DNA from: Terriglobia bacterium
Lineage (GTDB): Bacteria > Acidobacteriota > Terriglobia > Bryobacterales > Bryobacteraceae
DNA: 64,000 nucleotides
Direction: 5' to 3'
NCBI GenBank assembly: GCA_020073305.1
Contig: JAIQFK010000010.1
Coordinates: 62,001 to 126,000, forward strand
In this document: piece by piece, positions 1 through 64,000 of the stretch
Position numbering within the stretch: the stretch's first letter is position 1
Layout: each line of letters opens with the position of its first letter
Made by a program: the position numbers and the translations under genes
Notes under the pieces: model-generated
Database searches by the model: none
Told to the model about the DNA's origin: nothing
The model's input: the letters and a program-made list of their open reading frames with translations, nothing else

Positions 1-637
1 ACGCGCGGCGGGCTGTTGCCTGCGGCGGTGGCTCGAACTGGGGCAGGTGATCGATAACCACGCGCAGGTCAGGCACCAGGTCCGTGAGCCGCACAGTCGC
101 AGCGATCAGCGCCGCGTCCTGGTTGGCGGTATCCAACTCCAGTCCGGCCTCCGCCAGTGCTTTCAGGTCCTCAATAAACTGTGGCTTAGACAGCTCCGCG
201 CTGAGATCCCGGTTCCACAAATTTCCGTACCGGATCCCGAGAAACAGCGGGTTGCGATGGAACCGCTCCAGTTGCCGGCGAAACTCCGGCTTGCCCGGTT
301 CCAGGTCCCCAACGGTGCCGACGATGATCGTGTCCTTCGCGGCCACGTTGAGCACCCATTGGTTGTCTTCTAGCCACGGGCTGGCTTCCACCTCAATCGC
401 GCCCACAATTCCCAGCGGCGCCGCGATCTTGCGGTATCGTTCCGGCAGCGCCGGATGGTACAGAACCGCATTGCTCTTTTCCGGCCAGGGCACGCCCTGT
501 GGGCGCCGCGGGTCGAACAGATGAATGTGCGTATCGATGATCGGTACGGTTGCGGCTTGCGCGCCCATGTTTGCGGAAGCGATGCCTCCAGCGATGCCTA
601 AAAAGGTTCTGCGATCCACCATCTTTGACTGTGCCAT
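1..637 (-). CDS. Tat-exported amidohydrolase (TIM-barrel metal hydrolase), 3' end cut by window
   Basis: The first 212 codons of a predicted metal-dependent hydrolase of the amidohydrolase-2 superfamily; the rest lies beyond base 1. The ATG at 637 opens a twin-arginine signal (RRTFLG at residues 9-14, then a Gly/Ala-rich hydrophobic stretch), so the enzyme is probably exported folded. The mature part begins with IDTHIHLFDP, whose H37-x-H39 pair is the usual first metal-binding motif of the TIM barrel. The substrate cannot be read; relatives act on lactones, cyclic imides or decarboxylate aromatic acids. It follows the alpha/beta hydrolase gene by 32 bases on the same strand, so the two may be cotranscribed. 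The family is clear, the reaction is not. Confidence 0.85.
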   Translation of the reverse strand, partial: MAQSKMVDRRTFLGIAGGIASANMGAQAATVPIIDTHIHLFDPRRPQGVPWPEKSNAVLYHPALPERYRKIAAPLGIVGAIEVEASPWLEDNQWVLNVAAKDTIIVGTVGDLEPGKPEFRRQLERFHRNPLFLGIRYGNLWNRDLSAELSKPQFIEDLKALAEAGLELDTANQDAALIAATVRLTDLVPDLRVVIDHLPQFEPPPQATARRA

Positions 638-669
638 TGTAATCAAGTCTGGTGGAGAGAGGAGCGCTC

Positions 670-1491
670 TTAATCCGCACGCGCGCCGAGGGTCTGGTAG
701 AACGCCTGAAGCCGGTGACCGTAAGCCGCACCGGCTGCCTCGACAATGTCATTGTGGCCGGCGCCGGGCACGACCCAGAACGATTTGGGCTGGGGCGCGG
801 CCGCGTACAACGCCTGGCCCAGCCGTAACGGGATGATTTCATCCCGATCGCCTTGGAGGAACAGCATGGGCGCGCGTATGCGGCCGATTTTTTCCAGTGA
901 GTCGAAGCCCCAGACCAGCATCGGGCCAATGCCCGGAAGCACGGTGCGTGACACGTCCCGGGCCGAGGTAAACGGCGCCTCGAGAACCACACCCGCACAT
1001 GCTCTTCGGGCTGCAAGATTCACCGCCACAGCCGAGCCCAGCGATTCGCCGTGGATCACGATCTGCCCTGGACCATATCCCGCCTTGAGAAGGAAATCGT
1101 AAGCCGCATCGGCGTCCCGGAAGAGCCCTTGCTCGGTTGGCCGCCCGGCGCTCTTTCCATAACCGCGATAATCCAGCATGAGCATGGAAGATCCCGCCGC
1201 CGTGATCTCACGAAAGTGCGCCGCGCGGTCGGTGATGTTGCCCGCGTTGCCGTGGAAGAACAGCGTGACCGGACCATCGCCCCGGCTCACACGCCATGCA
1301 TGAATCCGCACTCCGTCGGCGGTGTCGAGCCACACATCCGCCGCGCCCACCTGCGCCTGCAAGCCCCAAAAACCCTCTGGATATTTTGACGGGAAATAGA
1401 CAGAGCGATTCGCCCAATAGCAGAGCGCTCCGAAAGTAGCGCCCGCAATCAGCGGGTAAGCGATGTACCAGGGAACCTGTAACACGTGCAT
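670..1491 (-). CDS. alpha/beta hydrolase, membrane-anchored (BAAT/YqkD-like)
   Basis: A 273-residue serine hydrolase of the alpha/beta fold. An N-terminal hydrophobic segment (residues about 7-27) should anchor it in the inner membrane. The catalytic set is visible: oxyanion motif HGNAGN at 80-85, nucleophile elbow GESLGS with S150, an acid at D217 (GDRDEI) and H246 (AGHND). This layout matches the 'serine aminopeptidase/hydrolase 12' type proteins often annotated as alpha/beta hydrolases of unknown substrate. The start is an ATG at 1491. It lies upstream of, and in line with, the amidohydrolase gene. The substrate is unknown; ester or amide hydrolysis is inferred from the fold only. Confidence 0.9.
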   Translation of the reverse strand: MHVLQVPWYIAYPLIAGATFGALCYWANRSVYFPSKYPEGFWGLQAQVGAADVWLDTADGVRIHAWRVSRGDGPVTLFFHGNAGNITDRAAHFREITAAGSSMLMLDYRGYGKSAGRPTEQGLFRDADAAYDFLLKAGYGPGQIVIHGESLGSAVAVNLAARRACAGVVLEAPFTSARDVSRTVLPGIGPMLVWGFDSLEKIGRIRAPMLFLQGDRDEIIPLRLGQALYAAAPQPKSFWVVPGAGHNDIVEAAGAAYGHRLQAFYQTLGARAD

Positions 1492-1588
1492 CGTCTGCCG
1501 CGCGGCTTGTCACCGAGCAGGTTCAAACAGCGCCGAATCCAGCCGATCTGTCCCGGTGCGGGCTTCTTGGAATCCGCCATCGCGCTTT

Positions 1589-2863
1589 TCAGACGAACTT
1601 ATACACGCCCGGCACCGGCAACGGCGGAACATCCATGGGCAAATCGTAATCGAACGCTTTGGGGAACAGATCGAGCTGCGAGCTCATCATCTGGTCCCAG
1701 GTGATCTTCTGGCCCGAGTACGCCGACTCCCGCGCCATGATGCACGTCATGGTGCTCTCCGCAACGGTCATACCGTGATTGATATACGGCCCCTGCCCGC
1801 GGATGCTCTTCACCAGGTCGATGTGCTCCTGCACGTAGGGATCGATGCCCTTCGCCCCCTTGTCCCTGCAATTGCTCCGGCCCTTGGTCCCCACCACCAG
1901 TTCCGAAACGTTATCGGGCAATCCGCGTGGATATTGCCGGCAGTAGCTCGACATGTGCACGCCATTCGCGTAAACGAAATCCGCGCTGATGTGGTCGAAG
2001 ATGTTGCCGTAAATTTCTTCGCGAGGCCGCCACGCCGCGCCGCCTGTGGCCAGAACCTCCACCGGATGCCCGCCCATCACCCAGTTGATCACGTCGATAT
2101 TGTGCAGATGCTGCTCCACCACCTGGTCGCCGCAGATCCACACGAACGAGTACCAGGCCCGGTGCTGCCAGGTCATGTCTTTCCAATTCGCGTCGCGCTC
2201 TTTCTGCTGGATCACCGGCGTCCCCACCCAGTAGGCATAAGTCGCCGCGATGTCGCCGATCGCGCCGTCATGGATGCGTTTGATGGTTTCGACGTATTCT
2301 TTTTGCGAGCGCCTTTGCGCGCCCGACATCACGGTCAGCTTCAGCTCTTCCGATTTCTTCGCCGCCGCCATGAAGCGCCGCACATTGACGGGATCCGTGC
2401 CGAAAGGCTTCTCCGCGAACACGTGCTTCCTGGCTTCAACCGCGGCCTCGAAGTGCATGGGACGGTAACCGGGCGGCGTGCACAGCATGACGAGATCGAT
2501 GTCCGAAGCCAGCACTTTCTTATACGCGTCGAATCCCACGAAATGATGCTCCGGATCGACCTTGACCTTCCCTGCAATGCCCGGATACTCGGTCGAATTG
2601 CGGATCTTGTCGAGCGACTCCTCCAGGTGGTCCTCGAAGATGTCACCCATCGCCACCAGCTCGACATTCTCGTTGCCATGCAGAAGCTGCTGCGCCGCCT
2701 CCGTGCCTCGGCCGCCACACCCGACCAGCCCGGCTTTCAGTTTCTCGTTGCCCGCGCCGCGCACCAGCTCCGGTTTGACGATGGTGAACGCCGTAGCCCC
2801 GGCCGCTACGCCGGTCGACTTCTTCAGAAACGATCTTCGCGATACTTCGTTGGACTCTTCCAT
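1589..2863 (-). CDS. Tat-exported Gfo/Idh/MocA family oxidoreductase
   Basis: A 424-residue NAD(P)-dependent oxidoreductase with a Tat signal (SRRSFLKK, residues 8-15, followed by an Ala/Gly-rich hydrophobic core). The Rossmann motif GLVGCGGRG follows the signal, and the EKP motif (AEKPFGTDP), whose Lys is catalytic in Gfo/Idh/MocA enzymes, is present. Such exported members are abundant in Acidobacteria and Planctomycetes and act on sugars or cyclitols; the exact substrate is not readable. I chose the ATG at 2863 over an in-frame upstream start at 3040 because the Tat signal then begins at residue 8 and GAGGCAGGTT lies just upstream; a TACAAT box sits at 2886-2891 on the same strand. Confidence 0.92.
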   Translation of the reverse strand: MEESNEVSRRSFLKKSTGVAAGATAFTIVKPELVRGAGNEKLKAGLVGCGGRGTEAAQQLLHGNENVELVAMGDIFEDHLEESLDKIRNSTEYPGIAGKVKVDPEHHFVGFDAYKKVLASDIDLVMLCTPPGYRPMHFEAAVEARKHVFAEKPFGTDPVNVRRFMAAAKKSEELKLTVMSGAQRRSQKEYVETIKRIHDGAIGDIAATYAYWVGTPVIQQKERDANWKDMTWQHRAWYSFVWICGDQVVEQHLHNIDVINWVMGGHPVEVLATGGAAWRPREEIYGNIFDHISADFVYANGVHMSSYCRQYPRGLPDNVSELVVGTKGRSNCRDKGAKGIDPYVQEHIDLVKSIRGQGPYINHGMTVAESTMTCIMARESAYSGQKITWDQMMSSQLDLFPKAFDYDLPMDVPPLPVPGVYKFV

Positions 2864-3027
2864 AACCTGCCTCGCAGTCGAAGTGATTGTATCGTAACGG
2901 AGAAATCGGGAGAAACCGTCAGGCCTGAAGGTGCGGCCCAGTTCCACTCCCACGCCGAGCACCGTGAAGAAGCTGACCGGCCAAGGTGACGCCTGGCGTC
3001 TGACGGGAAGCTCCGTGTCTGCAAACT

Positions 3028-3543
3028 TCATTTGCTGCAAGGCAACGCCCCCCCAGGAGTGTAATAGCCATCGTTCGTCGCTTGGACCAATCGATCCGAG
3101 TCAGGGTACGGCAAGGGCCGTATGAGCACTGCACTCACCATGCGAAACATGGCCGCATTGCCGCCGATGCCAAGCGCCAGCGATAGAACCGCCACCGATG
3201 TGAAACCCGGACTTCTCCTTAGCATGCGCAACGCATAGCGCAGATCCAGCCAAAGGTCCGCTACGAGGCTCTTCTGTTTCGCCATTCCCAGAACGACGGG
3301 TTCCTGTGTCACGCTTGGCTCGACACCCCGCAGTTGATCGCTCAGCAGCTTCTCGTCGTGGAGTTCCTCGAGTGTGATCTCATTGGCTTCAGCTTCATCG
3401 GCCCCGCTAGCCACCGACCTCTGATAGAGGTCCTCCAGATGCTGGGCCAATTCTTCGACAATCTCCTCCTCACGCGCCGGCGCCAGCCTCAGGCCTTTCA
3501 GTCGCGTCCTGATTTCTTCCCTCCATCTGACGCTTTCAGGCAT
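3028..3543 (-). pseudogene. N-terminal remnant of an ADOP (MacB/FtsX-type) permease
   Basis: This 171-codon frame encodes the start of an acidobacterial duplicated orphan permease. It has a charged helical N-terminal module (residues 1-95) followed by the hallmark junction [17 protein letters not shown] and the first membrane helix with [11 protein letters not shown] and [13 protein letters not shown]. Intact relatives run to 800-900 residues with periplasmic MacB domains and FtsX helices; everything after residue about 160 is missing and the frame ends in an unrelated tail. The remainder is not found on either side, so it looks like a deletion remnant. A promoter-like pair lies upstream at 3608-3637. 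Expression or function of the fragment is doubtful. Confidence 0.8.
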
Positions 3544-3607
3544 GTTCCGCTCCCTTTAGAAACTCCGCGCTTCTTTTCTTGAACTTCCGGTCGAAGAATC
3601 TAACACC

Positions 3608-3637
3608 ATATGTTTCATAACAATATATTGCAGTCAA
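3608..3637 (-). promoter_or_regulatory. candidate sigma70-type promoter of the truncated ADOP gene
   Basis: On the minus strand TTGACT (3637-3632) and ACATAT (3613-3608) are 18 bases apart in an AT-rich stretch, pointing at the ADOP remnant that starts at 3543. Position and spacing are typical of a sigma70 promoter; this is a pattern match only. Confidence 0.4.
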
Positions 3638-3758
3638 GCTTATCATAAGTCACAAAAACGGCTTCAGTGCGCTGCTCGCCACAGCCGATGGCCCGCTTGA
3701 CTTCGACGTTGGGCAGCCCTCCAATTGAGATGGCCCTTCTTTCGCGTAAGGAGGATTT

Positions 3759-4127
3759 ATGTCTGCATTTTCCAGGCGACTGTTATTCTGGGCGCCGCGT
3801 GCGCTCGGTATCGCATTTGCGCTGCTGATCAGCATGTTCGCGCTCGATGTTTTCGGTGAGGGCTATGGGTTCTGGAACACGCTTCTTGCCCTCGCCATGC
3901 ATCTCATCCCAACCGCCATCGTCGTAGCGGTCCTTTTGCTGGCTTGGCGTTGGGAATGGATTGGCGCGCTGCTCTTCGCCGCCGTTGGAATGTTCTACGT
4001 GGTGACTACGTGGCGGCACCCCGATTGGATTCTGATGATCTCCGGGCCCTTGTTCCTGATCGCCGTACTGTTTCTGATCGGCTGGCTGAAACGAGCGGAG
4101 CTCCATTCGAGGCCGCTAGGGCACTGA
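3759..4127 (+). CDS. small integral membrane protein of unknown function
   Basis: A 122-residue protein with four predicted transmembrane segments (about residues 13-31, 40-63, 66-85, 91-109) and almost no soluble part. It resembles small multi-pass proteins common in bacteria that carry only a DUF label (DUF7670-like, from memory). The start is well supported by a near-perfect Shine-Dalgarno AAGGAGG seven bases before the ATG, the strongest in the window. It stands alone: a gap of 215 bases separates it from the ADOP remnant transcribed away from it, and the next gene has its own TATAAT box. No function is suggested by the sequence. Confidence 0.8.
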   Translation: MSAFSRRLLFWAPRALGIAFALLISMFALDVFGEGYGFWNTLLALAMHLIPTAIVVAVLLLAWRWEWIGALLFAAVGMFYVVTTWRHPDWILMISGPLFLIAVLFLIGWLKRAELHSRPLGH

Positions 4128-4148
4128 CGGCCTCGGCTTCGAGGACGC

Positions 4149-4154
4149 TATAAT
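4149..4154 (+). promoter_or_regulatory. TATAAT box immediately before the GNAT start codon
   Basis: A perfect TATAAT ends 8 bases before the ATG at 4163, with CTGACG at 4124-4129 as a weak -35. A transcript starting at the usual distance would begin at or next to the start codon. There is no Shine-Dalgarno in between, so leaderless expression is likely. Confidence 0.5.
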
Positions 4155-4162
4155 TTCGATAC

Positions 4163-5146
4163 ATGGCCGCACGGCTGGAGCCGGTTCCCGGCGTACGCGA
4201 ACTCGTTGACCTGCGAAAGCTCTCTTCCCTTCACTTCGAGAACCTTCTGGAAGCGGAAACACGCGAATGGGACAAAGAGCTGGACTGGGATTTCAAGAAA
4301 TCGGCCGACTTGGTGCGCCGCTTCCTCGATCTGCGGGCGCTCAGCGGCTGCGCCCTCATCGATGACCATCAGGCGGTTGGCTATTCCTATTTCGTCCTGG
4401 AAGAGCACAAAGGTCTGATTGGCGACCTCTACGTGGTCCCCGCGCACCGCAGCGCCGAGACCGAAAACCAGTTGCTGTACGGAGCGCTCGAAGGTCTCAT
4501 CACCGGATCGCAGGTGAGCCGCATTGAGGCGCAGCTCATGATGATCCTGCCGGATGCGCAGCGCGTGCTGCCCGGCGCCGATTTCCTGGCGACCTACGAG
4601 CGAGACTTTATGCTGCTCGATTTGGGAGCGGCGCAGCCGCTGCCGGACAAGCCTGCGCGCCGGCGAGTGCACATCGAGAAATGGTCGGATCACCACCACG
4701 ACAGCGCTGCACAGTTGATTGCCTCCGCCTACGCCGGCCACATCGACAGCCGGATCAACGACCAGTACCGTTCGGCCGCGGGCGCGCGGCGCTTTCTCTA
4801 CAACATCGTGCAATATCCCGGTTGCGGCAGCTTCTTCCGGCCCGCTTCGTACGTGGCTTTCGATCTCGCGCGCGGCTGGCTGGCCGGCCTCTCGCTCACC
4901 AGCCTCGTAGGGCCCCACGCCGGGCACATCACGCAGATCTGTGTCGCTCCGGAAGTGCGCGGCGCGGGCGTGGGCTATGAACTGTTGCGCCGGTCGCTCC
5001 TGACCTTGCAGGAGCACGGATGCCGTAAAGTCAGCCTCACCGTCACCACCGCCAACATCGAAGCCGTCACTCTCTACGAGCGCATGGGCTTCCGTACCAT
5101 CCGCAAGTTCTGCGCCTACGTGTGGGAAGGATTCACGCGAAGGTGA
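4163..5146 (+). CDS. GNAT acetyltransferase with two GNAT-like domains
   Basis: A 327-residue protein made of two acetyltransferase-fold halves. The C-terminal half (about residues 180-325) is a recognisable GNAT: it has a beta-strand/pyrophosphate-loop motif ITQICVAPEVRGAGVGYELL, in which R-G-A-G-V-G should bind acetyl-CoA, and the terminal VTLYERMGFR that closes the fold. The N-terminal half (residues 30-170) has the same strand pattern but a degraded acetyl-CoA loop, as in tandem GNAT proteins where only one lobe is active. The substrate is unknown; ribosomal proteins, small amines and antibiotics are all possible. The gene stands alone with its own TATAAT box. Confidence 0.85.
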   Translation: MAARLEPVPGVRELVDLRKLSSLHFENLLEAETREWDKELDWDFKKSADLVRRFLDLRALSGCALIDDHQAVGYSYFVLEEHKGLIGDLYVVPAHRSAETENQLLYGALEGLITGSQVSRIEAQLMMILPDAQRVLPGADFLATYERDFMLLDLGAAQPLPDKPARRRVHIEKWSDHHHDSAAQLIASAYAGHIDSRINDQYRSAAGARRFLYNIVQYPGCGSFFRPASYVAFDLARGWLAGLSLTSLVGPHAGHITQICVAPEVRGAGVGYELLRRSLLTLQEHGCRKVSLTVTTANIEAVTLYERMGFRTIRKFCAYVWEGFTRR

Positions 5147-5180
5147 GGGCGGGCGCGCTTGCCACGGAGAGTTCCGACAG

Positions 5181-5205
5181 TTTACTCTGGAAGTAAAGAG
5201 TAAAG
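5181..5205 (+). promoter_or_regulatory. candidate autoregulatory operator of the mazEF-like operon
   Basis: Just before the antitoxin ATG (5210), TTTACTC (5181-5187) and GAGTAAA (5198-5204) form an inverted repeat, and AGTAAAG is tandemly repeated (5192-5205). AbrB/MazE antitoxins bind such palindromic or repeated sites over their own promoter, so this is a plausible operator. An 11-base copy of TTTACTCTGGA also occurs inside the toxin gene (5658-5668). Confidence 0.45.
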
Positions 5206-5209
5206 ACGT

Positions 5210-5437
5210 ATGGCTTTCACAAGCAGGATTTCCGGAAAAGGCCAGGTTACGATTCCTAAGAAAATCCGCGAGACGTTAGGTGCCTCGCCGGGGGACCTCA
5301 TCGCCTATGAGGTCAATGGCAACATCGTGACTCTCAAGCGCATTGGGCCGTTTGACGCTGCTTACCACGCGTCGCTCTCGCAGACGCTGGACGAGTGGAC
5401 CACCGCCGAGGATGAAGAAGCTTTCCATGATTTGTGA
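5210..5437 (+). CDS. AbrB/MazE-type antitoxin
   Basis: A 75-residue swapped-hairpin AbrB-fold protein: the N-terminal half reads SGKGQVTIPKKIRETLG followed by GDLIAYEVNGNIVTL, the classic SpoVT/AbrB DNA-binding barrel. The acidic C-terminal tail (residues 55-75, rich in Asp and Glu) would wrap and block the toxin. It overlaps the downstream PemK/MazF gene by 11 bases, the usual layout of a type II toxin-antitoxin pair. The inverted repeat upstream fits negative autoregulation by the complex. The start at ATG 5210 has no clear Shine-Dalgarno. Confidence 0.9.
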   Translation: MAFTSRISGKGQVTIPKKIRETLGASPGDLIAYEVNGNIVTLKRIGPFDAAYHASLSQTLDEWTTAEDEEAFHDL

Positions 5438-5756
5438 TTCCTGGGACGTGGTTGTAGTGCCTTTTCCGTTCACGGAGCGTGCTGCCGCCAAACGCCGGCC
5501 GTCACTGGTCCTCAGCAAAAAGTCGTTCAATCGAAGCGGTAACTCTATCATGGCAATGATCACGTCGGCTAAACATCAGCCTTGGCCTGGAGACGCGCCC
5601 ATTCGAGACCACGCCGCAGCGGGCTTGCGCGTGCCTTGCACCGTCCGGCTCAAGCTCTTTACTCTGGACAACCGCCTGATTCTGAGAAGAGCCGGCAAAC
5701 TCGCGGCTGCGGACCGGAACCGAACGAAGCGAAACATCCAGGCTAGCCTGGCCTGA
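5427..5756 (+). CDS. MazF/PemK-family endoribonuclease toxin
   Basis: A 109-residue member of the type II PemK/MazF family, which cleaves mRNA at short sequences. Visible landmarks are the first strand WDVVVVPFPFT, the KRRPSLVLS strand that follows the S1-S2 loop, the SIMAMIT strand, and the C-terminal conserved segment beginning CTVRLKLFTLD, equivalent to the 'vkl.tl....i...lG.l' signature of active toxins. I prefer the ATG at 5427 (GAGGATGAAG upstream); an in-frame ATG at 5412 would add five residues. It overlaps the antitoxin stop codon, so translation is coupled. Full length for the family, with no sign of inactivation. Confidence 0.88.
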   Translation: MICDSWDVVVVPFPFTERAAAKRRPSLVLSKKSFNRSGNSIMAMITSAKHQPWPGDAPIRDHAAAGLRVPCTVRLKLFTLDNRLILRRAGKLAAADRNRTKRNIQASLA

Positions 5757-5865
5757 TCTCAACCGCCGTATCCCACTGCCAACAATCTCTGCCGAGCCGC
5801 CACGGAACGGAGCGGGATCTGAAGAAAACCTGAAACGGAGCGGATGCCACCCGCCTACTCACGCC

Positions 5866-6117
5866 ATGGATATTTCCCAAACCGTGGTTGGTCCGGCCAC
5901 TGAATCCGAGCGTATCCTCGCACTGGATGCCCTCCGCGGGCTTGGCGTGCTCGGAATTCTGGTGATGAACGTCGAGTCCTTCGGGCGGGTGGGCGCCGAG
6001 TATGTGAATCCCACCGCGGTCCAGCCGCTGGTAGGCTCCGATTTCTGGATGTGGTTGGTGAGCACGCTTTTCGTGGATGAAAAGTTCCTGGGGATATTCT
6101 CGATGCTCCCATCGTAG
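5866..6117 (+). pseudogene. N-terminal fragment of a DUF418 (YeiB-like) membrane protein
   Basis: Eighty-three codons that match only the beginning of DUF418 family proteins: a lead RILALDALRGLGVLGILVMN, then a loop with a conserved Pro, then WLVSTLFVDEKFLGIFSML, after which the family continues FGAG and several more membrane helices up to about 400 residues. Here a stop codon comes three residues after FSML and no continuation is found in the next 75 bases or in other frames. The break sits exactly where a secreted hydrolase gene has its promoter, so a recombination or insertion junction is likely. It is probably not functional. Confidence 0.75.
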
Positions 6118-6192
6118 CGTTTCACCATGGTTCGGCGCAGCCTGATCTGCCTCCCGTTTTCTCTCTCCTCCCCCTGCGATACAATCCCTCCC

Positions 6193-8184
6193 ATGCTGAA
6201 ACGCACCTGCCTCCTCGCCCTCTCTCTCTCTGCCCTTGCCCACGCCGCGCTCCTGCGCATCGAGCTCTCCGAGCGCTCCGACGTCCTCGCCGGAAAACCG
6301 TTCGGCTCCGCCGGCTCCTATGAGCGCCTCATCGGCAAAGCGTATTTCGCCGTCGATCCCTCGAACGCCGCGAACCGCATCATCGCGGATATCGACAAGG
6401 CCCCGCGCAATGAAGCCGGGCTCGTCGAGTTCTCCGCCGACCTCTACGTGCTCAAGCCTCGGGACCCCGAACACGGCAATCACGCCGTGCTGTTCGAGGT
6501 ATCGAATCGCGGCGGCAAAGGCATGCTGAGCTTCTACGACCGTGCCGCCGGATCTTCCGACCCGCGCGCGCCCGAACAGTTCGGCGACGATTTTCTCCTC
6601 GAACGCGGATTCACGCTGGTCTGGCTCGGCTGGCAGTTCGACGTTCCGCAGCGCGAAGGATTGATGCGGCTCTACGCCCCGGTGGCTCGTGATGCCGGCC
6701 GGCCCATCACCGGCCTGGTGCGCTCCGAGCTGGTCCTCGATCGCCGGCAAACCAGCTACTCGCTCGCCGATCGCGATCACATCCCGTACCCGGCATTGAA
6801 TCCCGATGATCCGAAGCTCACGCTGACCGTTCGCGACTGGCGCGACGCGCCCCGGCGCACCGTGCCGCGCGCGGACTGGCGCATCGAAGACCGCACACGC
6901 CTTGTGATGCCCGCGGGATTCGAGCCCGGCAAGATCTATGAAGTCGTCTACACGGCCCAAGATCCCGTGGTGGTGGGACTCGGCGCAACGGCCATCCGCG
7001 ACCTGATCTCCTTCCTGAAATACGGCGGCGCCGAGACCCTGCTCGGCGACCAGAGCGATCACATCAAGCGCGCCTACGGCTTTGGTATTTCGCAGAGCGG
7101 CCGCTTCCTGCGCACCTTCCTCCACGACGGATTCAATCGCGACGAAAAGGGCCGCCGCGTCTTCGACGGCGTTCTCTGCCACGTCTCCGGCGCGGCGCTC
7201 GGCAGCTTCAACTTCCGCTTCGCCCAGCCCTCGCGCGATGCCCATCCTTTCTACAACACGTTTTATCCGACCGATATTTTTCCCTTCACCGATATCGAAC
7301 AGGCCGATCCCGAAACGGGCCTGACCGACGGCCTGCTCACACGCGCCATGAAGGATCACGTCGTTCCCAAGATCTTCTATTCCGATACCTCTTATGAATA
7401 CTGGGGCCGTTCGGCGTCGCTGATCCACACCACCATCGATGGCCAGAAGGACGCGCCTCTGCCCGATACCACGCGCATGTATTTCCTCACCGGCGGGCAA
7501 CACGGCCCGGCGCCGTTCCCTCCGCCGAAAAATCACACGCGGAATCTCACCGATCCGAACGATTTCCGCGGGGCCATGCGCGCGCTGCTGGTGGCCATGG
7601 ACCGCTGGGTGCGCGACGGCGTCGAGCCGCCTCCATCGCTTTACCCGCGCATTGCGCAGGACACGCTCGTGCCCCTGGGCGCCGTGCAGTTTCCCAAGAT
7701 TCCCGGCGTGAGTTTGCCCACTCACATTCAGAAAGCCTACCGGGTGGATTACGGACCGGAATTTCGGACACACGGCGTCATCAGCGTGGAGCCGCCGAAA
7801 GTCGGCAATGCATTTCCGATGCTCTTGCCGCAGGTCGATCGGGACGGCAACGAAACCTCAGGTCTGCGCATGCCGGAGATCCAGGTGCCTCTTGCCACGT
7901 ACACGGGATGGAACCTGCGCTCGCCGGACATCGGCGCGCCCGACGAGATGTTCAGCATGGCGGGCTCGTTCATCCCCTTTGCCCGCACCAGAGCGGAGCG
8001 CGAGTTGCGCCACGACCCGCGCCCGTCCATCGAAGAACGCTACTCCGGGCGCGCGCAGTACCTCGAAAAAATCGAGGCCTCCGCCCGCCGCCTGGTCGCC
8101 GGCGGCTATCTGCTCGAGGCCGACGTGCCGGGCGTCATCGAGCACAGTGCTACGGAGTGGGATTATTTGAACGGCGCGCCGTAG
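6193..8184 (+). CDS. secreted alpha/beta hydrolase domain protein (large, Abhydrolase_10 type)
   Basis: A 663-residue protein with a cleavable Sec signal peptide (residues 1-19, ending ALAHA). It matches the large 'alpha/beta hydrolase domain-containing' family frequent in Acidobacteria and Proteobacteria, as I recall PF20091. The nucleophile elbow is FGISQSGRFLR, preceded by a long beta-rich N-terminal region (residues 20-270), with a probable catalytic His in the TGGQHGPAP region. Substrates of the family are unknown; extracellular esters are a guess. I chose the ATG at 6193 over an upstream in-frame ATG at 6127 because it creates the signal peptide. TACAAT ends 7 bases before it, with no Shine-Dalgarno. 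A 676-codon antisense frame over this gene is a codon-bias artefact. Confidence 0.88.
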   Translation: MLKRTCLLALSLSALAHAALLRIELSERSDVLAGKPFGSAGSYERLIGKAYFAVDPSNAANRIIADIDKAPRNEAGLVEFSADLYVLKPRDPEHGNHAVLFEVSNRGGKGMLSFYDRAAGSSDPRAPEQFGDDFLLERGFTLVWLGWQFDVPQREGLMRLYAPVARDAGRPITGLVRSELVLDRRQTSYSLADRDHIPYPALNPDDPKLTLTVRDWRDAPRRTVPRADWRIEDRTRLVMPAGFEPGKIYEVVYTAQDPVVVGLGATAIRDLISFLKYGGAETLLGDQSDHIKRAYGFGISQSGRFLRTFLHDGFNRDEKGRRVFDGVLCHVSGAALGSFNFRFAQPSRDAHPFYNTFYPTDIFPFTDIEQADPETGLTDGLLTRAMKDHVVPKIFYSDTSYEYWGRSASLIHTTIDGQKDAPLPDTTRMYFLTGGQHGPAPFPPPKNHTRNLTDPNDFRGAMRALLVAMDRWVRDGVEPPPSLYPRIAQDTLVPLGAVQFPKIPGVSLPTHIQKAYRVDYGPEFRTHGVISVEPPKVGNAFPMLLPQVDRDGNETSGLRMPEIQVPLATYTGWNLRSPDIGAPDEMFSMAGSFIPFARTRAERELRHDPRPSIEERYSGRAQYLEKIEASARRLVAGGYLLEADVPGVIEHSATEWDYLNGAP

Positions 8185-8221
8185 TCGTAGTTCATTAGCA
8201 TGAGGCAGCCACTCCCTTCGA

Positions 8222-10627
8222 TCACGGTTCAGTTTCGTGAGGCTTTGCTGAGCCGCGACCAGAGGGAGCGGTCCTGGCGTTCTGGCCGCGACGGGCCATT
8301 ATGCTTCGCTCGATCAGCTCCAGAAATTCCGCTTCGCGATCGATTGCCGTGCGAATCTTCAGCCAGTAGAGAGGCAGAGGCGTCATCAGCCCGGCGTTCC
8401 CCTCGCCCAGATTGATCGCATCCTTCTCGGTAGTGACCGCGGCCTCCGCTTTCGCGGCGAGGAACTGTTGGGCCATCCGGCGTACCTCCTGCGCGCGGTA
8501 CATGTGATGGTCGTTGAAAACCACGCGCTGCGCTGTCTCCATGCCCATCATCTCCAGCGAGCACCAGAACGATTCCGGATTTCCCAGCCCGCAAAACGCG
8601 CCCACCCGGGACACGGTCAATTCCGGGAGTTGCCTTCCGCTGGCGGCTTCCACCCAATACTCCGGGACCGCCCGTGCGTAGAAGATCGGGGCCCGCGCAT
8701 TGTAGCGGCGCAACGCGCACTGGAGATCGAACGTTCCGCGGCTGCACTCGCTTCGCGTGATCACGATGATCTCGGCTCGTGACAGGGCTTCGAGCGGCTC
8801 GCGAAGCCATCCCAGCGGAAACACCTCACCCCCGCCGAACGGCCTCAGCGCATCGATCAGCAGGATGTCCGCCTGCCGCGAGAGACGCACGTGCTGGAAC
8901 CCATCGTCCAGGATCAGTACATCGGCCCCGAAGCGCTCTTGAAGCATCCGCCCGGTCTCGAAACGGTCTGAACCAATGCCTAAAGGCGCGATGCCCGCCC
9001 GCAGGAACATCTGGGGCTCGTCGCCCGACTGCGAAACCGGCACGCGCGCGCCCGGCTCAAGGATCAGATGCCTTTCGAGCGAGTGCCGCCCGTAGCCGCG
9101 GCTGAGAATGCCCGGCCGGTGGCCCGCGCGCTGCATCTCCTCAGCCAGGTACAAAACCAGCGGCGTTTTCCCCGTCCCACCCATCGTGAGATTGCCCACG
9201 CTCACCACGGCGGCATCCAGCTTTCTCCGCCGCCCCATGTCGCGCCGCCGCTTAAACGCTCCCACCCAGCGCCACACACAGGAAAGGGGCCAATAGAACC
9301 AGAATTCGGCGAAGTTCGGGCGAAAACGCGGGCAGGCCTCCGCCGTGGCTTCGCGAATCGCCGCCAGCGCCCGTTCCGTGGCCCCGCGATTGGACTCCGC
9401 GCACTCGAGCGCCCGGCGCCCCAGTTCGGTCGCACGGCTCCGGTCCTTGAGCAGCCCATCGACTGCGCCCGCCAGTTGCGAAGCCGTCGCTACCTCCACA
9501 AATGCTCCTGCCGCGCGAAATTGTTGGGCAATTTCCCGGAAATTCTCCATATGTGGGCCACATATAACGGGCCGCGCAAAGAAGGCCGGCTCCAGAATGT
9601 TATGCCCGCCCCGTTCAGCCAGCGTTCCCCCCATGAAAACGGCATCCGCCAGCGGGAACAGGCTGCTCAGCTCACCCATGGAATCGAGTAGGAGTACGGC
9701 GGGCAACTGCAAGGAGCCGTGCAGGTTGCTCCGCCGAACGAACTTAACGCCCGCCCGCTCGAGCTTACCGGCAACGGCGTCAAACCGTTCTGGCTTGCGT
9801 GGGGCGATGAGCAGCAACAAGCGCGCATGTTGTTGAGCCAGCTCGTGAAACACCCCAATCACGGTATCTTCTTCGTCAATATCAGTGCTGGCAGCAATCC
9901 AGACCTCCGCGGGACGCAAACCTTCAACAAACTGGTGTACGGGCGCCTGCCGGTCTGCCGGCTGCGGCACAAAGTCATATTTCAGGTTGCCGCCCACGCG
10001 AACCCTTTGAGCCGGCGCACCCAGCGACAGATAACGCTCCCGCATGGTCTCGCTTTGTACCAAAATGGCGTCGGGCCAGCGCAGTACCTGGCGGAAAAAC
10101 CAGCGCTGCAGTTGATAACGGCGCCAGGTGCGCTCGGAAATGCGGCCGTTAACGATAATGAGGCCGCATCCGGCCCTTTTCGCCTCTCGGAACAGGTTCG
10201 GCCAGATTTCGGTTTCAGCCACGATCACCAGGGCGGGCTGCAGCGTTCGCAATACGCGGCGGACGGCGAAAACATGGTCGAGGGGAGCGAAGAAGACCCC
10301 GGTTGCCAAGCCGGAAAGCTTCTCGCGGGCTGTGGCGCGCCCGGCCAGCGTCGCCGTAGAGACAAACAGCGGGGCCCGGGGGAACTCGGCGCGCAGCCTC
10401 CGCGCCAGTTCGATCGTCGAAAGGACTTCACCCACCGAAACCGCATGCAACCAGATAGCTCCGGGAACAGTCTGGTTAAAGGAACGCGACAAGAACCCAA
10501 GTCTCTGCCAAATTGAAGGAAAATAAGCCAGATTACGCACCGAGCGAAAGAAAAAGTAAGCCAGGACCGCTGGCAGTGCTAATGCCTGGAGAAAGCGGTA
10601 AAGTATATAAATGCCTTTTGTTTTCAA
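8222..10627 (-). CDS. fused Kdo transferase (WaaA) and tetraacyldisaccharide 4'-kinase (LpxK)
   Basis: One uninterrupted frame encodes two lipid A enzymes. Residues 1 to about 430 are WaaA/KdtA, which adds Kdo to lipid IVA from CMP-Kdo: an N-terminal membrane helix, the motif IWLHAVSVGEV with the catalytic Glu, and GNLKYDF and GGTLAERGGHN of the GT-B second lobe. Residues about 440-780 are LpxK, the ATP-dependent 4'-kinase: Walker A VGNLTMGGTGKTP, LSRGYGR, and DDGFQH. The order is the reverse of the pathway (LpxK acts before WaaA). No stop, start or frameshift separates the halves. The start is uncertain: TTG at 10627 (chosen, placing the WaaA N-terminus correctly), with another TTG at 10675; both overlap the divergent gene at 10611. 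Confidence 0.93.
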   Translation of the reverse strand: MKTKGIYILYRFLQALALPAVLAYFFFRSVRNLAYFPSIWQRLGFLSRSFNQTVPGAIWLHAVSVGEVLSTIELARRLRAEFPRAPLFVSTATLAGRATAREKLSGLATGVFFAPLDHVFAVRRVLRTLQPALVIVAETEIWPNLFREAKRAGCGLIIVNGRISERTWRRYQLQRWFFRQVLRWPDAILVQSETMRERYLSLGAPAQRVRVGGNLKYDFVPQPADRQAPVHQFVEGLRPAEVWIAASTDIDEEDTVIGVFHELAQQHARLLLLIAPRKPERFDAVAGKLERAGVKFVRRSNLHGSLQLPAVLLLDSMGELSSLFPLADAVFMGGTLAERGGHNILEPAFFARPVICGPHMENFREIAQQFRAAGAFVEVATASQLAGAVDGLLKDRSRATELGRRALECAESNRGATERALAAIREATAEACPRFRPNFAEFWFYWPLSCVWRWVGAFKRRRDMGRRRKLDAAVVSVGNLTMGGTGKTPLVLYLAEEMQRAGHRPGILSRGYGRHSLERHLILEPGARVPVSQSGDEPQMFLRAGIAPLGIGSDRFETGRMLQERFGADVLILDDGFQHVRLSRQADILLIDALRPFGGGEVFPLGWLREPLEALSRAEIIVITRSECSRGTFDLQCALRRYNARAPIFYARAVPEYWVEAASGRQLPELTVSRVGAFCGLGNPESFWCSLEMMGMETAQRVVFNDHHMYRAQEVRRMAQQFLAAKAEAAVTTEKDAINLGEGNAGLMTPLPLYWLKIRTAIDREAEFLELIERSIMARRGQNARTAPSGRGSAKPHETEP

Positions 10628-11243
10628 ACGCTTGGCTCTTCTGATGAGTATAGCGGCCCTGGCCGGGCTGGACAAGGCGGCACCCCCGGATAAAGACCAG
10701 TCAAAATTCGAATTGGGCCCCGCCGCCAGCTACCCCTCCCATCAGACGAGCGAGAAGGTGACGATCGGGGCTTCGGTTTACGACAGCGCCGAGAAGGCCC
10801 ACGCGGCGTTCGGCAAAGTAAACCCTTATCAATATGGCATTTTGCCCGTCCTGGTGGTCATCCAGAATGATAGCGGCCAAACCATGCGCGTGGACCGCAT
10901 GCGCGTGGACTATGTCAGCCCCGGCGGCGGCCATGTGGACGCCACACCGGCAGCGGATGTGCGTTTCCTGAATCCCGCGCGGCAGCCGAACGTAGTCACG
11001 GGGCCCCTGCCGACCAAGGGGCCGCACATTTCGCGCAAAAAGAACCCGCTCGACGCCTGGGAGATCGACGGACGCGCGTTTGCGGCCAAAATGATCCCAC
11101 CCGGGCAATCCGCGGGCGGGTTCTTCTATTTCCAAACAGGCAACCGGCCCGGTGCGCGGCTGTACGTGACGGGCCTGGAGGAGGCCTCCTCGGGCCGCGA
11201 ACTCCTCTATTTCGAGTTTCCCCTCAAGGACGAACCCCGGTAA
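10611..11243 (+). CDS. exported protein of unknown function
   Basis: A 210-residue protein that begins with a short hydrophobic signal-like stretch (FKRLALLMSIAALAG, residues 6-20), suggesting export. The rest is beta-rich and soluble: a segment GASVYDSAEKAHAAFG and a central block LPVLVVIQNDSGQTMRVDRMRV that looks like an immunoglobulin-like strand pair, then a Gly/Pro-rich middle and a C-terminal strand LLYFEFPL. I do not recognise a named family; similar proteins occur singly in Acidobacteria. Codon use favours this strand over the antisense frame. Its first 17 bases overlap the 5' end of the divergent waaA-lpxK gene, so the two promoters must lie inside each other's coding sequence. Confidence 0.7.
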   Translation: MPFVFKRLALLMSIAALAGLDKAAPPDKDQSKFELGPAASYPSHQTSEKVTIGASVYDSAEKAHAAFGKVNPYQYGILPVLVVIQNDSGQTMRVDRMRVDYVSPGGGHVDATPAADVRFLNPARQPNVVTGPLPTKGPHISRKKNPLDAWEIDGRAFAAKMIPPGQSAGGFFYFQTGNRPGARLYVTGLEEASSGRELLYFEFPLKDEPR

Positions 11244-11534
11244 CCGGGATGGAAATCCGCGGCTTGACCTTCGGCAATATATGCTTATTTCCCTTCTAAA
11301 TGCTAACCGAAATTAGTGAAAATCAATGCCCGCTGTTACTGCCTACTGCCATTCGTTATCGCCGCAGCCCGGGCTCTAACCTTTGACAACCGGGGCCCGT
11401 ATCCCGTTGGAAATTAAACTATAATTAACAGAATCTTTTTAACGTTTTTCTAAAAAAATCACTAGAAAAAGTCTTTAATTGAGAGAGTTTTCCTTTATAA
11501 TGAAAACCGCGCCAAGGAAGGGCGCGAATGGCAA
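11244..11534 (+). promoter_or_regulatory. AT-rich leader with candidate promoter for the zinc-finger gene
   Basis: This 291-base gap is much richer in A/T than its surroundings. A perfect TATAAT lies at 11496-11501, with CTTTAA 17 bases upstream as a weak -35, and AAGGAAGG at 11514-11521 can serve as Shine-Dalgarno for the GTG at 11535. Another TATAAT at 11420-11425 has a TTGACA at 11383-11388, but 31 bases away, too far for one promoter. No coding potential is seen. Confidence 0.5.
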
Positions 11535-14186
11535 GTGCGCTGTCAATTTTGTGGCAAAAATCTCTGGCCGCTGCGAGGACTCTTCGACGAGGACTTCTGC
11601 AGCAAGGATCACCGCCAGCGCTATCACGAGCGCGTGCGCAAGGCTCTAGAGCACCTGCCCAAAGGACAGGCAGGTCCCAAAGCCTCCGGAATCGCCGGCT
11701 TCCAGTTTGAGAAGCCTCGCGTGCAGGAAGCGCCGCAGGCGAAGGTCTTGTCGACTGAGCTGTGGCAAAGCCCGTCCGGTCCGGCCGTGCCAAATTTCGC
11801 GCACACGACGGAAGGGCCCTCGTTTGGAACCAGCTCGTTCTCCTTCGCGTCCGTGAGTCCGGCCACTGGAGCGGCGCCGCGCATGGCAGAAGCCAGCGCG
11901 ACCGCGATTGCTCCCAACGTGATGAGCATTGCGAGCCTGCGCCAGCGGGTTCATGAGAGCCAGGGAATCGTTGCCACGTTGGTGGAAGCGCCGGCGGCCA
12001 TCGCGCCGCGTCCGGGCAACATGGCTCTGAGAGTTTCCGAGCGCTGGACGCCGAGTCCCGAAGTATTCGACGAGCTGAATCACGTTTACCTGCATGAACC
12101 GGATCCTGTGCTCATGGCCAGTTTCCCGCTCGCGGGAAGCCTGACCGCAGGGCTGCACGCAGTGCCGGTGGGCGCGAAGGCCAGGCACACCGCCAGCGCG
12201 GGCCCCTCAGGCGCGGGCCGTGTGGAATTCTTCCCGATGCAGCCGCGGTTGAGCGGCGTCCTACCCAACGCCGACCGAGCCGGGGACCTTCTCGTGGAGA
12301 TGGCTTCCGCAGAGGGCGAGAACATCTGGCTCGAAGACTTGATGAGCTGGCGTATCCCGGTTGCGCTGGCACCGAACCGCTCCTCGATGGCAATGCTTCC
12401 GGCTACGGACCGCATGGCCGCGCTCGAGCTGGTTCGCAATGTGCAGCTCAATTCGGCGGCGAGCCCCGCGCCTCTTGAGTGGCGATTCAAAACCGCCGAT
12501 CTGGCGCAGCGCCGCGAGTTCGAAACCGCGCGTCCGGCCGTCGCACCTGCGATGGTGATCGAATTTCCGGCTCCGCGTGACGGAGCGTCGGCGCCGTTGA
12601 GCACGGAAGTCGCCCTTTTCGACGCGTCCTCGTTCCAACTGCTGGTCCCGGACATCTCCGTCGATTCTGGCGATCTGGATCTGCTGCTGGCGACCGAGCT
12701 CGCCGACATAATCCCGGAGGAGACGGACGCACAGAGCGAGGAAGGCGAAACGCTGGCGCCGCGTGCCACGGAGTGGTTGCCGATCGAAGCGCAGGCGGTG
12801 CTTCCGGTCTCGTCGCCCGAGATGGTGGGCGCGCTGGCTGAAGCGAAGATCGGCGCGGACCTGGTGGCCCAATCTCTCCCATCGCAACTGCGAAACGGGG
12901 CGATGAGCTTGAATCCGGGGCTGCCCATCAGCCTCCCGTATTGCGCCGTACGCCTCAAGAACGGGCCGGACTTCTTCGCCGCCGAACCGGTGATTGCCGA
13001 TTCCGCGGCACGGCCGGTTGCCGCCAGACCGTATGCGGCTCCGGTGGCGCTCTCGGTTCCCGAGGTGCTTTGCAGCACATCCGATACGCTGCTCCACGCG
13101 ACGGCCTTGCAGGTGGTACAGCCGGCGGGCGCGTTCCGGGACGAGGAAGTACTCAGCCACGCCGCGGAACCCATGGCGAACGTCAGCATGGCGATGCCGG
13201 TGGTGGAACCCCAGCCTGCGGGCTTCGGTTCGGGCGAACTCACGAAGATCGATCTGTGGTTCCGCGACACCGGCGATCGTTCGCCGCATCAGGTCGCTTG
13301 GATGGAGCCGCAACTGGCGCTTGCGATTCCGGATTCACACTACGAAGACTATCCGCTGGCTCTGCAGGTGGATGTCCCCGAGCCGCGCACGGTCACCGTA
13401 TTTGAGACCGCGGCTACCTACGAGCAGCAGGCGCCCAAAGTGCTGGCGATCAACGAAGCTAAATCGAAGCGCTTTGCGGTGCCGAGTTACGTGAAGGGCA
13501 TGGCGGCGGGCTTGATGCTGGCCTCGTTCCTGTGGTTCGGCAGCTCGAGCATCAAGACGGACGGCATCACGCTGCGGCCTGGAGATCTGATCCGGCTGAC
13601 GATCCAGCGTCGCGCGGTGGTTGAAGTCGGCGACAACTTCCATGCCGGTCTGGCAGCCTGGGATGGCAAGAACTTCGCCAAAACCTGGGTCTACGACAAG
13701 GATGGTTTCATGCGCCCGGGGCGCCTGGCGCTCTATAAGCCGTCGCACGACATGACGGACTACAAGATGGAATTCCTGACGCAGATCGAGCGCAAGAGCG
13801 TGGGTTGGGTTTTCCGCGCCGCCGATGATCAGAACTACTATGCCATGAAGCTGGCGGTGACCGAACCGGGTCCGCGGCCGCTGGTGGCGCTGGTTCGTTA
13901 TTCCGTCATTGATGGCAAGAAGGAATCGCGCGGCGAGACGCCGGTGCAGGTGATGATGCACAACAACCGCCCGTATCGCGTCGAAGTCGATGTGAAAGGC
14001 AACCAGTTCCTGACCTCGATCGAAGGACAGCTGGTGGATTCGTGGAGCGACGACCGTCTGAAGTCCGGTGGCGTCGGCTTCTTCGCGGAGGGAAGCGAAA
14101 AGGCGCGGCTGTACTGGATGAAGATCACGAAGAACAGTGATTTTCTGGGCAGGCTGTGCTCGATGCTGGTTCCCAAGGAGTCGTAA
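11535..14186 (+). CDS. zinc-finger / single-TM / lectin-like (DUF1080-type) membrane protein
   Basis: An 883-residue protein with an unusual plan. Residues 1-31 hold a compact C-x2-C-x15-C-x3-H finger (C3, C6, C22, H26) like small treble-clef ribbons. Residues 40-640 are a long Ala/Pro/Glu-rich, low-complexity region without recognisable folds. A transmembrane helix follows at about 656-672 (MAAGLMLASFLWFG), then a C-terminal domain (about 690-875) resembling the concanavalin-like DUF1080/3-keto-disaccharide hydrolase fold (GWVFRAADDQNYYAMKL, SGGVGFFAEG). With the finger in the cytoplasm, the lectin-like domain would be periplasmic. The GTG at 11535 is the only sensible start in frame. It is followed 60 bases later by a TPR gene, probably in the same operon. 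The function is unknown. Confidence 0.8.
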   Translation: MRCQFCGKNLWPLRGLFDEDFCSKDHRQRYHERVRKALEHLPKGQAGPKASGIAGFQFEKPRVQEAPQAKVLSTELWQSPSGPAVPNFAHTTEGPSFGTSSFSFASVSPATGAAPRMAEASATAIAPNVMSIASLRQRVHESQGIVATLVEAPAAIAPRPGNMALRVSERWTPSPEVFDELNHVYLHEPDPVLMASFPLAGSLTAGLHAVPVGAKARHTASAGPSGAGRVEFFPMQPRLSGVLPNADRAGDLLVEMASAEGENIWLEDLMSWRIPVALAPNRSSMAMLPATDRMAALELVRNVQLNSAASPAPLEWRFKTADLAQRREFETARPAVAPAMVIEFPAPRDGASAPLSTEVALFDASSFQLLVPDISVDSGDLDLLLATELADIIPEETDAQSEEGETLAPRATEWLPIEAQAVLPVSSPEMVGALAEAKIGADLVAQSLPSQLRNGAMSLNPGLPISLPYCAVRLKNGPDFFAAEPVIADSAARPVAARPYAAPVALSVPEVLCSTSDTLLHATALQVVQPAGAFRDEEVLSHAAEPMANVSMAMPVVEPQPAGFGSGELTKIDLWFRDTGDRSPHQVAWMEPQLALAIPDSHYEDYPLALQVDVPEPRTVTVFETAATYEQQAPKVLAINEAKSKRFAVPSYVKGMAAGLMLASFLWFGSSSIKTDGITLRPGDLIRLTIQRRAVVEVGDNFHAGLAAWDGKNFAKTWVYDKDGFMRPGRLALYKPSHDMTDYKMEFLTQIERKSVGWVFRAADDQNYYAMKLAVTEPGPRPLVALVRYSVIDGKKESRGETPVQVMMHNNRPYRVEVDVKGNQFLTSIEGQLVDSWSDDRLKSGGVGFFAEGSEKARLYWMKITKNSDFLGRLCSMLVPKES

Positions 14187-14246
14187 CCGCGAGGCGGGCT
14201 GTAAAGGATTCAGTAGCAAACGGGAGAACAGGAAAGAGAGAGTTCA

Positions 14247-15947
14247 ATGAGCTCAGTGAATCGGAACCCGGTGGACCTCGGGGCTTCACCGCGTTTGGCT
14301 GTGGTCGGTAAGCCGGGATCGGTGAAGCCGATGGGTTCGAAAACCGGAAACGGATCGGCCGAGAATGCAGAAGAAAAAGGCGGCCGCTCTCGATCTTTGG
14401 CCACCGCTGTAGCCCTGCATCTGGAAGGCAAACCCGAAGAGGCCTTGCGCGAGTTGCGGCGGGCCGTGGAGCGTGGCGAGAACAAGCCGGCCATCTTCTC
14501 AGCGATGGGCCACATCCTGTATGAGCTGCAACGCTATCAGGAGGGTGTGGAAGCCTACTCGCAACTGGTGGAATTGGAGCCACACCATCGCAGCGGCTAC
14601 TTTAAGCTGGCGGTATGCCTGGAAAAGCTGGGCCGTTGGGACGAAGCCGCGGCCAACTTCCGCAAGGCGCTGCAGATTGCGCCCGGAAACTCCGAAGCGC
14701 AACTGGGATTGGGCATCTGCCTCCTGCACCTGGAAAACTCCGAGCAAGCGCTGGAAGCCTTCGATCAGCACCTAAGCCAGCAACCCGAGCAGCCGGAAGT
14801 GCTGTTCGGCAAGGCTGTGGCACTGCAGCAGGCGGGGCGCCTGGACGAAGCGTCGGCCCTCTATCACCGGCTGTTGGAACGTAATCCGCATTCCGAAGAG
14901 TCTCTGGCCAACATGGTGGCCCTGGAGATTGCGCGCAAAGATTACGATGCGGTGCGCGATTACTCCGAGAAGCTGCTGTCGCTCCGGCCCCATTCTCAGG
15001 CGGCATTGGCCGGTCTGGCCACCTCAGCGTTCGCTGCCGCGGATTTCGAGGCGGCTTCGAAGTTTTGCGCCAAGCTGGTGGACCTGGTTCCCGACAGTTT
15101 CGAAAACTGGTTCAACCTGGGGGTTGCGTACCAGAAGATCGGGAATTACCAGGAAGCCACGCAAGCCTATACGCGCGCAACCGAACTCAGGCCGGATTCC
15201 GCGCAGTCTCATCTGAATCTGGGGGTGACGTTCCAGGAGACCGGCGCGCTCGACCGGGCCCGCGAGGCGTACGAAAAGGCTCTGAAGCTGGACGACCATC
15301 TTCCGGCGGTGCTCTGGAACCTGGCACTGGTGCTCGAGCAGCAGGGCAACTACGAGCAGGCCGAGCAGCTCTATTCGCGTATTCCGGATAAAGATCCCGA
15401 GTGGGATGACGCACAGTTCCGCATGGGCTACCTGCGGCTGCAGCGCGGCGATTATGCGGGCAGCATCCAGGCCTTCGAGGGCTGCCTGAAGAAGCGCAAG
15501 GACTGGCCGGAAGCCCGGCTCAACGCGGGCATCGCGTACTGGAAGATGGACGATTCCAAATCCGCGCGCAAGGCGTTCGAAGACGTCCTGGGGCTGCGGC
15601 CGGATTCGGTGGACGCGCTTCGCGGCCTGGCGGCTCTTTCACTGGCGCAGCAGGATTACAACCAGGCGTTCTCCCTCCACAAGAAGCTTCTGGATCTGGG
15701 TGAGCGCAGCGCCGAACTGTACTACAACGCCGGCCTGATCGCCCAGAAACGCAGCGAGATGCAGGATGCCGCGAAGTACTACGAGCAGGCCCTGCAGCAG
15801 CAGCCGCAGTTCGCCGAAGCGCTGCTGAACCTTGGCCACGTGCGCAAAGCACTCGGCCAGGAGGAAGAAGCCCGGAACTGCTGGCGCAAGGCTGTAGAAG
15901 CCAAGCCCGAGCTGGCCGAAACCTACTTCGAGCCGGCCGCGCAATAA
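14247..15947 (+). CDS. cytosolic TPR-repeat protein
   Basis: A 566-residue protein that is essentially one tetratricopeptide superhelix: after a polar 45-residue head, about a dozen 34-residue repeats run to the C-terminus, with the usual W/L-G-Y-A-F-A-P signature positions (for example ENWFNLGVAYQKIGNYQEA, LNLGVTFQETGALDRA, LLNLGHVRKALGQEEEA). There is no signal peptide or membrane helix, so it should be a cytoplasmic scaffold. It follows the zinc-finger/TM/lectin gene by 60 bases on the same strand, has GGAAAGAGAG as Shine-Dalgarno, and is closed by a strong terminator, so the two genes likely form one unit. The partner proteins are unknown. Confidence 0.9.
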   Translation: MSSVNRNPVDLGASPRLAVVGKPGSVKPMGSKTGNGSAENAEEKGGRSRSLATAVALHLEGKPEEALRELRRAVERGENKPAIFSAMGHILYELQRYQEGVEAYSQLVELEPHHRSGYFKLAVCLEKLGRWDEAAANFRKALQIAPGNSEAQLGLGICLLHLENSEQALEAFDQHLSQQPEQPEVLFGKAVALQQAGRLDEASALYHRLLERNPHSEESLANMVALEIARKDYDAVRDYSEKLLSLRPHSQAALAGLATSAFAAADFEAASKFCAKLVDLVPDSFENWFNLGVAYQKIGNYQEATQAYTRATELRPDSAQSHLNLGVTFQETGALDRAREAYEKALKLDDHLPAVLWNLALVLEQQGNYEQAEQLYSRIPDKDPEWDDAQFRMGYLRLQRGDYAGSIQAFEGCLKKRKDWPEARLNAGIAYWKMDDSKSARKAFEDVLGLRPDSVDALRGLAALSLAQQDYNQAFSLHKKLLDLGERSAELYYNAGLIAQKRSEMQDAAKYYEQALQQQPQFAEALLNLGHVRKALGQEEEARNCWRKAVEAKPELAETYFEPAAQ

Positions 15948-15975
15948 CCACTGCTGACAATTCGACACATCCAAC

Positions 15976-16007
15976 GGCCAGGGCCCCGAAGCCCTGGCCT
16001 TTTTTTT
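15976..16007 (+). terminator. strong intrinsic terminator after the TPR gene
   Basis: A perfect 9-bp stem (GGCCAGGGC at 15976-15984 with GCCCTGGCC at 15991-15999) closes a 6-base loop and runs straight into eight T residues (16000-16007). It is the best rho-independent terminator seen in the window and marks the end of the 11.5-16 kb operon. Confidence 0.92.
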
Positions 16008-16185
16008 GTTTTGCCGTGGCCGACGAGGTTGTTGCCCGATCGTACGCCCAGGTTTTAGCCGTTCGGCGGGCCGGCTGCGGACCAGGGGGTACCCAACCAC
16101 AGGGGCCGCAGGCGTCACCAGCGCAATGTGCACGACTTCTCGCTGGTGATCCGGGCCTGGATGGAAACGGACGCGCAGCCGCTGC

Positions 16186-17034
16186 CTATTCGGTCAATCC
16201 GCCGAGTGCCAGCTTCTTCATGAATGCGCAGACGTGACTGTAAATGTTTTGCGCTGACTCGGTATCGTAACTATCGCGCCCATGCATCACATGATTTCTC
16301 CATGCGTCTTTGAAGAACATGAATTCACAAGCGATCTCGGAGTAGAACTTCTGTTTTTCCTTCCAGTCGGCTCCGTGGCTCGGATCAATCTTTCTGATTT
16401 TGGATTCCAGTTGTTCGATTACGGTATGCCAGTTTTCGAACTTGAAGGGCACCGAGAAAATTGCTGCAAGGCTTCCCAGTCCTTTTTCCAAAACTCTCAT
16501 CAGGTGAAAGACGCAGGCATCATCGAATCCGCAGGCGAAACAATTACCCGCCAGCGCAATGTCCCGAAGCGCACTTTGAAAGGATCGTAACGCTTCCGCT
16601 CCGAAAGGTGGATCGCTGATCGCTTGTTCTACAGAACGGAAATACTTTGCCTTGTCAGTCTCAACGTATGCGAAGAAGTTGCGGCTCAACTCCTGTTGAA
16701 ACGTGGCGGATATGTATTCAACTGAGGATTTGACCTGACCGAAATTGTGCGGGTTATTCGAGTAGTCCTCTATCACCCACGAGAGAAGGTCACGAGTACA
16801 CACGAGTTTCAAGGTGTCACAACCGTTTTTCAGTCCTCCCAATTGAGCGATGAACAGTTCCTTGTCCGCCCCATCGATGACTCTTTGAGGGCTCGCTAGT
16901 GATACGAGATTCATCTGCATCGCTTGAAGAACGGTACCAGTGTAGACGAGGTTATCAGCAGCAATCTGATACATCCCCACCAGCGTAGCAGCGTGTACGG
17001 ACTTTCCTCCAGAGGCAGGCTGGTAGCGCGTCAT
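16186..17034 (-). CDS. HEPN-like protein of unknown function (low-GC gene)
   Basis: A 282-residue, mostly helical protein. Its second half has the pattern FACGFDDACVFHLMRVLEKG and then FMFFKDAWRNHVMHGRDSYD, with R246-x4-H251, the Rx4-6H motif that defines HEPN RNase-type domains. Proteins with this C-terminal block are widespread and annotated only as hypothetical. The RNase activity is therefore an inference; HEPN folds can also be non-catalytic. G+C is visibly low (26 of 60 bases in 16621-16680), unlike its neighbours, which suggests horizontal acquisition. The ATG at 17034 has GAGAGG seven bases upstream. It is transcribed away from an RHH-regulator gene. Confidence 0.75.
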   Translation of the reverse strand: MTRYQPASGGKSVHAATLVGMYQIAADNLVYTGTVLQAMQMNLVSLASPQRVIDGADKELFIAQLGGLKNGCDTLKLVCTRDLLSWVIEDYSNNPHNFGQVKSSVEYISATFQQELSRNFFAYVETDKAKYFRSVEQAISDPPFGAEALRSFQSALRDIALAGNCFACGFDDACVFHLMRVLEKGLGSLAAIFSVPFKFENWHTVIEQLESKIRKIDPSHGADWKEKQKFYSEIACEFMFFKDAWRNHVMHGRDSYDTESAQNIYSHVCAFMKKLALGGLTE

Positions 17035-17045
17035 GGCGAACCTCT

Positions 17046-17111
17046 CAGCAGTGCTGGGAACGTCTTCCAGATCCGAAGGTACTGGACAGTCTGCTCAGAA
17101 AAGAGTAATAT
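17046..17111 (+). promoter_or_regulatory. divergent control region: palindrome and promoter for the RHH gene
   Basis: TGGACA (17083-17088) and TAATAT (17106-17111) are exactly 17 bases apart and read towards the RHH gene at 17139. An 11-base palindrome CAGCA-G-TGCTG lies at 17046-17056, between the HEPN-like start codon and this promoter. It could be an operator for the RHH protein. Confidence 0.55.
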
Positions 17112-17138
17112 ATACACAGGAAAGAGAAATAAAAGAGT

Positions 17139-17480
17139 ATGGCGAGAATCCAGCCTGTCCTGACACCAACCGAGCTTGCGCTGGTTGACCAAATGGCTGA
17201 GTTGACGGGCTCAAAACGAACCGAAGTGATCAAGAGCGCACTGGCAGTCTATCACTGGTTCGTGCGGCAGGCGCTCACCGGCAGTCGTGTGGTGGCACGC
17301 AAGCCAACCGGGGAAGAGGTTGCCATCGAGACCGCCGAACTCGCACTTCTGGAAGGCAAGGGCAACCGCCTTAGCCCGGAAGAGTTGGGACTGCTCGCGA
17401 AGCGGCTCGCGGCCGCGCCGAACGCGGTTGAGGCGGCACGGATCAGAGAGCGCCTCACTCGCGGCTTCTACGGGATTTAA
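17139..17480 (+). CDS. ribbon-helix-helix DNA-binding protein (antitoxin/regulator-like)
   Basis: A 113-residue protein whose first 50 residues fit a CopG/Arc-type ribbon-helix-helix: a strand segment IQPVLTPTE, helix LALVDQMAELTG, turn SKRTE, and helix VIKSALAVYHWFVRQAL. The C-terminal half (residues 60-113) is charged and helical and may hold a partner protein. Such proteins act as dimeric repressors, often antitoxins that autoregulate. It has a good promoter upstream, is followed after 23 bases by a small unknown gene on the same strand, and faces away from a HEPN-like gene. G+C is normal for the window. DNA binding is likely; the antitoxin role is a suggestion from context. Confidence 0.75.
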   Translation: MARIQPVLTPTELALVDQMAELTGSKRTEVIKSALAVYHWFVRQALTGSRVVARKPTGEEVAIETAELALLEGKGNRLSPEELGLLAKRLAAAPNAVEAARIRERLTRGFYGI

Positions 17481-17503
17481 GCCCGGGCAGCGAGCATCAG
17501 GTT

Positions 17504-17749
17504 GTGCCTCGAGTCCGACGCCAAAACGTTCCGCCCGCCCTGTTTCAGCACCTGCTCGACCGCGTCCGGAGCCGCAAGATTCCCCCCTCTCAACTGGAAC
17601 AACTCGCGAAGTGGCTTGACCGCGAACCCGAGGTGCCTGAGGGTCTGTGGTTCACGCGATTCTCAAGCATGACGGTTTGCGGCGAAGGCGAGTTGATCAA
17701 GACTTTCCTGCTTCCTGGTCAGGCGCCGAAAGGCCAGCGTGTTCCGTGA
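17504..17749 (+). CDS. small protein of unknown function, partner of the RHH gene
   Basis: An 81-residue reading frame starting with GTG (17504), 23 bases after the RHH gene. It is basic at the N-terminus (MPRVRRQNVPPALFQHLLDR), has a helical middle with KIPPSQLEQLAKWLD, then a conserved-looking end (GLWFTRFSSMTVCGEGELIKTFL). I do not recognise a family. Size, order and strand resemble the second gene of a toxin-antitoxin pair, but no toxin fold can be named. The start is weakly supported because the Shine-Dalgarno is poor. Similar two-gene arrangements would need to be looked for elsewhere. Confidence 0.6.
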   Translation: MPRVRRQNVPPALFQHLLDRVRSRKIPPSQLEQLAKWLDREPEVPEGLWFTRFSSMTVCGEGELIKTFLLPGQAPKGQRVP

Positions 17750-17777
17750 GGCTGACTTCTCAGGGGCGGGCGCCTGA

Positions 17778-20228
17778 TTACCACTTCAAAGTAATAACCT
17801 CTCGCTGATACCCCGCACCCGGGCGGAACCGCAAGCGCAGCTTGTCACCGGCCAGTTCAGCGCCGGAGAGCTTCAGGCTTGGCCGGTTGATGCGTAGGGG
17901 CAGGTCGTGGACGGAACCGCCGGGCGCCTCCAGGGTGATGGTGAGGCGGTTGGCTGCGAGTTGCTCGTCGAGAACTTTCAACTGTCCCGTTCGCGAACCG
18001 GGCTCGGGCAAGCCGTGCGGAATTTCGATCTCGACGGGCGGCAGCTCCATGCGCAACTCGGGTCGAACGGTGCGGCAATCTTCGCGCGCAGCGCTTTGCG
18101 GAACCAGGCACAGCACCACAGGTTTTTCCGAATGCGCCTGGATGACCAGGTGATCGCTTTCCCGTCTGAATTCGAGATCCACTCGAGAATCCCCGATCGG
18201 AACGTGACGCAGCTTGGCGGAACTCCAGCTTGCGGGCAGGTGGGGCGCCAGGCGCAGCGTGTGATGGAGCGCGTCCCAGTCCAGGCCAAACAGGCCGCGG
18301 AGGGCCGGGGTGAGCACCATGGCCGAAGACCACGTCTGATGCGAACTGCTGCGCCCCAGCGGCTGGAAGAACTCGCCGGAGAGCAGCTCAGTTACCGCGC
18401 CCAAATCCTGCGCGTAGCTCAGGTCCGCGTTCTGCATCAGGTGAGCGTAGCCGGAAAGCGCGCGGCCCGCGCGATATTCCGCGAGCGACACCCATCCGGT
18501 GAAAAGCGGCCAGACTGAGCCCTGGTGGTAACTGATGGGATCGAACATCGCCTCCGTGCCGCTCAGGTCGCGTGTACCCCAATCGGTCGAAAACTCGTGC
18601 GAGGCCCAGCGGCTGAACATCGCGCCGGCGTTCGGCAAAGACAGGCCACCCGTCCACCACGCGACCGCGGGATAGATGGTCGCGGTCTTGTCGGTCGTTC
18701 CATCGGCGTTGCGACTGAAGGCGTAGAACCGGCTGGAGGCATCGAAGTACTCCGGTTCCAGCTTCTCCCGGATCTTTTTCGACTGCTCGCCGGCCAGTCG
18801 CGCCAGCGCATCGTCGTGCATCAGCCCAGCCAGGCGAGCCATGGACGCAGACGACTGCTGATCGAGCGCCCCGAGATAGATCTCCTGGTGAGGCATCGCC
18901 GGCGGCCACGATTCCACCCAGCCAGTGCCTTCCGTGTTCTCGTAGATGCCATCGCCATCGGAATCGTGCGCTCTCGTGAACCCATATGCGCTCTTGACAG
19001 CGGTCCAGTGTTTGCGGAGAAACTCCAGGTCACCGCTGGTGTTGACGTAGTCCTCCATGGTCATGACGAACAGAGGCGTGGAGTCGGCGGCCGCGTAGAA
19101 GTACGGCGTGGCTTTCCAATCGACCAGGTCCGCGGTTTGCGAGAACTCGTGCATGATCTTGCCGTCCGCGCGCTGTCGCCGGATGAGGAACTCGAGAGCG
19201 GCACGGCTGAGCGCAAAATCTCCGTAGCCGTGAACGGCGTAGAGAGTCCACAGGGTATCGCGCCCAAAAAACCAGCCATAGCCGGGACGGGCCGAATCTC
19301 CGGAGGAATAATAGCCGGCCACGAGTCCGGTCTCATCGTGAAACTTCACGTGTGCCTGATCGATGGCCACCGCGGCCCAGCGCATGGCGTCGTTGAACCG
19401 GGCGTCGGGAGTTTCGGCGGTCAGGCGATCGTCGAAGAAATGCGCCCAGTAGCTTGCGGTGCGTGAGTACAGGTCCGGAATGCGATCGTTCAACGGCGCC
19501 AGCTGCGTGGCATCGCCGGCCGCGATCAGCAACGGAAAGAAGAAGTCCGAATCTTTCTTCGGGTCGAACGAGAGTTTCAGCTCTAGCGGATAGGTTTGGG
19601 GCCGTTCCTGGTACGGCGGCAGGATTCCGGGGATAGCGCGCGGAATGGCTACGGCGCCCGAAAACTCCGGATTGTCGGTGTGCAGAATGTAGTAGCCGCT
19701 CCCGCCCTGCTTGACCCACTCCGCGCCCGGTCGTCCAAAGTTCGGCGCGGGCCACATCCGCAACATTTCCGGTTGAAAACGAAAGGTAAGCTGGAGCGGC
19801 CGAACGGATGCGATCTCGAACAGCACAATGGGAGCTGCGTTGGTTTGGGCGTCGCGCGGCACGAACATGTGCTGTTTGACGGTGAAGGCGGCGTGCGAAT
19901 ACGTGATGGTGGTTCGTTCGGGAGCGACGTCGATCGCCGCGGCGAGCGGGTTGAGCTCGATGGGCACAGGGTAATCGGCAAGATCGGCGGTGATGCGAAA
20001 CGCGCTCAGGACTTTCACGGGGAACACCCAGGCCTCGAACGCGCCGTCCTGCTGGCCGAAGATCCCGCCATGCTCGCCGGCGACGGTGAAAGGCTTCAAC
20101 GGTTGCGCGACGCCCGAGATGCGAAGCGAGCCGCCCGGCATGGGAAAGCGCGGGACCGGGTGCAACGGCAGGTTTTGAGCCGCCGCCAGGGCCAGGAAGG
20201 CGGGCAACAGTAATACGGATGTGCGCAT
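17778..20228 (-). CDS. secreted (alpha/alpha)6-barrel glycoside hydrolase (GH63/GH15/GH37-like)
   Basis: An 816-residue enzyme with a Sec signal peptide (MRTSVLLLPAFLALAAAQ). An N-terminal beta-sandwich (residues 20-290) precedes a helical barrel (about 300-660) with the landmarks YGWFFGRDTLWTLYAVHGYGDF, ADSTPLFVM and SYHQGSVWPLFTGW, which match trehalase/glucosidase/amylo-alpha-1,6-glucosidase type enzymes with inverting acid catalysts. A C-terminal beta domain finishes the protein. The exact family and sugar are not certain; alpha-glucoside or glycogen-like oligomers are likely substrates. I chose the ATG at 20228, which yields the signal peptide and has AAGGA just upstream; TATAAT on the same strand lies at 20250-20245. 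It is divergent from the ADOP permease gene. Confidence 0.87.
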   Translation of the reverse strand: MRTSVLLLPAFLALAAAQNLPLHPVPRFPMPGGSLRISGVAQPLKPFTVAGEHGGIFGQQDGAFEAWVFPVKVLSAFRITADLADYPVPIELNPLAAAIDVAPERTTITYSHAAFTVKQHMFVPRDAQTNAAPIVLFEIASVRPLQLTFRFQPEMLRMWPAPNFGRPGAEWVKQGGSGYYILHTDNPEFSGAVAIPRAIPGILPPYQERPQTYPLELKLSFDPKKDSDFFFPLLIAAGDATQLAPLNDRIPDLYSRTASYWAHFFDDRLTAETPDARFNDAMRWAAVAIDQAHVKFHDETGLVAGYYSSGDSARPGYGWFFGRDTLWTLYAVHGYGDFALSRAALEFLIRRQRADGKIMHEFSQTADLVDWKATPYFYAAADSTPLFVMTMEDYVNTSGDLEFLRKHWTAVKSAYGFTRAHDSDGDGIYENTEGTGWVESWPPAMPHQEIYLGALDQQSSASMARLAGLMHDDALARLAGEQSKKIREKLEPEYFDASSRFYAFSRNADGTTDKTATIYPAVAWWTGGLSLPNAGAMFSRWASHEFSTDWGTRDLSGTEAMFDPISYHQGSVWPLFTGWVSLAEYRAGRALSGYAHLMQNADLSYAQDLGAVTELLSGEFFQPLGRSSSHQTWSSAMVLTPALRGLFGLDWDALHHTLRLAPHLPASWSSAKLRHVPIGDSRVDLEFRRESDHLVIQAHSEKPVVLCLVPQSAAREDCRTVRPELRMELPPVEIEIPHGLPEPGSRTGQLKVLDEQLAANRLTITLEAPGGSVHDLPLRINRPSLKLSGAELAGDKLRLRFRPGAGYQREVITLKW

Positions 20229-20398
20229 CGATCCTTGTCGACAGATTATAAGAAACTGGCGCACGCGTTGTTCGCTTTGGTACAGCGCTTCCCAGAAGTG
20301 GGACCGGGCGGCGTTCGTCCTTATCCCTAAACTGAGTGATTTCATCAACAGGCTAGACCCGGGCCACGGCCCTGTGTTTGCTTTTTCGGAGATGGATT

Positions 20399-22834
<2,436 letters not shown>

Positions 22835-22852
22835 CCATCTACGCTGGAACCG

Positions 22853-24247
22853 CTACGGGGCGACCAAAGAGGCCGCAGGCCGGATGTTCTGATTCACGTT
22901 GAAGAAATTCTGCGGGTCGTACTTCGCCTTCACCGCCGCCAACCGGTCGTAGTTCTCCCGATAGGTCGCCCGGATGCTCGCCTCGCCTTCTTCCATCATG
23001 AAGTTGATGTAACCGCCCCCCGCGCCATACGGATGCAGCGCGTTCCAGTATCTCCTCGCCCAGTCGACGATCTTGTCTTTGTTGGCAGGATCCGGATCCA
23101 CTCCCACGATGACCTGACTCCACACCGCATCCCGGTAGCTCCAGGCCGTATCGCCCTTCCCAACCTTGTGCGCCGCCCCGTTCACCGGATAGATGTGCAT
23201 GGTCGAGTGCATCGTCGGCAACTGCGCCGCATGCGTCATGTGCGCAGCAATCGCTTCGTCGGTCAGTTGCTTGAAAAAGTCCGCCTTCCAGTACCATTGC
23301 AGGCCCGCTGGATACAACCCGTCGAACATGCCCTGTAACATGGGAAACGGCATTGGCACGAAGAATTCAAAGGCCGGAGGCCGATAGGAGCGAATCGGCT
23401 CCAGGATCTCGTTCGCCTTCTCCAACGGGCCGTTGTAGCACCAGACGATCGCGCACATCTTTTTGAAATGCAGTGCTTCCGGAAAGGGCGGCGCGGGAGG
23501 CACGGTCATAAATGCGAAGAAGCCATTGATCTCTTCCGGCGCCTGCACAATGAATTCGCGGTACCACTTCATCACGTCCGGAGCCTGATCCAGTTCCCAC
23601 AACATGGGCCCCGCGCACACCATTTTCACGGGATGCGCCTGGAACAAGAAAGAAGTGACGATCCCGAAGTTCCCGCCGCCGCCGCGAATCGCCCAGAACA
23701 GATCCGGATTCTCCTCCGCGCTCGCCACAACAAACGATCCATCCGCCAGCACCATGTCCGCCGAAATCAGGTTGTCGATCGTCAACCCGCACTTGCGCGT
23801 CAGGTGCCCGATCCCTCCGCCGAGCGTCAATCCGCCCACGCCCGTACTCGCCACGACTCCCGACGGCACAGCCAGTCCGAAGGCATGGGTGGCATGATCC
23901 ACGTCACTCCAGGTAGCCCCGCCCCCGACGCGGACCATTCGCGCGGAAGGATCTACATGGACGTACGACATCCTGGACAGATCGATCACCAACCCGTCGT
24001 CGCAAACACCCAGGCCGCCCGCGTTGTGCCCGCCGCCACGCACCGACACTCGCAGCGAATGCTCGTGTGCGAAGCGGACCGCCGTCATCACATCCGCCGG
24101 GTCGGCGCACTTCGCAATCAACCGCGGCTTGCGGCTGATCATGGCGTTGTACACCTTGCGGGCGTCGTCGTAACCCGCATCTTCAGGAGTCAGAACCTGG
24201 CCGCGGAACTGGCCGCGAAAGTCATTGATTGTTTCCGATTTCAGCAT
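22853..24247 (-). CDS. FAD-linked oxidoreductase of the BBE/GOOX (PCMH) family
   Basis: A 464-residue flavoenzyme. The FAD-binding PCMH domain (about 35-210) contains RGGGHNAGG, whose His normally carries 8-alpha-linked FAD. The second covalent Cys of berberine-bridge-type enzymes is absent (GVVASTGVGGL has V where the Cys would be), so monocovalent attachment is expected. The C-terminal BBE motif is present (NYDRLAAVKAKYDPQNFF). Relatives oxidise sugars, alkaloids or polyketides with O2. I prefer the ATG at 24247; an in-frame GTG at 24256 is possible. It follows the BTAD regulator gene by 76 bases on the same strand, and regulation by it is plausible. No clear signal peptide. Confidence 0.9.
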   Translation of the reverse strand: MLKSETINDFRGQFRGQVLTPEDAGYDDARKVYNAMISRKPRLIAKCADPADVMTAVRFAHEHSLRVSVRGGGHNAGGLGVCDDGLVIDLSRMSYVHVDPSARMVRVGGGATWSDVDHATHAFGLAVPSGVVASTGVGGLTLGGGIGHLTRKCGLTIDNLISADMVLADGSFVVASAEENPDLFWAIRGGGGNFGIVTSFLFQAHPVKMVCAGPMLWELDQAPDVMKWYREFIVQAPEEINGFFAFMTVPPAPPFPEALHFKKMCAIVWCYNGPLEKANEILEPIRSYRPPAFEFFVPMPFPMLQGMFDGLYPAGLQWYWKADFFKQLTDEAIAAHMTHAAQLPTMHSTMHIYPVNGAAHKVGKGDTAWSYRDAVWSQVIVGVDPDPANKDKIVDWARRYWNALHPYGAGGGYINFMMEEGEASIRATYRENYDRLAAVKAKYDPQNFFNVNQNIRPAASLVAP

Positions 24248-24323
24248 AGTGTTCACTCTGCCATCCTATCCGTTCCGGGACCGTTCTAAAAACCCGTTTC
24301 CAGGCGTTCGGCCCGGTAAACTT

Positions 24324-27300
24324 TCAATGCGACCCAGAACGGCCAAGTAAAGCCCGGGCCTGCTGCAAATCCGGCGTATCAAACCCCTCATCGAACTTCT
24401 GTAACAATTGGCGCAATCCCGCCAACTCACCCGTCAACCCGGCCAGCCGCGCCTGGCCCCGCAGCTCGAACATGATTGACCCAGCCTGCCTCGCCGCTTC
24501 GATCGACTTTTGATAGCTCAGGCGCGCCTGCGCCGTATTCCCGCTCTTCTCGAGCAAGTCCCCATGCGTCCGGTGCAAATCCGCCGCGGACCACATCTCG
24601 CCGTTCTTGTTTTGGAACGCAAAGCCCGTTGAGAGGTTCGCCAGAGCCTCGCCCATATTGCCGTTCAGCGCGCACGCCTCCGCCAGCAACCCCTGATAGA
24701 ACGGCAGCCGTAGCTCCGCGCCCGTCGTTTTCAGCAAGTCTAACCCGCGACGCAACTGCGCCAAGCCTGCCTGCGGATCGTCCTCGATAGCTGCTGCCCA
24801 TCCCGCCACAATCTCCGCAATCGACCGATAGTAAGCGAAATCGTGCTTCCGGCAAACCGAAATCGCATTCCGCGCATGCTCGAGCGCCGCTTTGCTGTCC
24901 CGCCGGAACACATATAGCAGCGCCGCGTAATCCAGCGCGATCGCCATACTGAACGGATTCCCGACCCGCGAAGCCGCCGCAATCGCCTCCTGACTCGCCG
25001 TCACCGCCTGATCCGGGCGCCCTGCATGCCACAACAAATGCGCCAGGTACGACCGGCAGAATACTCCCACGTCCGGTCCGGCGAACAACGCCAGTGCGGC
25101 ATGCGACACGTTACCGTACATCGACATCGTGCGCGCCATGTGCTGGTGCGACAACGCCAGTTGACCCAGATGGAACAAACTGCAGCCGAGGGTAAACTGG
25201 CCGGTCGTCACCAGCGCTTCATTTGCCTCTGCGGCCGCGAAATCCAGCAGCTGCTGCCCGAACCCGCGCGCCGTTTCGAGTTCGCCCCGCACGATGTGAA
25301 ACACCCAAGACCCACTGAGGATAAAAGCCAGGTGCTTCTTCTCTCCGAGGGCCTTCGACAATTCGAGCGCCCGTTGATTCGTCTGCCCAACTTCCTCCAT
25401 CCCATAGCCCAGAGTCGTGGCCAGCGTCGGCCCCAGCGTCACCAGCAGCTCTAATTCCAGCTCATCACGCTTGGCGGACTCCGGTAACAACCCGCACAAT
25501 TCCAGCGCCCGCCGAAGCATCTCCGCAGCTTCCTTGTCCGCAAAGCGCTGCTGCGCCACCGTAGCCGCCTGCCGGTAGTGCGCAATCGCCTCATGCGGCA
25601 TCCCGGCGTCATCGTAATGAGCCGCCAGGTGCAGGCTCACGCTGGCCAGGTCGCCCGCATGCAATTCCTCAAGGGCCCGCGCAATCCGCCGATGAAAAAA
25701 CCGCCTTCGAATCGGACTCAATTCCGCGCGCGCGACCTCGCGGATCCGGTCGTGCGTGAAATCGTACAGTGCCCCGTCCAGCCCTTCGATCAAGCGCCGG
25801 TGCCACAGCTCATCGAGGGCCCGCGACAGACTGTCCTCATCCCAATCGCTCGCCTTCGCCAGCAAATCGAACGAAAACGACTGCCCCACAGCCGCCGCCA
25901 ACCCCGCCAACTCAAATGCCGATGGGGACAACTGCGCCAGGCGCGCGCCAATGACCGCGTGAATTCGCCGCTCCGCATCCGGATTCCGCAACCCCGCCCG
26001 AATGCATTCGACAACGAATAACGGATTCCCCTTCGTGGTCCGATACAGATCCGCCAAATCCTCTTGCGTCACCTCGTAGCTCGCAATCTGCTGCGCCAAC
26101 GCAGACGTTTCCGGAGCGCTCAACGGCTCGAGCGGAATCTCCGTCACCTGCCTGGCGCGTGCCAGTTCAACCCGCAGGCGCGTCGCCGGATGGTTCCGAT
26201 CCGTCTCTTCGGGGCGCATGGTCGCCAGCACCAGGAGGTTCCCTGCCTGGTTCGACCGGAACAGCGCATGCAGATAATCAATCGTGTCCTGATCGCACCA
26301 CTGCAAGTCGTCAATCACCAGCAGCAGGGGATGCGGCGCATGCCCGAACGTTGCATGCAGCGCTTCAAAAAAGTGCCGCCGCTCCCAACTCTCAGTCAGC
26401 GGCCGTGGACGGGGAATCGACGGATTGTCGGCCAGAATCTCCGGTAATACCCGGACCACCTCCTCGAGCTGCGTCCGTGGCAACTGCGAAGACCCTTTCC
26501 GCAACGGTCCGGTCCGCAACCACTCCGCAATTGGCGCGTAAGCCAGCTGCCCATGCGCCGCGTAGCAACGTGCCCGCGCCACCGCTCCATCGTGATGAGA
26601 CGCGCACCAATCGTACAACTTCTCGGCGAGCCTCGACTTTCCAATCCCCGGCTCGCCCATAATGACTGCCAGGTGAGTCTTACCGCTTTCGACTAACCGC
26701 CAGCAATCCAGCAACTGCTTCCATTCGCGCTCGCGCCCCACAATCGGCATCGCACTCGCGGCGGCACTCGGTGGCGCAGCGGTCTTCACAGCGGTTGACG
26801 CCTCCGACTTCAACGCCCGCTGGTACAACTCTCGCGTAACCGGGTCCGGATCGACACCCAATTCTCGCCGCAGCGCGCGCATGCACTGGTGGTACGCACG
26901 CAACGCACTGGCCCGGTCATGATTCCCGATATGAAGCCGGATCAGCAGTTGATGGTGCGCCTCGCGCAGCGGATCCTGCGCCACCAGCCGCTCGGCATGA
27001 CGAATCGCGGCCTGAAAATCACCGCGCTCTTCGAGCAAAACCGCCAATCGCCCCAAGACGTGCGCAAATTCCTGCCGGTACTCGTCCCGCAAAGGCGTGA
27101 GCCAGTCGTCGTACAAGCCCCGCGCCAGCTCGTCCTGATACAGGCCTGCCGCCGCTTCGAGCGCCGCACGCTCTACCGCCCAATCGCCCTTCCGCTCCGC
27201 CTCCGCGGCCCGCTCGACAGCTTCGTCAAACTCGTGGACGTCCACAGTACACGCGGGATCGCGCGGCCACTGCACGGTATGGTTGTCGGAAATCAGCAGG

Positions 27301-27542
27301 CAGCAGCTCGCAGGCAGAGCCCGCCTCAAATGATGGAGCAGCTGCCGCAGATTCGTCCGCGCCTGCCCTTCATTCGACTCCGGCCACAGCAGCGACGCCA
27401 GTTGCTCACGCGACTGCGGCGTCGCTGCCCGCAGTAGGAGAAACGCAAGCAGCGATTGCAGCCGGTTCGTATTGATCCCTGTAACGGCCGTCCCGTCACA
27501 ACTGAATTGCGGATTGCCGAAGAACTGGATGCGGGCTGACAT
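24324..27542 (-). CDS. large BTAD / AAA-ATPase / TPR transcriptional regulator
   Basis: A 1072-residue signal-transducing regulator. Residues 1-95 look like an OmpR/SARP-type winged helix (RLQSLLAFLLLRAATPQSREQLASLLW). Residues 100-245 form the BTAD helical domain (AHVLGRLAVLLEERGDFQAA, RELGVDPDPVTRELY). An AAA/STAND NTPase follows with sensor PIVGREREWKQL, Walker A GEPGIGKS (296-303) and Walker B LLLVIDDLQWCD. The C-terminal half (about 600-1060) is TPR-like helices. Such proteins activate transcription after binding a ligand on the TPR part with ATP. I chose the ATG at 27542, which starts the DNA-binding domain cleanly. The target is unknown; the FAD-oxidase gene lies immediately downstream. 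Confidence 0.93.
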   Translation of the reverse strand: MSARIQFFGNPQFSCDGTAVTGINTNRLQSLLAFLLLRAATPQSREQLASLLWPESNEGQARTNLRQLLHHLRRALPASCCLLISDNHTVQWPRDPACTVDVHEFDEAVERAAEAERKGDWAVERAALEAAAGLYQDELARGLYDDWLTPLRDEYRQEFAHVLGRLAVLLEERGDFQAAIRHAERLVAQDPLREAHHQLLIRLHIGNHDRASALRAYHQCMRALRRELGVDPDPVTRELYQRALKSEASTAVKTAAPPSAAASAMPIVGREREWKQLLDCWRLVESGKTHLAVIMGEPGIGKSRLAEKLYDWCASHHDGAVARARCYAAHGQLAYAPIAEWLRTGPLRKGSSQLPRTQLEEVVRVLPEILADNPSIPRPRPLTESWERRHFFEALHATFGHAPHPLLLVIDDLQWCDQDTIDYLHALFRSNQAGNLLVLATMRPEETDRNHPATRLRVELARARQVTEIPLEPLSAPETSALAQQIASYEVTQEDLADLYRTTKGNPLFVVECIRAGLRNPDAERRIHAVIGARLAQLSPSAFELAGLAAAVGQSFSFDLLAKASDWDEDSLSRALDELWHRRLIEGLDGALYDFTHDRIREVARAELSPIRRRFFHRRIARALEELHAGDLASVSLHLAAHYDDAGMPHEAIAHYRQAATVAQQRFADKEAAEMLRRALELCGLLPESAKRDELELELLVTLGPTLATTLGYGMEEVGQTNQRALELSKALGEKKHLAFILSGSWVFHIVRGELETARGFGQQLLDFAAAEANEALVTTGQFTLGCSLFHLGQLALSHQHMARTMSMYGNVSHAALALFAGPDVGVFCRSYLAHLLWHAGRPDQAVTASQEAIAAASRVGNPFSMAIALDYAALLYVFRRDSKAALEHARNAISVCRKHDFAYYRSIAEIVAGWAAAIEDDPQAGLAQLRRGLDLLKTTGAELRLPFYQGLLAEACALNGNMGEALANLSTGFAFQNKNGEMWSAADLHRTHGDLLEKSGNTAQARLSYQKSIEAARQAGSIMFELRGQARLAGLTGELAGLRQLLQKFDEGFDTPDLQQARALLGRSGSH

Positions 27543-27666
27543 GATGGGACCAATCTCGCCCGATTCTACTACTGCGCCCTGCTGCGCACCTGCCGCCGGT
27601 GCCTGGATGCCGGCCTGATGCCAGCGTAAGCGCTGTTGCCGAGCCGCAACCGGAGGGAGCGGAAGC

Positions 27667-28230
27667 CTACCCCTGAAACATCGAAATGCCGGCGATGCCC
27701 GCCGCGCCGGCCTCCAGACACTCGCGTGCATTTTGGGCGGTGACGCCGCCCAGCGCGAGCACAGGTATGCGTACCGCCTTGACGGCCTCCCGTAGCCGGT
27801 CCACGCCCAGCGGCTCGCCATAAACCGCTTTCGACGCCGTGAAAAACACCGGCCCGAATACGGCAAAGTCCGCGCTTTCCTGTTCCGCGCGCTTCACCTC
27901 GTCTATCGAGTGACAGGAGACGCCGATGAGGAATCCAGCAGGCGTGATTTTCCTCAACCGGGCGGGCGCGATGGAGCCCCCCGGCAGATGCACACCGCCC
28001 GCGCCGCAAACCAGCGCGACGTCCGTACGATCGTTCACCAAAATTTTCGTGCCGTGCGGGTTGGGAAGCTGCAGCACGCGGCGCACAAGTTCCACCAGTT
28101 CGCGGGCGCTGAGATCCTTTTCGCGGATCTGGATGCGCTCGATGCCGGCCGTGAGCGCGCGAGCAATGCAGTCGAGCAGCGGATCCAGGCCGCCCAGCGG
28201 TTTGCGATCGGTAATGTAGTAGCGAATCAC
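27667..28230 (-). CDS. thiE: thiamine-phosphate synthase ThiE
   Basis: A 187-residue TIM-barrel enzyme that joins hydroxymethylpyrimidine diphosphate to the thiazole phosphate to give thiamine phosphate. Landmarks are IQIREKDLS (diphosphate-binding Arg/Lys), [30 protein letters not shown] and the C-terminal [11 protein letters not shown] and [11 protein letters not shown] phosphate-binding loops. It is somewhat short for the family (usually 200-220). I chose the GTG at 28230, which gives the family start VIRYYITDR and overlaps the fmdE stop as GTGA. It is the last gene of the modB-modC-fmdE-thiE run, an unusual place for a thiamine gene. No TPP riboswitch is seen nearby. Confidence 0.93.
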
Positions 28231-28811
28231 GCGAGTGGAGTGTAGTAGCCCTCGCCGGCACACGCCTTGCACAGCATGCGTCCGTCGCGCACTACCTCGC
28301 GCTTGAAATTGATTCCCTCGCCGCATTCGGCGCAGACCCGGCGCTCGCCTTTGTAGCCCGGAAACTCCTCCGGCCCGAGCGCGACCCGCACCCACTGGAT
28401 GGAGAACAGATCTTCATCCGGCATCTCGCGGTAGGCGCGCATCTGCTGCTGATTCTTGTTGGTCATCTCAGGGTATAGTTCCTGGGCCCGGCGTTTCGCG
28501 GTTTCGCGGGCCACCACGCGCACGGCACGGTCCTGTTTCAAATCGCAGAAGGTTGCGGCTACCTTGCCAAAATCGCGGAACTTGAGCGCGCGCTTTCCCA
28601 GGCGGCATCCGGTGACGATAGGAATCGCGTCGGTGGCGCAGCGGTCAATCTCGACGAAGGTCACCAGGCGCTTTCGGTCGTGTCCTGCAGGGTCTTCGAT
28701 GCCAAGCAGTTTCACCCCGTACATCGCCATGCGCAACCCGAGAATCTGGCCCGCGCACATGTGGCCGTGGGCCTGTTCTGCAAGGGCGGCATATTCGTCG
28801 AGGGACTTCAT
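28227..28811 (-). CDS. FmdE-like protein (formylmethanofuran dehydrogenase subunit E family) with zinc ribbon
   Basis: A 194-residue protein. The N-terminal FmdE domain (1-130) has the motif [18 protein letters not shown] and conserved Cys ([11 protein letters not shown]), followed by a C-terminal zinc ribbon with C-x2-C and C-x2-C ([23 protein letters not shown]). In archaea FmdE copurifies with the molybdenum/tungsten formylmethanofuran dehydrogenase; in bacteria the family is found beside molybdate transport or molybdoenzyme genes and probably has a cofactor or regulatory role. It lies 15 bases after modC and overlaps thiE by four bases, so it is translated as part of one operon. The real function is not established. 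Confidence 0.9.
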
Positions 28812-28826
28812 CGAGGCATCGTTTGG

Positions 28827-29900
28827 TTACAACACGCGCAACGCATCCGGCGGGAACTCCACCACCCAGTCCTTATTATCCTTCTGGCGCTCGAATTCCT
28901 GGCGCGGCATGTCGACGGAAATGTCGCCAGAAAATTCGAGGCGGACCGACTGGGGTCTCTCGGAGGTGCGCAGAAGCTTCGCAGGGACCTGGTTGGGCTC
29001 GGGCCGCGCACCGTTCTGACGCATGGCCCGCAGGTCCTCGGCGCGAACGCAAAGCCAGACTCGATCACCGCGCAGATGTCCCGGAAAATAGGTCCCGCTG
29101 ATTTCCTGATTCTGGAACTTGAGCCGGCTGGTGTTCCTCCCCGGATCGAGCGCCGTGATTTCGGCTTCGAACAGATTCGAGATGCCGAGCAGTCGGGCCA
29201 CCTCCACACTGGCGGGCTGTTCCAGAATCTCGCGGGGTGCGCCGCTCTGCACGATGCGCCCTTCGCGCAGGATCAGCATTTCTTCAGCCAGTTCAAAGCA
29301 CTCTTCGAGATCATGCGTGACCAGCAGGATGGGGATGGCGAACTCCTCGCGTATCCTGCGGAGAAGCGAGTACAGTTCGGCGCGGAGAGGCGCATCCAGA
29401 CCGCGCGCCGGCTCGTCCAGCAGCAACAGCCGCGGCGATCCGATCAGGGCCCGCGCAATCGAGCAGCGCTGCTTCTGGCCGCCCGAGACTTCGTGCGGCC
29501 GCCGGCCCGAAACATCGGTCAGGTGGAAACGCTCCAGCATTTCGTTGACGAGGCGATGCCGTTCGAGGCGCGGGTGCCGGTCGGCGGCGAAAACCAGGTT
29601 CTGCCGGATGGTCATGTGCGGGAATAGCGCGTAGTTTTGGAACACGTAACCGCAATGGCGCTCCTGGGGCCGCAGGCTCACGCGGGAGTCTGCGTCGAAC
29701 AGAATCTGATCGTCGAGCAAAATGCGTCCGGAATCGGGGTGCATGAAACCCGCGATCGAATCCAGCGTGAGCGTCTTGCCCGCGCCGCTCGGGCCGAACA
29801 AAGCGGTGACGCCGGCCCCGGCTTGAAATTCGATGTCGAGGGAAAACGCCGCTGAATCCGGCTGCGGTGGAAAGCGCTTGGTGATGCGCGCTTGAATCAT
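28827..29900 (-). CDS. modC: molybdate ABC transporter ATP-binding protein ModC
   Basis: A 357-residue ABC ATPase: Walker A GPSGAGKT (residues 36-43), Q-loop FQNYALFPHM, signature VSGGQKQR, Walker B LLLLDEPARGLD, and H-loop THD. The C-terminal quarter (about 230-357) has the TOBE/MOP-like beta region found in ModC-type and related oxyanion importers. It overlaps modB by ATGA and is followed by fmdE after 15 bases. With no substrate-binding protein beside it, the molybdate assignment rests on the ModB partner and on the FmdE neighbour; sulfate or tungstate is possible. Confidence 0.88.
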   Translation of the reverse strand: MIQARITKRFPPQPDSAAFSLDIEFQAGAGVTALFGPSGAGKTLTLDSIAGFMHPDSGRILLDDQILFDADSRVSLRPQERHCGYVFQNYALFPHMTIRQNLVFAADRHPRLERHRLVNEMLERFHLTDVSGRRPHEVSGGQKQRCSIARALIGSPRLLLLDEPARGLDAPLRAELYSLLRRIREEFAIPILLVTHDLEECFELAEEMLILREGRIVQSGAPREILEQPASVEVARLLGISNLFEAEITALDPGRNTSRLKFQNQEISGTYFPGHLRGDRVWLCVRAEDLRAMRQNGARPEPNQVPAKLLRTSERPQSVRLEFSGDISVDMPRQEFERQKDNKDWVVEFPPDALRVL

Positions 29901-30565
29901 CCCGTCACCTGGCGCTGCTGGAGACGGTTGGCCGCGTAGACGATGGCTATGGCCACCGCGGAAAGCACCAGCACGAGAACGCGCGCGACCAGCGTGTCGC
30001 CTCCTTCCACCGCGTCATAGATCGCGATGGCGGCGGTCTGGGTTTTGCCTGGAATATCGCCCGCGATCATGAGGGTGGCGCCGAAATCGCCCAGCGCGCG
30101 GGCGAAGGCCAAAACAGTTGCGGCAATGACAGCGCGGCGTGAGAGCGGCAACGTGACGCGCCAGAACACGCGCCAGTCCGAAGCGCCCAGGTTGCGCGCG
30201 GCTTTTTCATAGCTCCGGTCCACCGTCTCAAACGCGGCGCGCGCCGATTTCACCAGCAACGGGATTGCGTGAAGGGTGGAGGCCAGCACCGCGGCCTGCC
30301 ACGTGAACACGAGCGGTCCCCCGAATGCCCACTCGTAAACGTGGCCCAGCGGGCTCGAGCGTCCCAGCACCACCAGCAAGTAATAACCGAGCACGGTGGG
30401 CGGAAGCACGAGCGGCAGCGTGACTACGGCGTCCAATAGCTCCTTGCCCCGAAACCTGCGATTGGCCAGCAGGTAGGCGATCCACAGCCCGAGTGCGAGC
30501 GAGACAAGTGTGGCCAGGGCGGCCACGCGCAGGCTGAGCCACAGCGGAAACCAGTTGACGGCCAT
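29897..30565 (-). CDS. modB: molybdate ABC transporter permease ModB
   Basis: A 222-residue inner membrane permease with five to six helices. The EAA loop between helices reads NLGASDWRVFWRVTLPLSRRA, the ATPase docking signature, and the ALGDFGATLMIAGDIPG stretch is typical of ModB. The usual gene order is modA-modB-modC, but modA is missing: the preceding gene is tnaA, ending 13 bases upstream. A TATAAT on the same strand (30583-30578) overlaps the tnaA stop codon and could serve as an internal promoter. The family assignment is firm; molybdate as substrate is likely. Confidence 0.9.
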   Translation of the reverse strand: MAVNWFPLWLSLRVAALATLVSLALGLWIAYLLANRRFRGKELLDAVVTLPLVLPPTVLGYYLLVVLGRSSPLGHVYEWAFGGPLVFTWQAAVLASTLHAIPLLVKSARAAFETVDRSYEKAARNLGASDWRVFWRVTLPLSRRAVIAATVLAFARALGDFGATLMIAGDIPGKTQTAAIAIYDAVEGGDTLVARVLVLVLSAVAIAIVYAANRLQQRQVTG

Positions 30566-30578
30566 CGCGGAAATTCAA

Positions 30579-31925
30579 TTATATCTGCCGGAATCGCGCG
30601 CTAAAGTGGCGCAGAAAGGGTGGCTCGGATTCGATCGCGAGGCCGCGAATCTGGCGGCGCCGCTCGTTGACTTCCAGGATGGCCTCCACGACGTAATCGA
30701 TGTGGCTCTGCGTGTAAACGCGCCGCGGAATGGCGAGCCGCAGCAGCTCGTGCTGGGCGTTCGCGCCGAACATCACCGAACCGATCTCCACCGACCGGAT
30801 GCCCGCATGGCGGTAAAGCTCGACCGCCAGCGCCTGAGCGGGAAACTGCTGTTTCGGGATGTGGGGCAGCATGCGGCCGGCATCGATATAAATGGCGTGC
30901 CCGCCGGGAGGCTCGACAATGGGCACGCCGTGATCGGCGATGTGGCGCCCCAGGTAGCCGGTCGAGACGATCCGGTAGCGAAGATAATCCGAATCGAGCA
31001 CCTCTTCAAGTCCCACCGCGATGGCCTCGAGATCGCGCCCCGCCAGACCCCCGTAGGTGGGAAAACCTTCCGTAAGAATCAGCAGGTTGGTTTCCTGAAT
31101 AGCCAGGCGGTCGTCATGCGTGCACAGCAGACCGCCGATATTGGCAAAAGCGTCCTTCTTGGCGGAGAAGGTGCAGCCATCGGCGAAAGAAAACATCTTC
31201 TGCGCGATCTGCTTAGGCGTCCATTCCGCGAAACCGGGCTCGCGGAGTTTGATGAACCAGGCGTTTTCGGCAAAGCGGCAGGCGTCGAGATACAGCGGAA
31301 TCCCGTGGCGCGATGCGGTCTGTTTCACCGCCGCGATGTTCTGCATGGAAACCGGCTGGCCGCCCCCCGAGTTGTCGGTGACGGTCAGCATCACGAGCGG
31401 AATATTCGCGGCGCCTTCGGCTGCGATCAGCCGCTCGAGCGCCGCGACGTCCATGTTGCCTTTGAAATCCAGCCGGGCCTGAGTATTGGCGGCTTCGGGC
31501 GTGGGCAGGTCTACCGCTCGCGCGCCCGTAAACTCGATGTTGGCGCGGGTGGTATCGAAATGCGTATTGTTGGGAACCACGTGGCCTTTGCGGCACAGAA
31601 CGGTGAACAGGATTCGCTCGGCGGCGCGGCCCTGGTGCGTGGGAATCACGTGCTTGAAGCCCGTCAGGTCTCTGACCACGCTTTCCATCCGGAAGAAACT
31701 CTCGCTGCCGGCATAGGATTCGTCGCCGCGCATCATGGCGGCCCACTGCTCGGTCGACATGGCGCTGGTACCGGAATCGGTCAGCAGATCGATGAGGATG
31801 TCCCTCGCGGGAATCAGGAAGAGGTTGTAGCCGGCCTGCTGGAGAAAGCGCTCGCGCTCCTCACGGGTGGTCTGCCGGAGCGGCTCGACGCTTTTGATGC
31901 GGAAGGGCTCGATGATGGTCTTCAC
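30579..31925 (-). CDS. tnaA: tryptophanase-type beta-eliminating lyase
   Basis: A 448-residue PLP enzyme that splits aromatic amino acids into pyruvate, ammonia and the aromatic leaving group. The cofactor Lys lies in SAKKDAF (K257). Alignment by eye to tyrosine phenol-lyase, which it nearly matches in length, gives D124 (HFDTT) and I381 (VEIGS). E. coli tryptophanase has Asp and Ile there, while tyrosine phenol-lyase has Thr and Arg; so indole release from tryptophan is the better call. Cytoplasmic. I chose the GTG at 31925 (MKTIIEPFRIK is the family start). It stands 13 bases before modB, on the same strand. No tnaC-like leader peptide is recognised upstream. Confidence 0.92.
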   Translation of the reverse strand: MKTIIEPFRIKSVEPLRQTTREERERFLQQAGYNLFLIPARDILIDLLTDSGTSAMSTEQWAAMMRGDESYAGSESFFRMESVVRDLTGFKHVIPTHQGRAAERILFTVLCRKGHVVPNNTHFDTTRANIEFTGARAVDLPTPEAANTQARLDFKGNMDVAALERLIAAEGAANIPLVMLTVTDNSGGGQPVSMQNIAAVKQTASRHGIPLYLDACRFAENAWFIKLREPGFAEWTPKQIAQKMFSFADGCTFSAKKDAFANIGGLLCTHDDRLAIQETNLLILTEGFPTYGGLAGRDLEAIAVGLEEVLDSDYLRYRIVSTGYLGRHIADHGVPIVEPPGGHAIYIDAGRMLPHIPKQQFPAQALAVELYRHAGIRSVEIGSVMFGANAQHELLRLAIPRRVYTQSHIDYVVEAILEVNERRRQIRGLAIESEPPFLRHFSARFRQI

Positions 31926-32000
31926 AACCCCTACTCTAGACCAGCAAGGCGCGAGTCCGCGGTATGGGCCGAGCAAGGCTCGGCCCGGCCACTAATCCCG

Positions 32001-32414
32001 CTACCGCATGGCGATCGTTAAGGTGTTTTCTTCCGTTCTCAAGCTGACTTGCAGGTGGTGTTCGGTGCGCGATTTGGGGAAATCGACGCTGTGGTCTCGC
32101 GTCCAGATCTGTCCTAAGAAGTACTGGTCGCCATAGTGGCGAAACACCAGTCTCGGGCGCTCCTCGTTGCGGTTTTCCTGCTGCGGATTCGCAAACATAA
32201 CCTGCACCACACGTTCTTTGGCGTCCAGGAAGCGGATTCCCTTGTCCCCGATCTCGATCGTATACTCGCCGGCCGGGAGTGTTCGGCCGCCGGAAACGAA
32301 TGCAAAGTTAACCTCCCCTTTCAGAACCGCTGGTCTGCCGGACTGTGCGCTAACTGGTAGAGCCATAACGAACACGACGGCGACACAGGCGGCCCATAAT
32401 AGTGCCTTTTTCAT
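32001..32414 (-). CDS. small secreted protein of unknown function (acidobacterial type)
   Basis: A 137-residue protein with a clear Sec signal peptide (MKKALLWAACVAVVFVMA, cleavage near VSAQ). The mature part is one small beta-rich domain: VNFAFVSGGRTLPAGEYTIEI is a strand pair that recurs in many Acidobacteria secreted proteins, followed by FRHYGDQYFLGQIW and a basic end. No enzyme motif is visible. It sits alone upstream of tnaA, 75 bases before its start, on the same strand, and divergent from purS. The mature domain may be surface-associated; the role is unknown. Confidence 0.8.
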   Translation of the reverse strand: MKKALLWAACVAVVFVMALPVSAQSGRPAVLKGEVNFAFVSGGRTLPAGEYTIEIGDKGIRFLDAKERVVQVMFANPQQENRNEERPRLVFRHYGDQYFLGQIWTRDHSVDFPKSRTEHHLQVSLRTEENTLTIAMR

Positions 32415-32491
32415 TGGTGAAGCTCCTTTTGATTGTTATCGGCCGTTTCGGTGAAGACTTTAAGCCCAGATTCGCGTCCCAACCGCCGCGC

Positions 32492-32497
32492 TACAAT
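32492..32497 (+). promoter_or_regulatory. TACAAT box before purS
   Basis: TACAAT ends nine bases before the purS ATG (32507); no -35 of good quality and no Shine-Dalgarno except a weak AAGG are seen. This fits a short or absent leader. Confidence 0.35.
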
Positions 32498-32506
32498 ACA
32501 AGGTTC

Positions 32507-32752
32507 ATGAAAGCTCGTGTCTTCGTCTCGCTCAAATCCACGGTGCTCGATCCGCAGGGGCAGACCATCCGGTCGGCGCTCAACGGCCTGGGCTATCACA
32601 GCATCTCTAACGTGCGCCAGGGCAAGTACTTCGAGATCGCCGTCGATGCCGGCGCCAGCCGCGATCAGATCCACAAAGACATCGACGCCATCGCGCGCGA
32701 CGTCCTCACGAACCCGGTCATCGAGGAGTACCGGGTGGAGTTCCTCGACTAA
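32507..32752 (+). CDS. purS: phosphoribosylformylglycinamidine synthase subunit PurS
   Basis: An 81-residue PurS, the small subunit that bridges PurL and PurQ in the FGAM synthase complex of purine synthesis. The start KARVFVSLKSTVLDPQGQT, the central GYHSISNVRQGKYFEI and the C-terminal NPVIEEYRVEF are the family signature. I chose the ATG at 32507 over an in-frame upstream start because the N-terminus matches PurS. Normally it lies in a purS-purQ-purL operon; here neither neighbour is a purine gene (the next is a Gfo/Idh oxidoreductase), so it is an orphan and purQ/purL must be elsewhere. Confidence 0.93.
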   Translation: MKARVFVSLKSTVLDPQGQTIRSALNGLGYHSISNVRQGKYFEIAVDAGASRDQIHKDIDAIARDVLTNPVIEEYRVEFLD

Positions 32753-32886
32753 TCCCTTCGTATTACCGGACTACCTCGCTCGCGCGATTTTCCGATCGTT
32801 GGGGCAATTCGCGCATGTCTCGGCGGGTAACTTGTTGATTCCCCTCGGAGCCTGAATTGCTCCACTCTGAAGCTTCAGGAGAATTG

Positions 32887-34020
32887 ATGCCTAAGATGAC
32901 GCGGCGTGCCGCGCTGGGGGGCGGGGCCCTGCTTCTTTCCAAGGCCAGGACGGCGTTCGGCGCCCAGGCCAATTCGCAGGTGGCGTTGGGCGTCATCGGT
33001 ACCGGCGGCCGCGGCCGTTACGTGGCGACCATTTTCGCCAAGGATCCACGGGTTCGCGTGGCGGCGCTCTGCGACATTTACCACGACCAGATCGACCACG
33101 CCAAAACAGAGATCCCCGGGGTGGAGCGAGCGCCTGCCTTCAAGAATTATCAGGATCTGCTGGCGCGCACGGAGCTGGATGCCGTGCTGATCGCGACGCC
33201 CGTGTTCCTGCATCCGGAACATTTCGAAGCAGCGGTCGACGCGCGCAAACACATCTATTGCGAGAAGCCGGCGGGAGCGGACGTGGCCGGTGTGAAGCGG
33301 CTGGTAAGTGCGGCGAAACGCGCCGACGCCTCCAAGGTGATTCAGTTCGGTTTTCAACAGCGCTTCAGCCCGGAGTACCTGGCCGCGCTCGATATCCTTC
33401 GCTCGGGCCAACTGGGCGAGCTGCTGCTGATGCGCAGCGACTGGATGCTGGGGGGCGCCGCGCTGCACGCGTTCCAATCCACCTATCCGGTCGAAGAGCA
33501 GCGCATTCGCCACTGGGGGGAGTTCCGCGAGACTTCGGGCGACTTCATCGTGGAACAGGATTGCCACGGTCTCGACGTTCTCAACTGGTTCGCGCGGTCG
33601 CATCCGCTAAAGGCCATAGGAGCCGGCGGGCGGAAGAAGCGCGCCTTTGGCGATAATCTCGATCACCTGAACGTCACGTTTGAATATCCCGATGGACTGC
33701 GCGGTTTTCTAGCTGCCACGCAGCTTGCCGTCAAGCGTTACTGGGACGTCAAGGAGCAGTTTTTCGGGACCGAAGGCATTCTGGAGACCGAGCGCCAATA
33801 CTACAAGTGGCACCGCGCGGAAGACAGCGACGTGGTGGTGAAATCCAAGCGCGAGATCACCATCGACGCAGCCGAAGCCTTTGTCAGCGATATCCTCGCC
33901 GGCAAGCCTCGCAACATGGCATTCGACGCCGCCGACAGCACGTTCACATCGTTGCTGGGACGCATGGCCATTGAGACGGGGCACGAGGTCAACTGGGACG
34001 AGATGCTGCGCTCGGCGTAA
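32887..34020 (+). CDS. Tat-exported Gfo/Idh/MocA family oxidoreductase (second copy)
   Basis: A 377-residue NAD(P)-binding oxidoreductase with a Tat signal (TRRAALGGGALLL, residues 5-17). The dinucleotide motif LGVIGTGGRGR follows, and the catalytic-Lys motif is YCEKPAGAD. The region DFIVEQDCHGLDVLNWF is a typical C-terminal domain segment. Like its counterpart at 1589-2863 it is probably periplasmic and acts on a sugar or cyclitol. The ATG at 32887 is preceded by AGGAGAATTG, which fixes the start against an in-frame upstream ATG (32857). It is followed 51 bases later by the large flavoprotein gene; whether they work together is unknown. Confidence 0.92.
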   Translation: MPKMTRRAALGGGALLLSKARTAFGAQANSQVALGVIGTGGRGRYVATIFAKDPRVRVAALCDIYHDQIDHAKTEIPGVERAPAFKNYQDLLARTELDAVLIATPVFLHPEHFEAAVDARKHIYCEKPAGADVAGVKRLVSAAKRADASKVIQFGFQQRFSPEYLAALDILRSGQLGELLLMRSDWMLGGAALHAFQSTYPVEEQRIRHWGEFRETSGDFIVEQDCHGLDVLNWFARSHPLKAIGAGGRKKRAFGDNLDHLNVTFEYPDGLRGFLAATQLAVKRYWDVKEQFFGTEGILETERQYYKWHRAEDSDVVVKSKREITIDAAEAFVSDILAGKPRNMAFDAADSTFTSLLGRMAIETGHEVNWDEMLRSA

Positions 34021-34071
34021 CTGGAAACAGGCGTGCTGTGTTCTAAGGTTCCACGGCTGGAGGCCTGCCTG

Positions 34072-36390
34072 ATGAACACGGATACGGCGAACCCTGGGGC
34101 AAATCGCCCAGCGCCGGCTGCGAGTAAACCGAAGAGAACACCCAAAGCGCCCCGCCAGGCCGAGACGCTGGTGGCGCCCGATGAGCGGGTGCAGTGCGCC
34201 GATGAAGTCAACCAGGGCTTTTCGGCGGAGCAGGCCGTTCAGGAAGCACTGCGATGTCTCAACTGCAAGGACCCCAAATGCATCGGGGCCTGCCCCCTCC
34301 ACATCGACATCCGCAGTTTTATTGACCGCATCGGCGTTGGCGATTTTTCGGGCGCCCTCGACACCATTCTGGAACGCAGCCCTTTCCCGGGCGTGTGCGG
34401 GCGCGTGTGCCAGCACGAACTCTTCTGCGAGAAATCCTGTCTGCTGGGGACGAAGCTGCAGCCGGTGGCGATCGGCTCGCTCGAGCGGGCGGCGGCGGAT
34501 TTCGGTGGTCTGACGCTGCGCGGAGGTCCGTCCGCGCCGCCTCAAGGCGCTCGAGTGGCGCTGGTCGGTAGCGGGCCGGCGTCGTTGATCGCGGCGAACG
34601 ATCTGGCCGTCAAGGGTTATCGGGTCACCGTATTTGAAGCGCTGCACGAACTGGGCGGAGTCCTGATTTACGGCATTCCTGGTTTCCGCTTGCCGCGTGA
34701 AGTGGTGCACAACGAGATCGAACGGCTGCGCAAGATGGGCGTCGAGTTTCGCACCGATTTCCTGGTCGGCAAAACCTGTTCACTCGCAGAGCTGTTCAAC
34801 CAGGGCTACGCGGCCGTGTTTCTGGGGACTGGCGCAGGCCTGCCGCACCTGATGGGAATTCCGGGCGAGAACCTGATCGGCGTTTATACCGCGAACGAAT
34901 TTCTCACGCGCCTGAATCTCATGGAGGCGAACCGTTTTCCTGAATCCGATACGCCGGTGCGCGTGGGCAAGCGGACGGTGGTTGTGGGCGGCGGCAATTC
35001 CGCCATGGACGCGGCGCGGTGGGCGCGGCGCATGGGCAGCGATACCACCATCCTGTTCCGCCGCGGCCGCAAAGAGCTGCGCGCGCGCCTGGAAGAGATC
35101 GCGCACGCCGAAGAAGAGGGAATCAAATTCGAGTTTCTGGCCGCGCCCGTGGCTTTGGCCGGCGATGAACGCGGCGTGCTCGAGCGCATGCAGTGCATCC
35201 GGATGGAACTCGGGGCGCCGGATGAATCCGGCCGCGCGTCGCCGGTGCCGATTCCGGGCTCGGAATACTGGATCCCGGTGGATACGGTCGTCGCCGCGGT
35301 GGGGCAGGAGCCGAATCCCACGGTGCAGCGCGCTACGCCCGTGCTGGTCACGAAGAAGGGCAAGATCACCATCGATAAGAGCGGCGCCACCAGCATGCCG
35401 GGCGTTTTCGCGGGCGGAGATGTCGCGCGCGGCGGCTCGACCGTGATTCTGGCGATGAGCGACGGCCGCGCGGCGGCGGAGGCCATCGATCAGGCTCTGC
35501 AGGGCAAGCCGGTGGTTGGCAGTCTCGACGGGCATCGCGTTGCCACGCGGTTCCAGATTGTCTCGCGGCGCGAACTGGGGCCGGACATTTATTCGATTGA
35601 AGTCGAAGCGCCCGAGATTGCGCGGCACTGGCAGGCAGGGCAGTTCGTCGTGCTGCGGCCGACGTCCAAGAGCGAACGCATTCCGTTGACGCTGGTGGAT
35701 GGCGACGCGGCGCGCGGCACGGTGCGCCTGATCTTCCAGGCGGCCGGCAAGACGACGCGCGTGCTGGCCTCTCTGAAATGCGGTGATGCGCTGGCGGATA
35801 TGCTCGGCCCGCTCGGCACAGCGGCCACCTGCGATCACTTTGGAACCGTGTGGTGCCTGGGCGGCGGCGTGGGCATCGCGGAACTGCTGCCTGTGGCGCG
35901 GGCGCTGCGGGAAAAAGGCAACCACGTAGTGGCGCTAGTCGGCGCGCGCTCGGCCGACCGCAGGATCCTGCAAGAAGAGCTGCTCCAAGTGGCGGATGAA
36001 GTCGAATGGGCGACCGACGACGGCTCGATCGGACTGAAGGGCACGGTCGTCGACCTGATGCGCTACTGGCGCGAGCACTCCGGTCAAACGCCGCAATTCG
36101 TGCACGTGATCGGTCCGATTCCGCTGATGCGCTTTGCTTCCGCACTCACGCGCGAGTGGGGTGTCAAAACCGTGGCCAGCCTGAATCCGATCATGGTGGA
36201 TGGCACCGGAATGTGCGGCGGCTGCCGCGTCTCGGTGGGCGGCAAACCGGTGTTCGCCTGCGTGGACGGCCCCGAATTCGACGCCCACCAGGTGGATTTC
36301 GATTTGCTCACCCGTCGCAACCGCGCTTACCTGGCTGAAGAAAAGCTGGTGTTAGAACAGCACGAGTGTCAGATCGGGCTGGGTGGGTAA
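34072..36390 (+). CDS. fused GltD-like and FNR-like iron-sulfur flavoprotein (NfnB/SudA-NfnA/SudB type)
   Basis: A 772-residue electron-transfer enzyme. The N-terminal half (about 20-490) is GltD/NfnB-like: a Cys-rich Fe-S head (CLNCKDPKCIGACP, VCGRVC, FCEKSC), an FAD-binding GSGPASL motif, the NADPH motif GGGNSAMDAA, and FAGGDVARGG. The C-terminal half (about 505-770) is a PyrK/FNR-like reductase with FAD and NAD domains and a 2Fe-2S Cys motif MCGGCRVSV plus a further C (FACVDGP). It probably couples NAD(P)H with ferredoxin (Nfn-type bifurcation) or sulfide. It could instead serve glutamate synthase; the partner subunit is absent. I chose ATG 34072 because GGAGG sits eight bases upstream. 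Confidence 0.88.
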   Translation: MNTDTANPGANRPAPAASKPKRTPKAPRQAETLVAPDERVQCADEVNQGFSAEQAVQEALRCLNCKDPKCIGACPLHIDIRSFIDRIGVGDFSGALDTILERSPFPGVCGRVCQHELFCEKSCLLGTKLQPVAIGSLERAAADFGGLTLRGGPSAPPQGARVALVGSGPASLIAANDLAVKGYRVTVFEALHELGGVLIYGIPGFRLPREVVHNEIERLRKMGVEFRTDFLVGKTCSLAELFNQGYAAVFLGTGAGLPHLMGIPGENLIGVYTANEFLTRLNLMEANRFPESDTPVRVGKRTVVVGGGNSAMDAARWARRMGSDTTILFRRGRKELRARLEEIAHAEEEGIKFEFLAAPVALAGDERGVLERMQCIRMELGAPDESGRASPVPIPGSEYWIPVDTVVAAVGQEPNPTVQRATPVLVTKKGKITIDKSGATSMPGVFAGGDVARGGSTVILAMSDGRAAAEAIDQALQGKPVVGSLDGHRVATRFQIVSRRELGPDIYSIEVEAPEIARHWQAGQFVVLRPTSKSERIPLTLVDGDAARGTVRLIFQAAGKTTRVLASLKCGDALADMLGPLGTAATCDHFGTVWCLGGGVGIAELLPVARALREKGNHVVALVGARSADRRILQEELLQVADEVEWATDDGSIGLKGTVVDLMRYWREHSGQTPQFVHVIGPIPLMRFASALTREWGVKTVASLNPIMVDGTGMCGGCRVSVGGKPVFACVDGPEFDAHQVDFDLLTRRNRAYLAEEKLVLEQHECQIGLGG

Positions 36391-36447
36391 GCATTTCCGA
36401 GTTACGCCTCGAAGAGACGACGGGGGCAGGTCCCCGGCGCCGGGCAC

Positions 36448-36672
36448 TCACTCCGCCGACGAAGCTGCTATTGAGTGTGCTGTCTCCCGGTGGCGCTTGT
36501 ACCGCTCCATTGCCTCGTCCATGGCGGCCTTTGTGGTACGCAGCCGTTGCTGAGCCGTTGCGGCTTGCCCGGACTCTACCCCGTTGGAACGGCGAAGAAC
36601 AGCGTCCCAGTGATCGTCAGCGGTCTTCTCTAGCAGTTGCTCGATTTCAGCGCAGGTGGCGCAACCTCGCAT
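36448..36672 (-). CDS. small helical protein of unknown function
   Basis: A 74-residue reading frame with a well-formed AAGGAGG three bases before the ATG at 36672, which argues that it is real. The sequence is amphipathic and likely a helical hairpin, with a CATC metal-like pair near the start (residues 4-7) and a coiled-coil segment (QQRLRTTKAAMDEAMERY). Similar short Cys-x2-Cys plus coil proteins are common but uncharacterised in Acidobacteria. A larger overlapping frame on the other strand is less convincing. It stands between the flavoprotein and the radical SAM gene, in the opposite direction to both. Confidence 0.55.
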   Translation of the reverse strand: MRGCATCAEIEQLLEKTADDHWDAVLRRSNGVESGQAATAQQRLRTTKAAMDEAMERYKRHRETAHSIAASSAE

Positions 36673-37073
36673 TGGCCTCCTTCAATAAATACGCACGAGC
36701 GGATCTAACCTTGCCCAGATCGTGCTAAAGCGTCCTCTGCGAGGCCACGCAAGCGAACATCGCGAAACCCAACGTGCCGTTCAGTGAATCGCCTGCGACG
36801 TATTATGCCCCACTTTTTAGCCCGCGACAATGACGAATATGGGAAATCGCTTGAAATGGTGCACTCCCGGTACTGGTCGTTCCCGGAGGAGGCAGGGTTG
36901 GCCTTCTCGGAGCGCCGGAGCCGGTCGGATTAAAAAAAAGAGAGAACCGGTCTTCCTCGGAGTCGGTTGGATGTACAATTCATGCTGACCAAGATTGGCC
37001 AAATGGAAATCAGGTTTGATCTTCCTGCCGCGACCAGTGCATCTATTCCGTTGCACCCATTAAGGACGATTCG
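36673..37073. other. 400-base gap before the radical SAM gene
   Basis: No confident gene. A 42-codon frame (ATG 36805 to TAA 36933) encodes a small charged peptide, but it has no Shine-Dalgarno. CCGGTC occurs twice (36921 and 36947) around a run of eight A. TACAAT at 36974-36979 may be a -10 for the radical SAM gene, with no good -35. G+C is lower than average, like the gene that follows. Confidence 0.5.
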
Positions 37074-38072
37074 ATGACCCCCAAACACAAACACATACTG
37101 AAGACGTTTCTGAACGGTTCCCTACGCGTTGCGGAATTTGCCCTCAACAATGTCTGCATTGCTAAATGCAGCTTCTGCGACATCTGGAAGCAGAAGCCCA
37201 AGATGTATGTCGAAAAGGAGAAAGGGCTGCAGGCGATTGATAAGCTTGCTGACTTCGGCGTTGCTCATATCACTCTCACGGGCGGGGAACCGCTCATGCA
37301 CCCCAATATCATTGATTTCGTCAAGAAATGCACTTCCCGCAGCATCCATAGCGTGGTTCTCGATTCGGCCCCTTCGCTCATTACGGATGAGATACTCGAC
37401 GGCCTGGATGAAGCCAAGAGTGACATGATCTCCATTTCTTTTGATTCCGACGATCCGAAAGTCTTTGAAGAATCCAGACGGATTCCAAACATCATGGGGG
37501 GCATCGAAGACGCGGTGAGGAGGATGAAGCGGACCAAAATGAAATCCATGGCTTCCATACTCATCTGGAACAACAACCACGATCAGATGGAAAAGCTCTT
37601 CGCCAAAGCGACAGACATGGGATTTGACCTCATTTCCATCAATTACCCGACGTTCTCGAAATCAGTGTTATATCCACTGGGCGGGGAGGGGATCAGCCTG
37701 TCCAGAGCCAACGTGATCAAGTCGCTTCAAAGCATCATTGAGCTCAAGAAGCAGAAACGATACCGGATCGTCAATTCCATCGGGTCGATGGAAAACATCA
37801 TCCAGTACCTCACAGACCCGTCAACGGTCCGCTACGAGTGTCTGGGCGGAAATCGCGTCATGTTTGTGGACTGGTTTTGTGACGTGAGGCCGTGTATGCA
37901 GCTTCCGAACGTGCTGGGTAATATCCTCACCATGACAAAAGATGATTTTGCGACAGAGCCCTGTAATCGGTGCAACATGAGCTGGTACCGGGATTTCAGC
38001 ACGTTTTTCCACGGCGTGAAATCACTTCCTATTTACAAGGAAGCGGTGACGGGGTCGAGGGGATTGTATTAG
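37074..38072 (+). CDS. radical SAM protein with SPASM-like C-terminal cysteines
   Basis: A 332-residue radical SAM enzyme. The 4Fe-4S motif is C28-x3-C32-x2-C35 (VCIAKCSFC), followed by the SAM-binding ITLTGGEPL. After the barrel, a run of Cys (YECLGG, DWFCDVRPC, EPCNRCN) suggests auxiliary Fe-S clusters as in SPASM/Twitch proteins. The reaction is not readable; candidates are peptide modification, lipid or cofactor methylthiolation or rearrangement. G+C is about 50 percent in a sampled line (37141-37200), well below the surroundings, so it may be acquired. A 42-codon frame lies about 140 bases upstream. There is no strong Shine-Dalgarno before the ATG at 37074 (AAGGACG only). Confidence 0.85.
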   Translation: MTPKHKHILKTFLNGSLRVAEFALNNVCIAKCSFCDIWKQKPKMYVEKEKGLQAIDKLADFGVAHITLTGGEPLMHPNIIDFVKKCTSRSIHSVVLDSAPSLITDEILDGLDEAKSDMISISFDSDDPKVFEESRRIPNIMGGIEDAVRRMKRTKMKSMASILIWNNNHDQMEKLFAKATDMGFDLISINYPTFSKSVLYPLGGEGISLSRANVIKSLQSIIELKKQKRYRIVNSIGSMENIIQYLTDPSTVRYECLGGNRVMFVDWFCDVRPCMQLPNVLGNILTMTKDDFATEPCNRCNMSWYRDFSTFFHGVKSLPIYKEAVTGSRGLY

Positions 38073-38107
38073 CTGTTTGCTTGGTGTGCAGAAGTGCGCC
38101 ACCTACC

Positions 38108-40369
38108 CTACCCCTGCTCTCTTTCCTGCGCATCCACCACGGCAATCGCCGCTACGTTCACGATGTCGTTCACTTCCGCGCCGTGCTGCAGCACATGTAC
38201 GGGCTTGCTCATGCCCATCAGGATGGGACCGAAGGCTTCAGCGCCGCCGATGCGGGCCAGCAGTTTGTAAGCCACGTTGCCCGCTTCCAGGTTAGGAAAA
38301 ATCAGAACGTTGGCCCCGCCTTTTAGCGTGCTGAACGGGTAATCGCGCTCGATGATCTCGGGCACCACCGCGGTATCGGCCTGCATCTCGCCATCTACCA
38401 TCAGGCCAGGGGCGCGCTCGCGCACCAGCGCCACGGCGCGCGCTACCTTCTCCGCCAGGGGGTGGCGCGTGCTGCCGAAATTGGAGAACGAGAGCAGCGC
38501 CACGCGCGGCTCCTGTCCGAAACGCCGCGCCATTTCCGCGGCGCAGATGGCAATCTCGGCCAGGTCTTCGGAGGTCGGCTCGATGTTGACGGTGGCGTCG
38601 GCCAGGAAATAGATATCGCCTCGCGGCGTAATCAGGACGTAAATGCCGGAGACTTTCCGCAGCCCGGGGCGGACCGAAATCACTTGCAGCGCCGGCCGGA
38701 TGGTGTCGGGATAGTGCTTCGTTAAGCCGCCGATCAGCGCGTCCGCTTCGCCGCGGCGCACCATGAGCGCGCCAAAAACCGTGCGGTCGAGCAGCATGTC
38801 TTCAGCCTCGCGCTGGGTTGTCCCTTTGCGCTGGCGGAGGCGGTACAGCTCTTCGGTGTAGCTGGCGCGATCGGGTGATTTCGCCGGATCCACGATGCAG
38901 CTCGCACAGACATGCAGATGCAAACCGGCCATGCGCTCGCGAATCAGGGCCTCGTTGCCGAGCAGGATCGGAGAAGCGATCTTCTCATCCACCAGGATCT
39001 GGGCGGCGCGGAGAATCTTCTCTTCCTCCCCCTCCGGGAATACGATGCGCTTGGGCGCGCGCTGCGCTTTGTGGATCATCACGCGCATGACTTCCCGAGC
39101 CTTCCCCAGCCGCCGCTCGAGCTGCTCGCGGTAATCCCCAATATCCAGGACGTGCTGGGCAACTCCCGTTTTGATGGCGGCTTCCGCAATGGCCGAAGCT
39201 TCCCACACCAGCACGCGAGTGTCGAACGGCTTGGGAATCAAATAGTCGCGGCCGAACTCCAGCCGCTCGAGCCCATAGGCGCGGCGCACCGAATCGGGCA
39301 CGTCTTCCTTAGCGAGCGCGGCCAGCGCCCGCGTCGCCGCGAGCTTCATCTCTTCGTTGATGGTGGTGGCGCGCACGTCGAGCGCACCGCGAAAGATGAA
39401 GGGGAATCCCAGAACGTTGTTCACCTGGTTGGGATAGTCCGACCGGCCCGTGGCGACAATGGCGTCCGGACGGGCGGCCCGCGCGTCCTCGTAGCTGATT
39501 TCAGGGTCGGGGTTGGCCAGCGCGAAGATGACGGGATTCTTGGCCATCTTCCGCAGCATTTCAGGCGCGACACAGCCGCCCGACGACAGGCCGAAGAACA
39601 CATCCGCATCTTCGAGCGCGTCGGCCAGCGTGCGCGCTTGCGTCTCCACCGCGAAGAATTGCTTGTAGGGGTTCATGCCTTCTTCGCGCCCGCTGTGGAT
39701 GACGCCCTTGGTGTCGCACATGAGGATATTTTCGCGGCGCACGCCGAGGTGCATATAGTGCTTGGCGCAGGCGATGGCGCTGGCTCCCGCGCCATTGAAC
39801 ACGATGCGAACCTGTTCGATGCGCTTGCCCGCCAGTTCGAGCGCGTTCACCAGAGCGGCGCCCGAGATGATGGCCGTGCCGTGCTGATCGTCGTGGAAGA
39901 CCGGGATCTTCATGGTGCGCCGCAGCTCTTCTTCGATGACAAAACACTCCGGCGCTTTGATGTCTTCCAGGTTGATGCCGCCGAACGTGGGCTCGAGCAA
40001 CTGGCAAGTGCGGATGATCTCGTTCGGATTCTCGGTGGCGAGTTCGATATCGAACACGTCAATATCGGCGAACCGTTTGAAGAGCACTCCTTTGCCCTCC
40101 ATCACAGGCTTGCCGGCAAGCGGTCCGATGTTTCCGAGGCCGAGGACGGCGGTGCCATTGGTCACCACCGCCACCAGATTTCCTTTCGAGGTGTATTTAT
40201 AGCCCAGGCTCGGATCGCGTTGAATGGCAAGGCAGGGAACCGCGACACCCGGTGTGTATGCCAGGCTCAAATCGCGTTGCGTGAGGCAAGGCTTGGTGGG
40301 GCGGATGGATATCTTCCCCGCGGGCGCCGCGGCGTGGTACTCGAGCGCGTCTTCGTCGCGCAGTTTCAT
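38108..40369 (-). CDS. maeB: NADP-dependent malic enzyme with phosphotransacetylase-like domain
   Basis: A 753-residue MaeB-type enzyme that converts malate to pyruvate, CO2 and NADPH. The malic domain (1-170) has [12 protein letters not shown]; the NAD(P)-binding domain follows (180-420, [26 protein letters not shown]). The C-terminal third (430-753) is the PTA/PTB-like domain ([36 protein letters not shown]), which in E. coli regulates activity through acetyl-CoA rather than catalysing transfer. Full length for the family. The gene is monocistronic by spacing, although the cytochrome gene lies 43 bases upstream on the same strand. Confidence 0.95.
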
Positions 40370-40412
40370 GGAATCTCCTCGCGTGCGTCGCGGCGCGAGG
40401 CGGGCGCTGCGA

Positions 40413-40928
40413 CTATTCGGTATCGGCCGGGCTCACAGCCTTGGTGTCGCCGTACGATGCCCATTTAATATACGCGATGATGTCGGCGAGTTGTTGGGCG
40501 GTGTATCCGGCGGACTCCGGGGGATGCTTCCAGGTGGCGTTGTCGCCGGCGGAAGCAATGTCGGATTTCTGCAGCTTCACCAGCACAGGCGGAGTTGCGC
40601 TCACATCGTAAAACTGAACCGTGGTGTCATCTTTCGCGCCCGGCATCCCGGGAAACTCTTTGCCGTCCTTCAGCTTGACCCACTGCACATATTGTGTGCG
40701 CGTGGCGCGAATCGCCATCACGATGGCGCGCGCATTGAGCCGGGCGAGCCGGGAAAGGTCGGGCCCGACGGCGGTTCCCTGCTTCGCCAGCGCGTGGCAC
40801 CCGCCGCAATGCGCGGGCGCGCTCTCATCGAGGAACGCCGCTTGTCCCCTGGCGGCCTGCGCCGGGGGCTTGGCGTCGGCTGCCAGCAGCGAATAGGCGG
40901 TGCAAAGCACAAACACAATCATTCTCAT
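40413..40928 (-). CDS. periplasmic c-type cytochrome
   Basis: A 171-residue protein with a signal peptide ([19 protein letters not shown]) and one heme-c site, C41-G-G-C44-H45, in [21 protein letters not shown]. The spacing and the following PDL are typical of mono-heme cytochrome c domains fused to or paired with acidobacterial and planctomycetal membrane-bound dehydrogenases; a distal Met is expected in the second half (EFPGMPG). The ATG at 40928 has AGGAGG seven bases upstream. It is probably an electron carrier for a periplasmic dehydrogenase. It shares direction with the malic enzyme gene downstream, but the functional link is weak. Confidence 0.88.
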
Positions 40929-41094
40929 AGGATGCCTCCTTGCGGCACAGTCAGCCTTGTTCCGTTCACTTCTGTCCTTGCATCAAGCTTACCAGGAGTA
41001 TTCGCCCTAGAATGTGCAGGTTCGGAGACCCGGATGTGTAGAGTTGGGGGATATCACCCAGGACAGCACCACTGGCAGGTTTATCCTGCGCCGG

Positions 41095-41811
41095 TCAGCG
41101 TGGGGAGGCGTCCTCCCGGAGTATGCAGGTGGTTTGGGCCAGGACCGCGTTCGTCCAGGATTTCTGTGCGACACGCCCGACAAACGTCTTTCTTGTTTCG
41201 CCTGTCACGCGTGTGCCGTTTTGGCCGCCCTGCTGGGTTTCCTTGAAGTGCAGAATCACTTTCTCGCCGCCTGCGCCGACGAGCGCGCCGATATGCCGCC
41301 TCTTGCTGGCTTCGATCTCGTTATTGGCATTTCTCCTGATGTGGAAGTCGAGGGTCTTCAGGGCCGCAGCCGCCGCCTTCTTGACTTTGGCCAGAGGCAT
41401 CGGGAAAAAGCGCTCCTGCGTACCTTTCTCCTTACCGGATTTGTATTGCGCATCCTCGCATCCGGCCGACGGAGCCGGTTCCGAACCGGGCCGAGCTGAG
41501 TCGTTCTTCGGTGGATTGCGCACTTCCTCCGGAGGTGCGGGCGGCGGCGCTGGATTTTGCGGTTGAGCTGCCGGCGCGGCCACAGGCGCTGGTGCGGCCG
41601 CCACGGATGGAGCAGACGGCGGCGGTCCGAGGAGCGCACGCTTCTTGGCTTCGTATTCTTCTTTGCTCAGGATTCCAGACTGGTAGGCGCTGTCGAGCGC
41701 CGCGAGCTGTTCGGCTTTGTTTGCCCGGTGACAGGCCGAGATGCCAATCGAGAGGCACAGCACGATTGGCACAAGCCATGTCTTACCCGGCCTTTGTGAA
41801 AACGCTCTCAA
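41095..41811 (-). CDS. SHOCT-domain lipoprotein
   Basis: A 238-residue predicted lipoprotein. The signal ends in the lipobox ISAC with Cys27. One SHOCT repeat follows (residues 34-61: LDSAYQSGILSKEEYEAKK), then a long Pro/Ala linker, and a C-terminal alpha/beta domain (about 125-238) with FHIRRNANNEIEASKRRH and KVILHFKET, of a kind seen in lipoproteins of unknown function. The start is a TTG at 41811 with AAGGTG upstream; a later GTG at 41772 would shorten the signal. It follows the larger SHOCT lipoprotein gene by 11 bases and is almost certainly cotranscribed. Outer-membrane or periplasmic scaffolding is a guess. Confidence 0.82.
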   Translation of the reverse strand: MRAFSQRPGKTWLVPIVLCLSIGISACHRANKAEQLAALDSAYQSGILSKEEYEAKKRALLGPPPSAPSVAAAPAPVAAPAAQPQNPAPPPAPPEEVRNPPKNDSARPGSEPAPSAGCEDAQYKSGKEKGTQERFFPMPLAKVKKAAAAALKTLDFHIRRNANNEIEASKRRHIGALVGAGGEKVILHFKETQQGGQNGTRVTGETRKTFVGRVAQKSWTNAVLAQTTCILREDASPR

Positions 41812-41822
41812 CCCAGTTCACC

Positions 41823-43394
41823 TTATGGCTTGACGTGCACGAGGGGCGTCCAGTCTTCCTTGAACGTGACATTCGGATCGAAGCCCTCCTGATCGCTCAG
41901 GAGATACTCGCCCCGGTTGTTGACCCAGGCGTGCCCGTACTGGTTGCTCAGCTCGACCGTTTCGCCTGTGCTGGGATTCCGGTATGTCTCGATTCCACGA
42001 GTGTTTTCGCTAAACTGCGCGAAGATGTGATCTTCGCTCCGCTGCTGGTTCTCGTAACCCTGTTTCTGGATGTTGCGGATGTCCTCGGCGTTTTTGGAAA
42101 CGATGGCCGAGCGGTCGCGAACGCCCTTGAGCTCGATCTGCTGGATGGTTTGCGCGTTTGCGGTAATGCGCCGCTGCCACTCCGGATTGATGCGGATGGT
42201 GGAGAGGAGTAATTCGAAGAACTTTTCGGAGGAGTCCAGCCGCCCTTGCGGGGCGCGCTCGGCAATCATGACCGCATTGCAGTTGTACGTGAACGCCTGG
42301 GTCATGGCCGCTCTGGCTACGTTATAAGATGGCGCCAGAGTCCCGGTGACCATGGTCCTGACGATGAGCCACTCCTCCACGGGCTGGCCTTTCAGGCTGT
42401 ACTTCAGGCGCGCCCGGACGATATCGGGGCGAACGCTCTGCCGCAATCCATACTGGGCGGCCATTTGTTCGGTTTTACGCGCCTGCTGTAGTGCATCCTG
42501 CATGAGCTTGCGCATGGGTTCGATGGCGGTAATCTGCGCATTGGGCCGAATTCTGGCGATGTTTCGCCGGATGTAGTCCGCTGCCCCCATGGGCGGCATG
42601 ACGTCGCAGGCATGGGCTCCCATTTGAGCCTTCTGCGCGAAGTTGGTCTTGAGGAACGTGGGATCATCGGCCCAGGCCCAGTTGTACTCGGGAAACACCT
42701 CGAAGCCGCGGCCATCGGGACCGGTGGCGCGGAAGTAGCTCTGGATGGTGTTGCAGTTGTCCTTGATGTACCACTGCGTGGCTCCCTGAGACTCCCAGTC
42801 GGTTGGGATCAGCAGGCTGGATGAGGGCATGGGCCGCTCAAATCCGCTTTGATCCATGATCTTGACCAATTTCATGCGGTAGGCATTCGATTGACCGGCG
42901 GGGGAAGGCGGAATGGTTGCGGCTGCTGCCTTCCCGCTGTCCTCGGTGGCCGCAGGCTGATTCGCAACCGCGGTTCGCACAGGCGTCGGCGAGCTATTTA
43001 CTCTTGCGACCTGGGAGGGCGGCGTCGTGGTTTCCGGCGCGAGCAATGCGGCCTTCTTGGTTAGGTACTCGCTCTTGGACAGGACGCCGCCCCTCATAGC
43101 TCTTTCCAGTGCCTCAAGGGTGGCGATTTGAGCACTCAGCCGCGTCTTTCGCGCGTCGTATTCATCTTTGGTGAGAACGCCGGCCTCGAGAGCTTTGTTC
43201 AAGGCCGCCTGGGCCGCCGCCGCGCTTTCGAACGCCGCCTTTTTCACCTCGTACTCGTCCTTGGTTAAGACGCCAGCCTGGTAAGCCTTGTCCAGAGCTG
43301 AGAGTTCCCTGGACTTTTCACCTCTGGAGCAGCCGGCTCCGCAAATGGAGAGCAGCACGACGACCGCGATGACCGGAGCCCCCAGCTTCTTCAT
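41823..43394 (-). CDS. lipoprotein with three SHOCT repeats and a large unknown domain
   Basis: A 523-residue predicted lipoprotein with signal MKKLGAPVIAVVVLLSICGA and lipobox Cys22. Three SHOCT units follow in tandem (residues 31-56, 62-87, 92-118: LDKAYQAGVLTKDEYEVKK, LNKALEAGVLTKDEYDARK, LERAMRGGVLSKSEY), where one copy is usual. After a Pro/Ala linker comes a domain of about 330 residues with no name I recognise (DNCNTIQSYFRATGPDGRG, then QAFTYNCNAVMIAERAPQG), ending in a beta-rich tail (NPSTGETVELSNQYGHAWVN). It is the first gene of a two-lipoprotein operon. SHOCT units mediate oligomerisation or partner binding in other proteins; the envelope role here is an inference. Confidence 0.82.
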   Translation of the reverse strand: MKKLGAPVIAVVVLLSICGAGCSRGEKSRELSALDKAYQAGVLTKDEYEVKKAAFESAAAAQAALNKALEAGVLTKDEYDARKTRLSAQIATLEALERAMRGGVLSKSEYLTKKAALLAPETTTPPSQVARVNSSPTPVRTAVANQPAATEDSGKAAAATIPPSPAGQSNAYRMKLVKIMDQSGFERPMPSSSLLIPTDWESQGATQWYIKDNCNTIQSYFRATGPDGRGFEVFPEYNWAWADDPTFLKTNFAQKAQMGAHACDVMPPMGAADYIRRNIARIRPNAQITAIEPMRKLMQDALQQARKTEQMAAQYGLRQSVRPDIVRARLKYSLKGQPVEEWLIVRTMVTGTLAPSYNVARAAMTQAFTYNCNAVMIAERAPQGRLDSSEKFFELLLSTIRINPEWQRRITANAQTIQQIELKGVRDRSAIVSKNAEDIRNIQKQGYENQQRSEDHIFAQFSENTRGIETYRNPSTGETVELSNQYGHAWVNNRGEYLLSDQEGFDPNVTFKEDWTPLVHVKP

Positions 43395-43550
43395 GCTTCA
43401 CCATTCTGAACAGCCATTCCAGTAATGATACGCGCAATCCCCGGGGTACCGCGGGATGAGGGGGCGTCTTCGACCAGTTAGAATAGCCATTTGATTCCGC
43501 GGCGAGCGTTCGTGCTGGGAACGACAAGCTTATTGCTGAAGGGGGAGTCC

Positions 43551-43862
43551 ATGGACCGTTTTGGCATGTACGCCAAAGTAGTCGCCAAGCCGGGGCAGCG
43601 CGACGCGCTGGTCGAGCATCTGTTGGAGGCGGCCCGCCTGTTGACGCCGCTCCCCGGTTGTGGGCTTTATATCGTCAACGTCGCGCCAGATGAACCGGAC
43701 GCAATCTGGGTTACGGAAGTCTGGCGCAGCGAAGCGGATCACGACGACTCGCTGAAGTTAGAAAGCGTAAAGGCGCTGATCCCCAAAGTGAAGCCTTTGG
43801 TTGAGAGCACTTCCCAGATTCGCCTGGTGCCCATGGGTGGCAAGGGCATGCCGGCGGTTTGA
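43551..43862 (+). CDS. antibiotic biosynthesis monooxygenase (ABM) family protein
   Basis: A 103-residue protein with the ferredoxin-like ABM fold: an opening strand GMYAKVVAKPGQRDALVEHL, then LPGCGLYIVNVAPDEPDAIWVTEVW, and a C-terminal helix/strand pair. Members include quinol monooxygenases (YgiN type), heme-degrading proteins and small stress proteins. I chose the ATG at 43551, which has GGGGGAG just upstream, although a TTG in frame at 43491 could add 20 residues. It precedes a cupin gene by 11 bases; the pair suggests detoxification or oxidation of a small aromatic, unproven. Confidence 0.85.
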   Translation: MDRFGMYAKVVAKPGQRDALVEHLLEAARLLTPLPGCGLYIVNVAPDEPDAIWVTEVWRSEADHDDSLKLESVKALIPKVKPLVESTSQIRLVPMGGKGMPAV

Positions 43863-43873
43863 GGGAGCCGGAC

Positions 43874-44242
43874 ATGCCGAAAACGACAGCTACATACTGG
43901 AACGCGCTGGGTGCGGAGAGCAGCCAGCGATGGAAGCCGGTTAAGGGCCTGGAAAACATCGCCGAGGAACAGACACTGAGCATCGACGAAAAGACGGGTG
44001 AATACACTCGATTAACGAGATTCCATGCGGGTGCGGACACAACACCGTTTGGCGGAAAGAGCCATGAATATCCGGAAGAAGTTTTCATCGTGAGCGGCCG
44101 CCTTTACGACCAAGCGTTCGGCATGTGGCTGGAAACCGGGCACTATGCGAGCAGGCCGCCCGGAGAAATTCACGGTCCCTTCAAAACCGACATCGGCTGC
44201 CTCGTTCTGGAGCTATCCTTCCCGAACAAGCGAGGCGAATAA
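43874..44242 (+). CDS. cupin-domain protein (ChrR-like)
   Basis: A 122-residue single-domain cupin. The first cupin motif is GKSHEYPEEVFIVSGRLYD, with the metal-binding His and Glu, and the second has GHYASRPPGEIHGPF. The fold suits a metal-dependent dioxygenase, isomerase or sensor. It resembles the anti-sigma-factor ChrR cupin half, but no sigma factor gene is beside it. The ATG at 43874 is preceded by GAGGGAG. It lies 11 bases after the ABM gene and is cotranscribed with it. No substrate is readable. Confidence 0.85.
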   Translation: MPKTTATYWNALGAESSQRWKPVKGLENIAEEQTLSIDEKTGEYTRLTRFHAGADTTPFGGKSHEYPEEVFIVSGRLYDQAFGMWLETGHYASRPPGEIHGPFKTDIGCLVLELSFPNKRGE

Positions 44243-44303
44243 TTCCGCTCGGTCAGCTTCGCGGACGAACGGAATCCGCAAGGCCAAATCCGAGTCAACA
44301 CAA

Positions 44304-44309
44304 TATAAT
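44304..44309 (+). promoter_or_regulatory. TATAAT box five bases before glmS
   Basis: A perfect TATAAT ends five bases before the glmS ATG (44315) and nothing like a Shine-Dalgarno lies between, so the transcript should start at the start codon. No glmS ribozyme or small-RNA target is recognised in the 72-base gap before glmS. Confidence 0.45.
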
Positions 44310-44314
44310 GAGAC

Positions 44315-46168
44315 ATGTGCGGAATTGTCGGCTACGTGGGGACCCGGAAAGCTGTTCCGATCATCCTCGAAGGCCTGAAACGCCTTGAGTACCGCGGGTA
44401 CGACTCAGCCGGCATTGCGGTCTATTGCGATGACGACACGCTGGGCGTTCGTCGCGCCTCCGGGAAGTTGCGCAACCTGGAAGAAGCCATCCGCCAGAAC
44501 CCCGTGGATGGCCGCTACGGCATCGGGCACACGCGCTGGGCGACGCATGGCCGCCCCACGGAAGAAAATGCCCACCCGCATCGCGATTGCAAGGGCGATA
44601 TCGTTGTCGTGCATAACGGCATCGTTGAGAATTACCTGACGCTCAAGCATGAGCTCGAAACCGAAGGGCATACATTCACCACCGAAACCGACACCGAAGT
44701 CATCGCCCATCTGGTGGAGAAGTACTTCAAGGGGAACTTGGAAGAAGCCGTACGGACCGCGGTGAAGCAACTGACCGGCGTGTTCGCTCTGGCCGTGCTG
44801 GCACGCACCGATCCGAACAAGATTGTCGCCGCCCGCAACGGGCCGCCGGTGGTCATCGGGCTGGGCGACGGCGAATATTTCGTCGCGTCCGACGTGCCCG
44901 CCATCCTGCACCACACGCGCGACATGTTTTTCCTGGCGGATGGCGATATGGCCGTGCTCACGCCCGAGGGGGTGCGGCTGAGTGACTTCGACGGCCGCCC
45001 GGTGAACCGCCAGGTCTCGCACATTTTGTGGGACCCGATCATGGCGGAAAAGGGCGGCTACAAGCATTTCATGCTCAAGGAAATTTACGAGCAGCCACGC
45101 GCGGTGCGCGACACTACCCTGGGCCGCGTGGGGCAGGAATCCGGCCGCATCTTTCTGGACGAGATGGATATCTCGCCCAAGCAGTTTCGCGAATTCCGGC
45201 AAGTCCGGATCGTGGCTTGCGGCACGAGCTGGCATTCGGCGGTGGCCGGGAAATTCATGATCGAAAAGCTGGCGCGCATTCCGGTGGAAGTCGACTACGG
45301 CAGTGAATTCCGCTACCGCGACCCGATTCTGGGAAGCGACACGCTGACGATCGTGATTTCCCAATCCGGCGAGACCGCGGACACTCTGGCGGCGCAGCGC
45401 GAGGCCAAGCACAAGGGTTCGAAGACACTGGCGATTTGTAACGTGGTGGGCTCCATGATTACGCGCGAAGCCGCCGGCACCATCTACACGCATGCCGGTC
45501 CCGAGATCGGCGTGGCCTCCACCAAAGCCTTCACGTGCCAGCTTACCGCGCTGTTCATTCTCGCCATGTATCTGGGGCAGACGCGCGGCGCGCTGGATGA
45601 AGCCACCTCGCGGTGCCAGGTGCAGGAACTGCTGCGCATTCCGCACAAGCTCGAAACCGTGCTGTCGCACGATCCGGCCTATGAAGAGCTGGGCCGCAAG
45701 TTGTTCCGCGCAACCGAATTCCTGTTTCTGGGCCGGGGCGTGCATTTCCCCATGGCGCTTGAAGGCGCCCTCAAGCTGAAGGAGATTTCCTACATTCACG
45801 CCGAAGGCTATCCGGCGGGCGAGATGAAGCACGGTCCCAACGCGCTCATCGACGAGGAACTGCCGGTCGTCGTGCTGGCCACGCACGATCCCTCGCAGCC
45901 CGAGAGCCGTGTGCTCTACGAAAAGACGGTGTCCAACATTCAGGAAGTGAGAGCGCGTGAAGGTGTGGTCATCGCTCTGGTCACAGAAGGCGATCATGAG
46001 GCGAGCAAGCTCGCCGACCACGTGATCACCATTCCTGCATCGACGGAACTGCTGCTTCCGATCCTGGAAATCGTGCCGCTGCAGTTGCTCGCTTATCACA
46101 TCGCGGTGCGCCGCGGCTGCGATGTCGATCAGCCACGCAATCTGGCCAAGAGCGTCACCGTGGAATGA
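44315..46168 (+). CDS. glmS: glutamine-fructose-6-phosphate aminotransferase GlmS
   Basis: A 617-residue enzyme that makes glucosamine 6-phosphate, the first step to UDP-GlcNAc for peptidoglycan and lipid A. The glutaminase domain begins at Cys2 (MCGIVGYVG, the nucleophile after Met removal), with [12 protein letters not shown]. The C-terminal isomerase half has two SIS domains (about 290-420 and 460-600) with [21 protein letters not shown] and the terminal [13 protein letters not shown]. Full length for the family. The start is fixed by the Cys2 rule. The stop overlaps the yjbQ start as ATGA. It sits apart from the dcw cluster but feeds it. Confidence 0.97.
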
Positions 46169-46584
46169 AACAATTCACGCAACGCCTGCAGGTCGCCACG
46201 CGGGGCAAGGGACTGTACGGCATCACCCGGGAAATCGAACAGTGGGCCGAAGGCCAGGGCGTGCGCACGGGCCTTCTTACGGTGTTCATTCAGCACACCT
46301 CGGCTTCGCTGACTATCCAGGAGAACGCCGATCCCGACGTGGTGCGCGACCTCGACGAGTTTTTCGAGCGCATCGTGCCCGAAGACGCGGAATGGTATCG
46401 CCATACCGTTGAGGGCCCGGATGACATGCCGGCGCACATCCGCGCCGCGCTCACGCAAACGCAGTTGACCATCCCGCTGGTCGATGCCAGGCTGGCGCTG
46501 GGCACCTGGCAGGGGATCTACGTGTTCGAGCACCGCTCGAGCCCGCACCGGCGGAGCATCGTGCTGCACTTGGCCGGCGAATGA
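46165..46584 (+). CDS. YjbQ-family secondary thiamine-phosphate synthase enzyme
   Basis: A 139-residue protein of the UPF0047/YjbQ family. It has the signature [22 protein letters not shown] with the metal-site His, and the C-terminal [16 protein letters not shown] and [13 protein letters not shown]. coli YjbQ shows a weak thiamine-phosphate synthase activity that bypasses ThiE; its main function is unknown. It overlaps glmS by four bases (ATGA). The window thus holds both ThiE and YjbQ, 17 kb apart. The start is fixed by the overlap. Confidence 0.92.
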
Positions 46585-46642
46585 CGCTCCCCGATTGCGA
46601 CGGAGGAGGGTTTGCGATAGCCTGAGCCTGAAGGAGTGGCAC

Positions 46643-47629
46643 ATGCGGATTTCGCGACGCAGCTTTCTGGGGACCACGGCATTGGGCAGCCTGGCGGTGA
46701 ACGCAGCCGTGGGCGCGGAGGTGGGCAAGAATGGCGCGCTACCCACCCGCGTTCTGGGACGTACCGGCGCGCGTGTTTCCATTCTCGCCATGGGCGGCGG
46801 CAGCCGCTTCCTCATGTACAAGGAGGAAGACAAGGCGCTGGAAGCTCTGAACCGCGCCTTTGACCTGGGCATCACCTACATGGATACGGCCTACGGATAT
46901 GGCGACGGCGTGAGCGAGGCGCGCGTGGGCAAAGTGATGGCGGTGCGGCGCAAAAAGGACGGCATCTTCCTGGCAACGAAGATCAACAAGCGCCCCGGCG
47001 ATGAGGCCATGCGCATTATCGAGGGTAGCCTCAAACGCCTCGAAACCGATCAAGTCGATCTCATCCATATCCACTCGCTCACCGACGAAGAGGACTTACG
47101 CGCGATCGAAGCTCCGGATGGCGTGCTCAGCCGTCTGCTCAAACTGCGCGAGCAGAAAGTGACGCGCTTCATCGGAATCACCAGCCACAGCGACCCCAAA
47201 GTGCTCGCGACCGCGCTCGAGCGCCACGATTTTGACTGCACGCAGATGGCGCTCAACGCCGCGCAGACGGGCATGCAGGACGGCCATCACGGCATGGAGA
47301 TCAACGAAGCCATGAAGACCAGTTTCGAGACGGTCGCGCTGCCGGTCGCCGTGCGCAAGAACATGGGCATCATCGCCATGAAGGTTCACGCGCAGGAAGG
47401 TTTGACCGGTCAAGCGCCGGCCGAGAAGCTGCTGTATTATTCGCTGTCGCTTCCGGTCTCACTGGCGGTTGTGGGGATGCCCACGCTCGATTTCATCGAG
47501 CAGAACGTGCATCTGGCGAAGGCCTTCAAGCCGCTCCCAAAATCCGAGATGCAGGAGTTGTCAACGCGCCTGGCCGCGAAACACAAGAGGGCACTAGACC
47601 AAAGGTTCGCGAATCACGTGGACGCGTAG
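46643..47629 (+). CDS. Tat-exported aldo/keto reductase
   Basis: A 328-residue NADPH-dependent aldo/keto reductase, preceded by a Tat signal (SRRSFLGT, residues 4-11). Landmarks of the TIM barrel are YMDTAYGYGDGVSEARVG (catalytic Asp and Tyr), FLATKINKR with the Lys, and LIHIHSL in place of the catalytic-His strand. Exported reductases with this plan are common in Acidobacteria and often act on sugars. The ATG at 46643 has AAGGAG upstream, and the Tat signal fixes the start; an in-frame ATG at 46484 lies inside yjbQ and is rejected. Substrate unknown. Confidence 0.9.
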   Translation: MRISRRSFLGTTALGSLAVNAAVGAEVGKNGALPTRVLGRTGARVSILAMGGGSRFLMYKEEDKALEALNRAFDLGITYMDTAYGYGDGVSEARVGKVMAVRRKKDGIFLATKINKRPGDEAMRIIEGSLKRLETDQVDLIHIHSLTDEEDLRAIEAPDGVLSRLLKLREQKVTRFIGITSHSDPKVLATALERHDFDCTQMALNAAQTGMQDGHHGMEINEAMKTSFETVALPVAVRKNMGIIAMKVHAQEGLTGQAPAEKLLYYSLSLPVSLAVVGMPTLDFIEQNVHLAKAFKPLPKSEMQELSTRLAAKHKRALDQRFANHVDA

Positions 47630-47658
47630 ACTTTCCTGTCTAAAACGACAAAGCAAGT

Positions 47659-47697
47659 TGTAGCGCAGGTCTACCGCGTTTTGGGCGGGAGACGTGC
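47659..47697 (+). repeat. REP-type hairpin, 3' flank of the RAYT gene
   Basis: TGTAGCGCAGGTCT (47659-47672) and AGACGTGC (47690-47697) can pair with one mismatch to form a hairpin with a conserved TGTA foot. The 13-base head TGTAGCGCAGGTC recurs in inverted orientation on the other side of the gene (48239-48251). It ends four bases before the transposase stop codon. Confidence 0.7.
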
Positions 47698-47701
47698 GGA
47701 T

Positions 47702-48202
47702 TTAGATTTGCCCATACGAATCAAACGGCAAATCTACCTCATCCACCTCCAGCGGACCGCTTCGGTCTTTGAGCCAGCTTGCGCTGGACCATTTCCAATC
47801 CAGCGAATTCTGGACCAATCTTCGTTCGACAGGATTCTGGTGGATGTATTCCAACGTCTGATCAAACTCTCGCCGCGTTCTCAAGATGTGATCATAGAAC
47901 CTGGACTGCCAGATTGGGGCCGGAAACGCGCGGATTTTGCGAATTCGCTGCGCTGATGAGATCTTGATTCGGTGCATCACGCCGGAAATCGACGAAGTTT
48001 CAAATGGCAGAAGGATGGCGTGCCAGTGATCCGGCATCAGGACGTAGGCGCACACGGCCACTACTGTTTTCGCGCGAACGGAACTGAGAGTATCAGCTAA
48101 GACCGCCAGTTCCCCCTCATTCAAGTGCGCGATCTGCCGGCGCAGATTGCAGGTGACAAAGAACAGCCGGGAGTACTGTTCGATGCGGCGCAGTCGGGAC
48201 AT
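47702..48202 (-). CDS. REP-associated tyrosine transposase (RAYT, TnpA_REP)
   Basis: A 166-residue Y1 HUH nuclease of the IS200-like family: HUH motif MPDHWHAIL (H59, H61) and catalytic Tyr119 in EYIHQNPV. The SSA-W tail (KWSSASWLKD) is typical of RAYT proteins, which bind and cut REP hairpins rather than moving as an IS. Both ends of the gene carry inverted REP-like hairpins, which supports this. The frame is intact. It lies directly downstream of ftsZ and convergent with the aldo/keto reductase gene. The domesticated or mobile status is undecided. Confidence 0.92.
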   Translation of the reverse strand: MSRLRRIEQYSRLFFVTCNLRRQIAHLNEGELAVLADTLSSVRAKTVVAVCAYVLMPDHWHAILLPFETSSISGVMHRIKISSAQRIRKIRAFPAPIWQSRFYDHILRTRREFDQTLEYIHQNPVERRLVQNSLDWKWSSASWLKDRSGPLEVDEVDLPFDSYGQI

Positions 48203-48213
48203 CGGCGAAGGGC

Positions 48214-48251
48214 CGCAGGTCCTCGCAAACGGCGCGCGGACCTGCGCTACA
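48214..48251 (-). repeat. REP-type hairpin, 5' flank of the RAYT gene
   Basis: CGCAGGTCC (48214-48222) and GGACCTGCG (48238-48246) form a perfect 9-bp stem with a 15-base loop, followed by CTACA. Read on the minus strand it begins TGTAGCGCAGGTCC, the same 13-base head as the hairpin at 47659. It lies between the RAYT start and the ftsZ stop and may also terminate ftsZ transcription. Confidence 0.72.
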
Positions 48252-48293
48252 AGAATGTGTCGAGTGGTTTGAGAAATTTCTCAAGCAACGTGG

Positions 48294-49538
48294 CTAATTC
48301 ACCATCTTGCCGCGGCGCAGGTACGCGGGCGTATCCAGATCATCGGGGTCGTAGGCCAGCGCTCCGGCGCTTGCCGCGGCTGCGGCCGCTGCCGGCTCGA
48401 GGGGCTCGGCCGGCTCTTCGACCATGGGTTCCGGCTCGGGCGGCGGTTCATGGACCACCGCCACCGGGCGTGCGGGTTCGGGCGCCGCGTCGGGGACCAC
48501 GATGCGCGGCTCTTTCGCCGACGGCCGTTCGGCGACGGGTGCGTTCTCCGGCTGGAATCCGGTGGCAATCACGGTGATCTTTACCGCGTCTTCCATGGAC
48601 TCATTCAGAATGACGCCAAAATTAATCTGAACATCGTCGCAGTCGGCCGCTTCGCGGATAATCGAGCAGGCCTCGTTGACCTCGTGCAAACCGAGCTGGC
48701 TCGATCCCGTGATGTTGATGAGAATGCCGCGCGAGCCGGTGATGCGCGAATCTTCGAGCAAAGGGCAGCTGATGGCCTTGCGCGCCGCTTCGACGGCTGC
48801 GTTCGCGCCGTGTCCCACGGCCGTCCCCATCATGGCGTAGCCCATGCCCAGCATGGTTGCGCGGATATCGGAAAAATCGCGATTGATCATACCCGGCGTG
48901 GTGATGATATCGCTGATTCCCTGCACGGCCTGCCGCAGGATATCGTCGGCCAGGCGGAAACCTTCGAAGAAGCTGGTGCCGCGCGGCACGAGTTCCAGCA
49001 GCCGGTCGTTGGGAATCGCAATCACGGTGTCCACCGTGCCAGCCAGCTCGGCCAGGCTCTTGTCCGCCTGGCGCATGCGCCGCGCGCCCTCGAACATGAA
49101 GGGCTTGGTCACCACGGCCACCGTCAGCGCATCGAGTTCTTTGGCGAGCGTTGCCACCACCGGCGCCGCGCCCGCGCCCGTGCCGCCGCCCAAGCCGGCG
49201 GTGACGAACACCATGTCGGCGCCTTGGAGAAGCTCGATGATGCGCTCGGTATCTTCAAGCGCCGCCTGCCTGCCGACGGCCGGATCCGAGCCCGCGCCCA
49301 GGCCGGCGGTGATCTTCACGCCGATCTGCAGCTTGTTGGGAACGATCGACGCCTCGAGCGCTTGGACATCGGTGTTCATCACGTGAAATTCCACGCCTTC
49401 GAGCCCTTCGTGGATCATGCGCGCGACGGCGTTCGAACCGCCTCCGCCCACGCCCACCACCTTGATCCGCGCGCCCTTCCGGCTCTCTTCCTGCAGCTCG
49501 TATTTCAACCGGTCAAAACCCGTATCGAGCAGTGCCAT
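48294..49538 (-). CDS. ftsZ: cell division protein FtsZ
   Basis: A 414-residue tubulin-like GTPase that polymerises into the Z ring. The core (about 20-335) has the GTP-binding [10 protein letters not shown] and the tubulin signature GGGTGAG (117-123); the T7-loop synergy region follows ([11 protein letters not shown]). A long Pro/Glu/Ala linker leads to the conserved C-terminal peptide [15 protein letters not shown], the site for FtsA and other partners. Full length. It is the last gene of the dcw cluster, 34 bases after ftsA, and is followed by a REP hairpin. The ATG at 49538 has AAGGAGC upstream. Confidence 0.98.
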
Positions 49539-49572
49539 CGTTCCATGCTCCTTCCGTGTTGGACAAATGTAG

Positions 49573-50769
49573 CTACCTTAATATCCGCGCCAGCAGCCCC
49601 ACCGACTGGCGCTCCAGTTCTCCCTGAACGTTCAACTTCGCCGAGTACATGGTGAGCCCGGCGGCCGTCGCCCACGCCGGGTGGTCGAGTTTCGCGGGCC
49701 AGTCTCGAATTCCAATGGGCAATCCGTTTCGTGCCTGGCAGCGGAGTACCGTCTCGGCGATGTCGCACATGCCCGGCAAGCGCGCGCCGCCGCCGGTCAA
49801 CACCACGCCGCCCAACAGCGACCGCTCCATCCCCACTCGCTTCAGCTCGCGCGTCACGTACTCAAACAGCTCATGCGCTCGCGCTTCGATGATTTCGTTC
49901 AACAGCCGGCGAGGCAGCTCACGCGACGTGCTGTCGCCGGCAGAGGTCACCTCGACCAGGCTGTTCTCCGCGGTGAACTCGGCGGTGGCGCTACCGTATT
50001 CTTCCTTGGCCAGCATGGCCTCTTCCAGGCTGATGCGGAATGCCTGCGCCACATCGCGCGTGAAGTGGTCTCCGCAGATCGGCAGGCTGGAGGCAAGCTG
50101 AAGGCTCTCGTCGTAGTAGGCCACCAGGTCGGTAGATTGCGAGCCGATGTCGATGAGCGCGGTGCCTTCACGGCGATCCTCGGGGAGAATGCACGCGAAG
50201 TGCGCGGCGACCGGCTCGTAAACGGTTTCCTCCACCGCGATATGAGCCTGATTGACCGCGCCTACGATGCAGTTATGCTCCTGCACGGATCCGGTGATCA
50301 GGTGGGCATTCGCCTCCAGGCGCTGGGCCAGCATGCTGCGCGGGTCACGATGGCCCGGCTGGTCTTCCACGATAAAGTCTTGCGGGAACAACTGCAGCAC
50401 CACGCGGTCCTCGCGCAGTTGGACTTTCGAAGCCCGGTCGAGCGCGCGGTTCACATCGCGCTGCTCAATTTCACGCGGCCGGCCCAGCTCGATGCGACTA
50501 CGGCTGTTGGCACCGCGCACCGTTGTTCCGCCGAACCCGACGGTGGCGGCCTCAATGGAGATCTGGGCGCGCGCCTCCGCCTGACGCAACACCTCGAGGA
50601 CACACTCCGTTACGGCGTTCTGATCGGCAATCCGGCTCTTCAGCCAACCCCGCGACTCGCACTCTCCGTGGCCGAGAAAACGCAGGCGTTCGTCTTCCAC
50701 CAGGCAGACTACGCATCGCGTGCGGCTGCTGCCCAGATCGAGACCGACGGCCGGAAACATTTTCGTCAT
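49573..50769 (-). CDS. ftsA: cell division protein FtsA
   Basis: A 398-residue actin-like ATPase that anchors FtsZ at the membrane. The phosphate-1 motif is [14 protein letters not shown], the 1C inserted domain follows (about 85-165), and phosphate-2 and adenosine motifs are [13 protein letters not shown] and [15 protein letters not shown]-terminal amphipathic tail ([13 protein letters not shown]) is the membrane-targeting helix. The start overlaps the ftsQ stop as ATGA, so translation is coupled. It lies between ftsQ and ftsZ in the usual dcw order. Confidence 0.96.
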
Positions 50770-51560
50770 CGCCCGTGCTCCCCCGCGGTAATGCGATCGT
50801 CGAGACGGAGGTCGAACGCGCGCGCATTGATGGATTGCCGCTGGATCTCCGGATAATGATCGAGGAAACTCTGCATTCGCCTTGAAAAGTTCTGATTGCC
50901 CATCACCAGCTCGATAGCCCGGCCTTCGGTCTGCGTCACGATCACGAGGTTGTCAGGCGTCGCCGCGTTCACTTCCGAAATGTTTTTGCCCAACGGGCCG
51001 AGCTCGTCGAGGAGGCGCAGCATGGCTTCGACGCGCTGGCGGCGCTCGGCCTCGGTCTGCTCCTCGGTGACGCCGCTCAACACGGGAAAGGTAAAGCGCG
51101 ATTGCGCGGGTGGCTCGAGCAGCACGCCCTCAGCGTCGATCAGCAGCACGCGCGACGATCTCCCGCCCGGAATCGGCAGATTCACGAACGCCACGGGCTT
51201 GCGTTCCTTGATCCGCACGGCCAGGCGATTGGGCCAGATGCGGGCAATCGAAGCGTCTTCCACCCAATCGACAGCTAGCAGCCGCCGGCGCCGCTCCGCA
51301 AGAGGCACCAGGTATACGCTCCGCCCGAAATCCTCCGCAAAAGTGGCCAGGACTCGCGTACGCGAGGCGTGCACCACGCCGTCCATGGAAAGACCGGCGC
51401 TGCGTACGTCGGCGGGCGCGAGCGTAAAGCGCGGATCGCTGGTGACAAACTGCCGCACCCTGCGCGCGGTGTAGACCACGACGGCGAGGGCCGCGCATGC
51501 CAAAACCAGGTTGAGCCACACTCGCCAGCGAATTTTCTTGCCTGGATCCGTTCGCGCCAT
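50766..51560 (-). CDS. ftsQ: cell division protein FtsQ
   Basis: A 264-residue bitopic divisome protein: a short basic cytoplasmic end, one membrane helix (about 13-31), the POTRA domain (about 42-115, with VDWVEDASIARIWPNRL and IKERKPVAFV) and the FtsQ beta domain to the C-terminus. It links early and late division proteins by binding FtsL/FtsB. The frame is typical of the family in length and layout. It starts at an ATG one base after murC ends and overlaps ftsA by four bases. No murB or ddl gene lies between murC and ftsQ. Confidence 0.94.
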   Translation of the reverse strand: MARTDPGKKIRWRVWLNLVLACAALAVVVYTARRVRQFVTSDPRFTLAPADVRSAGLSMDGVVHASRTRVLATFAEDFGRSVYLVPLAERRRRLLAVDWVEDASIARIWPNRLAVRIKERKPVAFVNLPIPGGRSSRVLLIDAEGVLLEPPAQSRFTFPVLSGVTEEQTEAERRQRVEAMLRLLDELGPLGKNISEVNAATPDNLVIVTQTEGRAIELVMGNQNFSRRMQSFLDHYPEIQRQSINARAFDLRLDDRITAGEHGR

Positions 51561-51561
51561 T

Positions 51562-52965
51562 CTAGTTCGTCCGCCCTGCCGTGCCGCGAGGGCTATTCCT
51601 CAGTCCGTCGAGGACCAGATCTCCTGCTCGCCACACACTGCCTGCTCCCAAAGTCAGGACCGCGTCGCCGGGCTCCGACGCGGCCAGCACTGCTTCCACG
51701 GCGCGGTCTATGGTGCCCGCGTACTGCACCGAATGGTGGCCGAACTGGCGGATCCGTTCCACCAGCACTTCTGCCGTCACTCCCTCGATGGGCTTCTCCG
51801 AAGCGGCATAAATGTCGAGCACATACAACTGGTCCGCCTGCATGAACGAGCGTGCGAATTCATCCATCAGGTGATACGTGCGGGTGTAGCGGTGCGGCTG
51901 AAAGATGACGTGGATACGGCGATATCCGCACAACCGCGCCGCCGCGAGGGTCGCGCGGACTTCGGTCGGATGGTGGCCGTAGTCGTCAATCACCGTGATG
52001 TCTCGCTCCTTGCCGCGGACTTGCATCCGCCGTTCCACCCCGTTGAACTGGGCGAGCCCGGCCCGTATCACATCGGGCGCGACCTTCAGCTCGAGCGCCA
52101 CGCCGATCGCCGCCAGGGCGTTCAATACGTTGTGTTCGCCGGCGACCGCCAGATGAAACTCGCCGAGGTCGGCGTCCTTCAAGCGGACTCGAAAGTCGCT
52201 GCCGGAAGCGCCCAGGCGGACATCCAAGACTTCGATATCGGCCTGCGCGCTTCGGCCATAGGTGACCATGCGGCGCTTCACTGCGGGCAGAATACTCTGT
52301 ACGTTTTCATCGGCCACGCACAAGATGACCGCGCCGTAAAACGGAACCTTGTTGACGAACTCGATAAATGCGCCGCGGATGTCATCGAGCGATGAATAGC
52401 AGTCCAGGTGCTCGCGATCTATATTGGTTACCACCGCGAGAATGGGAGCGAGCTTCAGGAACGAGCGGTCGCTTTCATCCGACTCGACCACCAGGAAATC
52501 ACTCTTGCCCACCCGCGCATTGGAGCCGCCCATGGCCGCGGCTTTGCCGCCGACCACGACGGTTGGGTCGAGGCCGGCATGGTTCAGCACCGTGGCCACC
52601 ATCGAGGTGGTCGTTGTCTTTCCATGGCTGCCCGCAACGGCAATCCCGTACTTCAGCCGCATCAGCTCGGCCAGTAGTTCGCCGCGCGGGATCACCGGAA
52701 TCTGCAGCCGCCGCGCTTCCTGCACCTCCGGGTTCTGCTCGTCGACCGCGGAACTCACCACCAGGGCCTTCGCTCCTGCCACATTGCCCGCCTGGTGGCC
52801 CTCGTAGATAGTGGCGCCCAGCTTGGCCAGCCGGTCTGTGACCGGAGTGAGTTTCAGATCGGAGCCCGAGATGGTGTAACCCAGATTGAGCAGCACCTCG
52901 GCGATGCCGCTCATGCCGATTCCCCCGATTCCCGTGAAGTGCAGATGTTGAGCTCCAAAAAACAT
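51562..52965 (-). CDS. murC: UDP-N-acetylmuramate-L-alanine ligase MurC
   Basis: A 467-residue ATP-dependent ligase that adds L-Ala to UDP-MurNAc in the cytoplasm. It starts [18 protein letters not shown], then ATP motif [27 protein letters not shown], and the C-terminal FQPHRYTRT, all MurC signatures. The ATG at 52965 is preceded by no Shine-Dalgarno: the transcript should start from the promoter at 52977-53005 with a leader of only a few bases. It ends one base before ftsQ begins, so murC-ftsQ-ftsA-ftsZ are likely one unit. Confidence 0.96.
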
Positions 52966-52976
52966 TTTATTAATGT

Positions 52977-53005
52977 ATTGTTTCGGCTTCCAGAGCGAGA
53001 GTCAA
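52977..53005 (-). promoter_or_regulatory. sigma70-like promoter for murC-ftsQAZ inside the dcw cluster
   Basis: On the minus strand TTGACT (53005-53000) and AACAAT (52982-52977) are exactly 17 bases apart in the AT-rich murG-murC gap (52966-53034). The expected start point is about five bases before the murC ATG, and there is no Shine-Dalgarno, so murC may be leaderless or nearly so. Confidence 0.55.
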
Positions 53006-53034
53006 TTTAATTCGCAATTCGCTGGCCGCTTTCC

Positions 53035-54108
53035 TCATCGCGCTACTTCCTCCAGAACTTCAGCTGCCCGCCGCGCCGCATCGGGATGCGCGAAGCGCCG
53101 GGCCAAATCTCCCATTCGGTCGAGCCCGTCGCGATCCGCCGCGAGCGTTTTCACCAGATCGAAAAGCTTTGCGCCCGTGAAGTCGCGGTCTAACACCAGC
53201 TTCGCCGCACCGGCGCGCTCAAAAGCCTCCGCGTTGCGCAACTGGTGATCGTCGGCGGCAAAAGGAAACGGCACGAGCACTGCCGGCTTCCCCGCCGCTG
53301 CCAGTTCTGCCACCGCGCCAGCCCCAGAACGGCATACGATCAAGTCAGCCCGGGCAAACGCGGCCGGCATGTCATCGATGAACGGCCGTACTTCCCCCTG
53401 GATGCCCCCTTGCGCAAATTCGGCCTGAATCGCCTCATACTCGGGCTTGCCCGACTGCAAGAGAAAACGGACCGGAAATGCGGCCTGACGAAACAGCGGC
53501 CAGCTCTCCCGCGCCGCGCGATTCAGCGTCCGTGAGCCCTGGCTGCCTCCAGTTACCAGAACCGTGAACACGGCTTCACGAGCCTTCGGCGGCAGGGCAA
53601 AGAATTCTTCGCGTACGGGCAGACCCGTCACTTCGGTCCGGCCCCGCGGAAAGTGGTGTGACGTTTCCGGAAAGCTCACCAGCGCTCGCGCGACGAGCCG
53701 GCCGATGTGGCGATTGGTAAAACCCGGCACCGCGTTCGGTTCCATCACCACGAGGGGCGTGCGAGCCAGGAGCGCCGCGGCCACCGGCGGTCCGGCCACG
53801 TAACCTCCCATGCTGAACACCGCCGCGGTGTGCCTGCGCCGCATCACCCCGAAGATGCGCAGCGTGCTCAGCGGCAACTGGCCGAGAGTGGCGAGCCTCT
53901 GGATCGCACTCACGCGCTTCAATCCTCCGATGCGGATCATCTCCAAAGGAAACCCCGCTGCCGGAGCCAGTCGCGCTTCCACGCCTCGCTCCGTGCCTAC
54001 GAAAAACACGTCATGGCCGCGCTGCTTCAACTCCCGCGCCACCGCCAACGCCGGAATCACGTGTCCGCCGGTTCCTCCGCCCGCCATGAGAAAGACCTTA
54101 CCCGGCAT
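53035..54108 (-). CDS. murG: UDP-GlcNAc transferase MurG
   Basis: A 357-residue GT-B enzyme that adds GlcNAc to lipid I to form lipid II at the inner membrane face. Signature motifs are FLMAGGGTGGHVIPALAVA, FSMGGYVAGP, VTGGSQGSRTLN and the C-terminal RSGAGAVAELAAAGKPAVLVPFP split across the donor site. The ATG at 54108 is chosen because MPGKVFLMAGG is the family start; it overlaps the ftsW end by 11 bases. An in-frame ATG at 54120 is possible. Full length. It ends 70 bases before murC, where a new promoter lies. Confidence 0.96.
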   Translation of the reverse strand: MPGKVFLMAGGGTGGHVIPALAVARELKQRGHDVFFVGTERGVEARLAPAAGFPLEMIRIGGLKRVSAIQRLATLGQLPLSTLRIFGVMRRRHTAAVFSMGGYVAGPPVAAALLARTPLVVMEPNAVPGFTNRHIGRLVARALVSFPETSHHFPRGRTEVTGLPVREEFFALPPKAREAVFTVLVTGGSQGSRTLNRAARESWPLFRQAAFPVRFLLQSGKPEYEAIQAEFAQGGIQGEVRPFIDDMPAAFARADLIVCRSGAGAVAELAAAGKPAVLVPFPFAADDHQLRNAEAFERAGAAKLVLDRDFTGAKLFDLVKTLAADRDGLDRMGDLARRFAHPDAARRAAEVLEEVAR

Positions 54109-55237
54109 GCTCCGACACATTCATGAGGATGCCCAGGGAAGCGAGCGTGCTCACCAGCGAACTGCCGCCGGAGCTGATCAAGGGCAGGGGAATGCCCTTG
54201 GTCGGCATCATGCCGAGCACCACGCTGATGTTCATGAAAGCTTGCACCACCAGCATAGTGGTGATGCCCAGAGCCAGATACCGGCCGAAATCGTCGGGCA
54301 TGCGGACTGTGGCGCGCAGCCCTCTCCAGAGGATCACCAGGAACCCGGCGAGCACAAGCACCGCACCGATCAGTCCCAACTCCTCGCTGACCACGGCGTA
54401 AATAAAGTCCGTGTGAGCTTCGGGAAGATAAAGCAATTTCTGTTTCCCCTGCATCAGTCCGAGCCCCAGCGGGCCCCCGGCGCCCACCGCGATCTTCGAC
54501 TGCTCCGCTTGATAGCTGGTGTCGCGCGAAGTGAGCGATTGGTTGAGGTATGTTTTCAACCTGCCCTGGGGGTCGATGCGGTCCACCAGTTTGTAACTCG
54601 GATCGGCATAGTGGACGATGCGCGCCAACCGGTAGGGCTTGGAAGCCACGAAGAACACCATGCCCGCCGCGGCAGCCGCAAGGGCGATCAGGCAATACCG
54701 CGATTCGAGGCCGGCAACAAAAAACACCACCGCCACTGTGGCCACCAGAACTACCGCGGTGCCCAGGTCGGCCACCGCCACTCCCACCGCCACCAACCCG
54801 ACGGCCATCGCGGCTGGCAGCAACGTATGCCGCGTATTGATGGCGCGCGCCCGCAGCGTCACAAAAAACGCGAGAAAGATCACCATCGCTGGCTTCGCCA
54901 GTTCAGACGGCTGCAATCCCAGCGGTCCCATCCGCAGCCAGCGGTGATGAGCGCCATCGGCGAAATACACCACCAGGAGCAGGATCAAGGCCACGCCCAT
55001 GGCCGCGAAAGCCACCGCCGGATTCTGCAGCGTGCGATAGTGCGTGCGCTTGAGCAGCATCATACCCGTGATCGCGACCGCCATCCAGGCGAGTTGCCGT
55101 TCAAAGAAGTGCCAGGAGGATCCAAATTTGAGCTGCGCCATCACTGACGATGCGCTGTACAGCATCACCAGGCCGAAAAATACCATCACCACAATCGTGG
55201 TGAACAGGATCCAGTCAGTCTTTAGTTTTTGCGCCAT
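54098..55237 (-). CDS. ftsW: septal peptidoglycan polymerase FtsW
   Basis: A 379-residue SEDS-family membrane protein with about ten helices; SEDS proteins polymerise lipid II glycan together with a class B penicillin-binding protein. The conserved loop with the catalytic-type Asp is present (YKLVDRIDPQGR region) and the late signature GIPLPLISSGGSSLVS is complete. Small for the family but full. AAGGAATC precedes the ATG at 55237; the gene overlaps murD by 16 bases and murG by 11, so translation is tightly coupled. Confidence 0.95.
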   Translation of the reverse strand: MAQKLKTDWILFTTIVVMVFFGLVMLYSASSVMAQLKFGSSWHFFERQLAWMAVAITGMMLLKRTHYRTLQNPAVAFAAMGVALILLLVVYFADGAHHRWLRMGPLGLQPSELAKPAMVIFLAFFVTLRARAINTRHTLLPAAMAVGLVAVGVAVADLGTAVVLVATVAVVFFVAGLESRYCLIALAAAAAGMVFFVASKPYRLARIVHYADPSYKLVDRIDPQGRLKTYLNQSLTSRDTSYQAEQSKIAVGAGGPLGLGLMQGKQKLLYLPEAHTDFIYAVVSEELGLIGAVLVLAGFLVILWRGLRATVRMPDDFGRYLALGITTMLVVQAFMNISVVLGMMPTKGIPLPLISSGGSSLVSTLASLGILMNVSEHAG

Positions 55238-56568
55238 GATTCCTTGGGCTCCAATTGCTCCACCAGCCGCTTAAACACGCGGCCGCGATGCTCGTAGTTA
55301 TCGAACTGATCGAAACTGGCGCAGGCGGGCGCGAGCAGAACCGTGTCGCCGGGCTGCGCAGCCGCATAAGCGTCACGCACGGCTGTCTCCAGCGTCTTGG
55401 CATCCTGCAAAGGTACCGCGCCTGCGATCTGCTCGCGGATTTTGTCTCGAGCGGCGCCGATCAGCAGCGCGGCACGAGCTTTCTGTGCCAAGGGCTGGCG
55501 CAAAACCGTATAGTCGCTGCCCTTGTCCTTGCCACCCAGAATTACCCACAGCCCGCCCGCGAAAGCGTCGAGCGCCTTGAGCGTGGCATCCACGTTGGTG
55601 GCTTTCGAGTCGTTGTAAAAGTCGACGCCGCTCACGTTGCGAACGAATTCGAGCCGGTGCTCAACCGCACGAAACGTCCGTACGGCAGACGCAATCTGGA
55701 TGAGGCTCGCGCCCGCTACCCGGCAAGCCGCCGCCGCGGCCATGGTGTTCTCCACGTTGTGCCTCCCGCGTATGGGAATCTCGGCGGCGGGCATCAGCAG
55801 GGTGCCATTGAGCCAGACCGCATGATTGCGTAGCGAGGCCCCCGGGCTCACCGCCTTTGTGCTGCTGAACCAAATCGGCGACGCTTTGGTGAGGGTGGCA
55901 TAACGGACGCAGACCGGGTCGTCCGCGTTCAGAACCGCAAAGTCATCCGACTGCTGTGTTTCAAATAAGCGGCCCTTTGCCGCGGCGTAGTTTTCGAAAG
56001 TATGGTGACGGTCGAGGTGGTCGGGCGTCACATTCAGCGCAGCTGCGATGTGAGCGCGAAAACGGCAGATGGTCTCCAGTTGGAAGCTCGACAGCTCGAG
56101 CACATTCCACTGATCCGGCCGCGAGGACTCAATCATGGCGGTCACCGGCGTCCCGATATTTCCTCCCACCTGCACCGCAATCCCCGACTCCCTCAAGATA
56201 TGGCCGGCCAGCGCCGTCGTCGTCGTCTTCCCGTTCGAGCCTGTGATGCCCATCACCGGACCTTCCAGAAAATAGCTGGCCAGCTCGACTTCACCGATAA
56301 CCGTCGCGCCGCACCGTCGCGCTGCTTCGAGGGGCTCCAGATCTGCCGGCACCCCGGGCGACAGCACAATGAGATCAGCCCCATTGAAGACTTCCTTCGA
56401 CTGCAGGTTGAACGGCACTCCAAGATCGTCCAGCCTCATCCTGGTCTGCGGATCGGTTTTCAGATCCGTCGCGCGCACCTCGGCCCCATGCTTCACGAGC
56501 AGCTCAACCGTGGCCATCCCTGACTTCGCCATGCCCACGACTAACGCGCGCGCGCCCTTCAACTCCAT
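55222..56568 (-). CDS. murD: UDP-MurNAc-L-Ala-D-Glu ligase MurD
   Basis: A 448-residue ligase that adds D-Glu to UDP-MurNAc-L-Ala. Signature segments: LVVGMAKSGMATVELL, ATP motif GITGSNGKTTTTAL, LELSSFQLE, ALNVTPDHLDRH and DFYNDSKATN. I chose the ATG at 56568; a GTG in frame at 56577 would add three residues. The sequence before it is a tandem array of AGGTG units, so several Shine-Dalgarno registers are possible. It overlaps ftsW downstream by 16 bases. Confidence 0.96.
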   Translation of the reverse strand: MELKGARALVVGMAKSGMATVELLVKHGAEVRATDLKTDPQTRMRLDDLGVPFNLQSKEVFNGADLIVLSPGVPADLEPLEAARRCGATVIGEVELASYFLEGPVMGITGSNGKTTTTALAGHILRESGIAVQVGGNIGTPVTAMIESSRPDQWNVLELSSFQLETICRFRAHIAAALNVTPDHLDRHHTFENYAAAKGRLFETQQSDDFAVLNADDPVCVRYATLTKASPIWFSSTKAVSPGASLRNHAVWLNGTLLMPAAEIPIRGRHNVENTMAAAAACRVAGASLIQIASAVRTFRAVEHRLEFVRNVSGVDFYNDSKATNVDATLKALDAFAGGLWVILGGKDKGSDYTVLRQPLAQKARAALLIGAARDKIREQIAGAVPLQDAKTLETAVRDAYAAAQPGDTVLLAPACASFDQFDNYEHRGRVFKRLVEQLEPKESWRKN

Positions 56569-56572
56569 CCCT

Positions 56573-56600
56573 GACACCTAACACCTGGCACCTGACACCT
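56573..56600 (-). repeat. four tandem 7-bp repeats filling the mraY-murD junction
   Basis: On the minus strand AGGTGNN occurs four times with a strict 7-base period (AGGTG units at 56600, 56593, 56586 and 56579, varying only in the last two bases). The array overlaps the mraY stop codon and reaches to five bases before the murD ATG. Each unit is a Shine-Dalgarno-like AGGTG. A 7-base period shifts frame and fits only non-coding sequence. Confidence 0.75.
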
Positions 56601-57732
56601 ATCTCAATTTCAGCGTGGTCAGCGCAAATAGCGCCAACACCAGCCCCGCAATCCAGAACCGCGCGATGATCTTCGACTCCTGCCAGCCCAGGGCCTCGAA
56701 ATGATGGTGCAGCGGCGCCATCTTGAAAATGCGCTTGCCGCGCAACCGGAAGCTCCCGACCTGCAAAATCACCGAAATCGCCTCAATCACGAACACGCCG
56801 CCGATGAAGATCAGCAGAATCTCCTGCTTGATGAGCACCGCAATCACCGCCATGGCGCCGCCCAGCGATAACGAGCCCACATCGCCCATGAAGATTTCGG
56901 CGGGATGCGCGTTGTACCAGAGGAACCCGAGGCTCGCTCCCGTCATGGATCCGCAGAAGATCGTCAGCTCCGAGGTATGCGCGTTGCGCTCCAATTGCAG
57001 GTAGTTCGCCAGTTCGGCGTGTCCGCCGGCGTACGTCAGGACCGTGAGCGCGCCCGACGCAATCACCATCAGGCCGATGGCCAGGCCGTCCAATCCGTCC
57101 GTCAGATTCACCGCATTGGACGCCCCCACCACCACAAACGCCACGAACAAAAAGAACGGCAGAAACGCCAGCGGAAAGAAAATGCGGTAGGTGAGGAATG
57201 CGTCAATCAGCAGGTTGGGCTTCCATTGCTTGAAAAACGGCACGTTCATGCTGGTGGTGTACAGACCGCGCACGTTGAGCACCAGGAGCACGCTCGCCAG
57301 CACGAATGCGACCAGCACCTGCATCAGAAACTTGCGCCGCCCGGTCAGCCCCAGGTTGCGCTTCTTGATCACCTTCGCGTAATCGTCGGTGAAGCCGATG
57401 GCGGCATATGTCACCAGGCTGAATAGGGCGATCCATACGTAGAACTGCCGCAGATCGGCCCACAGCAGGGTTGGAATCACGATCGAAATCACAATTAGCA
57501 CGCCGCCCATGGTAGGCGTGCCGGCTTTCTTCTGGTGCGACTTCGGCCCTTCCTCGCGGATGTACTGGCCAATCTGAAACTCCCGCAGCTTTTCGATCAG
57601 CCACGGCCCCAGCGCGATACAAAGAAACAATGCCGTGAGGCTGGCAAAAGCGGTGCGAAATGTCGTGTAACGGAATACGCGGAACGGGCTGACGTACGGA
57701 AAGAGCTTCTCGTAGAGTAAGTAATAGAGCAT
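56599..57732 (-). CDS. mraY: phospho-MurNAc-pentapeptide transferase MraY
   Basis: A 377-residue polytopic enzyme with about ten helices that transfers phospho-MurNAc-pentapeptide to undecaprenyl phosphate, giving lipid I. Motifs: GTPTMGGVL, the catalytic DDYAK loop (GFTDDYAKVIKKRN), NAVNLTDGLDGLA and the C-terminal HHHFEALGW. Full length. The ATG at 57732 is 25 bases after murF. Its stop overlaps the 7-bp repeat array in front of murD. Confidence 0.97.
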   Translation of the reverse strand: MLYYLLYEKLFPYVSPFRVFRYTTFRTAFASLTALFLCIALGPWLIEKLREFQIGQYIREEGPKSHQKKAGTPTMGGVLIVISIVIPTLLWADLRQFYVWIALFSLVTYAAIGFTDDYAKVIKKRNLGLTGRRKFLMQVLVAFVLASVLLVLNVRGLYTTSMNVPFFKQWKPNLLIDAFLTYRIFFPLAFLPFFLFVAFVVVGASNAVNLTDGLDGLAIGLMVIASGALTVLTYAGGHAELANYLQLERNAHTSELTIFCGSMTGASLGFLWYNAHPAEIFMGDVGSLSLGGAMAVIAVLIKQEILLIFIGGVFVIEAISVILQVGSFRLRGKRIFKMAPLHHHFEALGWQESKIIARFWIAGLVLALFALTTLKLR

Positions 57733-57757
57733 TTCCTACCAGGACCGGCCCCCAGTC

Positions 57758-59110
57758 CTAACCCCCGTTCCCAATCACCCGTTCGAGCGCCCGTTCCACC
57801 CTGACGCCTCGCGAGCCTTTGAATAGCACCACGTCACCTTCGTGGACAAATCCCCGCAGAAAATCGCCCGCTGCCTCGGGGTCTTCAAAAAAGTACGCGG
57901 CGCTTTCCGACAGTCCCGCTCGCACGGCCTCTTCCACCGTGAAGCGGGCCGCGCCGCGTATTCCAAGCAGCACATCAATCCCCTGCGCCGCGACGTATTT
58001 TCCAATGTCACGGTGCAGAGGCTCGGCCGATTGACCAAGCTCCAGCATCTCCCCCAGGACGGCGATCCTCCGCCGTGCGGGCGTCTCGCGCAACACATCC
58101 ACCATGGCGCGCGCCGCTTCCGGGTTCGAGTTATAAGAATCATTCCAGATCACGATGCCGTTGCGCTCCAGGCGCTCACCGCGCATCTTGCCCGGCGCCA
58201 GTGTGCTCACCGCTTCGCGCAAACGCCCCGGCGGGATCTCAAATACCTTCGCCACCGCCAGCCCCGCCAGCACATTCAGCACCCCATGCCGCCCGACCAG
58301 CGGGCTTTCAAACCGGATGCCACCGTAGCTGAACTTCACCGGCGCGGTTCCCAACTCGACTGCCTCCGCCCTCACATCGGCGCCTTCGGAAAACCCGAAC
58401 GTCACCACGCTCCCGCGATGGATCTCCCGAAATCCGGCCACCCGCCGGTCATCCGCGTTGAGCACAGCCGTTCCATCGGCCGGCAGCTCTTCAATCAGCT
58501 CGCGCTTCGCCATCGCCACCGCTTCAATCGATCCGAATGCCTCCACGTGCGCAAAGCCGACGTTTGTCACCACGCCCACATCCGGCCGCGCCATCCGGGC
58601 CAGCGCGCGAATCTCACCCGCATGGTTCATGCCCATCTCGAGCACCGCCACGCGGCATTCGTCCGGCAGGCGCAGAATCGAGAGCGGCACGCCCACGTGA
58701 TTGTTCAAATTTCCGATGGTCTTGCCGGTGGCCATTTCGGCGGCCAGCAGATGGGCGATCACGTCCTTGGTGGTGGTCTTTCCCGCGCTGCCGGTCACCG
58801 CCACTACCCGGCCCCCCCACTGCATGCGCGCCCATGCCGCGACCTTTTGCAGCGCCGCCAGCGTCTCCTCGACGATCAGCAGCGCCCCGCGCCCGGAGCC
58901 TTCCTCCACCACCGCGCCCGCCGCTCCCTTCTCGAGCGCAGCCTCCACGTAATGGTGCCCGTCGTGCTGCGGTCCTCGCAAAGCAACAAACAGGTCGCCT
59001 GCCGCGAGGGTCCGCGAATCGATGCTCCATCCCGAAATCCGGCGTCCGGGCGCGCGGGCCGGCTCCCGAGCCTCCATCACCCGCGCCACGTCATCCCACT
59101 CCAACGTCAT
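57758..59110 (-). CDS. murF: UDP-MurNAc-tripeptide D-Ala-D-Ala ligase MurF
   Basis: A 450-residue ligase that adds D-Ala-D-Ala to UDP-MurNAc-tripeptide. Landmarks: SIDSRTLAAGDLFVAL, ATP motif VTGSAGKTTTKDV, MGMNHAGEIRALA, and the NSNPEAARAM segment of the central domain. No ddl gene is beside it, so the dipeptide comes from elsewhere. The start overlaps the murE stop by four bases (ATGA). The C-terminal domain ends with VLFKGSRGVRVERAL, as in the family. Confidence 0.96.
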   Translation of the reverse strand: MTLEWDDVARVMEAREPARAPGRRISGWSIDSRTLAAGDLFVALRGPQHDGHHYVEAALEKGAAGAVVEEGSGRGALLIVEETLAALQKVAAWARMQWGGRVVAVTGSAGKTTTKDVIAHLLAAEMATGKTIGNLNNHVGVPLSILRLPDECRVAVLEMGMNHAGEIRALARMARPDVGVVTNVGFAHVEAFGSIEAVAMAKRELIEELPADGTAVLNADDRRVAGFREIHRGSVVTFGFSEGADVRAEAVELGTAPVKFSYGGIRFESPLVGRHGVLNVLAGLAVAKVFEIPPGRLREAVSTLAPGKMRGERLERNGIVIWNDSYNSNPEAARAMVDVLRETPARRRIAVLGEMLELGQSAEPLHRDIGKYVAAQGIDVLLGIRGAARFTVEEAVRAGLSESAAYFFEDPEAAGDFLRGFVHEGDVVLFKGSRGVRVERALERVIGNGG

Positions 59111-60603
59111 CCTGTAGTTTCCGGCCGGCGCCGGTACCCAAAGCCCCGCAGCACTTCGCCGGCCACTTCACGGTCATCGAACGCAATGGTGCGATCCTTC
59201 AGCACCTGGTATGGCTCGTGGCCCTTTCCAGCCAAAATTAGAATGTCGCCGGGCCGGGCTTCTTCGATTGCCTTCTTGATTGCCGTGGCCCGATCGGGTT
59301 CCACCAGACACGGCGTGTCTTTCCGGCGCAACCCCACCAGCACATCATTCATGACAGCCAGAGGGTCTTCGGATCGCGGATTGTCGCTCGTCAGCACGAC
59401 GAAGTCGCTGAGTTCGGCCGCCACCTCGCCCATAATGGGGCGCTTGGTGCGGTCACGGTCGCCCCCGCAGCCGAACAGCGTGATCACGCGTTTGGGCTCC
59501 AGGCTGCGCGCCATTGAGATGACATTGCGCAGCGCGTCGTCGGTGTGCGCGTAATCCACAACCACCACGAAAGGCTGGCCCTCGTCCACCCGCTCGAAAC
59601 GGCCCGGCACGGCTCGGCATGCTGCGATACCCCTCGCGATGGCGTCCTCCGGCAACCCGTAGCTCAAGGCCGCGCCGCAAGCCGCCAGGATGTTGTAGAC
59701 GTTAATCCGCCCGATCAATGACGATTGGATCGTGAAATGACCCGATGGAGCATGCACTTCGAAGCGCAGGCCTTCAAAGCTCGAAGAGATGTGCCGCGCC
59801 CGCACGGTGGCGTCCTTGCCCATTCCATACCAGAAGACTTGCGTATCCTCGCCGGCCCGGACGCGGGCGCCATATTCGTCGTCCCGATTGATCACAGCAA
59901 AAGGCGGTGCCGGAGTGCCGGCTCCCGAGAAAAGCATTTGCTTGGCCGCGAAGTATTCTTCCATAGTGTGGTGGAAGTCCAGATGATCTCGCGTGAGATT
60001 GGTAAATACCGCCGTGTGGAAGCGCATGCCATACACGCGCCCCAGCGCCAGGGCATGGGAGGAGACCTCCATGGTGGCAAACGTCCCGCCCATTTGTTCC
60101 AGCTCCGTAAACAGGCGAAACAGGTCGAGTGATTCCGGTGTCGTGTTCACCGCTGGAAGCACCCGATCCCCCAGGTGATATTCAATGGTGCCGATCAGAG
60201 CCGTGACTTTTCCCGCCGCCCGCAGAATCGAATCCAATAGGTAAGCCGTCGTGGTCTTACCGTTGGTGCCGGTGATGCCGGTTAGCGAAACGCGCTGATC
60301 CGGCCTTCCGAAAAACGTACAGGCCGCCACCGCCAGAGCGCGCCGCCCGTGCTCCACCTCAATCCAGTTGCCGCTAAAACCCTCGGGCGGCGCCAGCTCG
60401 CTTACCACGGCCACCGCGCCGGCCTCCATCGCCTGCGCCGCGAAACTCCGCCCGTCGGCGCGCGCGCCCGGAAAGGCGAAGAATAGCGCTCCTGGCGTCA
60501 CCCGCCGGGAATCGTATTCCAGACTCTTCACCTCGTAACGAGCAAGCTCCGGCGCGAGCGGCTGCTTCAGCCGCACTCCCGCCAACAGCTCGCCGAGGTT
60601 CAT
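59107..60603 (-). CDS. murE: UDP-MurNAc-L-Ala-D-Glu-meso-diaminopimelate ligase MurE
   Basis: A 498-residue ligase. The ATP motif is GITGTNGKTTTAYLL; the nucleotide-binding core has SHALALGRVYG and LTRDHLDFHHT. The DNPR motif (TSDNPRSEDP, near residue 405) is the specificity signature for meso-diaminopimelate rather than lysine, so a DAP-type peptidoglycan is predicted. Full length. The ATG at 60603 is 12 bases after ftsI. It overlaps murF as ATGA. Confidence 0.96.
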   Translation of the reverse strand: MNLGELLAGVRLKQPLAPELARYEVKSLEYDSRRVTPGALFFAFPGARADGRSFAAQAMEAGAVAVVSELAPPEGFSGNWIEVEHGRRALAVAACTFFGRPDQRVSLTGITGTNGKTTTAYLLDSILRAAGKVTALIGTIEYHLGDRVLPAVNTTPESLDLFRLFTELEQMGGTFATMEVSSHALALGRVYGMRFHTAVFTNLTRDHLDFHHTMEEYFAAKQMLFSGAGTPAPPFAVINRDDEYGARVRAGEDTQVFWYGMGKDATVRARHISSSFEGLRFEVHAPSGHFTIQSSLIGRINVYNILAACGAALSYGLPEDAIARGIAACRAVPGRFERVDEGQPFVVVVDYAHTDDALRNVISMARSLEPKRVITLFGCGGDRDRTKRPIMGEVAAELSDFVVLTSDNPRSEDPLAVMNDVLVGLRRKDTPCLVEPDRATAIKKAIEEARPGDILILAGKGHEPYQVLKDRTIAFDDREVAGEVLRGFGYRRRPETTG

Positions 60604-60615
60604 ATCTGGCGCGCC

Positions 60616-62676
60616 TCAACGCGCGAACTGCACCCGTACTCGCTCGCCGGCGCGCAAAACTCTGCCCGGCGGTGGAACTTGCCCGCGCGCGATCCCGCTT
60701 CCATCCAGCAATACCGGCAGGCCCATGGCGGAGGCTTCTTCCACGACCGCACGCACCGTCTTGCCGCGGAAGTTGGGCACCTTGGGTCCGGTTTCCTCGG
60801 GGGTGGCTTCGGCTCCGCCCTCGGATGCGGCCACTTCCTCCATGATGTTTGGCTCGGAAGAACCCAGGTCTGCGATGGAAAGGTCGTCGGTTGCCTCGGG
60901 AGCGGCTCCTTCTTTTTCCGGGGATGCCTCCGGCAGGTCCTTGGGTACGTCCAGCACGCGCAAGGCCTCGGTGGCGACCGCTTTGAACACTGGGCCTGCA
61001 GCGCCTGCACCATATCCCGACGTCCCGCTCGTACCGTTCACCGTCACCACGATCACCAGCGCGGGATTTGTTATCGGCGCGAACCCCATGAATGAGGCGT
61101 TGTATAGATGCGTGTAGTGGTGCGTCTTAAGGTCAAAGATCTGCGCGGTGCCCGTCTTCCCACCCGAAGTGTATCCCTCCAGACGGGTCTTATGGCCCGT
61201 GCCGTGTGGGCTGATGACGACACCTTCCATCAACTGGCGCATCGTGATGGCCGTCTCGGGGCGAAGAATGCGCTGCGCGGGCTCGACGGGCGTCGGACGA
61301 TTCCCTTCTTTCAGGATCACTTTCGGCTTGATCAGCATTCCGCCGTTGGCAATGACCGCGCAAGCGCGCGCCAGTTGAATCGACGTGGTGCTGACCTCAT
61401 GTCCCATTGAAACCGACGCCAGCGAAGTCGTCCCCCACCGGCTGAGCCGCCGGAACATACCGCCCGATTCGGCCGGCAGCCGAAGACTTACCGGCGAGCC
61501 AAAGCCGAAACGGCGCACGTATTCGTACATGTTCTGGGCGCCCACCCGAAATCCAATCTGGATGGCTCCGATGTTGCTCGACCGCTCCAATACCTCGTGC
61601 ATCGGCAGTACGCCGTAACCGCGGTGCGCTTCGTGAATCACGCGGCCAGGAAGCCGCAACACTCCGTTGCCGCAATTGATCGGCGAGTCCGGCCGGAGAC
61701 TGGTGGTTTCGAGCGCCGCCGAAAGCGTCACTATCTTGAAGACGGAGCCCGGTTCGAAGGGCACCGAGACCGCCAGATCGTACCGCCGGAAGGGGTCTTC
61801 ACCAGGTTTGGGTGGCTCGTTGGGATCGAACGTCGGATAATTGGCCAGCGCCAGAATCTCACCGTTGTACGGGTTCATCACGATGATGCTGCCGCTGCGT
61901 GCGTGGTGCGCTTCCACACCTTTCGCGAGTTCCCTTTCGGCCGCAAACTGAATGCGCGAATCAATCGTCAGCGTCAGGGTTGTCCCGGCGTGCGCTTCGG
62001 TCGCGAGCTGCGAATCGATGCCGCGTCGCTTGACGTCCGTCAACATCATTTCCGAACCCGCACGGCCGCGCAGTTCGCCATCCAGGCTCAACTCGATTCC
62101 GCCGTTGCCTTTTTCGTCGTGATCCACCGACCCCAGCACGTGCGCCGCCAGCTTCCCGTTTGGATAATGGCGCTGGCTCTCGGTCTGAAACTCCATCCAC
62201 TCGAGATGCAGACTTCTTAGCTCCTCGGCTTCCGTACTGGTAATCTTCCGCTTCACCCAGAGGAAGCCGCGCTGGTGGTCGTAAGCCCAGCGCATGCGGT
62301 TGCGTAACTCGCCGGCATCCAGGCTCAGGATACGCGCCATCAGCTCCGACGCGACGCCCATATCCGGTACGCGCAGCGGATTCACGAACACCGATTCCAT
62401 CGGCACGCTGATCGCCATCGGCTGGCCCGAACGGTCGAAGATCGGTCCCCGCGGAGCCGGAATCTCAACCCGGAGTTCCTGCTGCTGCCGGGCCAATCGC
62501 GCGTACACTCCGTGATGAATCACCTGGAGGGAAACCAGCTTGGCAAGAATCAGGGCGAGCCACAGCAGCGCTCCGCCAGCCACCCAGGTCAGGCGTCGGG
62601 AGTAGGCCGGAGGGCGGCTTTTTGGCGCCAGCCTGTCGATGGCCGCCAGTCTGGTCATCACCCCGGGGACAGGCAT
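60616..62676 (-). CDS. ftsI: septal transpeptidase FtsI/PBP2 class B, with C-terminal PASTA domain
   Basis: A 686-residue class B penicillin-binding protein. An N-terminal membrane helix (about 30-50) precedes the dimerisation domain; the transpeptidase has S311-x-x-K314 (EPGSVFK), SSN (ERSSNIG) and KTG (GGKTGTAQ). An acidic linker (about 575-615) leads to one PASTA domain at the end (PNFRGKTVRAVVEEA to RVRVQF). PASTA is common in Gram-positive PBPs and SpoVD, less so in Gram-negative FtsI; it may bind muropeptides or the FtsW-FtsQ complex. The ATG at 62676 is chosen; one at 62658 is possible. It follows ftsL by 13 bases. Confidence 0.94.
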   Translation of the reverse strand: MPVPGVMTRLAAIDRLAPKSRPPAYSRRLTWVAGGALLWLALILAKLVSLQVIHHGVYARLARQQQELRVEIPAPRGPIFDRSGQPMAISVPMESVFVNPLRVPDMGVASELMARILSLDAGELRNRMRWAYDHQRGFLWVKRKITSTEAEELRSLHLEWMEFQTESQRHYPNGKLAAHVLGSVDHDEKGNGGIELSLDGELRGRAGSEMMLTDVKRRGIDSQLATEAHAGTTLTLTIDSRIQFAAERELAKGVEAHHARSGSIIVMNPYNGEILALANYPTFDPNEPPKPGEDPFRRYDLAVSVPFEPGSVFKIVTLSAALETTSLRPDSPINCGNGVLRLPGRVIHEAHRGYGVLPMHEVLERSSNIGAIQIGFRVGAQNMYEYVRRFGFGSPVSLRLPAESGGMFRRLSRWGTTSLASVSMGHEVSTTSIQLARACAVIANGGMLIKPKVILKEGNRPTPVEPAQRILRPETAITMRQLMEGVVISPHGTGHKTRLEGYTSGGKTGTAQIFDLKTHHYTHLYNASFMGFAPITNPALVIVVTVNGTSGTSGYGAGAAGPVFKAVATEALRVLDVPKDLPEASPEKEGAAPEATDDLSIADLGSSEPNIMEEVAASEGGAEATPEETGPKVPNFRGKTVRAVVEEASAMGLPVLLDGSGIARGQVPPPGRVLRAGERVRVQFAR

Positions 62677-62689
62677 GACACCACGCGCT

Positions 62690-63187
62690 CTACTTGCGGA
62701 GATTCATCGCCAGCGAGCCATCGGTGTGGGGTTCCAGATGGATCACTTGACCCGGCGCCGGCTCAAGCAGCCTCTGCGCGTGCGCCAGCCGTTCCAGCCG
62801 TTCGGGGCTGATCAGCGCCGCCTCGTCCACTTCGAGCCTGCTGCGCTCATCCACCAGCCGCTGGCGCTCCTGCTTGAGTGCCTGCAGTTGGTAGCCGGCG
62901 AAGGTCCCGCCCACGCTCGGCGCCAATGCTCCCGCCAGCAGAATTGCCAGCGCGGCAAAAGCTCCAATCGCTGACCAGCATTCTTTCGCCGCCCGCGGGT
63001 CCTTCTGTTTCTGCAGGCGCGAATTGTCAATGCTCTTCGAGAAGAAGTACACGTTCTCGTTGGGCAGGGCTCTCAAGCGATAGGGATCTGCGGGTTGCGC
63101 CGCTGCACGCGGGGCCATCACCGCGGATGCCTCGTCACCGTAGATCACCGCCTCGTCTTTCCTGAAGTAGGTCGGCAGCGTTGCCAT
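62690..63187 (-). CDS. ftsL: FtsL-like division protein
   Basis: A 165-residue protein in the ftsL position, with the ftsL plan: an N-terminal cytoplasmic part (residues 1-70), one membrane helix (about 73-95) and a C-terminal coiled coil (QLQALKQERQRLVDERSRLE). FtsL sequences are poorly conserved, so the call rests on plan and place between rsmH and ftsI. It is longer at the N-terminus than E. coli FtsL (121 residues). The role is to bind FtsQ/FtsB and activate FtsWI. The ATG at 63187 has GAGGAATTGAG upstream. Confidence 0.8.
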   Translation of the reverse strand: MATLPTYFRKDEAVIYGDEASAVMAPRAAAQPADPYRLRALPNENVYFFSKSIDNSRLQKQKDPRAAKECWSAIGAFAALAILLAGALAPSVGGTFAGYQLQALKQERQRLVDERSRLEVDEAALISPERLERLAHAQRLLEPAPGQVIHLEPHTDGSLAMNLRK

Positions 63188-63205
63188 TCGTTTCTCAATT
63201 CCTCG

Positions 63206-64000
63206 TTACTTCATCGCGACGGCCCGCAGCTTGGCGCTGCGTGACGCCGGGTTTTCCTGAATTTCTTTTTCTGAAGGCGTCACTGGATGCTTCGTCAGTA
63301 CTTCGGCGCGCCCTTCTCGCCCCCAAATCCGGAACTTCTCTTTGACTTTCCTGTCTTCGAGCGACATGAAAGAGATGATGACGATCCTGCCTCCGGCCGC
63401 GGTCAGGCCGGGCGCCACTTCGAGCAAGCGGTCTAACTCCCCCTGCTCGTCGTTGACCACCATCCGCAGCGCCATGAATGTGCGCGTCGCGGGATGCAGG
63501 CGGCCCGTCCGGGGCACGGCCCGCTCCACTACACCGGCCAGGTGCAGTGTGCTCCGTATGGGCCGCGCCCGAACGATTGCTCTGGCTATCTTCCGCGCCC
63601 TCCTTTCTTCGCCGAGTTGGTAGATCCAATCGGCGATTGCCTTTTCGGCGGCACAATTGACCAGCTCGCCCGCCGTCATGCGCTGGCTTTGGTCCATTCG
63701 CATATCCAGCGGGCCATCGGTCAAGATCGAGAAACCCCTGTGCGCTTCGGTCAACTGATAGCGGCTCACTCCCAGGTCCGCAATCAGGCCGTTCACTTTG
63801 CCGGCGCCATGCTTCCGCAGCGCTTCTTTTAAATTCGAAAATGTTCCGTGATGAAAATGAATGCGATCCGCGAATTCCACCGTGTTGGCGCGCGCAAACT
63901 CCAGCGACTCCGTGTCGCGGTCGTTCGCGAGGACAAAGCCCGTGGTCAGCCGCCGCGCGATCTCTCGCGTATGCCCGCCAAGCCCCGTGGTGGCGTCCAG
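63206..64000 (-). CDS. rsmH: 16S rRNA m4C1402 methyltransferase RsmH (MraW), 5' end cut by window
   Basis: The last 264 codons of RsmH, which methylates N4 of C1402 in the 30S P site using SAM. The visible part begins just inside the SAM-binding motif (LDATTGLGGHTREIA), then IADLGVSRYQL, the substrate-binding DMRMDQSQRMTAGELVN and FHSLEDR-like FMSLEDRKVKEKF. A reading frame that begins at an internal ATG (63880) would miss the SAM motif; the frame runs open to the window end, so the true start lies outside. It is the first dcw gene seen here; mraZ may precede it. Confidence 0.95.
   Translation of the reverse strand: MDATTGLGGHTREIARRLTTGFVLANDRDTESLEFARANTVEFADRIHFHHGTFSNLKEALRKHGAGKVNGLIADLGVSRYQLTEAHRGFSILTDGPLDMRMDQSQRMTAGELVNCAAEKAIADWIYQLGEERRARKIARAIVRARPIRSTLHLAGVVERAVPRTGRLHPATRTFMALRMVVNDEQGELDRLLEVAPGLTAAGGRIVIISFMSLEDRKVKEKFRIWGREGRAEVLTKHPVTPSEKEIQENPASRSAKLRAVAMK

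Follow-up and report, generated by a model that had tools for sequence, protein, structure and literature searches.

A conserved gene pair of Bryobacterales encoding a putative zinc-finger, jelly-roll protein and a TPR protein: a possible membrane-spanning scaffold

What is the role of two adjacent genes, the first of which encodes a protein without a family name and the second a protein built of TPR repeats? This question is raised by a locus of a Terriglobia bacterium (Bryobacteraceae), found in a 64,000-nucleotide stretch of DNA (hereafter the window) from a genome of ~7.0 Mb, whose closest relatives with a name are a member of the Bryobacteraceae and a MAG of Acidobacteria group 3; the order is accordingly referred to here as Bryobacterales. 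The initial annotation had proposed that the pair forms a membrane-spanning sensor or assembly scaffold. The following features of the locus were distinguished:

11390..11534, + strand: upstream non-coding region, part of which is kept in the near relative L034 (alignment)
11535..14186, + strand: ORF1, 883 aa, GTG start; finger, linker, probable membrane helix and jelly roll
11541..11612, + strand: N-terminal finger C3-x2-C6-x15-C22-x3-H26, FCS/treble-clef-like (sequence, alignment of relatives, moderate model)
11670..13496, + strand: fast-evolving linker rich in A/P/L/S/V, residues about 46-654 (identity comparison with relatives)
13497..13553, + strand: probable single membrane helix, N-inside, residues about 655-673, weak in the window protein (hydropathy, relatives)
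13605..14183, + strand: C-terminal jelly roll of CBM66/DUF1080-like fold, predicted periplasmic, residues about 691-883 (model and fold matches)
14247..15947, + strand: ORF2, 566 aa, soluble TPR solenoid
15976..16007, + strand: terminator-like site, a 9-bp stem at 15976-15999 followed by 8 T

Both ORFs were found at the positions originally assigned to them, with a gap of 60 bases between them. The GTG at 11535 was accepted as the start of ORF1, because it aligns with the ATG of most members of the family and is also a GTG in L034; an ATG at 11528 was rejected, being out of frame and absent from the same place in L034. The promoter of the pair likely lies in the upstream non-coding region, in which a sigma-70 scan identified no promoter-like site. 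The stem and T-run described earlier as the terminator closing the pair are indeed present, and the regional count of such sites in the terminator scan was no higher than in shuffled sequences. Upstream, on the opposite strand, the window also contains an 817-aa ORF (8222-10675, -) in which KDO transferase (PF04413) and LpxK (PF02606) domains are found together; two lipid A steps thus appear to be fused.

The N-terminal C3H finger of ORF1 was confirmed, with ligands C3, C6, C22 and H26 that are kept in the relatives and that may bind zinc. The Pfam matches of the window finger were limited to zf-FLZ and zf-C4_ClpX, both weak. At a cut-off of E ≤ 1, the DUF2116 profile ('probable treble clef') weakly matched 11 of the 38 fingers, with a best E of 1.1e-4, the window member not being among them, and a TniQ finger profile matched weakly (E 0.026). 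The CxxC ... FCS pattern is common to the ORF1 finger and the FCS-type fingers of DUF2116 and TniQ; in contrast to these, the fourth ligand of ORF1 is a histidine, at CxxxH, and the finger is placed at the very N-terminal end of proteins with a linker. Structure prediction of the finger yielded a moderate model (pLDDT 70.3, pTM 0.42), for which Foldseek found no fold match in the PDB at E ≤ 0.001.

Conservation along ORF1 is strikingly uneven. Comparison with two same-genus relatives revealed identities of 87-90% in the finger (29 of 45 residues compared in one of them), 38-52% in the linker, 89-94% in residues 656-690 and 83-84% in the C-terminal domain, a distribution which, at the level of sequence, is consistent with fixed functional ends connected by a free linker. 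The finger is thus conserved. In a broader alignment (A3) the C3H ligands are invariant by construction, since its members were chosen by the C..C...C...H pattern. A fairer sample is provided by 15 Acidobacteria loci found by the C-domain pattern alone (L074-L088; three Nocardioides loci of the 18 found in this way were excluded), among which 11 carry a C3H finger, including that of L080, read by eye after the profile had missed it. Of the other four, L075 and L079 are truncated at a contig end, and two short ones, L085 and L086, lack both a finger and a TPR gene.

The stretch of approximately 600 residues between the finger and the helix had been described as being of low complexity. Its length and its richness in A/P/L/S/V were borne out, but 'low complexity' is a loose term for it, and FoldIndex is positive over the linker, so that disorder is unsupported. 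A recurring linear motif was also considered for the linker and rejected: the enrichment of class patterns was mild, and in our reading it derives in part from the internal repeats of L096. The latter locus (5885-10027, +) encodes a finger protein of 1380 aa, whose linker appears by eye to be built of similar repeated segments.

The single membrane helix predicted earlier stood in part. Within the 125 residues preceding the C domain, a segment with a Kyte-Doolittle mean of at least 1.6 was present in 35 of the 43 C-domain genes, and one of at least 1.3 in 41 of them. In linkers alone, used as a control, these values were reached in 6/31 and 15/31 cases, respectively, which makes the 1.3 cut-off unspecific; even at 1.6 the linker background is appreciable. 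The segment in the window protein is weak (mean 1.34 over 19 residues, with one linker stretch reaching 1.45), and its assignment therefore rests on its position, its conservation within the genus and the segments of the relatives. Lysine and arginine residues around the 41 helix segments were more numerous on the N side in 27 cases, equal in 7 and fewer in 7. Based on these features, ORF1 is predicted to be a single-pass, N-inside protein with the jelly roll directed outward. No 15-residue window with a mean of 1.9 or more was found in 44 of 46 TPR proteins, as would be expected of a cytoplasmic partner. Given the N-inside bias and the lack of strongly hydrophobic segments in the TPR proteins, the finger, the linker and the TPR protein probably share the cytoplasm, with the jelly roll facing out.

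The C-terminal domain was modelled from 16 sequences (mean pLDDT 86.4, pTM 0.80) as a mostly beta structure. The best structural neighbour of the C domain was CBM66 of Bacillus levanase (4b1m_B; Z 18.2, rmsd 2.6 Å, 151 aligned residues, about 17% identity), followed by a part of galactocerebrosidase (Z about 17). Galectins, beta-glucanases and DUF1080 proteins matched at Z about 15-16, among them the DUF1080 structures 3hbk (Z 14.9, rmsd 2.8, 159 aligned) and 3imm (Z 15.1, rmsd 3.2, 157 aligned); Foldseek additionally matched 8v31. The 'periplasmic-type DUF1080-like domain' of the initial annotation is therefore right as a fold, as seen in the model, and its periplasmic side agrees with the predicted topology; as a family or a function, 'DUF1080-like lectin' is unproven. 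At the sequence level, the window C domain had no Pfam match at E ≤ 1, and its profile matches in the PDB were insignificant (an antibody at 0.012, CBM66 levanase at 0.2). ORF1 has the jelly-roll fold in common with CBM66 and the PF06439/DUF1080 proteins, but its identity to them is about 17% and 12-13%, respectively, and its domain follows a probable membrane helix and a finger on the cytoplasmic side. Nocardioides proteins of 1070-1228 aa (L089-L091) carry a domain distantly related to it (25-26% identity); the finger profile found no match in them.

These fold matches bear on the possibility that ORF1 is an enzyme acting on carbohydrates in the periplasm, anchored in the membrane and related in type to 3-keto-disaccharide hydrolases, whose cytoplasmic tail is incidental. 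The profile of that family (PF06439, formerly DUF1080) matched 3 of 36 relatives at E ≤ 1 (best 1.5e-5), and 3hbk, 3imm and 8v31 are consistent with such an enzyme. However, the top fold match, CBM66, is a binding module, and the C domain is missing from 10 of 40 pairs in which the finger and the TPR gene are kept. We consider an enzymatic role highly unlikely; from its modelled fold, the domain may instead bind glycans.

As proposed, the second gene encodes a TPR protein: PF07719 matched ORF2 in 11 stretches (E 2.8e-66), and these repeated matches over the cut-off place it in the TPR superfamily. It is 84-88% identical to the TPR proteins of same-genus relatives, and the matches cover nearly its whole length in most relatives. 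Mapping of conservation on the protein was too noisy for a groove to be named. ORF2 was the sole source of PADLOC matches at the locus (PrimPol 1e-10, TPR 1.6e-7, PDC-M71B 1.4e-5), which were read as repeat similarity, and a defence system was consequently rejected.

The evidence that the two genes belong together comes from their distribution, their linkage and their phylogeny. The ORF1 and TPR (E ≤ 1e-60) families are present in the same 34 of 61 relatives and absent from the same 27, as compared by eye; this count includes G029, which enters by the finger only, and G044, G049 and G053, whose ORF1-family match is a gene that lacks the finger and is not located beside the TPR gene. Of the 250 order genomes searched, 167 matched the finger profile and 166 had the TPR gene, with 164 having both, 81 neither and five being discordant (finger only in G064, G146 and G181; TPR only in G011 and G018), searches that scored 28 and 5 candidates per genome and so may have missed some. 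The corresponding Fisher p value (2.4e-59) ignores phylogeny. In a sample of 396 genomes taken from across the phylum, three carried the finger, all of them belonging to the family of the window.

The two genes also adjoin in most of the relatives examined: the finger and TPR genes are adjacent in at least 70 of the 100 finger places compared. A closer view was obtained from loci chosen for finger or C-domain matches, which contain 65 such genes, or 56 after removal of nine cut by an end. A same-strand TPR gene directly follows 40 of the 44 untruncated finger genes of at least 400 aa, none of the nine shorter finger genes and none of the three finger-less C-domain genes. Among the four exceptions, L041 (597 aa) precedes another finger gene, after which the TPR gene is found; the other three are L063, L102 and L103 (410-467 aa). 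For 33 pairs, the C-domain and TPR trees were correlated (r 0.70, a value not reached in any of 2000 permutations), and the paralogous b-type pairs G006b, G026b, G030b, G034b and G036b cluster with one another in both. The agreement is partial, since G022b and G000b/G001b are placed differently in the C-domain and TPR trees.

Could two unrelated genes without a joint function have stayed together merely because an operon was inherited vertically? The finger is confined to one order as far as sampled, which implies few independent events, and both the phylogeny-blind co-occurrence statistic and the partial agreement of the trees are compatible with this explanation. It is nevertheless very improbable in our judgement: G070 (genus g25) and G063 (genus g49) have neither gene, whereas the other listed members of each genus have both (the genomes without the pair being partly listed), the pair has been duplicated as a pair, giving a clade common to both trees, and the linkage is kept across different architectures and genomic places. 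That ORF1 and the TPR gene form a pair, as first suggested, is thus upheld by adjacency, co-occurrence and correlated gene trees.

Inspection of the untruncated genes revealed three architectures: (a) finger, linker and jelly roll, usually with a clear helix, accompanied by a TPR gene (n=30); (b) finger and linker without the jelly roll, the TPR gene being kept (n=10); and (c) finger proteins without a TPR gene, mostly short, with or without the helix and jelly roll (n=13). Since the lectin domain is missing from 10 of the 40 TPR-paired finger genes, the finger and the TPR protein are the constant core of the system. The hydrophobic maxima of these ten proteins are at the linker background (2/10 at 1.6 or more, vs 6/31 linkers). 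In three genomes of a sister family (G044, G049, G053) the parts are separated, a finger gene adjoining the TPR gene and a finger-less gene for a helix and jelly roll being located elsewhere. The architecture, the pairing and the DUF1080-like fold agree with the proposed membrane-spanning sensor or assembly scaffold, but a membrane-spanning sensor is not a feature shared by all pairs, given the ten paired genes with neither a lectin domain nor a clear helix, and sensing is a role that we infer.

TPR-less finger proteins of 201-467 aa were also observed in the genome of the window and in two same-genus genomes (L063:6247-7479, L064:5891-6496, L102:3737-5134, L103:5457-6860 and L104:5402-6229). 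Near the C terminus they carry a motif, recognized by eye, resembling IKxWxLxITF.

The restriction of the TPR gene to long finger proteins is relevant to another explanation, in which ORF2 would serve ORF1 as its own chaperone or assembly factor, maintaining the solubility of a long, sticky linker until insertion or assembly, and would form no lasting scaffold. Consistent with this, the gene accompanies 40 of the 44 long finger proteins irrespective of the lectin domain, and none of the nine short ones, and the A/P/L/V-rich linker is not clearly disordered. On the other hand, a protein of 566 aa that is matched over nearly its full length in most relatives seems to exceed what a simple chaperone would require. 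We regard this role as unlikely, if conceivable.

Two kinds of neighbouring genes were analysed. At all five b-type pairs inspected, a divergently oriented Roadblock/LC7 gene was identified (PF03259, E 2.4e-14 to 4.5e-19):

L070:3872-4291: Roadblock/LC7 gene
L071:8800-9210: Roadblock/LC7 gene
L108:6231-6611: Roadblock/LC7 gene
L109:7256-7702: Roadblock/LC7 gene
L111:4821-5255: Roadblock/LC7 gene

Close relatives of this gene (E ≤ 3e-43) are present in 8 of the 61 genomes and are divergent to the finger gene in six of these, namely in the five loci inspected and, by coordinates, in G005; that of G028 is not adjacent and that of G011 lies at a contig end. A ninth, weak relative (E 8e-12) occurs in G009, a genome without the pair, and no Roadblock gene was found in the genome of the window. 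As described in PMC11580455 and PMC3983030, the TPR protein of the SgmX/MglA/MglB and the Bdellovibrio TPR-MglA polarity modules is a polar hub, in or near Roadblock (MglB) systems. A TPR gene and a Roadblock gene are likewise combined at the b-type pairs. Unlike in the MglA systems so described, no Arf/MglA-type GTPase, as searched with PF00025, tracks the pair, the Roadblock gene is found in one paralogous branch, and the TPR gene is tied to a finger gene. PF00025 (Arf-type GTPase), the sole GTPase model used, was detected at E ≤ 1e-5 in 23 of the 61 genomes and, by eye, tracks neither the pair nor the Roadblock gene, and four Roadblock-bearing genomes (G005, G011, G026, G034) have no PF00025 match. 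An MglA-type system was set aside on the basis of this one GTPase model.

The second neighbour is carD. In 15 loci (L036, L044, L046, L048-L051, L054-L057, L072, L082, L083 and L107) it was found within 1-3 called genes of either member of the pair, the genes having been called by a home-made heuristic. In 36 of 37 family genomes a single carD match was found; the two of the 15 loci that were checked in Pfam both matched CarD, and the L044 query had no CarD match in NCBIfam. This proximity, together with the DUF2116 matches of some fingers and the ten paired finger genes lacking a lectin domain, could indicate a regulatory module with transcription or nucleic acid as its target, in which the finger, membrane-tethered or free, would bind DNA, RNA or RNA polymerase in answer to a periplasmic signal. 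However, within the family carD is found whether or not a genome has the pair, and in the genome of the window it is located elsewhere, so its synteny may be passive, and ORF1 has no DNA-binding domain match. A regulatory module is, in our opinion, distinctly improbable. As an obligatory part of the system carD was rejected, also because it was not found at E ≤ 1e-8 in five pair-bearing genomes (G037, G039, G044, G049 and G053).

The closest known parallel to ORF1 is ZitP of Caulobacter. According to PMC5182065 and PMC5182063, its cytoplasmic zinc finger binds the scaffold PopZ, and its periplasmic DUF3426 recruits the envelope factor CpaM; the finger is a zinc_ribbon_5 with the pattern CxxC-x19-CxxC (PMC5182063). 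ZitP, as presented there, consists of an N-terminal cytoplasmic zinc finger, a single membrane helix and a periplasmic C-terminal domain, a layout predicted, with a weak helix, for ORF1 as well. The parts differ: ZitP combines a PF13719 finger and a shorter linker with DUF3426, whereas ORF1 has a C-x2-C-x15-C-x3-H finger, a 600-residue linker, a CBM66/DUF1080-like jelly roll and an adjoining TPR gene. DUF3426 had no match at E ≤ 1 in the window protein or in 36 C domains. Since both the finger type and DUF3426 fail, ORF1 was not placed in the ZitP family.

In line with the initial remark that the presumed sensor or scaffold has no familiar name, ORF1 found no family match in Pfam, NCBIfam or PADLOC, and its assignment to a named family was accordingly abandoned. 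In the titles and abstract openings covered by our literature search, no paper on the finger-TPR pair was found. Bitopic zinc-finger scaffolds are known as a kind, while ORF1 and its pairing are new to the databases and literature searched.

Taken together, the match in layout to ZitP leads us to favour a positional or envelope-linked scaffold. Our preferred reading, to which we assign a probability of roughly 0.4, is a lineage-specific bitopic scaffold that would resemble ZitP in its working but stands outside the ZitP family. The finger and long linker of ORF1 would lie in the cytoplasm, one helix would cross the inner membrane, and the lectin-like jelly roll would be displayed in the periplasm. 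The cytoplasmic TPR protein would hold the finger/linker part of ORF1 and serve as a hub, bringing other proteins to a site that either the finger or a glycan in the periplasm would mark; in one paralogous branch, the Roadblock/LC7 protein may be among the recruits. The precedent is ZitP, with a finger that binds a scaffold and a periplasmic part that recruits an envelope factor. Direct contact between the TPR protein and the finger or linker, and positional or envelope signalling, are what we infer from the architecture, the C-domain fold, the pairing, the co-occurrence and the correlated gene trees observed by computation.

A more far-reaching version, which we put forward as speculative and doubtful, is a spatial-organisation system specific to Bryobacterales and composed of a periplasmic glycan-binding lectin, one helix, a long cytoplasmic tether, an FCS-type finger and a TPR hub; one duplicated branch would have gained a Roadblock regulator. 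Such a system might serve polarity or envelope positioning with components unlike ZitP/PopZ and would, to the extent searched, have no Arf-type MglA.

Acidobacteria are described as abundant in soil and rarely characterised (F-183 abstract). F-183, a strain in culture, has the finger-TPR pair (L080). A two-gene unit that is present in about two-thirds of the order genomes analysed, and whose first protein has no family match, offers a good entry to the cell biology of this group. If the pair is a scaffold, it would represent a ZitP-like design made from different parts and would provide a ready test of a link between envelope glycans and internal organisation.
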